A DNA stretch of 26,552 nt, from positions 1-26,552 of IMG/VR virus record IMGVR_UViG_3300025769_000698, one strand, 5' to 3'. Positions within the stretch are counted from its first letter, which is position 1. Each line of letters opens with the position of its first letter. A model generated the notes under the pieces. The model was not told the origin of the DNA and ran no database searches. It worked only from the letters and a program-made list of their open reading frames with translations. A program made the position numbers and the translations under genes. Shown here piece by piece: positions 1 to 26,552 of this stretch. The DNA is from a virus.

Positions 1-1198
1 AGATTTAGGTACTGCATTGGGCAATAATAATTCCATAAGCGTAGGCACTTATTCGGATTATACGTTAGATAATAATTGCACCACGTTAAGACTACAAGGT
101 GTTTTAGACTACACGCCAAGTGATGAGATTGAAAGCGTACAAGTTTATGTAATTATGTTTAGACCTACTGCGATTGGGTTATATTCCACATTGGGAGCTT
201 ACAACGATAACGGATTATTGTTTGAGGGTAAAAACAATTTTGACTTAACGATTAATCGTAATTTTTTAGCTAATGACTATATTTTAATCAAGGCAGAAAC
301 GAAGTTAAAAAGTGGGTATTCTTTTCCTATTAGTGGTGGTAGTATTGCAGTAAATTATATGCGAATTAGTCACGACGGAATAACACAAAGCGATGCGCTA
401 TGTTGGGCAGATTACGCAGGTAATGGCAATCAATACGAGTTCCTTAAAAAGTTTCTTATCCAATTTAACTGCGTGTTAGCCGTTGAGGGAGATAAAGCTT
501 ATATTGAGCTACAAGATGAGGGAACAGAACCAGTAGGAAGCAGTCCAGCATCACTACCAAGTATAGCAGTTGAGCAGTATAATTTAGATGATATAGTGTT
601 AGATGAAACGGTAACGGACATAGAGTACTTACAAGGCGATTTAGTTCATTTAAACCAAGCAATAGACAACAACGAATACGTTGAGGAAACCGAGTTCTTA
701 CCATACCAAAAGGTAGGCAGCTATTTGTATGAGTTAAACTCTTTCAACAATAGTTTAGTTGAAGTATACGAGGGTGGTTTCAATACCTTATTCGATTACA
801 TAGATTATTCAAGTGTAGACTTTACGCTTTCGGGATTAACTTATTCCACTACTTGGGAGGGTTATATTTCTTCGAGATTTGGTTATTTTAGCGAGGTGTA
901 CGATGAGCAATATGGTGCGGTAGATTATATCAATATTGACACTACAACGACAAGCGTAACACCTTTAATAAACTGGAGTAGACCAGTTTGGTTTTCAAGA
1001 ACTTGGAAGACTTTATTTATTAACACCCTAAACCAAAAGAAGAACAACAAGATAATTGAGGTAACATTTAAAGATGAGTTAGGTACGATCGTAAGCAATA
1101 GGCGAGAGTACATTTACAAAGACCAAGTTTACAAGATTGTAGAATGGTCTTATGATATTATTAAACGATTAGTGAAAGCTAAATTAATTATGAAGTAA
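1..1198 (+). CDS. Tail-associated protein, 5'-truncated by window start
   Basis: The frame is open from base 2, before the first TTG at 17, so the gene almost certainly starts outside the window. At least 398 residues are visible. The composition is beta-rich with many Thr, Ser, Tyr and Asn and no membrane segment, as in tail or baseplate proteins. I recognise no enzyme motif. Its stop overlaps the tape-measure start by one base (TAATG), so the two are probably translationally coupled. Position next to the tape measure supports a tail role such as distal tail, hub or adhesin-base component. That role is inferred from context only, and no homologue is identified with confidence. Confidence 0.7.
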   Translation, partial: DLGTALGNNNSISVGTYSDYTLDNNCTTLRLQGVLDYTPSDEIESVQVYVIMFRPTAIGLYSTLGAYNDNGLLFEGKNNFDLTINRNFLANDYILIKAETKLKSGYSFPISGGSIAVNYMRISHDGITQSDALCWADYAGNGNQYEFLKKFLIQFNCVLAVEGDKAYIELQDEGTEPVGSSPASLPSIAVEQYNLDDIVLDETVTDIEYLQGDLVHLNQAIDNNEYVEETEFLPYQKVGSYLYELNSFNNSLVEVYEGGFNTLFDYIDYSSVDFTLSGLTYSTTWEGYISSRFGYFSEVYDEQYGAVDYINIDTTTTSVTPLINWSRPVWFSRTWKTLFINTLNQKKNNKIIEVTFKDELGTIVSNRREYIYKDQVYKIVEWSYDIIKRLVKAKLIMK

Positions 1199-4100
1199 TG
1201 GCGGAAAAAGTAATAATAGACATTGAATTAAAGGGATTAGCCGATGCAAAAAAAGGTCTTGATGATTTGACCAAAAAGCAAGTTGAGCAAAAAGAAAAAA
1301 TAACCGAAACATCTGCCGAAATTAAGGCTTATGAAAAAGAGTTGGCAGCACTACGCAAAGAGCAGCAGACAACTGGACAAACAACTGCTGAACAAGCAAA
1401 AAAAGAACAAGAGTTAAAGCAAAATATTGAGCAAACTAAAATCTCGCTACAAGCGCAAAAAGATGAATTAAGTAAAATTAACTCGGAACGTAGGGTAGCA
1501 GTTAGAGATTTAAACAATTATAAAACTGCTCAAGATGCTAATTTGGGAAGCAATGAGCGGATGAAAGCGCAACTTGCTATCTTAACAAAACAGTACAACT
1601 CATTAAGCCAAGAAGAACGACAAAATACTGCCGCTGGTAAAGAAATGGGTAAAAACATTTTAGACTTGACAAACAAGTTAAAACAAAATGAATCAGCAGT
1701 AGGAGATAATAGAAGAAACGTAGGTAATTATGTAGGCGCATTAAACAATTTAAAAACCAGCATCTTAAACGTAGCTGGTGCATTTGGTGTATTTTTTGGT
1801 GCTGCTCAAATAGGTAGAGCAATCAAGGATTCGGTTAAAATTATTAATAACTTTGAAACGAGTCTAACAAATTTAGGCAACGTATTAGGAACGACTCGTG
1901 AGGGCATTCCAGAATTAATTAAACAAGCGCAAGAACTTGGTGCTACAAGTGCCTTTAGTGCAAGTCAAGTAGTGGAGTTGCAAGAGTCTTATGCTCGTTT
2001 AGGTTTTAGTCAGCAACAGATTATTGACTTAACTCCAGGAACTATCAATGGTGCTATTGCATTAAGAGCATCTGCGGATGAAACTGCAAATTTAGTCGGT
2101 GCGGTGGTTAACTCGTTTGATGAATTAGCTGCAACAGATGCTACTATGATTATTGACCAAATGACTGCGGCTACTCAAAACTCGGCATTAAACTTTGAGA
2201 AATTAAATAGCGCCCTTCCTAACGTAGCTGGTGCTGCCAATGCTGCTGGTGTTTCATTTAATCAAACAGTTGCGTTATTGGGTAAGTTATCCGATGCAGG
2301 TATAGATGCGAGTAAGTCTGGAACTGCTTTAAAAAACATCTTTATAACCGCTGCTAAAGAGGGTAAAACATACGACCAAATATTAGAAGATATTGCAACA
2401 AGTGGCGATAAGTTAACTGGAGCGGTGGACAAAGTTGGTAAAATTTCAGCCGTAAGTGCAACAGTTTTAGCCAACTCAATCGAAAAGACTGGCGAGTTAA
2501 ATGAAAAGATTTTAGCATCCGCAGGTACATCGGAAAAAGTAGCTGAAGAATCGCTTAAAACAGTTGAAGGTCAATTATCAATGTTATCGTCTGCATGGGA
2601 AGGTTTTATTTTATCCATAGACAATGGTAATGGAGTAATAAGCACGTTGATTAAAGGTGTGTTAATTTTCTTGCAAAAAACGTTAGGTCTAATGACTAAC
2701 AACGGCAAAGAGATTTTAACTGGTATCACTTTAATTACTGGTGCAATAGCACTGTATAATGCGCAATTAATTTTAGCAACTGCAACCACAATCAAAAATA
2801 CTATTATAAGCCAGAAAAAAGCAGCGGTTGACTTGTTAGTGGCTGCGCGTATGGGCGCAGCAAGTTTAGCAGCAGCTGCTTATTCGACAATAATGGGAGT
2901 GCTAACTGGCTCAATTAGTTTAGCGGAAGCAGCGGCTATTGCATTTAAAGCTACATTAGATGTTTTGAGTGGTGGTCTTACTTTGGTAATTACTGCTATT
3001 GGCGCAGCAGTAGCGGGTTTGATAGTTTTAATTAATAGAACTGATAAACTAACGGCAGCACAACAAGCGTTAATTGATGTACAAAATGATGCGGAAAAAT
3101 CCTTTGTAAAAGAAAGGCTTGAGATTGATAGACTGACCAAAATAATTGAAAGCGAAACGACATCAAGAGAGAAAAAGTTAGCAGCTATTGAGCGCTTAAA
3201 TGAGATTATGCCAGAGGGTTTGGCTCATATTACAGAGGAAGATATAGCAACTGGAAAACTAACTGAAAAAATAGAATTATTAAGTCAAGCAAAACTTAAC
3301 CAATACAAATTAGATGCGTTGCGAAACAAACAAGCGGAAGTTGCCGAAGAATTACTTGATTCAGAAAATTCTTCAGTACAAGACAATATTAAATGGTATG
3401 ATTATGCAATAGCATCAATCACAAGTTTTGGTAACGCACAAGTAGCAATGATTAAAACAACTCAAAAAGGTGTTGAAAGAAGACAAGAAAATATATCATC
3501 CTTAACAGAAGAACAACAAGCATTGCTCGAAAGCGAAGAAGCTACTATTGCTGAAATGGAAGCAATTTTAAATAACACCGAAGCCAAAGAGGATGCAGCA
3601 AATGCAACTAAACAACTTACTGAAGCAGAAATTAAAGAATTAGAAAAAAAGAAAAAAAAGCAAGAGGAAGATGAAGCAAAGCGAATTGCTGCGATTGAAA
3701 AAATTATACGAACAGAACAAGAAGAACTTGAATTTAAAAAAGATAAGCTACTTGAAGAATTAAAAATAGAAGAAGATAGAACAAATTTAACGGCAGCAGA
3801 AAAAGCAGCGCAGAAGTCCATTATTGATCAATACAACAAAGACGTTGAAAAATTAGAAGCAGATAGGATTAAAAAAATAGAAGATGCAAAAATTAAGGCT
3901 ATTGAAGAAGAAGAAAAACAAAGAAAAGAAGCGTTAGAAAATGAGATAGCAGAATTAGAATACAAAAAATTTAGAGAATTAGAACAAGCAAATTTAACTG
4001 CTGAACAAAAACTGGCAATCGAAAGAAAATTTCAACAACAAAAAGCGCAGTTAGAATTAGAGTCTTTAAACAATCAAGCTACAATGATTAAGGCACAATT

Positions 4101-5007
4101 AGACGGATTAACTGCTGATGCTGGTGGCGGTCTTATTGAGCCATTAACTCCAGAAGAAGAAACAACTCTCAAAAAGCAACTTAATGAGATAAATGCCGAA
4201 ATGCAAGAACTCCAAAGTACCATTCAAGGCAATGAGGATGAAGGAATTAAGGGTCTTAACTTACTTAATGGATTGGGGTTAGATGAGGCAGGTATGGAAA
4301 AATTGAACTTTTCAATAGACACTATTAAATCGTCTATTTCAAGTATAGGTAACTTGATGGCTTCAATAACGGAGCGAAATAAAAAAGTAATTCAAGAGCA
4401 AGTAGAGGCAGGTGTAATAAGTCAAGAACAAGCAGACAAAAAAATAGAAGCCATAGAGCGTAAAGCTTTTAAAAGGCAAAAAGCAATACAAATAGCAACT
4501 GCAACGGCAAACGCTGCCCAAGGGGTATTAGCTGCACTTGCACAAACTACTGACCCAACACCTACACAAAGTTTAAGAGTAGCTAACGCTGCAATGATAG
4601 GTATACTTGGTGCTATTCAAGTGGCAACGGTAGCAGCGCAAAAGTTTCAAGATGGTGGACTTATTCAAGGCGCAAGTCATTCACAAGGCGGAGTGCCTTT
4701 TACTGTTGCTGGTCGTGGTGGATTTGAGGCAGAGGGTGGCGAGTATATCGTTAAGAAAAGCACAGTAGACAACTACGGAGTTGATTTTATGAACGCTTTA
4801 AATAATATGAAAGTGCCGAAGATGTTTGCAGAGGGCGGATATGTAGCACCTACACCAGTAGGAACGATAAGCGATGAAGTGAGCAGAGGCGTGAGCGAGT
4901 TAGTTAGCGTAACGGAAAACAGACAACTGCAAGTAATTAACGTGGAGCAAGATTTTACTAAACTACAAACAAAGGTTTCAAATGTTGAACAAGCAAGGAC
5001 ATATTAA
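1198..5007 (+). CDS. Tail tape measure protein (TP901 family type)
   Basis: This 1269-residue protein sets tail length and is threaded through the tail tube. Residues 1-170 form a charged heptad-like coiled coil. Residues about 215-400 match the conserved TP901-type core, with ASAFSASQVVELQESYARLG, NALNFEKLN-like and GTALKNIF-type motifs. Hydrophobic segments lie at about 480-610, then a long Glu/Lys coiled coil at about 780-970. The C-terminus has the Gly-rich FxDGG and EGGEYIVKK elements common in tape measures. At roughly 1.5 angstrom per residue, a known rule of thumb, the tail would be near 190 nm, which suggests a siphovirus. It is the longest gene here. It overlaps the preceding gene by 1 base and the next by 26. 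Confidence 0.93.
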   Translation: MAEKVIIDIELKGLADAKKGLDDLTKKQVEQKEKITETSAEIKAYEKELAALRKEQQTTGQTTAEQAKKEQELKQNIEQTKISLQAQKDELSKINSERRVAVRDLNNYKTAQDANLGSNERMKAQLAILTKQYNSLSQEERQNTAAGKEMGKNILDLTNKLKQNESAVGDNRRNVGNYVGALNNLKTSILNVAGAFGVFFGAAQIGRAIKDSVKIINNFETSLTNLGNVLGTTREGIPELIKQAQELGATSAFSASQVVELQESYARLGFSQQQIIDLTPGTINGAIALRASADETANLVGAVVNSFDELAATDATMIIDQMTAATQNSALNFEKLNSALPNVAGAANAAGVSFNQTVALLGKLSDAGIDASKSGTALKNIFITAAKEGKTYDQILEDIATSGDKLTGAVDKVGKISAVSATVLANSIEKTGELNEKILASAGTSEKVAEESLKTVEGQLSMLSSAWEGFILSIDNGNGVISTLIKGVLIFLQKTLGLMTNNGKEILTGITLITGAIALYNAQLILATATTIKNTIISQKKAAVDLLVAARMGAASLAAAAYSTIMGVLTGSISLAEAAAIAFKATLDVLSGGLTLVITAIGAAVAGLIVLINRTDKLTAAQQALIDVQNDAEKSFVKERLEIDRLTKIIESETTSREKKLAAIERLNEIMPEGLAHITEEDIATGKLTEKIELLSQAKLNQYKLDALRNKQAEVAEELLDSENSSVQDNIKWYDYAIASITSFGNAQVAMIKTTQKGVERRQENISSLTEEQQALLESEEATIAEMEAILNNTEAKEDAANATKQLTEAEIKELEKKKKKQEEDEAKRIAAIEKIIRTEQEELEFKKDKLLEELKIEEDRTNLTAAEKAAQKSIIDQYNKDVEKLEADRIKKIEDAKIKAIEEEEKQRKEALENEIAELEYKKFRELEQANLTAEQKLAIERKFQQQKAQLELESLNNQATMIKAQLDGLTADAGGGLIEPLTPEEETTLKKQLNEINAEMQELQSTIQGNEDEGIKGLNLLNGLGLDEAGMEKLNFSIDTIKSSISSIGNLMASITERNKKVIQEQVEAGVISQEQADKKIEAIERKAFKRQKAIQIATATANAAQGVLAALAQTTDPTPTQSLRVANAAMIGILGAIQVATVAAQKFQDGGLIQGASHSQGGVPFTVAGRGGFEAEGGEYIVKKSTVDNYGVDFMNALNNMKVPKMFAEGGYVAPTPVGTISDEVSRGVSELVSVTENRQLQVINVEQDFTKLQTKVSNVEQARTY

Positions 5008-5185
5008 CGAAGCGTTAGATTTAGCCGATAAGGGGTTATATCACAAAGACAGAATTAAGGAAGTGATTAAGGCTGATTTTTATAACCAAAATACCGGGAG
5101 AATTAGCGTAATGGAGTTGAGGAATAAGCTATCCCGGAAGTATGGTGTATCGCTGCAAACTATTTACAACATCACGAATAGATAA
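4982..5185 (+). CDS. Small helix-turn-helix-like protein overlapping tape measure end
   Basis: This is a 67-residue ORF whose ATG lies 26 bases inside the tape-measure gene in another frame. The C-terminal half, about residues 41-66, reads as a helix-turn-helix: RISVMELRNKL, then SRKYGVS, then LQTIYNI. That pattern is typical of small DNA-binding or resolvase-like HTH segments. The N-terminus is helical and basic. Its place between tail and head genes would suit a small regulator or a packaging accessory protein, but nothing in the sequence decides this. A 41-base AT-rich gap follows before the protease. The overlap with an upstream gene and the good HTH pattern support a real gene. The function is not known. 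Confidence 0.6.
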   Translation: MLNKQGHINEALDLADKGLYHKDRIKEVIKADFYNQNTGRISVMELRNKLSRKYGVSLQTIYNITNR

Positions 5186-5211
5186 TTTACAAAAATTATA
5201 ATTATAACGTA

Positions 5212-5221
5212 GTAAATTTAC
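5212..5221. promoter_or_regulatory. Perfect 10-bp palindrome GTAAATTTAC before the protease
   Basis: A perfect palindrome lies 5 bases before the protease ATG. It contains TAAATTTA, one base from the Bacteroidota -7 box TAnnTTTG. No clear TTG box lies at the expected distance upstream, and the distance to the ATG would leave almost no leader. It may be a weak promoter element or an operator for the preceding HTH protein, but the support is weak. Confidence 0.22.
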
Positions 5222-5226
5222 GAGAT

Positions 5227-6321
5227 ATGAAAGTAACACCCTTTTTAAACATAAAGAAAACCGACAATGTCGCAGATATTGAGATATTTGGCGATATAGG
5301 GTATAACGTTTGGGCAGATACTTACGATGAGTATAAAGCCAATACAAGCGAACAGAAAGCAGAGGAGATAAAAGCTTTGCAGAATTTAGGTGTTGATACT
5401 ATCAATGTAACTTTAGAAAGTTTAGGCGGAGATGTTAGTCACGCTTTAGCTATTTATTCCCTTTTAAAGAATAGCGGTGCAACAATTAACACCTATTATA
5501 GAGGTGTAAACGCTTCGGCTTCCACTATTATAGGAAGCGCAGCTACCAACGTAAAAAACATTTATATGGACAATACTGGGTTATTCCTTGTCCATAAGGT
5601 TATGAGTTACGTTGAGGGCAATGAAAATGATATGCAAGATATGATTAACGACCTTGAGAAATGGCAAGGTGCAATCAATCAAGCATATTTGAACTTGGGA
5701 GTAGAAAAAGAAGTGATTGACGAGTTAATGGAACGCAATGGCGGACATGGCGAATATCTAAACTTTAAGGAAGCGAAAAAATACGGATTTGTAGGCAAAG
5801 AGTGGGAAACTAAAAAAGTGGCTAACTACTCAAGAGATACATTCGTAAATAAAGACTTATTAGTACCTAATTTTATAAATCAAAAAGAAGAAAAAATGGA
5901 AGAAACAACACCAGTTGTGACTGAAGAAAAAACTTTGCTTCAAAAGATTTGGAATAAGATTTCTAACGAAAGCGAAACTCCAAGTGTAGAGACCGAAGTG
6001 GACAACGAAGTTACACCAGAAGAACAAACGGCTATTGTAGATGAGGTAATGCAGATACTTGAGCCAAGATTAGTAGCTTTAGAAGAAGCTATGGCTGAAT
6101 TAATGCCTAAAGAAGAAGAAGAAGAAGATGCAGAAGATCAGCCAATGGAAGAGGAAGTAGAAGACAAAAAAGAAAACTTGAGCGAGGTTATCAAGAATGA
6201 AATCGCTGAAGCTTTCAAGAATTTCGTTGAGCCTACTCCAACAAAATCAAACAAGACAAATTCGGTAAATGAGCCGACTTGGAAACAACATTTAAATAAC
6301 TTTCAAAATTTCATTAAATAA
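5227..6321 (+). CDS. ClpP-like (S14) prohead protease with C-terminal scaffold-like region
   Basis: This 364-residue protein has two parts. Residues about 15-200 resemble phage ClpP-type prohead proteases. They contain SLGGDV (65-70), the likely nucleophile Ser97 in GVNASAST, the likely catalytic His123 in LVHK, and an acidic residue near 182 in EAKKYGFVG. These match the Ser-His-Asp/Glu layout of the family. Residues about 220-340 are highly acidic, low in complexity and probably coiled, as expected of a scaffold that is cleaved during capsid maturation. The stop overlaps the capsid ATG (TAATG). The enzyme is expected to act inside the prohead on scaffold and capsid precursor. Confidence 0.88.
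   Translation: MKVTPFLNIKKTDNVADIEIFGDIGYNVWADTYDEYKANTSEQKAEEIKALQNLGVDTINVTLESLGGDVSHALAIYSLLKNSGATINTYYRGVNASASTIIGSAATNVKNIYMDNTGLFLVHKVMSYVEGNENDMQDMINDLEKWQGAINQAYLNLGVEKEVIDELMERNGGHGEYLNFKEAKKYGFVGKEWETKKVANYSRDTFVNKDLLVPNFINQKEEKMEETTPVVTEEKTLLQKIWNKISNESETPSVETEVDNEVTPEEQTAIVDEVMQILEPRLVALEEAMAELMPKEEEEEDAEDQPMEEEVEDKKENLSEVIKNEIAEAFKNFVEPTPTKSNKTNSVNEPTWKQHLNNFQNFIK
5896..6321 (+). other. Possible nested in-frame scaffold ORF
   Basis: An in-frame ATG at 5896 follows the purine-rich run AAAAAGAAGAAAAA and begins exactly where the acidic scaffold-like half of the protease ORF starts (Met224 of 364). Translation from here would give a 141-residue scaffold lacking the protease. This resembles the lambda C/Nu3 arrangement, where a scaffold is made from an internal start. 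Use of this start is inference. Confidence 0.3.
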
Positions 6322-7496
6322 TGGCAACACCAACAATTTCACCAAACACTTATGCTGGTAAGGATTTAGAAGGCATAATAGCGCAGTCGGTCTTAAGAGG
6401 AAGAACGATTGAAAACGGATTAATTTCAGTACATACTGATATTGACTCAAGAGCCGTAGTAAAGACTATGGCTAACACAATAACTGTTCAAGATTCAGTA
6501 GCAGCTTTCAATAGCGCAGGGTCTTTAACTTTGGGCGAGAAATACCTTGATCCAAAGAAATTTATGGAAGCAGTTGAATTTGACTACCAATCATTAAATG
6601 GCACTTGGTATGCAAGTCAGCAGCCAAGAGGTCGTGGTGGCGATTTCGTTCCTCCAGCAACTATCGAAGAAGCTTTGATTGAGCAACAAGCTTTGATTCG
6701 TTCTAAGTTCATTGACGCTTCTATCTGGAGAGGTAGTGTAGCTGCTGGTCAATTATCTAAAATTACAGTATCTGCTTCTTCTAACGTAGTAACTGGTTTG
6801 ATTCCTTTAATGGAAGCTGGTTCAGATGTAAGCAAATTAGATTCTGATAAAGTTGCGGTAACGGCTTTTACTAAAGCATCTCCAGCAGTTTTAACAGTAG
6901 CTTCCACATCTGACTTGCAGACTGGCGACGTAGTTACTTTCTCTTCTATGGTAGGTTCTTCTGGAACTGATTGGAGTGGTTTAGATGGTGCTTCTTATGC
7001 TATCACAGTATTGAGCTTAACTACTTTCTCTATTGCTTTAGATACAAGTGCATTTACTGGAACTTTTACAAGTGGTAACATCAACTACATTAACTCTTCT
7101 AACGCTTTAGCAGTATTGACAAGCGTATACAACGGATTGAGCGAGTCAGTAGAAGATGATCCAGATTTCTACATTTTTGGAAACAAAGGTTTGGGTAAAG
7201 CTTACTCTTTGGCTCAAGCAGCAGCAGCTAACGGAGCAGGATCTTACTACATTGGTGCAAAAGAATTGGATTTCTTGGGTAATCGTTTGGCTATTTTGCC
7301 TTTCGTATCTGCAAATACAATCGTAGCAGCTAACGTAAGCAATCTACACTTTGGAACTGCATTGGATGCAGAGTGGAATAACGTATCTATCTTGCCACAG
7401 TACGAAGTAACTGGCGACAGAACAGTACGTTACAGATGTGATTACGCTTTTGATGTTAACTACACAAATGGCGAGGACATCGTTTTATTCCGATAG
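6321..7496 (+). CDS. Major capsid protein (HK97-fold candidate) with inserted beta domain
   Basis: This 391-residue protein lies directly after the protease/scaffold gene, the classic place for the major head protein. The N-terminal 180 residues include an E-loop-like stretch (about 90-115, YASQQPRGRGGDFVPP) and a helix with EEALIEQQALIRSKF, which resembles a spine helix. Residues about 260-391 resume the head-protein pattern and end in the strand-rich RYRCDYAFDVNY region. Between them, residues about 182-256 form a Thr/Ser/Val-rich small beta-barrel-like domain with LQTGDVVTFSS and TTFSIALDTSAF. That pattern recurs in surface-exposed phage domains. An intrinsic terminator follows, as expected for a highly expressed gene. 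The fold assignment rests on context and pattern. Confidence 0.88.
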   Translation: MATPTISPNTYAGKDLEGIIAQSVLRGRTIENGLISVHTDIDSRAVVKTMANTITVQDSVAAFNSAGSLTLGEKYLDPKKFMEAVEFDYQSLNGTWYASQQPRGRGGDFVPPATIEEALIEQQALIRSKFIDASIWRGSVAAGQLSKITVSASSNVVTGLIPLMEAGSDVSKLDSDKVAVTAFTKASPAVLTVASTSDLQTGDVVTFSSMVGSSGTDWSGLDGASYAITVLSLTTFSIALDTSAFTGTFTSGNINYINSSNALAVLTSVYNGLSESVEDDPDFYIFGNKGLGKAYSLAQAAAANGAGSYYIGAKELDFLGNRLAILPFVSANTIVAANVSNLHFGTALDAEWNNVSILPQYEVTGDRTVRYRCDYAFDVNYTNGEDIVLFR

Positions 7497-7510
7497 TATT
7501 AATTAATTAT

Positions 7511-7534
7511 GGGAGTGTTAATTCACTCCCTTTT
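7511..7534 (+). terminator. Intrinsic terminator after the capsid gene
   Basis: A perfect 7-bp stem, GGGAGTG at 7511-7517 and CACTCCC at 7524-7530, has a 6-base loop TTAATT and is followed by TTTT. It lies 14 bases after the capsid stop and before the tail-tube-like gene. It may be a partial terminator or an mRNA 3'-end stabiliser that raises capsid mRNA relative to downstream genes. Confidence 0.75.
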
Positions 7535-7558
7535 AACAACAAAAAAAAATAATATAAA

Positions 7559-8131
7559 ATGGCAGCAAATTTAAGTTTAGCAGCAGGTACAGGGGCAAAC
7601 TGCCCAAGAACGGCAGGAGTCAAAGAACTCTATACCATTCCAGTTGCAGATATTTTAAGCATCACATTAGGAAGTAGTCACGACATTACAAATATCGTGT
7701 TTGCAACGGCAGGTACTGGTTTTGGTAAAATCAATTTCAAGCGTGGAGAATGTGAAGTAACTGAAGCAATGGAAAGAAGTAACCAAGTAGAAGTGAACTT
7801 TGCAGTAGCTAACCCAACAAAAGAACAACGTAAAGAAATACAAGCAATCAAAGACTCTTGTGAGCAGTATATGGTAGCTCGTTTGTACGATGGTGACAGA
7901 TTGTTATTTATTGGTTACGATGAGGAGTTTGGAGATGAGGCATTCGCAGCGTTTATGTCAGCTGAATCTACAAGTGGTAGAGCGAAAGCAGACGATAACT
8001 TATTCTCATTTACTATGATGGCAGAGCAAGGCGAGTTCTTGCGTGTATTGAGCGGTATTAGTGGAGCATCTACTCCAGCTACAACTCCAGCGGAAATCGT
8101 AGCAGAATTAGTAGCAGCAACATCTGTATAA
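7559..8131 (+). CDS. Tail-tube-like major structural protein
   Basis: This 190-residue protein opens with a Gly/Ala-rich arm and PRTAGVKELYTIPVADI. Beta-strand-rich segments follow, with NQVEVNFAVANP, LLFIGYDEEFGDEAF and a final LFSFTMMAEQGEF strand. The order of a helix-free N-terminus, alternating strands and a late paired strand with a Phe/Thr pattern is like tail tube or major tail proteins of Bacteroidota phages. The last about 20 residues are an Ala/Thr/Pro-rich tail. It has its own A-rich leader after the capsid terminator. Its stop overlaps the next ATG (TAATG). A capsid decoration or head-completion protein is the main alternative. Confidence 0.6.
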   Translation: MAANLSLAAGTGANCPRTAGVKELYTIPVADILSITLGSSHDITNIVFATAGTGFGKINFKRGECEVTEAMERSNQVEVNFAVANPTKEQRKEIQAIKDSCEQYMVARLYDGDRLLFIGYDEEFGDEAFAAFMSAESTSGRAKADDNLFSFTMMAEQGEFLRVLSGISGASTPATTPAEIVAELVAATSV

Positions 8132-8340
8132 TGTGGGTTTACAAGAAGAAGTATAAAGGGCAAAAAATTGGTGTTAGGGGTTTTGGTATCCTTGACACCA
8201 ACACCCTTTCAGCGGAGTTAATTTACAAGTATAGCTTGTTACCACAATTTACCAAACTGATTAGATTCATTGAACGTGCAGAAGAAAATAAAAAACCATC
8301 CAAGAAAAAGTCATCAAAGCAGCTTCCAAGTAACGAATAA
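8131..8340 (+). CDS. Small basic protein of unknown function before portal
   Basis: This 69-residue ORF is coupled by TAATG to the tail-tube-like gene. It has a short basic N-terminus, a predicted helix with TLSAELIYKYSLLPQFTKLIRFIERAEE, given here only as positions 27-50, and a Lys/Ser-rich tail. I recognise no family. Its last 71 bases overlap the portal frame. An inverted repeat (TTGGTGT at 8168-8174 and ACACCAA at 8195-8201) lies inside the gene. Small ORFs in this position may be tail-assembly or connector accessory proteins, which is inference only. Confidence 0.6.
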   Translation: MWVYKKKYKGQKIGVRGFGILDTNTLSAELIYKYSLLPQFTKLIRFIERAEENKKPSKKKSSKQLPSNE

Positions 8341-9547
8341 CGTAATCCAGTTACCAGACTACACAGACAAGCAAAAGATAGTTACCAAACAAGGTTTAAG
8401 AATTGTTAGCACAGTTGATAACAACTTATTTCCTCAAAAGGTATCTAAACTTGCTAAAGAAAGTAGCACTTTGAAAGCGGTAATTAACTCGTTTGCCGAG
8501 TATGTTAGCTATGGTGCGTTATTGACTGAAAATATGCAGTTGGAGCGCAAGTTAACCAAAGACCTAAACAAGTACTATAACTGGTTTGAGTTGGCTAAAA
8601 GAGTGGCTAAAGACAGAAGAACGTATGGTTACGGCTTTATTGAAGCAATCCGTAAAGGTAGCGAGGTATTCGTATATCATTTAGATGCTTCGCAAGTGCG
8701 ATTTATGGAGTATTTTGGAGAGAAACCAGAAGCAGTAGCGATAAGCAAAGACTGGAACGATACTCGAATTAGACCAATAGAGCGCACATTATATCCTAAC
8801 TACGATGAAGATGGCAGAACGATTATTCCAATAATGGAATATGAAAGCGGAATGATAGACTACCCTTTGCCTATGTGGAGCGGTGCGTTTTTTGATGCAC
8901 AAGTTGAGAGTCTTATAGGGCAGTACAACGCTAATCAGTTCGAGAATGGAGTTACTTTGTCAAGCATTTTGATGTTTGACTTTGGAGATACTACAGATGC
9001 GAATGGAGATGCCGAGAAAGGTTTAGCAAGACAGAAGCAAAAGTTAGAAAGTCAGCTAAAGGGAACGAGTCAAGGCAGAAGCGGTAAGAGTTTAATCGTA
9101 CCGAAAAGTGGAGATGTTGAAGCACCCGAATACATTACCTACCCGATGCAAAAAGAGGGCAGCTTTATTGAGTTGCAAAAGTTAGTAGAGAATAACATTG
9201 TAAAAGCGTGTAGCTGGTTTAGAAGTTTAGCAGGTTTAGAAAGTGCTGGAACTTTAGGCAACAATCAGCAACTACGTAACGAGTGGGAGTTAGCCGAAAG
9301 GTTAATTAGAAACGAGCAGGACATCATTATGGAAGCCTTGCAAAAAGCATTTAAAGGTACTGCATACGAAGGAGAAGTAATGTTCAACAATCAATCGCCT
9401 ATGAACGTAGTTAACGACTTAGACTCTATTACTAAACTATTAGAAAATAAAGATATAATAGGCGAAGCAGCAGTTTATGAGTTGCTAATGATGATGGGAA
9501 TGGATGAAGAACAAGCTAAAATAATAGTAGGAAATGATCGCGAGTAA
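8270..9547 (+). CDS. Portal protein
   Basis: This protein of up to 425 residues has the layout of phage portals. It starts with STVDNNLFPQKVSKLAKESS, a typical early motif where the chain enters the wing. Next come helices around AVINSFAEYV, the DRRTYGYGFIEAI segment, a strand-rich wing with VFVYHLDASQVRFMEY, a long helical stem (about 230-330) containing GNNQQLRNEWELAE, and an acidic helical C-terminus. It would be the ring through which DNA enters the head. No ATG is available near the N-terminus. The first starts are TTG at 8270 or GTG at 8276, both inside the preceding gene, and a stop lies just upstream at 8258-8260. It overlaps the next gene by 14 bases. Confidence 0.75.
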   Translation: MNVQKKIKNHPRKSHQSSFQVTNNVIQLPDYTDKQKIVTKQGLRIVSTVDNNLFPQKVSKLAKESSTLKAVINSFAEYVSYGALLTENMQLERKLTKDLNKYYNWFELAKRVAKDRRTYGYGFIEAIRKGSEVFVYHLDASQVRFMEYFGEKPEAVAISKDWNDTRIRPIERTLYPNYDEDGRTIIPIMEYESGMIDYPLPMWSGAFFDAQVESLIGQYNANQFENGVTLSSILMFDFGDTTDANGDAEKGLARQKQKLESQLKGTSQGRSGKSLIVPKSGDVEAPEYITYPMQKEGSFIELQKLVENNIVKACSWFRSLAGLESAGTLGNNQQLRNEWELAERLIRNEQDIIMEALQKAFKGTAYEGEVMFNNQSPMNVVNDLDSITKLLENKDIIGEAAVYELLMMMGMDEEQAKIIVGNDRE

Positions 9548-9974
9548 AGCAGAGATAAAAGCGTTAGCATTTAGCAATACGTTTGATATAAATGCCGTAA
9601 AGGATAACTTGATTCAGTTGGTAGAGTGGGAACAAGTATTGTCTTTATTCGGAGCTGATTTTTACGATGATGTGGTGGCTAATCCAGCGAGTTATACAAC
9701 GCTAATAGACACCTATTTAAAGCCTTACATCGCTTATAATGTAAAAGCTTATTTGAGCAAAGCTAATCACATTAAGACTGGGAATAAAGGCGCACAAACG
9801 GCACAAGGTAGTAACGAGCAGATAGCTAACGTGGAGTTCGCCAAGCGTGAGGCAATGAATATGGCTACCAAGTATAAACGTCAAATGATTACTTACTTGG
9901 ATAACACCAAACCGACTTTGTGGAAAGGAGAGCCAAAGGATGACCAAATAATTAACAAGATCATAATAATGTAA
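9534..9974 (+). CDS. Head-tail connector-like protein
   Basis: This 146-residue, largely helical protein begins inside the end of the portal gene and ends at the TAATG of the next. The order of short helices (AEIKALAFSNTFD, LIQLVEWEQVLSLFG, DTYLKPYIAYNVKAYL) resembles head-completion or connector proteins of the gp6/gp15 type in Bacteroidota phages, where a helical core packs against the portal. No catalytic motif and no membrane segment is visible. Context right after the portal is the strongest support. The family call is tentative. Confidence 0.55.
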   Translation: MIASKAEIKALAFSNTFDINAVKDNLIQLVEWEQVLSLFGADFYDDVVANPASYTTLIDTYLKPYIAYNVKAYLSKANHIKTGNKGAQTAQGSNEQIANVEFAKREAMNMATKYKRQMITYLDNTKPTLWKGEPKDDQIINKIIIM

Positions 9975-10366
9975 TGGACAGCATTTACGTTACAAATTAC
10001 TTTACTAATGGAATAGAAAGTAGCTTTATTTTAGCTGCTTTCTTTTTTCTTTTGTTAGCGTTTGTGACCAGTAAGTGGTTTCAGTTTACTATTCGAGATA
10101 TAGAATCGGATCGTACACCATTAGAAGTATCTTGGCAGTTTTGGTGGCTTGATAATTACAACTCCGTTATTTCTTTTTTCTTAATGTGTTTTCCTATTAT
10201 CGTATTTACCGAAGATTTGGTGCATTGGCTTGGGTTAAACTTTTTACCAGATGCGATGAAGACTGAAAATCCAATGTATATCTATTACATTTTTGGTTTG
10301 TCTTTTGGATGGGTGCTGGAAGTGATTTTAAAGAAAGCGAAGTTAATTAGAAACGCACAAAAATAG
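9974..10366 (+). CDS. Membrane protein with about three transmembrane segments
   Basis: This 130-residue protein has hydrophobic segments at about residues 17-35 (SFILAAFFFLLLAFVT), 63-80 (YNSVISFFLMCFPIIVFT) and 100-118 (YIYYIFGLSFGWVLEVIL), with a basic C-terminus. It starts at the TAATG overlap with the connector-like gene and lies two genes before the endolysin. It could be a holin, an antiholin or a superinfection-exclusion protein. The size and number of segments fit a class I holin, but the following 83-residue protein is an equally good candidate. Confidence 0.6.
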   Translation: MDSIYVTNYFTNGIESSFILAAFFFLLLAFVTSKWFQFTIRDIESDRTPLEVSWQFWWLDNYNSVISFFLMCFPIIVFTEDLVHWLGLNFLPDAMKTENPMYIYYIFGLSFGWVLEVILKKAKLIRNAQK

Positions 10367-10370
10367 AGAA

Positions 10371-10622
10371 ATGGATAAAGTAATAATAGGTGCAATTTTG
10401 TTGATTCAGTCAATACAAACGGAAAGTTTTAAGAATAAGATAGTGGATGTCTGCTTGACTATTTCAACTGGTATGGGAGTCTATTTTACTTTGCCTTTTC
10501 AAATTTCTACTAACTTTTATGCTCAAGAGATTTTTAGAAGCATAACGAGTATAGTGACTGCAATTGTCATACTTATAGCATCTTTATTTATCCGCAGATG
10601 GTGGAGTAAACGATTTAAATGA
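10371..10622 (+). CDS. Small membrane protein, holin candidate
   Basis: This 83-residue protein has an N-terminal hydrophobic stretch (about 4-14), a middle one (about 27-42) and a strong C-terminal one (about 56-73, ITSIVTAIVILIASLFI), followed by the basic tail RRWWSKRFK. It overlaps the endolysin start by 4 bases (ATGA). This coupled layout is typical of holin-endolysin pairs, in which the holin permeabilises the inner membrane to release the amidase. No family motif is recognised, so the holin call rests on size, topology, charged tail and coupling. Confidence 0.6.
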   Translation: MDKVIIGAILLIQSIQTESFKNKIVDVCLTISTGMGVYFTLPFQISTNFYAQEIFRSITSIVTAIVILIASLFIRRWWSKRFK

Positions 10623-11095
10623 GATTAATCAAAAGAATATTTATTCATTGCTCTGCTGGTTTCGGAGATGTCGAAAGCATCAAAAGACATTGGAAGTCTA
10701 TTGGGTGGAAGTCCGTAGGCTATCACAGAATAATTGCTGAAGATGGCAAGGTATTCCAGTTAGCACCATACGAGCAAATGACTAACGGAGTCAAGTATTA
10801 CAATAGCACAAGCATTCACATTTGCTACATTGGTGGAGTAGATAGGGCAAACGTACACAAGGCAAAAGATAGTCGCACAGAAGCGCAGAAAGAAGCATTA
10901 ATATGTGAGATTGAAAATGCTTTGCTATACCTTAAACAATTTCAAAGCATAGATGATGTTCAAATATTAGGGCATAGGGACATCAGCGAAGATAAAAACT
11001 TAAACGGCAAGGTGGATGCGTGGGAAAGGATCAAAGAATGCCCAAGCTTTGACGCTATTCCCGAATATAAACACCTAATAGAAAAATACAAATAA
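10619..11095 (+). CDS. N-acetylmuramoyl-L-alanine amidase endolysin (Amidase_2 type)
   Basis: This 158-residue enzyme cleaves the bond between the muramic acid and the stem peptide of host peptidoglycan at lysis. The visible signature includes IHCSA with likely zinc ligand His10, VGYHRII (Tyr35, His36), SIHICYIGG (about 65-73), GHRD with likely ligand His119, and KECPSFD with likely ligand Cys141. This is the usual His-His-Cys zinc set of the family. Between His119 and Cys141 lies an EF-hand-like loop, DKNLNGKVDAWE (125-136). It lacks a signal peptide, so it needs a holin. It is coupled to the preceding membrane protein by an ATGA overlap. Confidence 0.93.
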   Translation: MRLIKRIFIHCSAGFGDVESIKRHWKSIGWKSVGYHRIIAEDGKVFQLAPYEQMTNGVKYYNSTSIHICYIGGVDRANVHKAKDSRTEAQKEALICEIENALLYLKQFQSIDDVQILGHRDISEDKNLNGKVDAWERIKECPSFDAIPEYKHLIEKYK

Positions 11096-11099
11096 TACC

Positions 11100-11108
11100 T
11101 TATATTTA
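11100..11108 (+). promoter_or_regulatory. Promoter-like box TTATATTTA
   Basis: This box is one base from the Bacteroidota -7 consensus TAnnTTTG and belongs to a recurring set in the window (TTATMTTTR). The next gene starts with GTG only 5 bases later, so a transcript from here would be nearly leaderless. No clear -33 TTG is seen. It is a weak candidate. Confidence 0.25.
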
Positions 11109-11112
11109 AAGC

Positions 11113-11325
11113 GTGAAACTACACGAGTTAAAAGACAAGTTAAGCCAGTTAAACCTAAAAGACTACGATGGTATGCACTTGGATAGCGGCACTATCTTGG
11201 ATGCTGAAAAGTTTGTGCAGAATCACATATCTTTTTTAGAAGCCAATGCAGGTAATATCACTTATTTATGTTATTACGATAGGCTTTTGGAATTTTATAA
11301 CAAAACACAAAACAATGAATTGTAA
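11113..11325 (+). CDS. Small acidic hypothetical protein
   Basis: This 70-residue ORF starts with GTG and lies between the endolysin and the metallophosphoesterase. It has two helical parts, an N-terminal amphipathic helix (ELKDKLSQLNL) and a second part (AEKFVQNHISFLEAN) separated by a Gly/Asp-rich turn, and no membrane segment. Its last 11 bases overlap the next gene's ATG. I do not recognise a family. Tight packing, an ORF that fills the gap, and plausible composition support it as real. Confidence 0.6.
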   Translation: MKLHELKDKLSQLNLKDYDGMHLDSGTILDAEKFVQNHISFLEANAGNITYLCYYDRLLEFYNKTQNNEL

Positions 11326-12505
11326 AAACGCCTTAAGCACCTACCCAAGACAAAAAAACGAAAGTAATAACAAGTGGTTTAAACGAGTTGCTGAACTTAC
11401 TGGACTACATCACAAGAGCCTTAATAAGTATTTTTACACTCATCGAAACTTTGTAGAAACCCAGCGCAAATACGACAAGCAAGGCAATGTCATAAGCAGA
11501 GTTGAAAAGCTACAACAAGAAAATTTATTAGATGTCCCAGATGGCTTGGAACTATCAAGGTTAAGCACTAATGTTACTACTGGTCAACAATGGCAAATCT
11601 ACACAAAAGAAAGCCAAAATAAAGCCTTTTTTAAGCTAAATAAAGACTTAATCAAGCAAACACTTAAGGAGTGTAATTTAAAGCCTTTAAACGCGCCTAA
11701 AATCACTCCGACAAGCAATAAAGTTTTAAAGGTAACTTATACAGATGTTCACGTTGGACTAAACATTACCGAAAACTTGTACGGACTGCGCCAATGGAAT
11801 GAGTTCCAGTTGATGGATGCACTCCAGAAGATAGTTTACTATGTAAGTGAGCAGTTTAACGGACAATCTAAAATAATAGTAGCCGACTATGGCGATTTTA
11901 TGGATGGATGGGATGCCAAGACCACAAGAGGCGGTCATATATTAGACCAAAATATGAGTAACGAGGAAGCGTTTAAGGTAGGTGCGCAGTTCAAAATAGA
12001 GTTAGCCAAGCGATTAGCGAAGTTTGGAGTTCCTTTGGAATTTTACAATGTTACTAATGACAATCATTCGGGTAGTTTTAGTAAGATAGTTAATATACAC
12101 GTTAAAGAGGTATTAAGCTACTTACTGCCTGGAGTTAAGTATGAGATATTTAACGACTTTATCAGTCATTATTTCGTGGGTAAGTGGTGTTTCATTTGTT
12201 CGCACGGAAAGGATGAAAAGCATTTGAAGTACGGCTTTAACACCAAGCCAGACGACAAAGCCAAAACGCACATAAATCGCTATATTGATAAGCACGATTT
12301 ACATAAGTATAGAATCGTATGCGAATTTGGCGATAAACACCAATTAATTCGTGATACCAGCCACGCTAAATTTGAGTACAATGTGTACTGGGCATTGAGT
12401 CCAGCGAGTGACTGGGTGCAGACGAACTTTGCAGATGGGCGCAGAGGTTTTTGTATTGAGGAGATAGCCGATAATTTTAAAACATTTACAAGCATTCAAC
12501 TATGA
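11315..12505 (+). CDS. Calcineurin-like metallophosphoesterase-related protein
   Basis: This 396-residue protein uses the ATG at 11315, which follows ACACAAAACA, rather than an in-frame upstream start inside the previous gene. The metal-binding motifs of calcineurin-like phosphoesterases are visible in order: DVH (Asp144, His146), GDFMD (Asp194), NDNH (Asn250, His251), SHG (His297) and GDKH (His342) in place of the common GHxH. Residues about 15-55 are basic and could bind DNA. Such enzymes hydrolyse phosphodiesters, as in Mre11/SbcD nucleases and nucleotide phosphodiesterases. Its place among lysis genes is unexpected. It overlaps the next gene by ATGA. The exact substrate cannot be read. 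Confidence 0.8.
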   Translation: MNCKNALSTYPRQKNESNNKWFKRVAELTGLHHKSLNKYFYTHRNFVETQRKYDKQGNVISRVEKLQQENLLDVPDGLELSRLSTNVTTGQQWQIYTKESQNKAFFKLNKDLIKQTLKECNLKPLNAPKITPTSNKVLKVTYTDVHVGLNITENLYGLRQWNEFQLMDALQKIVYYVSEQFNGQSKIIVADYGDFMDGWDAKTTRGGHILDQNMSNEEAFKVGAQFKIELAKRLAKFGVPLEFYNVTNDNHSGSFSKIVNIHVKEVLSYLLPGVKYEIFNDFISHYFVGKWCFICSHGKDEKHLKYGFNTKPDDKAKTHINRYIDKHDLHKYRIVCEFGDKHQLIRDTSHAKFEYNVYWALSPASDWVQTNFADGRRGFCIEEIADNFKTFTSIQL

Positions 12506-12912
12506 AAAAATTAATACTGATCATTCTATTGTTTGGAGTAAGTCAAGCACAAGTCAACAAGAAGAAGTTAAGAAGCAATATAAAAGACTGCGAGAACGCA
12601 TTATCAGCGTGTTTAAGCGCAAAAGATACGATAAGTGATACAATCTACATCTATAGCGCAAAAGAAGCCGTAAAAGTCGCAAAACAAGTTGAGAAAACAA
12701 AGCGCAAAGTAAAAGTCCAGGAAACAAAGCAGAACAAATCGAACAATAAAACCGATGTCAAGACTGATTGGTTTTTAAACTTGATGCAAGGAATGACGAG
12801 AATGACTGCAATACTAACTGCTGGCGGCTTTGTGGGTGGTGGCGTAGTGATCACAAAGTTGCTACAAGCAGCAAAATCTAAAATAAGTTGGCTGAATTGG
12901 CTACCTATTTAA
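12502..12912 (+). CDS. Secreted protein with C-terminal hydrophobic segment, spanin-like topology
   Basis: This 136-residue protein has a clear N-terminal signal peptide, MKKLILIILLFGVSQAQ, with likely cleavage after SQA. A charged Lys-rich helical stretch (about 18-90) has two cysteines (in KDCENALSAC). A Gly-rich hydrophobic segment follows at about 103-125, and the end is SWLNWLPI. An exported N-terminus plus a C-terminal membrane segment resembles a one-component spanin, which bridges inner and outer membranes at lysis. The signal peptide lacks a lipobox cysteine, so a standard u-spanin is not shown. It is the last gene of the late block and is ATGA-coupled to the phosphoesterase. Confidence 0.65.
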   Translation: MKKLILIILLFGVSQAQVNKKKLRSNIKDCENALSACLSAKDTISDTIYIYSAKEAVKVAKQVEKTKRKVKVQETKQNKSNNKTDVKTDWFLNLMQGMTRMTAILTAGGFVGGGVVITKLLQAAKSKISWLNWLPI

Positions 12913-12949
12913 TGTGCATAAAAAAATAAAAAACGAAAGTATAAACGAC

Positions 12950-12958
12950 TTATCTTTA
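12950..12958 (+). promoter_or_regulatory. Promoter-like box TTATCTTTA
   Basis: This is one member of the recurring TTATMTTTR set. It lies 38 bases after the end of the late block and about 48 bases before a strong terminator hairpin. A transcript starting about 7 bases downstream would be a short RNA of roughly 75 bases. No good -33 TTG is seen upstream, so promoter activity is uncertain. Confidence 0.3.
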
Positions 12959-13005
12959 CGACTCTATGACGCCCTATTCTGGGTAGTTTCATTGTTTTTG
13001 TTTTG

Positions 13006-13038
13006 GTGCGCATCGTAACTGGTGCGCACTTTTTTTTT
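13006..13038 (+). terminator. Intrinsic terminator at the end of the late block
   Basis: Stem GTGCGC at 13006-13011 pairs with GCGCAC at 13024-13029 across a 12-base loop, followed directly by nine T residues (13030-13038). The element also contains a direct repeat GGTGCGCA (13005-13012 and 13021-13028), because GTGCGCAC is itself a palindrome. It separates late lysis genes from the early block. The rest of 12913-13005 holds a minor CCC/GGG hairpin (12972-12983) and no gene. Confidence 0.8.
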
Positions 13039-13068
13039 AATTATTTTTATTTTTTTTCTTAAAAAGTT

Positions 13069-13097
13069 TTTGTTTTTAAAAAATAGTTTTATATTTG
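13069..13097 (+). promoter_or_regulatory. Bacteroidota-type promoter for the early block
   Basis: TTTG at 13069-13072 lies 17 bases before TATATTTG at 13090-13097, which fits the Bacteroidota sigma-ABfr pattern TTG-N17-23-TAnnTTTG exactly. It sits in a very AT-rich stretch after the late terminator and 33 bases before the first early gene. It is the best promoter in the window and probably drives the regulator/recombination operon. Confidence 0.7.
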
Positions 13098-13130
13098 TGT
13101 TAAGTTATTAATTAATCAAAAACAAACACA

Positions 13131-13343
13131 ATGAAAAATTTTACAACAAGAATGATTGGCAGAAAAGTAGAAGTATCTTTTAAAAACCCAAAATATGTTA
13201 CGGCAACATTTCAAGCGCAATTAGCGTCTTTTGCTTGTCAAGGTAATTGGGCGACTCAAATGGTTTCTATACCTAAAAATGAATATTCTATTGAAAAATT
13301 ACAAGAAGAAGTAGAAAGACAGTTTAATGTTTATTATTATTAA
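13131..13343 (+). CDS. Small hypothetical protein, first gene of the early block
   Basis: This 70-residue protein follows the strong promoter and an A-rich leader ending ACACAATG. Its N-terminal half is beta-like (MIGRKVEVSFKNP, YVTATFQAQLA). A short helix (SIEKLQEEVERQF) and YYY complete the C-terminus. I recognise no family. The promoter context suggests early, strong expression. Small early phage proteins often modify host functions, but nothing here shows which. Confidence 0.7.
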   Translation: MKNFTTRMIGRKVEVSFKNPKYVTATFQAQLASFACQGNWATQMVSIPKNEYSIEKLQEEVERQFNVYYY

Positions 13344-13404
13344 TAAACCAACGGAGTATGCCGAAAATCCGAAACAGAGTAGGCTAATTTTAAAACTTAT
13401 AACA

Positions 13405-13986
13405 ATGATAAACCAATTAAAAGCAGAGCGCAAAAGACAAAAGATAAGCAGAGCAGCAATAGCACCTAAACTTGGTGTTACCGAAGCTACATTATTTAAC
13501 TGGGAAAGTGGCAAGAACGACATCACCTTCGGCAAGTTCTTGGATTACGCCAAGCTTCTTGGAATAGAAGTTAGTATCGAATTCCAAAGCCAGCAGAATA
13601 ACAAAGTAAACCAATCGTTAGAAGTAGTTGAGCGACTTACAGAATTGAAGCTGCCCAAAAGCCTTAACGATCGTAACGAGTTAACTGGCATATACACTAA
13701 CACTTATTTTGAGTGCGAAAGTTTAACAGATGAGGAAATAGAGATTTCATTATGCTTTAATGACCTTGATGTTTGGTTTGATTACGTTATAGAACGTGAT
13801 GCAGTTGTTGAACATTTTTACACTACCAATTCCCAGTACGAAGCATTAGTTGATATGGACTATTTAGCAGAGAAACAAGCGTGGGTAAGCTACGAGGAAA
13901 TTGAGTTAGATTACGAGCAAATATTCAACTACTTGGTACGGACTGGCGAAATTGCTAATTATTTACAATATCAAATTGAGGAATGA
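13405..13986 (+). CDS. XRE-family helix-turn-helix regulator with novel C-terminal domain
   Basis: This protein is 193 residues from ATG 13405 (leader TTATAACA). A longer in-frame start at 13327 would overlap the previous gene and add a non-HTH tail, so it was not chosen. Residues about 4-55 are a Cro/CI-type HTH: LKAERKRQKISRAAIAP, LGVTEATLFNWESGK, FLDYAKLLGIEV. Residues 70-193 are acidic, rich in aromatic residues and unlike common CI or peptidase domains; no Ser-Lys cleavage pair is obvious. It is in the same direction as all genes, so it is probably an early or lytic regulator rather than a classical divergent prophage repressor. Confidence 0.85.
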   Translation: MINQLKAERKRQKISRAAIAPKLGVTEATLFNWESGKNDITFGKFLDYAKLLGIEVSIEFQSQQNNKVNQSLEVVERLTELKLPKSLNDRNELTGIYTNTYFECESLTDEEIEISLCFNDLDVWFDYVIERDAVVEHFYTTNSQYEALVDMDYLAEKQAWVSYEEIELDYEQIFNYLVRTGEIANYLQYQIEE

Positions 13987-14082
13987 GAATAAGAAGCACA
14001 GTAAAACCAGATATTCAGTTAAGTTTCAACGACTGGATAAAATACATTAGAGAACAAGTAAACAAAACTAAAAAATAAAGCA

Positions 14083-14700
14083 ATGGAAAATTTAGCACTA
14101 ATAACAGAGAAAGATTTGAGTTTAGTTGATGAAAACTCGCTCAACGCACAACAACTTAAACAACTACTTAAAAAGACTCCAGAGAGATACGTTCACAAGC
14201 GACCTGCTAAAGGTGGTGGGAGTTGGGACTATGTGACTGGCGGATACGTTAAAAAGGTCTTAAACTTGATGTTTGGCTGGGATTGGGATTTCGAAATAAT
14301 GGATGAAAAAATCATTCACGGAGAAGCAGTAGTTAAAGGTCGTTTAACTTGCCGTACAAATGGGCGCACAATTGTCAAAATGCAATATGGGAATAAAGAC
14401 ATAATGACTAAACGTGGAAGTAATGAGCCGTTAAGCATAGGTAACGACTTAAAGGCTGCCGCTACTGATGCACTCAAGAAGTGCGCTGCTGAAATTGGAA
14501 TAGCTGCTGATATTTACAATAAGATGGACTTTAACGAGGTCAATGTTCACGTTCCGCAGTCACGAGATTGGAAAGCAGAATTAGAAGCGGAAAACTCTAT
14601 TACTGGACTTAACGAAATATGGCGGCAAATGTCCGAGAATGAGCAGGTAAGATACAAGCTATTGTATACTGAAAGGCTTAACGAATGTGGCTTGAGTTAA
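14083..14700 (+). CDS. Rad52-like single-strand annealing protein
   Basis: This 205-residue protein is expected to anneal complementary single strands in phage recombination. It has GGGSWDYVTGGYVKKVLN (44-61), then FGWDWDFEI, then a beta region VVKGRLTCRTNGR, and the strongly conserved helix GNDLKAAATDALKKCAAEIG (120-139), as in the Rad52/Rad22 and phage Sak families. The length is normal for a phage member lacking the eukaryotic C-terminal region. A PD-(D/E)XK exonuclease is encoded two genes later, and the pair would form a two-component recombination system. The promoter-like TAGATTTG downstream separates it from that gene. Confidence 0.9.
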   Translation: MENLALITEKDLSLVDENSLNAQQLKQLLKKTPERYVHKRPAKGGGSWDYVTGGYVKKVLNLMFGWDWDFEIMDEKIIHGEAVVKGRLTCRTNGRTIVKMQYGNKDIMTKRGSNEPLSIGNDLKAAATDALKKCAAEIGIAADIYNKMDFNEVNVHVPQSRDWKAELEAENSITGLNEIWRQMSENEQVRYKLLYTERLNECGLS

Positions 14701-14761
14701 TTATTTTAAACTTTTTTTTATTTTTTTTAACCTACATAGTAAATAATTAAAAAAGTCTTTG

Positions 14762-14769
14762 TAGATTTG
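14762..14769 (+). promoter_or_regulatory. Promoter-like -7 box TAGATTTG
   Basis: This is an exact TAnnTTTG match, 30 bases before the next gene and after the AT-rich gap 14701-14761. No TTG lies 17-23 bases upstream, so the promoter is incomplete and only tentative. Confidence 0.35.
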
Positions 14770-14798
14770 GGTATCGTTAACAACAAAAAACAAAAACA

Positions 14799-15026
14799 AT
14801 GGAATTTAACACAAAAAACAGAGAAGCCTTAATTGAGCAACTTAAAGAGGCTAACAAGTCATTAGAACTTTCGGTTGAAACATTTGAATATCTGGAGGCT
14901 AAATCAAGCACAAAAGACCAACTCTGGCGATTAGTTGAGATTGAATCTAAAAAGACTTTTATCAAAATGATTGAAAAAGCTTTGATTGATAACAATCCAT
15001 TTGGTTTAGAAACTGAATTTATCTAA
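14799..15026 (+). CDS. Small helical hypothetical protein
   Basis: This 75-residue protein has the leader AAAACAAAAACA before ATG, the usual start context here. It is charged and almost fully helical (EALIEQLKEANKSLELSVE, LWRLVEIESKKTFIKMIEK), perhaps forming a coiled-coil dimer. It lies between the Rad52-like annealing protein and the exonuclease, so it could be an accessory to recombination. No family is recognised and the role is inferred only from position. Confidence 0.7.
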   Translation: MEFNTKNREALIEQLKEANKSLELSVETFEYLEAKSSTKDQLWRLVEIESKKTFIKMIEKALIDNNPFGLETEFI

Positions 15027-15052
15027 AATTTAATTAACCATAAAACAAAACA

Positions 15053-15964
15053 ATGAATTTCGATAATTACATATTTCGCAGTCATATGGTAGGTAACATT
15101 ATATCTGTGCCGAAGCCATTAACACCTAACCAAGCAGAAACATTAGCAGACTATCGCAAACGCCAAGCTGGAGAGGGCAGACCATTAACAGAGAATCAAA
15201 TTAAGACCTGGCATAGCCTTGAGCATAAGCACAACGAGAGCCAAAATTACAAGCTAACCGATACTGCCAAACGTATCTGCACCGATTTAGTCTTTGAAGC
15301 TCGTACTGGGCGCAGATCAAAACTTGAAACCAAGTACTTTGACAAGGGCATCGAAAAAGAAAAAGATGCACGAGATTTAGTTAGCGAGGTATTAGGCAGA
15401 CCATTCACTAAAGACGATGAGCGTAGATCAAACGAATGGGTAACTGGTAAGCGTGACATCCAAGACAATAATTTGATTATAGACATTAAGACATCGTGGT
15501 CGTTTGAATCATTTAACAAGCACTTGCTTGACACACCTAACGAGGTTTATTTGCGCCAGTTAGATAGTTATATGGACTTATGGAGCATTAACGATAGCTT
15601 ACTTTGCCACGTTCTTGTTGATACACCTGCAAAGCTAATAGACGATGAGATTAGACGTTTAGATTGGAAGTACAATATTACGGATATGAACGGAGATGTG
15701 CGTGATGAGTTTATAGCTGATGTCGTGGAGTTGGTTTGTAACCATATCTTTACGAGAAAAGGACTTGAGGAATACTGCTTACAATCCAGCAACGTGCATT
15801 TAGAATGGTTTATGGACTTTAACGAGATACCAGTTGAACAAAGAATTCATATGATACCTCATTCATTCGATAAGCTACGCATTCAGCAACGCAACGAGTG
15901 CATTAAGTTGGCTCGTGAGTACATGAACACAATTAAACCTATTAATAACATTATCAAACTTTAA
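15053..15964 (+). CDS. PD-(D/E)XK nuclease, YqaJ/exonuclease-like
   Basis: This 303-residue protein has the catalytic pattern of PD-(D/E)XK exonucleases. Glu101 in GIEKEKDAR is followed by Asp135 in VTGKRDI and then IIDIKTSW, giving Asp144-x-Lys146. This order (E...GxxD...DxK) is that of YqaJ/lambda-exo-like enzymes. It probably resects double-stranded ends to produce single strands for the Rad52-like protein encoded at 14083. The N-terminal 90 residues and the C-terminal 100 (with VCNHIFTRKGLEEY) are less clear. The leader AAAACAAAACA before ATG supports the start. A Cas4- or RecB-like role is less likely, because no iron-sulfur cysteine set is present. Confidence 0.82.
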   Translation: MNFDNYIFRSHMVGNIISVPKPLTPNQAETLADYRKRQAGEGRPLTENQIKTWHSLEHKHNESQNYKLTDTAKRICTDLVFEARTGRRSKLETKYFDKGIEKEKDARDLVSEVLGRPFTKDDERRSNEWVTGKRDIQDNNLIIDIKTSWSFESFNKHLLDTPNEVYLRQLDSYMDLWSINDSLLCHVLVDTPAKLIDDEIRRLDWKYNITDMNGDVRDEFIADVVELVCNHIFTRKGLEEYCLQSSNVHLEWFMDFNEIPVEQRIHMIPHSFDKLRIQQRNECIKLAREYMNTIKPINNIIKL

Positions 15965-15975
15965 AAAACAAAACA

Positions 15976-16323
15976 ATGACAAGAGCAAAAACCGAAGCCT
16001 TTATTCAAGGAATTACAGATGGCACGTTTCAAGGAGATGCTGCCACCATTTACAACCTTATAAGAGATAAGCACGTTATGACATTACCCGAAATTTCGGT
16101 AATTTTGGACAAATCACTTAACCAGTTTAGCGGTCGGATTTCCGAGTTGCTTGATGCTGGATTGATTAAGGAGATGAAAGGTGAAAAGTACAGTCTATTC
16201 CGAATAACACAAAGCGACCAAGAACGCTATGAATGTGCAAAGATGCGACACGATGAAAAGATTGAAAAGCTACGCAAAAAAGCGGATGAGTTAGGTTATT
16301 TTTTAGTAAAAAAAATGTGGTGA
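15976..16323 (+). CDS. Winged-helix-like DNA-binding protein
   Basis: This 115-residue protein has a winged-helix pattern at about residues 20-75: AATIYNLIRDK, TLPEISVILDKSLNQFSGRI as two helices, SELLDAGLIKEMK, and a beta wing (KYSLFRIT). A basic coiled-coil C-terminus follows (MRHDEKIEKLRKKADELG). It may regulate early genes or act at the replication fork. The start follows AAAAAACAAAACA. It sits one base from the next gene after a TGA stop. Confidence 0.72.
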   Translation: MTRAKTEAFIQGITDGTFQGDAATIYNLIRDKHVMTLPEISVILDKSLNQFSGRISELLDAGLIKEMKGEKYSLFRITQSDQERYECAKMRHDEKIEKLRKKADELGYFLVKKMW

Positions 16324-16324
16324 T

Positions 16325-16627
16325 ATGGAAGCTGGAAGTAAAGTGAAAGTATATCTTGGCAATGTGGCGTGTTGTTATGGCATAACTACTGGCAAAGCAA
16401 AGAAAATGAACGGAGTTACAATTTATGAATTGCAAGAATGTGAGCCGTTTGACACTTGGGATGCTGACTATTTTCGAGATGCTAACGAGGTTTCATTTGA
16501 CATTAAGTTTGCAAAGGAAATTAAGACGTATAACAACGGAAAAAGGGTATATTTGAATACTGGAACATTCAACTACTACAAGATGAAGAAGGAATGTTTC
16601 AAGTACGAACAAAAAACACTCTTTTAA
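16325..16627 (+). CDS. Hypothetical protein with C-terminal clamp-binding-like motif
   Basis: This 100-residue protein has mixed beta structure and four cysteines (ACCYG, LQECE, KECF). I recognise no family. The final residues EQKTLF match the sliding-clamp-binding pattern QxxLF and are nearly identical to the end of the methyltransferase at 18035 (EQQTLF). A clamp-bound accessory protein at the replication fork is therefore a reasonable guess. It follows the winged-helix gene by one base and precedes the SNF2 helicase, after a short A-rich leader. Confidence 0.7.
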   Translation: MEAGSKVKVYLGNVACCYGITTGKAKKMNGVTIYELQECEPFDTWDADYFRDANEVSFDIKFAKEIKTYNNGKRVYLNTGTFNYYKMKKECFKYEQKTLF

Positions 16628-16662
16628 TTAAAAAAGTATTAAATTAGCATAAACAAAAAACA

Positions 16663-18030
16663 ATGACATACGAACAATTAATTATGTCCAAAACTCACAC
16701 TACTGGAGATTTTGGATTTAACGCAAATTTTTATCCTAACATTGCGTTTGACTTTCAAAAACACATTATTGATTTAGCTATTAAAAAAGGTCGTAAAGCG
16801 GTATTTGCTGATACTGGATTAGGTAAGACATTAATACAACTATCTTTAGCTCAAAACGTAGTTTTAAAAACAAATAAAAGAGTTTTAATTCTAACACCTT
16901 TAGCAGTTGGTTTTCAGTTTTTAAAAGAAGCTGAAAAGATTGGAGTTCCAGACGTTTACCAAACTATCAAAGGGGAATTAAAAGGTAAAATAATTATTTG
17001 CAATTATGAAAGATTACATTTTTTAGAGCCGAAAGATTTTGAGTGCGTAATATGTGATGAAAGTAGTATATTGAAAAATTCAAAAGGTGCTATGCGTGAT
17101 ATGGTTACCAAGTTTATGAAGAAAATGCCTTACAGATTTTTAAGCACAGCAACTCCATCGCCAAACGATTTTATAGAACTTGGCACAAGTAGTGAAGCGC
17201 TTGGGTATATGGGTTATATGGATATGCTGGGTAAGTTTTTTAAAAGCAATCAAAACTCTGTAGATTCAAACAATAGAAACATAGGAAGTAAATTTTATCT
17301 TAAACCACATGCAGAAAATGATTTTTTTGCATGGGTTAATCAATGGGCAATTATGGTAAAAATGCCTAGCGATTTGGGATTTAGCGATAAAGGTTATATT
17401 TTGCCTAAACTTACGGTAAACTCTTACATGGTTAAAAACCAATCTTTAATAGATGTTAATGGTCAAGTACAAATGTTTACACCAATAGCAAAGACAATGA
17501 CAGAGGTAAGACATGAGCAAAAAGAAACAGAACAATCAAGATGCGAAAAAGCCGTAGAACTTGCAAAAGGTAAAACATCTGTATATTGGTGTAATACAAA
17601 CAACGAAAGCAAAATTTTAAAAACATTAGATAGTGAAGCGGTTGAAATTATTGGAAGCCAAACAATAGAACAAAAAGAGGAACGCTTACTAGCTTTTGCA
17701 AATGGAGAAATTAAGCGACTAATAACAAAGGCTAAAATGACTGGTATGGGTTTAAATTGGCAGCATTGCAACCATACGGTATATTTTCCAACTTGGAGCT
17801 ATGAGCAGTATTACCAAGCTATTCGTAGGTTTTGGAGATTCGGACAAACTAAAGAGGTTCAAGTTGATTTAGTTTTATCGGATGGACAAACTAGGGTTAT
17901 TGAAGCACTAGAACAAAAGACTAAAAAAGCTATTGAGTTATATCAAAACCTTGTTAAAAATGTAAACTCTAGCTATGATGAAACAAAAAAAGAATTTAAC
18001 AAAGACATTATTAAACCAAAATTTTTATAA
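16663..18030 (+). CDS. SNF2-type superfamily 2 helicase/translocase
   Basis: This 455-residue protein has the motor motifs in order: Walker A ADTGLGKT (49-56), VLILTPLAV, motif II CDESS (Asp132, Glu133), motif III STATPSPND (161-169), then in the second RecA domain KMTGMGLNW and motif VI QAIRRFWRFGQTKEV. The RxxRxGQ ending is typical of SNF2 proteins. It would move along double-stranded DNA using ATP. No target or nuclease domain is attached. It is followed after 4 bases by an N4/N6 methyltransferase, so the pair may act together on DNA. The leader is AAACAAAAAACA. Confidence 0.9.
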   Translation: MTYEQLIMSKTHTTGDFGFNANFYPNIAFDFQKHIIDLAIKKGRKAVFADTGLGKTLIQLSLAQNVVLKTNKRVLILTPLAVGFQFLKEAEKIGVPDVYQTIKGELKGKIIICNYERLHFLEPKDFECVICDESSILKNSKGAMRDMVTKFMKKMPYRFLSTATPSPNDFIELGTSSEALGYMGYMDMLGKFFKSNQNSVDSNNRNIGSKFYLKPHAENDFFAWVNQWAIMVKMPSDLGFSDKGYILPKLTVNSYMVKNQSLIDVNGQVQMFTPIAKTMTEVRHEQKETEQSRCEKAVELAKGKTSVYWCNTNNESKILKTLDSEAVEIIGSQTIEQKEERLLAFANGEIKRLITKAKMTGMGLNWQHCNHTVYFPTWSYEQYYQAIRRFWRFGQTKEVQVDLVLSDGQTRVIEALEQKTKKAIELYQNLVKNVNSSYDETKKEFNKDIIKPKFL

Positions 18031-18034
18031 AACA

Positions 18035-19042
18035 ATGAATAAGGTAAAAAATCAATTAATTACAGAAGATTATGCTATTTATAATAGCGATTGTATGTAC
18101 GTTCTTCCAACTTTAGAAGATGAAAGCGTAGGTCTTAGTGTATATTCTCCTCCTTTTGCTGGATTATACAATTATTCAAGCAGTCCTAACGACTTTAGTA
18201 ATTGCGATTCTAAGGATGAATTTTTAACACAGTACGACTATTTAATTAAAGAAATGTCAAGAGTAACTAAAAAAGGTCGTTTGAATTGCGTACACGTTAC
18301 GGAAGTTGTAGAAAATGATGGTAGTAGCTGGGATTTCCCGAATGAAGTAATACGATTACATGAAAAACATGGGTTTTTATATAAAGGTCGTGTAACAATT
18401 TGGAAAGAGCCTTTAAAAGTGCGTATGCGTACTATGGTAAAATCGTTAATGCACAAATTAATAGTGGAAGATGCTACACAATGTTTTCCAGCACAACCAG
18501 ACTACTTACTTTTATTTAAAAAAAAGGGAGAAATTGAAGAACCAGTAACGCATGAATTTGGAATGAATAATTACTTTGGTGAAACTCCAATACTTCCAAA
18601 CATATTACAAGCATGGAATAATGCAAATAATTCAAATTTAACATCTGAACAACTCTGGGAACATTTAAACACAATTAACGAAAGCAATAAAATAACTAAG
18701 CTTAATCATTATGTTTGGCAGAGGTACGCATCTTCTGTTTGGGATGATATTCGCATTGATAATGTTTTGCCTTTTAAAGATTCAAGAGAAGAAGATGATG
18801 AAAAGCACGTTCATCCTTTACAATTAGATGTAATTGATAGATGTGTATATCTTTGGAGTAATCCAAATGATGTAGTATTAACTCCTTTTATGGGTGTAGG
18901 AAGCGAGGTTTACAGTCCAGTTTCTATGGGTAGAAAAGGTATAGGTATAGAGTTAAAAGATAGCTATTTTAAACAAGCTATTTTAAACATGAAAGAAGCT
19001 AAAAGCCGTTTTAATTCATTTGAACAACAAACACTATTTTAA
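18035..19042 (+). CDS. N4-cytosine/N6-adenine DNA methyltransferase (beta-class order)
   Basis: This protein has 335 residues. The start at 18035 (leader TAAAACA, just after the helicase stop) is preferred over an upstream in-frame ATG inside the helicase gene. The catalytic motif SPPF (38-41, SPPFAGLY) comes first and the SAM-binding FMGVGSE (285-291) comes near the C-terminus, which is the beta-class order. SPPF/SPPY is more common in N4-cytosine enzymes. The chain ends in EQQTLF, a sliding-clamp-binding-like tail. It may protect phage DNA from host restriction. The long central segment (about 170-260) is presumably the target recognition region. Confidence 0.9.
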   Translation: MNKVKNQLITEDYAIYNSDCMYVLPTLEDESVGLSVYSPPFAGLYNYSSSPNDFSNCDSKDEFLTQYDYLIKEMSRVTKKGRLNCVHVTEVVENDGSSWDFPNEVIRLHEKHGFLYKGRVTIWKEPLKVRMRTMVKSLMHKLIVEDATQCFPAQPDYLLLFKKKGEIEEPVTHEFGMNNYFGETPILPNILQAWNNANNSNLTSEQLWEHLNTINESNKITKLNHYVWQRYASSVWDDIRIDNVLPFKDSREEDDEKHVHPLQLDVIDRCVYLWSNPNDVVLTPFMGVGSEVYSPVSMGRKGIGIELKDSYFKQAILNMKEAKSRFNSFEQQTLF

Positions 19043-19043
19043 G

Positions 19044-19352
19044 ATGAGTAACGAAAGACAATTTAGTAAGACCATAGTGCTATGCTCACTATTAGATTTA
19101 GCTATGGAAGAACTTGCGATGAGTCAAGTGTTTAAGCGCAGGACAAATAATTATAAAAAAGTTCTTGAACGTGAACTTAAACGCCAACAATTAGCCGTTG
19201 AAATTGAATGTGGTAAACAAGTAGCTGACGATGGCTTGGCGGCTCAAAACCAGTTAACACTCCAAGTGGACTATATTTTAGACGTTATCTTTGGAATCCG
19301 TGAAAATAAAGAACTGGTTAAAAGCATTGAGAAACACCTGCTGGGCGATTAA
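19044..19352 (+). CDS. Small helical hypothetical protein
   Basis: This protein is 102 residues from ATG 19044, one base after the methyltransferase stop. The longer frame from 19020 would overlap that gene and was not chosen. The protein is helical and basic in the centre (FKRRTNNYKKVLERELKRQQ). I do not recognise a family. Its stop codon TAA is the first part of a perfect 21-bp palindrome. It is likely the last gene of the operon ending with the methyltransferase. Confidence 0.68.
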   Translation: MSNERQFSKTIVLCSLLDLAMEELAMSQVFKRRTNNYKKVLERELKRQQLAVEIECGKQVADDGLAAQNQLTLQVDYILDVIFGIRENKELVKSIEKHLLGD

Positions 19353-19386
19353 TTACAAATTTTGTAATTATATCGCTTTACATTTG
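19350..19386 (+). promoter_or_regulatory. Promoter-like boxes overlapped by a perfect palindrome (operator candidate)
   Basis: Ten-base arms TAATTACAAA (19350-19359) and TTTGTAATTA (19361-19370) flank one central T. The right arm begins with TTTG, a possible -33 box, and TACATTTG at 19379-19386 is an exact -7 TAnnTTTG match. The spacing is 14, shorter than the usual 17-23, so the actual TTG use is uncertain. A dimeric regulator bound to the palindrome would control the replication gene downstream. Confidence 0.55.
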
Positions 19387-19499
19387 GGTAATAGTTGCGC
19401 TTCGACATTATAGCAACAAGGATTAATTTACAATCCCTTATTATGAATCAAGAAGTCGAAGCCTTGAGGATTAGTAAGGGATTTTTAATTTATACAACG
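19387..19499 (+). ncRNA. Structured 5' leader of the replication gene
   Basis: Four pairing elements are visible: GTTGC/GCAAC (19394-19398 with 19413-19417), whose loop contains GCTTCGAC (19399-19406), complementary to GTCGAAGC (19455-19462); GGATT/AATCC (19420-19424 with 19432-19436); and AATCCCTTA/TAAGGGATT (19432-19440 with 19475-19483), followed by a T-rich run. The two long pairings interleave, so they form a pseudoknot or exclude each other. The frame is open through the leader from a TTG at 19395, so part may be coding if an upstream start is used. No known riboswitch class is matched by eye. Confidence 0.45.
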
Positions 19500-20270
19500 A
19501 TGGCAAAGGAACTACCATATTTTCAGTTTGAACCAGCTGAATATTTGACAAAAGATATATCATTTTGCAGTTTAGAGGCTCAAGGATTATTTATAAATAT
19601 TTGTAGCTATTATTGGCAAAGAAACTGCGAATTAACAAGAGAACAAGTGTTAAGGCGATTAAATTACCCAGATGCGTTGAATGAATTAATAAGCGAGGGT
19701 ATTATTGATTTACAAGAGGATAAGATTACTATTAAATTCCTTGACAATCAAAGAAATAACGCCATAACAAAAAGCGAAATAAATTCCAAGAATGGGGCGA
19801 AAGGTGGCAGACCTAAAAAGCCAAAAGAAACCGAAATAAAAGCGAATAAAAACCCAAGTGAAAGCGAATCAAAAGGCATAAGAAAAGATAAGATAAAAGA
19901 AGATGAAATAAAAGAAGATAATACTAATGCCAATAAATTGGCAGAGGGTGTAGTCGAATATTTTAACGGAGTTTGTGTCAATCTTCCAAAAGTGGTAAAG
20001 CTAACCGATAAAAGAAAAAAACATATTTTAGCACGATTAAAAGAACACAGTAAGGAAGACATAAAAAAAGTAATAGATTTAACCGCTGAGTCTAATTTTC
20101 TCAATGGCAAAAATACAAACGGCTGGACTGCATCTTTTGACTGGATAATAGACAAAAGCAATTTTATCAAAATTTTAGAAAACAACTACATAAATAAACA
20201 AAATGGAAAAGATAGGAGACAAATTAGCGTTGAGGAGTTTAACGAGTCTATCGAACGGCACTTTAGATGA
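19500..20270 (+). CDS. Replication protein with Lin1244/DnaD-like N-terminal domain
   Basis: This protein is 256 residues from ATG 19500. In-frame ATG 19443 and TTG 19395 would add residues that do not fit the family, which usually begins MAKELPYF. The N-terminal domain (1-95) has FxFEPAEYL, LEAQGLFINICSYYW and LTREQVLRRLN, as in DUF4373/Lin1244-type phage replication proteins. Then come a basic linker with GAKGGRPKKPKE, a charged low-complexity region, and a C-terminal domain with WTASFDWII and NFIKILENNY, as in replication initiator or helicase-loader proteins. It probably starts phage DNA replication with host machinery. The structured leader upstream could control it or hold the origin. 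Confidence 0.78.
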   Translation: MAKELPYFQFEPAEYLTKDISFCSLEAQGLFINICSYYWQRNCELTREQVLRRLNYPDALNELISEGIIDLQEDKITIKFLDNQRNNAITKSEINSKNGAKGGRPKKPKETEIKANKNPSESESKGIRKDKIKEDEIKEDNTNANKLAEGVVEYFNGVCVNLPKVVKLTDKRKKHILARLKEHSKEDIKKVIDLTAESNFLNGKNTNGWTASFDWIIDKSNFIKILENNYINKQNGKDRRQISVEEFNESIERHFR

Positions 20271-20655
20271 GAAAAGCTTATCGGTTTATCAAGATAGTCT
20301 AACTATGGACTGCGTTAAGTTTAACTGCGCTAAAATATTAACGGCTTTCAAGGGGTTAGATACTAATTTTACTAACTTACTGGCTGAAAGTTTAAAGCGT
20401 AACGGATTTACAGACCAGCGTTTAACCGATGCAGTAAACTATGTAATTGATAACTGCCCTTATCCATCGCCCAGTATTGCGGAATTTGTTAAATTTGACA
20501 AGAGCGTAAAGGTTTATTCGTACGATGAAATGATTAAGTTGGGTTATGGCACAGAGCTATTTAAAAAAGTAAGGCTAAACCAAGAGCAAGAGAAGCCGTT
20601 ATGGGTGTATGCGAGTGATTACGAGAAATATGGACTAAAAAAATTCGAGTGGTAA
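20203..20655 (+). CDS. Hypothetical replication-associated protein
   Basis: This 150-residue protein starts at 20203 (leader AACAAA), overlapping the previous gene by 68 bases in another frame. An in-frame ATG at 20305 is an alternative that would remove 34 residues. A helical core (LLAESLKRNGFTDQRLTDAV) is followed by CPYPSPSIAEFVKFDK and KVYSYDEM. Its place just after the replication initiator suggests a helicase-loader-like or replisome accessory protein, but no Walker motif is present, so it is not an AAA+ loader. It ends at the TAATG of the next gene. Confidence 0.65.
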   Translation: MEKIGDKLALRSLTSLSNGTLDEKSLSVYQDSLTMDCVKFNCAKILTAFKGLDTNFTNLLAESLKRNGFTDQRLTDAVNYVIDNCPYPSPSIAEFVKFDKSVKVYSYDEMIKLGYGTELFKKVRLNQEQEKPLWVYASDYEKYGLKKFEW

Positions 20656-20852
20656 TGGCAACAATAAAACAGATTTCACTAATTGAGCCGCAAATGGCTA
20701 TCTTTGTAATCAAGAAGCTACTGCACCAAATAGACGATGAAGCCATAAGCGAAGCAATCAGCAACCTAAAGGATGAAGATTTTGAAGAACTTGTCAATAT
20801 CTTGATTTGGCTGGGATATGAAGAAAAAACAATAAACGATATATTAAAATAG
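20655..20852 (+). CDS. Small acidic helical hypothetical protein
   Basis: This protein is 65 residues from the ATG in the TAATG overlap with the previous stop. A GTG six bases earlier is less likely. It is acidic and helical with three predicted helices (MAIFVIKKLLHQI, AISEAISNL, EELVNILIWLGY). No domain is recognised. Small acidic proteins in replication blocks sometimes modulate host proteins, but no specific role can be read. Confidence 0.68.
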   Translation: MATIKQISLIEPQMAIFVIKKLLHQIDDEAISEAISNLKDEDFEELVNILIWLGYEEKTINDILK

Positions 20853-20857
20853 AAACA

Positions 20858-21529
20858 ATGAAATACAAGATTTTAAACTTATATGCTTGTCTTGGTGGCA
20901 ATCGCTACAAGTGGGATGAAGTAGCTGATGAAGCTAAAGTTGAAATTGAAGTTACTGCTGTTGAATTAGATGAAGAACTTGCAAGACTTTACCAGGAAAG
21001 ATTTTCAAATGATATTGTGATAGTTGCTGATGCTCATCAATACTTACTTGACCATTACAAAGAGTTTGATTTTATTTGGAGTTCTCCGCCTTGTCCTAGT
21101 CATTCAAGAATAAGATATGGACAAGCAAATAGTAAGAGAGATAATTACAATCCAATATTCCCTGATATGAAATTGTATGAAGAAATAATATTTTTAGACA
21201 ATTATTATAGTGGAAAATATGTAGTTGAAAATGTAATTCCATTTTATGAGCCATTAATTAAGGCACAAAAAAGGGACAGGCATTTGTATTGGTGTAATTT
21301 TAAACTCCCAAATAGCTTGAATGAAAGAAAAAAGCCTAAAGGATTTATTGAAAGCGGAAGTAAGCCAAATGAGATATTTCATAAAATAGACCTTTCAAAA
21401 TATAAAGGAAATCAAAGAAAAGATAAAATTGCTTGTAATTTAGTAGACTACGAAGCCGGAAGAACAATACTTGAAACAGCACTCGGAATAATAAAAGACA
21501 ATAATAAAGAACAAATAAAACTATTTTAA
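20858..21529 (+). CDS. C5-cytosine DNA methyltransferase, short form
   Basis: This 223-residue protein has C5-methyltransferase motifs in alpha order: motif I LNLYACLGGN (6-15, less Gly-rich than the usual FxGxGG), motif IV SSPPCPSHS with catalytic Cys79, and ENV (124-126, in VVENVIPF). Asp/Glu-rich strand ends after motif I fit SAM binding. It is shorter than typical members of over 300 residues, and most of the target recognition domain seems reduced. The C-terminus EQIKLF matches the sliding-clamp-binding pattern. It probably marks phage DNA against host restriction. Its leader TAGAAACA fits the local start context. Confidence 0.88.
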   Translation: MKYKILNLYACLGGNRYKWDEVADEAKVEIEVTAVELDEELARLYQERFSNDIVIVADAHQYLLDHYKEFDFIWSSPPCPSHSRIRYGQANSKRDNYNPIFPDMKLYEEIIFLDNYYSGKYVVENVIPFYEPLIKAQKRDRHLYWCNFKLPNSLNERKKPKGFIESGSKPNEIFHKIDLSKYKGNQRKDKIACNLVDYEAGRTILETALGIIKDNNKEQIKLF

Positions 21530-21531
21530 CA

Positions 21532-21870
21532 ATGAAAACAATGAATCATGCTTTGATAAGCAACTATCACGAATCGAAAAAGAAAAGACAAATGACTGCT
21601 GAAGATTTCAGAAGAATTTATGACATCATAATTGAAGATCATAGGCTAACTGAATTTGCCAATGGTAGAAAATCTGATGTTGTTTGCATTCGCCAGGCTA
21701 TTATGAAGATAGCAAAGAATCGAACAAGAATGACATTAAAGCAAATAGGCTCTATCTGGGGAAAGGATCACAGCACAATAATTCATGGACTTAAACGAGT
21801 TGCCAATGCTTATGATACAAATGATGATATTTATTTAGAATGGGAATCTGAAGTGTATAGGTATTTTTAG
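21532..21870 (+). CDS. DnaA domain IV-like DNA-binding protein
   Basis: This 112-residue protein has the DnaA signature helix-turn-helix in GKDHSTIIHGLKR (77-89), preceded by RQAIMKIAKNRTRMTLKQIG, the usual helix before the basic loop. It lacks an AAA+ domain, so it cannot form an ATP-driven initiator on its own. It could bind DnaA boxes to direct or block host initiation, or regulate transcription. Two in-frame ATGs (21532, 21541) both follow AACA. The next-but-one downstream protein (22236) has a similar C-terminal layout. Confidence 0.85.
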   Translation: MKTMNHALISNYHESKKKRQMTAEDFRRIYDIIIEDHRLTEFANGRKSDVVCIRQAIMKIAKNRTRMTLKQIGSIWGKDHSTIIHGLKRVANAYDTNDDIYLEWESEVYRYF

Positions 21871-21871
21871 G

Positions 21872-22231
21872 ATGAAAGTTTACGATTTTGAATATTATGA
21901 TTTGATAGTGTCAAATAATCCTTGCGATATATTTAAGCATTTTGGAGTTGATAAGTTGCACGGATTAAGTTTAAAAGAATGTCAAGCTTACAATAACACC
22001 AAAGAAGATGCTTATATGGCTGGACTTTGCAACTTAATACCTAATACCGATAAGATGTTTATATTTTTAAACACAAGCCGAATGAATAATTGCAAAGAAA
22101 AGATGGCTTTGATATTTCACGAAGCGATGCACTTGTCGCTTGAGATCCACAATCACGATGTAAACGAAAAAGAAGAACAGATAATTAGCTGGGCAGAAGC
22201 CGAAGCAATTAAAATATTTGACTTAATTTAA
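21872..22231 (+). CDS. HExxH zinc metalloprotease-like protein
   Basis: This 119-residue protein has a zinc-binding motif HEAMH (83-87) inside a helix (LIFHEAMHLSLEIH), followed by acidic residues with Glu97 and AEAEA (109-112) as possible third ligands. This resembles IrrE/ImmA-like or minigluzincin proteases. In ICE and phage systems ImmA-type proteases cleave repressors. Here the nearest XRE regulator is 8 kb upstream, so the pairing is not evident. It begins directly after the DnaA-like gene's stop (one base between). Confidence 0.78.
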   Translation: MKVYDFEYYDLIVSNNPCDIFKHFGVDKLHGLSLKECQAYNNTKEDAYMAGLCNLIPNTDKMFIFLNTSRMNNCKEKMALIFHEAMHLSLEIHNHDVNEKEEQIISWAEAEAIKIFDLI

Positions 22232-22235
22232 AACA

Positions 22236-22649
22236 ATGGATATACAAAAACTAACAGACAACGAGTTAAGCAATTTGATCAAGGAGTGCAGAAAAGAACT
22301 TGAGCAAAGGAAGCAGAGCCTTGAGGATGTATTGCTTGAGGACGATTTTCAAAAATACAAGAGCAAGTATGCACGACTAACTTTATTCTACGATTTTTGC
22401 AGAGGTGTTTACTCGGTTACTGAAGGTCAACTAAAAGAAAAAAACCAAAGCAAGAAAAAACGCAATATTAGAAACGCAGTTATTAACTACTTGCTTTCGG
22501 AGGGGTTTAGCCATCAAGACATCGTGGATGAGTTTGATTTGGCAAGAACAAGTTTAAGCAGTCCTATAAGCTATCACGAAAAATATTACAAGCTGGATAA
22601 GAACTACACCGATATTTATGAGGATGTTAAACAATTTTTTGAGGATTAG
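22236..22649 (+). CDS. Coiled-coil protein with DnaA-IV-like C-terminal helices
   Basis: This 137-residue protein starts after AAAACA. Residues 1-35 form a coiled coil (ELSNLIKECRKELEQRKQ), then a linker with SKKKRNIRN. Residues about 80-137 have AVINYLLSEGFSHQDIVDEF, then ARTSLSSPISYHEKYYK and DIYEDVKQFF. This parallels the DnaA-like protein at 21532 in the order and spacing of helices (RQAI, LKQIG, HSTIIHGL, DDIYLEWESEVYRYF) though the DHST signature is lost. It may be a diverged paralogue. This comparison is by eye. Confidence 0.68.
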   Translation: MDIQKLTDNELSNLIKECRKELEQRKQSLEDVLLEDDFQKYKSKYARLTLFYDFCRGVYSVTEGQLKEKNQSKKKRNIRNAVINYLLSEGFSHQDIVDEFDLARTSLSSPISYHEKYYKLDKNYTDIYEDVKQFFED

Positions 22650-22651
22650 AT

Positions 22652-23296
22652 ATGGCAACGAATAAACGGAAATGTAAAGAATGCCAAAAGGTGTTTGAAA
22701 AGAAACAGCCGCTACAATACGTTTGCAGTCCTATCTGCGCTATAAACTATGCCAAGAAAAAAGAGAAGTTTAAATGGAAAAAAGAAAAGAAGAAGAGATT
22801 AATTGATCTTGAAAGCGTAAGCGGTGTTCAATCAAAGTATATTCAGCCAAAGGTTAACGAGTTGGTGCGAATTATAGACAATGGCTTACCTTGCATAGCG
22901 ACTGGCAACTTTGGAAAGATGGCTGCTGGGCATTACTATCACGCTGGTGGTCATAGTCAAATAAGATTTAACTTGCACAACATTCACATTCAATCATTTC
23001 AGTCGAATAGTTTTAAAAGTGGCGATGCGCTAAATTATAGGCAAGGCATCATAAAGACATACGGAGAAGATTACATCCAGTTTATGGAGTCGCTAAAACA
23101 AACACCAATAAACGACCACACAAAGGCTTTCTACTTGGAGTTAAACAACAAGCTAATCGAAGTTAAAAAGTGGCTTAAAGTGCAAGTAAATGGGCAAATG
23201 CAAGACTCTGCGAGTAGGATACAACTGCGTAATGAAGTGAACTTGCTATTAGGCATTTATGACAAAGAATATTGTATATTTAAACAAAAATTATGA
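22652..23296 (+). CDS. ninG: NinG-like recombination protein
   Basis: This 214-residue protein has an N-terminal zinc-ribbon-like C-x2-C...C-x3-C (Cys8, Cys11, Cys25, Cys29), a basic helix (KKKEKFKWKKEKKKR), then the NinG/Rap core AAGHYYHAGGHSQIRFNLHN (91-110) and GIIKTYG. In lambda, NinG (Rap) is a recombination endonuclease that acts on branched DNA. The second zinc set usual in the family (CxxC and QCxxCN) is reduced to CIATG and QSFQSN. The last about 30 residues occur again as a diverged remnant 950 bases downstream. It overlaps the PP-loop gene by ATGA. Confidence 0.85.
   Translation: MATNKRKCKECQKVFEKKQPLQYVCSPICAINYAKKKEKFKWKKEKKKRLIDLESVSGVQSKYIQPKVNELVRIIDNGLPCIATGNFGKMAAGHYYHAGGHSQIRFNLHNIHIQSFQSNSFKSGDALNYRQGIIKTYGEDYIQFMESLKQTPINDHTKAFYLELNNKLIEVKKWLKVQVNGQMQDSASRIQLRNEVNLLLGIYDKEYCIFKQKL
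23193..23284 (+). repeat. Direct repeat copy 1: 3' end of ninG
   Basis: Bases 23193-23284 align without gaps to 24146-24237, matching at about 75 of 92 positions. Of the codon differences, ten are synonymous and four change residues. Similarity stops just before GGCAAATG and just after ATTTAAA. The repeats flank the PP-loop gene. Confidence 0.85.
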
Positions 23297-24144
23297 AAAC
23301 AATTAATAGTTTAAGTGGAGGAAAAACATCAAGTTATATCGCCAAACATTATCCAGCAGACTACAATGTGTTTGCACTTGTAAGAACAAGTGATAAAAAT
23401 TGTATGTTTCCAGATGCAAAGATTAGACAAGAGGTATCGGATAGAATTGGCACAGATTTTATTGGAACATTGGAAGATGATGTAATAATTTACACAATGC
23501 TTGATTTAGAGCAGTACATAGGCTCAAAAATTGACTGGGTAACTGGCAAAACTTTTGATGAATTAATTTTAAAAAAAAATGGAAAAACATTTTTACCATC
23601 ATATATGCGAAGATTCTGCACTACTGATATGAAAATTGAGCCTATAAAACAATTTTGGTATAACAATATTCGTGAATTGGTTGAAATGAGAATAGGATTT
23701 AGGGCTAATGAGCAGAATAGAGCAAATTCTATGATTAAACGTTTAAATAAAAATGGATTGGAAATGTCAAAATTTGTTATTGGTAAATTTAAAAATGGAA
23801 ATAATAAATGGGCAGAAATGGAATGGAGAAAACCAACTTTTCCTCTTATAGATAATAATATTTTTAAGGATAAAATTATTAATTATTGGAAGGATAAAGA
23901 TGTAAGATTTGCTTGGATGAATAATTGTGTAGGATGTTTTCACAAGCAGCCCATACTTTTAAATAAAATGAGTAAGCTGCACCCTAATAAATTAGAGTGG
24001 TTTGCAAGTAAAGAAAGGGAAAGTATTAATGGTGCAACTTGGCAAGAAAATATTACCTATGATAAGATCATTGCTCACACTATGCAAAGAGAATTGTTTG
24101 AAGATGATTTTGATGAGTGCGATAGTGGGTTTTGTGGATTATAA
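23293..24144 (+). CDS. PP-loop ATPase, PAPS reductase-like family
   Basis: This 283-residue protein has an N-terminal PP-loop SGGKTSS (8-14), which binds ATP pyrophosphate in N-type ATP pyrophosphatases. The layout resembles PAPS reductase/DndC-like proteins. Cysteines occur in FCTTDMKI (Cys109), NCVGC (Cys212, Cys215) and CDSGFC (Cys276, Cys281), and could hold a metal or iron-sulfur cluster. It may thiolate or adenylate a nucleotide or tRNA, or modify phage DNA. QRELF (265-269) also matches the clamp pattern loosely. The gene is ATGA-coupled to ninG and flanked by ninG 3' repeats, so it looks like a horizontally gained insert. Confidence 0.78.
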   Translation: MKTINSLSGGKTSSYIAKHYPADYNVFALVRTSDKNCMFPDAKIRQEVSDRIGTDFIGTLEDDVIIYTMLDLEQYIGSKIDWVTGKTFDELILKKNGKTFLPSYMRRFCTTDMKIEPIKQFWYNNIRELVEMRIGFRANEQNRANSMIKRLNKNGLEMSKFVIGKFKNGNNKWAEMEWRKPTFPLIDNNIFKDKIINYWKDKDVRFAWMNNCVGCFHKQPILLNKMSKLHPNKLEWFASKERESINGATWQENITYDKIIAHTMQRELFEDDFDECDSGFCGL

Positions 24145-24145
24145 A

Positions 24146-24240
24146 GGCAAATGCAAGATGTTGCCAGTAGAATACAACTGCGAAACAAAGTTAAGTTGCT
24201 ATTGGGAATTTATGATTGGGAATATTGCATATTTAAATGA
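24146..24240 (+). pseudogene. Remnant of a second ninG 3' end
   Basis: Directly after the PP-loop stop, in the same frame, the sequence encodes about 30 residues like the NinG C-terminus: QMQDVASRIQLRNKVKLLLG, then IYDWEYCIFK and a TGA. The intact NinG has QMQDSASRIQLRNEVNLLLG and IYDKEYCIFK. The TGA shares its bases with the ATG of the next gene (24237). A 29-residue peptide from ATG 24151 could be made but is more likely a relic. The excess of synonymous changes says both copies evolved as working genes before being joined. Confidence 0.8.
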
Positions 24241-24665
24241 AAAAATATAATAGCTTTTATAAAGATTTAGACGCTGGAATTACTGTTGAATTAGAAGTTC
24301 TTAATATTATTAAGCAAAAGTACCCAAAGGCATACAAAATAGATGGATACTTTTCTGGATATGATTTATTTGTGCCAGAGTTAAACATTGGAATAGAGGT
24401 AAAAAGTGACAAAAAAAGTTTAGAAACTGGAAACATAGTTATAGAAATTGAATTTAATCACAGACCATCAGCATTAAGCGTAAGTACTGCTAAATATTGG
24501 GTAATTTACGATGGTATAAGTTATCATTGGTTTTTAGTAGAACGAATAAAAGACTGCATATTTGAAAACAAACTAAAAGCAGTTGAATTTATTGGAAATG
24601 GAGATACAAAAAGTAAAAAAGCATACTTAATTAAAAAGTCAATATTGTATAAATATCAAGAATAA
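24237..24665 (+). CDS. Small PD-(D/E)XK endonuclease-like protein
   Basis: This 142-residue protein has a PD-(D/E)XK core: Glu18/Glu20 in the N-terminal helix (TVELEVLNIIKQKY), Asp43 in GYDLFVPE, and Glu54-x-Lys56 in IGIEVKSD. A following HRPSALSVSTAKYWVIYDG strand-helix region is like the VRR-NUC/Holliday-resolvase-type nucleases. It could resolve branched DNA or act as a restriction-like nuclease. The start overlaps the ninG remnant stop. The region is AT-rich like the PP-loop gene, in keeping with common transfer. Confidence 0.75.
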   Translation: MKKYNSFYKDLDAGITVELEVLNIIKQKYPKAYKIDGYFSGYDLFVPELNIGIEVKSDKKSLETGNIVIEIEFNHRPSALSVSTAKYWVIYDGISYHWFLVERIKDCIFENKLKAVEFIGNGDTKSKKAYLIKKSILYKYQE

Positions 24666-24670
24666 AAGCC

Positions 24671-24679
24671 TTATCTTTA
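24671..24679 (+). promoter_or_regulatory. Promoter-like box TTATCTTTA
   Basis: This box lies just after the nuclease stop and 38 bases before the SSB-like gene, the normal place for a promoter. TTG at 24645-24647 is 24 bases upstream, slightly long. It is identical to the box at 12950. Confidence 0.4.
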
Positions 24680-24717
24680 ATACACTCAAACAATTAAATA
24701 ATTTAAACTAAAAAAAC

Positions 24718-25020
24718 ATGAGTAAACTATTAACTGGGTCTATTGACCTTAACAAAATTGACAAGACAAAAATCGTTTCTACCGACAAAAACGGCAATCC
24801 GTTTGAGAATGGTGCGAAGTATTTGAACGTAGTAGTATGGCTAAATGATGAAGCCGACAAATACGGAAATAACGCTTCAATCCAAATAAGCCAATCTAAA
24901 GAAGAAAGAGAGTCTGGAGTGAAAGCAATCTACATAGGCAATCTAAAAGAGCCACAGAGCAGAAGTAACGAGCCAACAAGCGCAAGAACTGCATCTGTTG
25001 CAGATGACTTACCATTTTAA
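24718..25020 (+). CDS. Single-stranded DNA-binding-like small protein
   Basis: This 100-residue protein has a beta-rich N-terminal part (LTGSIDLNKIDKTKIVS, KYLNVVVWLNDE, NASIQISQSKEER). A Ser/Arg-rich linker then leads to the C-terminal end VADDLPF, the acidic aromatic tail seen on bacterial SSBs (DDxPF), which binds partner proteins. The size is below that of a full OB-fold SSB, but a compact phage version is plausible. Its own promoter-like box fits strong expression. The call is inferred from the tail and position; the fold is not proven. Confidence 0.65.
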   Translation: MSKLLTGSIDLNKIDKTKIVSTDKNGNPFENGAKYLNVVVWLNDEADKYGNNASIQISQSKEERESGVKAIYIGNLKEPQSRSNEPTSARTASVADDLPF

Positions 25021-25039
25021 AAAATAAAAACAAAAAACA

Positions 25040-25201
25040 ATGAGAAAAATAATAACAAGCCACGACTGTCCACCTATTCCAGTAAGTGATTATGACTGGT
25101 CGGCATCGCGAGAAGATTGGGATGAGGGCGATTTAATCGGATATGGAAGAACAGAGCAAGAAGCCATTGATGATTTGCTTGAACAAGAATTTTTAAGATG
25201 A
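25040..25201 (+). CDS. Small acidic hypothetical protein
   Basis: This 53-residue ORF has a strong local start context (CAAAAAACA before ATG). The chain has MRKIITSHDCPPIPV, DYDWSASREDWDEGD, GYGRTEQEAIDDLLEQE and a basic end. The motif GYGxTExEAIxDL resembles small conserved phage proteins of unknown role. It is very acidic, so a host-protein mimic of DNA is possible. Its stop overlaps the next start (ATGA). Confidence 0.72.
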   Translation: MRKIITSHDCPPIPVSDYDWSASREDWDEGDLIGYGRTEQEAIDDLLEQEFLR

Positions 25202-25356
25202 GTAAAGGAATAAATGATGATGGGTTAATAGGTGGTGTATGTTCTTATTTGGGTAAGCATACACCAGTACCTATTTGGTGCTGGAGAGTGCTATTTGTAG
25301 TCTTGCCATTTAGCTCTATTGTTTACCTTATAATCTGGGCATTGATAGATGTTTAG
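25198..25356 (+). CDS. PspC-domain-like small membrane protein
   Basis: This 52-residue protein has the PspC signature in order: LIGGVCSYLG, then a short polar spacer, then a Trp-Arg before a strong hydrophobic segment (VLFVVLPFSSIVYLIIWALI). PspC proteins act in envelope-stress response in the inner membrane. A phage copy may blunt host envelope stress or exclude superinfecting phage, which is inference. It is ATGA-coupled to the previous gene and its end overlaps the next ATG (25349). Confidence 0.75.
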   Translation: MSKGINDDGLIGGVCSYLGKHTPVPIWCWRVLFVVLPFSSIVYLIIWALIDV

Positions 25357-25711
25357 GATTAGCACAAGACTTGCGATACTACTAAAGGGTATTGTGATCA
25401 AGATACCATTGGAATGTAAGGGTATGCTTCAAGGAATCAACGAGAAGATAATATGGAAGAAGTATAAAGATGTTGCACCATTGGCTGAGTTGAAGTTTGA
25501 ATTCTTAGGGATAATAATTCAAAAGAGATACAAGCACGTTGACTTTATCCCAATGGAAGAGGTGGACAGAATCAAGGCTATCATTTCTGAGTTTCAGTTT
25601 GAAAATGGTGACCTCTGGAACTACGAAAATTGGGGTGTGGATGATCAAGGAAACTACATACTACTTGACTATGGTAACTCTAAGTATGTGGCAAGCTTGT
25701 ATAAAAGATAA
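25349..25711 (+). CDS. Minimal kinase-like hypothetical protein
   Basis: This 120-residue protein shows kinase-like elements in sequence order: VIKIP (Lys18 like the ATP-binding lysine), NEKIIWKKY (Glu32 like the paired helix-C glutamate), a hinge-like IIIQKRY, then GDLWNYENWGV (Asp88, Asn94) and ILLDYG (Asp107, like DFG). Spacing from Asp88 to Asn94 is one residue longer than in the protein kinase or APH motif. At 120 residues it is far shorter than a true kinase and may be catalytically dead or a mimic. The ATG overlaps the PspC-like stop. Confidence 0.7.
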   Translation: MFRISTRLAILLKGIVIKIPLECKGMLQGINEKIIWKKYKDVAPLAELKFEFLGIIIQKRYKHVDFIPMEEVDRIKAIISEFQFENGDLWNYENWGVDDQGNYILLDYGNSKYVASLYKR

Positions 25712-25720
25712 TTAGTTAAT

Positions 25721-25819
25721 ATGAAACAGATAGACAGATGGCTAATAGGCTTGTATATTATTATTCTTTACTTGACCTATGCAGTAAACAAGTTAATAGA
25801 GGGAAACTTTTTTAACTGA
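25721..25819 (+). CDS. 32-residue membrane peptide
   Basis: This is a short ORF with the leader TTAGTTAAT before ATG. It begins MKQIDRWLIGLY, followed by a hydrophobic run IIILYLTYAV and a polar end. The single membrane segment and small size resemble phage membrane micropeptides. It lies 9 bases after the kinase-like gene, in line with operon membership. The role is not known and the gene is not certain. Confidence 0.5.
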   Translation: MKQIDRWLIGLYIIILYLTYAVNKLIEGNFFN

Positions 25820-25829
25820 TGTTAATAAC

Positions 25830-25865
25830 TTGAAAAAATAAAGAAAGTAATATTTGTTATATTTA
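25830..25865 (+). promoter_or_regulatory. Promoter-like region before a short leader
   Basis: TTG at 25830-25832 and TATATTTA at 25858-25865 resemble the TTG/TAnnTTTG pair, but the spacing is 25, longer than usual. TAATATTTG (25848-25856) lies between them. The region starts the 126-base gap between the membrane peptide and the next gene. Confidence 0.35.
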
Positions 25866-25887
25866 AGCCGATTTGATTTGGTTAAAT

Positions 25888-25927
25888 GAGTAGGTGTTTG
25901 AGGTGAGACTTTGCACCTGCTCTTTTT
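25888..25927 (+). terminator. Terminator or attenuator hairpin
   Basis: GAGTAGGTG (25888-25896) pairs with CACCTGCTC (25914-25922), nine pairs including one G-T wobble, with a 17-base loop, and TTTTT follows (25923-25927). It lies between the early block and the gene at 25946, and only about 20 bases after a promoter-like box. It may end the early operon or act as an attenuator for the packaging operon. Confidence 0.75.
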
Positions 25928-25945
25928 AAGTTTAAGGAATGGCAA

Positions 25946-26227
25946 ATGTTTACTTTAGATGATTTCGAGGAGTGCGCTGAATTTATTTTAGAATATGGTG
26001 TTTATATCGCTTTACTGGTGATGGATTGGCTCGAAAAAGAGGAACGATACGAGGAGTGCGAAATAATATACCTAACGATTTTAATAATGAACTTATCAAA
26101 CGACTGGAATCTACCAAGTAAACTAACCGAAACAACATTTCAAGAGTTATGCGCTATGACTAATCAAAATAGAGATGAAGAAGATTACCGAATGGTAGCG
26201 TACGAGATAATAAAAAGCATAGAATAA
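25946..26227 (+). CDS. Acidic helical hypothetical protein before terminase
   Basis: This 93-residue protein starts at ATG 25946 after the terminator. An ATG at 25939 in another frame ends at once. The protein is acidic and helical, with EECAEFILEYGVYIALLVMD and ECEIIYLTILIMNLS as amphipathic or buried helices and a polar C-terminus. No domain is recognised. Lying one base before the small terminase gene, it may be part of the packaging operon. Confidence 0.68.
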   Translation: MFTLDDFEECAEFILEYGVYIALLVMDWLEKEERYEECEIIYLTILIMNLSNDWNLPSKLTETTFQELCAMTNQNRDEEDYRMVAYEIIKSIE

Positions 26228-26228
26228 G

Positions 26229-26552
26229 ATGGCAGAGCAAAATAGTGGATGGTTTAAGATAGGCAATGATGGGAGAGCCAAGAAGTGGGAAACACCCGAA
26301 GACCTGCAAAAGGATATAGACGCTTATTTTGATTCTTGTGATAAGAACGTAATACTGGTAAAAGACGGAAAGCCAATTACAGAGCCTTACACGATAGAGG
26401 GGTTAGCCATAGCATTAGACTGCACTTATCAAACATTAAACAACTACGAAAAAGCAAAAGGATATGAGCCGTTTTTTTCAACAATAAAAAAAGCGAAGCT
26501 AAAGGTGCAACGGCAAAAGGTGGTTAACGGTTTAGTAGGTTTGTCTAATCCG
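26229..26552 (+). CDS. terS: Small terminase subunit, 3'-truncated by window end
   Basis: The frame runs open from ATG 26229 to the end (108 codons seen). The chain has KKWETPEDLQKDIDAYFDSC, PYTIEGLAIALDC, YQTLNNYEKAKGYEPFFSTI and KKAKLKVQRQKVVNGLVG. These match the DNA-packaging (gp3-like) small terminase pattern: a helical N-terminus, an HTH around TIEGLAIALDCTYQTLNNYE, and a helix for oligomer formation. It recognises the packaging site and hands DNA to the large subunit. The missing part beyond the window should be the C-terminus, with the large terminase expected next. Confidence 0.88.
   Translation, partial: MAEQNSGWFKIGNDGRAKKWETPEDLQKDIDAYFDSCDKNVILVKDGKPITEPYTIEGLAIALDCTYQTLNNYEKAKGYEPFFSTIKKAKLKVQRQKVVNGLVGLSNP

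Follow-up and report, generated by a model that had tools for sequence, protein, structure and literature searches.

The main source of mosaicism in phages is the exchange of diverged sequence, driven by homology (De Paepe et al. 2014, PMC3945230), and Rap, formerly NinG, is a Holliday junction resolvase whose loss lowers exchange (De Paepe et al. 2014, PMC3945230). In this study we focus on a viral contig of 26,552 nucleotides, called here in its full length the window, in which the 3' end of a ninG gene occurs twice, with a PP-loop gene sitting between the two copies. The phage moron is another described system to which such a locus can be compared; in its strict definition, it has its own promoter and terminator. 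Our main reading, to which we give a probability of about 80%, is that ninG borders a cargo slot, that the PP-loop gene was imported into this slot from an L016-like phage, and that it was stacked onto a small nuclease gene (nuc) with a remnant of ninG in between.

The gene at 22652..23296 (+ strand) encodes an intact protein of 214 aa, and its membership of the NinG/Rap family is confirmed: it matches Pfam NinG (PF05766) with an E-value of 5.6e-25 and 88.7 bits, against a curated cut-off of 25.4, and PHROG 171 with an E-value of 3e-44. A protein search of 2.9 million viral contigs gave 23 close loci, to which a profile search added one. The ninG relatives split into two clades. L001-L014 group with the window (the window clade) at 80-96% protein identity, while L015-L023, at about 66-71%, form a sister clade. 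The window protein is 93-96% identical to those of L001-L009 and 66-71% identical to those of the clade that contains L016. Its nearest relative shifts along the gene, and recombination is visible throughout ninG. Named phages hold no close DNA relative, the best ninG match (43%) being found in Cellulophaga phages, and a search of bacterial and archaeal genomes for close ninG relatives returned two distant ones only.

Downstream of ninG, relatives carry a conserved gene of 100 aa (24718..25020 in the window, + strand; PHROG 24909, function unassigned); where the sequence of a relative covers both genes, it follows ninG at a distance of 50-1430 bp. The interval between these constant flanks is a cargo slot, for which at least six different states occur. 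It is empty (50-55 bp) in L002, L003, L011, L019, L020, L023 and L184, and a NUMOD4-HNH-AP2 endonuclease occupies it in L001, L010 and L012-L014. L004-L008 have a small gene there that is nuclease-like by eye and has no family match, L009 and L015 another small nuclease-like gene, L018 and L021 DNA methyltransferases, L022 one gene of unassigned type, and L016 a 51-aa ORF followed by a PP-loop gene. The L004-type cargo was also reached in two more contigs via the 100-aa gene. The original prediction had named a lack of layout variation among related phages as evidence against itself; the relatives do differ in slot content.

Cargo and flanks also have unlike histories, both between the window and L016 and between L009 and L015. 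The last two (L009:6001-7504 and L015:4753-6167) have a common nuclease-like cargo that is 95.5% identical in DNA, against 78% for ninG and 77% for the 100-aa flank, and this cargo crossed the same two clades in a separate, independent transfer. The gap from the ninG stop to the start of the HNH cargo contains a conserved segment with ACAAGTCGTAGC...CTGCTACG, possibly a hairpin (L001:3941-4050, L010:6636-6746, L012:6627-6736).

Other positions of the window vary as well. A DNA methyltransferase-like gene (70-74% DNA identity to L015/L016) lies at 20858-21529 of the window, upstream of a DnaA-C-terminal-like gene; L001, L004 and L010 have a PP-loop homologue of about 42% identity at the matching position, and we read this as a second variable position. 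Downstream of the 100-aa gene, 25040-25711 has no DNA match in the 16 relatives compared, both sides being 85-98% identical, and is probably a third.

The PP-loop gene of the window (23293..24144, + strand) encodes a PAPS-reductase-like protein of 283 aa that matches PHROG 424 with an E-value of 5e-22 and no Pfam family. Its structure model weakly resembles LarE and PAPS reductase, with no PDB match under an E-value of 0.001; a PDB sequence search with the profiles of the three proteins gave no match. The SGGKTS loop and the conserved cysteines are retained across 25 PP-loop relatives, and the nearest PP-loop protein among named phages is 38% identical. The ATG of the gene overlaps the ninG stop, which suggests a transcript shared with ninG.

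At the DNA level, the PP-loop gene is 95.3% identical to the slot cargo of L016, while the identity of the window to L016 is 75-80% in ninG and 76% in the 100-aa gene; the PP-loop gene therefore crossed clades, and the claim that it is foreign to the backbone holds. Both edges of the imported block can be located. On the left, exact identity to window-clade tails (L002, L010, L011) stops at 23274, inside ninG codon 208, and from there 26 bp (23274..23299, + strand; GTATATTTAAACAAAAATTATGAAAA) are identical to L016, other tested relatives sharing at most 11 bp. The cysteine codon at this edge, TGT in the window, reads TGC throughout the rest of the window clade. On the right, L016-type sequence ends at 24145, one base past the PP-loop stop, in line with a BLAST block that aligns 23282-24145 with L016 5205-6068 at 95%. 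Past this stop L016 has TAAAATAACTTG, whereas the window has TAAAGGCAAATG, i.e. ninG from codon 181 onward. Stretches of about 9-13 bp are common to the two clades at the left border; at the right border we found no homology beyond chance between L016 and known ninG alleles, which stand in for the actual parents.

It had been proposed that a ninG allele and the PP-loop cassette travelled together from another phage. The second half of this proposal stands; the first does not, as donor sequence starts only at 23274. Because it starts inside codon 208, the ninG body and nearly all of the first copy of the 3' end are window-clade DNA. The comparisons thus indicate that the PP-loop donor gave at most the last few ninG codons, and that the ninG body and both copies of its end belong to the recipient clade. 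The order of ninG followed by a PP-loop gene, looked for among relatives as the same prediction advised, occurs once, in the sister-clade phage L016, but with the 51-aa ORF in between. Like the PP-loop gene, this ORF opens with ATGAAAA, and its loss or gain between the two ATGAAAA repeats explains the difference between the window and L016.

The repeated ninG 3' end comprises copy A (23193..23290, + strand), the end of the intact gene, and copy B (24146..24240, + strand), an orphan end from codon 180/181, also called the stub below. A repeat search of the window aligns 23193-23290 with 24146-24243 without gaps at 81% identity, and self-BLAST gives 80.6% over 103 columns (E-value 5.9e-20). Over the 30 full codons 182-211, the copies differ at 17 bases that fall in 14 codons, ten of them changed synonymously; our recount agrees with the earlier description of a gapless, in-frame repeat, which was accurate. 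The stub lies in frame with the PP-loop gene, directly past its TAA (24142-24144), and reads RQMQDVASRIQLRNKVKLLLGIYDWEYCIFK before a TGA at 24238-24240. Its frame is thus that of both the PP-loop gene and ninG, and its start is one base past the PP-loop stop.

This arrangement is known from one metagenome contig. The window-clade tail pattern, searched in 2.9 million viral contigs, gave 14 stretches with one copy each and no second ninG tail in other phages, and in a self-comparison of about 200 loci, a number that counts overlapping parts of one contig separately, a second ninG tail was seen nowhere else. L187 shows self-repeats close to its distant ninG; considered as duplicated gene ends, they were rejected, being AT-rich, promoter-like intergenic sequence. 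A single contig could be an assembly chimera that joins two strains of the metagenome. However, the inferred parents share no k-mer at the right join, only about 9 bp are common to the window clade and L016 at the left join, and a misjoin at a repeat is expected to give identical copies, while A and B differ by 19%; we regard a chimera as highly improbable.

Copies A and B are distinct alleles, both of the window clade. Over 90 sites they differ from each other at 17, whereas A is nearest to L002 (8 differences) and B to L001 and L005 (8 each). In a maximum-likelihood AU test, a sister grouping of A and B is rejected with p-AU 0.026, a value that falls to 0.00013 once the imported last codons are removed; as the tail tree has 90 columns and most of its branches are weakly supported, the separateness of A and B is firm and the placement of each is not. 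The tree check on the two 30-codon segments, which the original prediction had called for, therefore does not make them closest relatives. If the ninG 3' end had recently been duplicated in tandem and had then diverged in place, the frame and the gene end would be the same in both copies, as we see. This reading conflicts with the AU test, and 12 of the 17 differing sites, a two-base TCT/GTT change among them, show both states as alleles in other window-clade phages. We hold such a duplication to be extremely improbable.

The private changes of the two copies are unequal in kind. All three of copy B are nonsynonymous (E195K, N197K and a tryptophan at 205), and N197 is invariant in 17/17 full ninG sequences; neither of the two in copy A is nonsynonymous. 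The excess in copy B has a Fisher p of 0.06 on small numbers, and its amino-acid changes fit relaxed selection on a decaying scar, which is suggestive only.

The second cargo, nuc (24237..24665, + strand), encodes a PD-(D/E)XK nuclease-like protein of 142 aa. Its AlphaFold model (pLDDT 90) has the homing endonuclease I-Ssp6803I as best PDB match (E-value 5.8e-4), followed by Hjc, and residues D43, E54 and K56 are invariant among 26 relatives; a PD-(D/E)XK fold is likely, with TM-scores under 0.5. The relatives of nuc mostly adjoin genes other than ninG. The nuc ATG overlaps the TGA of the stub by 4 nt, an overlap with the upstream stop that recurs in 54 of the 77 nuc relatives with a readable start. 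An ATG at 24151, seven bases past the PP-loop stop, opens a 29-codon ORF that ends at the nuc start and is a possible mini-ORF. The stub plausibly serves as the initiation region, or translational leader, of nuc; the start of nuc within the stub, and a coupling of nuc translation to the stop codon of the stub, may be what keeps the stub in place.

In six other loci (L049:5001-6757, L151:788-2556, L051, L052, L056 and L119), a PP-loop gene, one further gene and nuc stand in a row beside a homologue of the 100-aa gene; the middle gene is sigma-70-like in both loci that were read (L049, L151). A joint arrival of the PP-loop gene and nuc was rejected as the main reading, as the donor block reaches no further than the PP-loop stop and nuc is missing from L016. 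The stub could also be the remnant of a second, complete ninG that once stood between these two genes, given that other phages do have a gene there and that L028 has a distant ninG downstream of its PP-loop gene. We find this very doubtful, since the intervening gene of L049 and L151 is not a ninG, the stub starts exactly one base past the PP-loop stop, and no ninG follows the PP-loop gene in L016.

The history that we propose builds on what can be read from the sequence, i.e. a slot with alternative contents, a foreign PP-loop block with both its edges, and two 3'-end alleles of one clade. The ancestor of the window phage would have had nuc in the slot, the nuc ATG overlapping the ninG stop. 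An L016-like phage would then have donated the PP-loop gene of its own slot, and the left join would have formed at short homology in the last ninG codons (codon 208). The right join would have bypassed the homology normally used beyond the slot, so that the end of the PP-loop gene met codon 180/181 of the nuc-linked ninG, and the outcome would be two stacked cargos with 92 bp of ninG left between them. Such an order of events and a right join of non-homologous nature seem to us the best account; either two alleles met at this join, or the working ninG was overwritten later through ordinary recombination. The predicted parent, a phage in which the small nuclease gene comes immediately after ninG, was searched for among relatives and not found, so we infer that parent from the stub alone.

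A single recipient suffices if the PP-loop gene was inserted once with staggered ends (codon 208 on the left, 181 on the right) and the resident ninG 3' end was copied in the process. A and B would have been identical at first, and A would have been replaced afterwards through ordinary recombination with other alleles. The frequent recombination of ninG, seen in its changing nearest relative, and the window-clade character of both A and B agree with this account. However, it requires an extra allele replacement confined to the working copy, and the two haplotypes match different existing phages; it is a tentative alternative, less probable than not but to be taken seriously.

The gain of an accessory gene can be read unusually well from this locus, which shows the clade of the donor, the two edges and what remains of the target; beyond this legibility, it illustrates known phage mosaicism. 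The slot adjoins the gene for Rap, a promoter of such exchange, and holds homing-type nucleases in relatives; it therefore becomes testable whether cargo exchange is driven or passive here. One driven scheme, which we consider unlikely, is that the slot is actively mobilised: its nucleases (NUMOD4-HNH, PD-(D/E)XK) would cut cargo-less ninG 3' ends, repair would carry the cargo in, and the stub would mark a repair that ended inside ninG and was kept as nuc leader.

As in the mosaicism of temperate phages (PMC3945230), a block was exchanged between diverged phages, and the short shared stretches at the left border may be traces of homology. Unlike there, the window has one apparently non-homologous border and a partial ninG copy left behind, and the phages of its group resemble marine Bacteroidota phages, not lambda. 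The slot is like phage morons, or variable cargo slots, in that single accessory genes lie between two conserved genes and vary among close relatives, as the constant flanks and differing contents found here illustrate; it is unlike them in that the window stacks two cargos with a border-gene fragment between. The homing-type NUMOD4-HNH genes in the same slot of relatives, together with a nuc fold model closest to I-Ssp6803I, recall intronless homing, in which a free-standing phage endonuclease cleaves alleles without the insert at the site of insertion, but the PP-loop gene is no nuclease and the relatives of nuc are mostly found next to genes other than ninG. Set beside these systems, the locus is a legible fossil of ordinary phage gene shuffling, not a new system.
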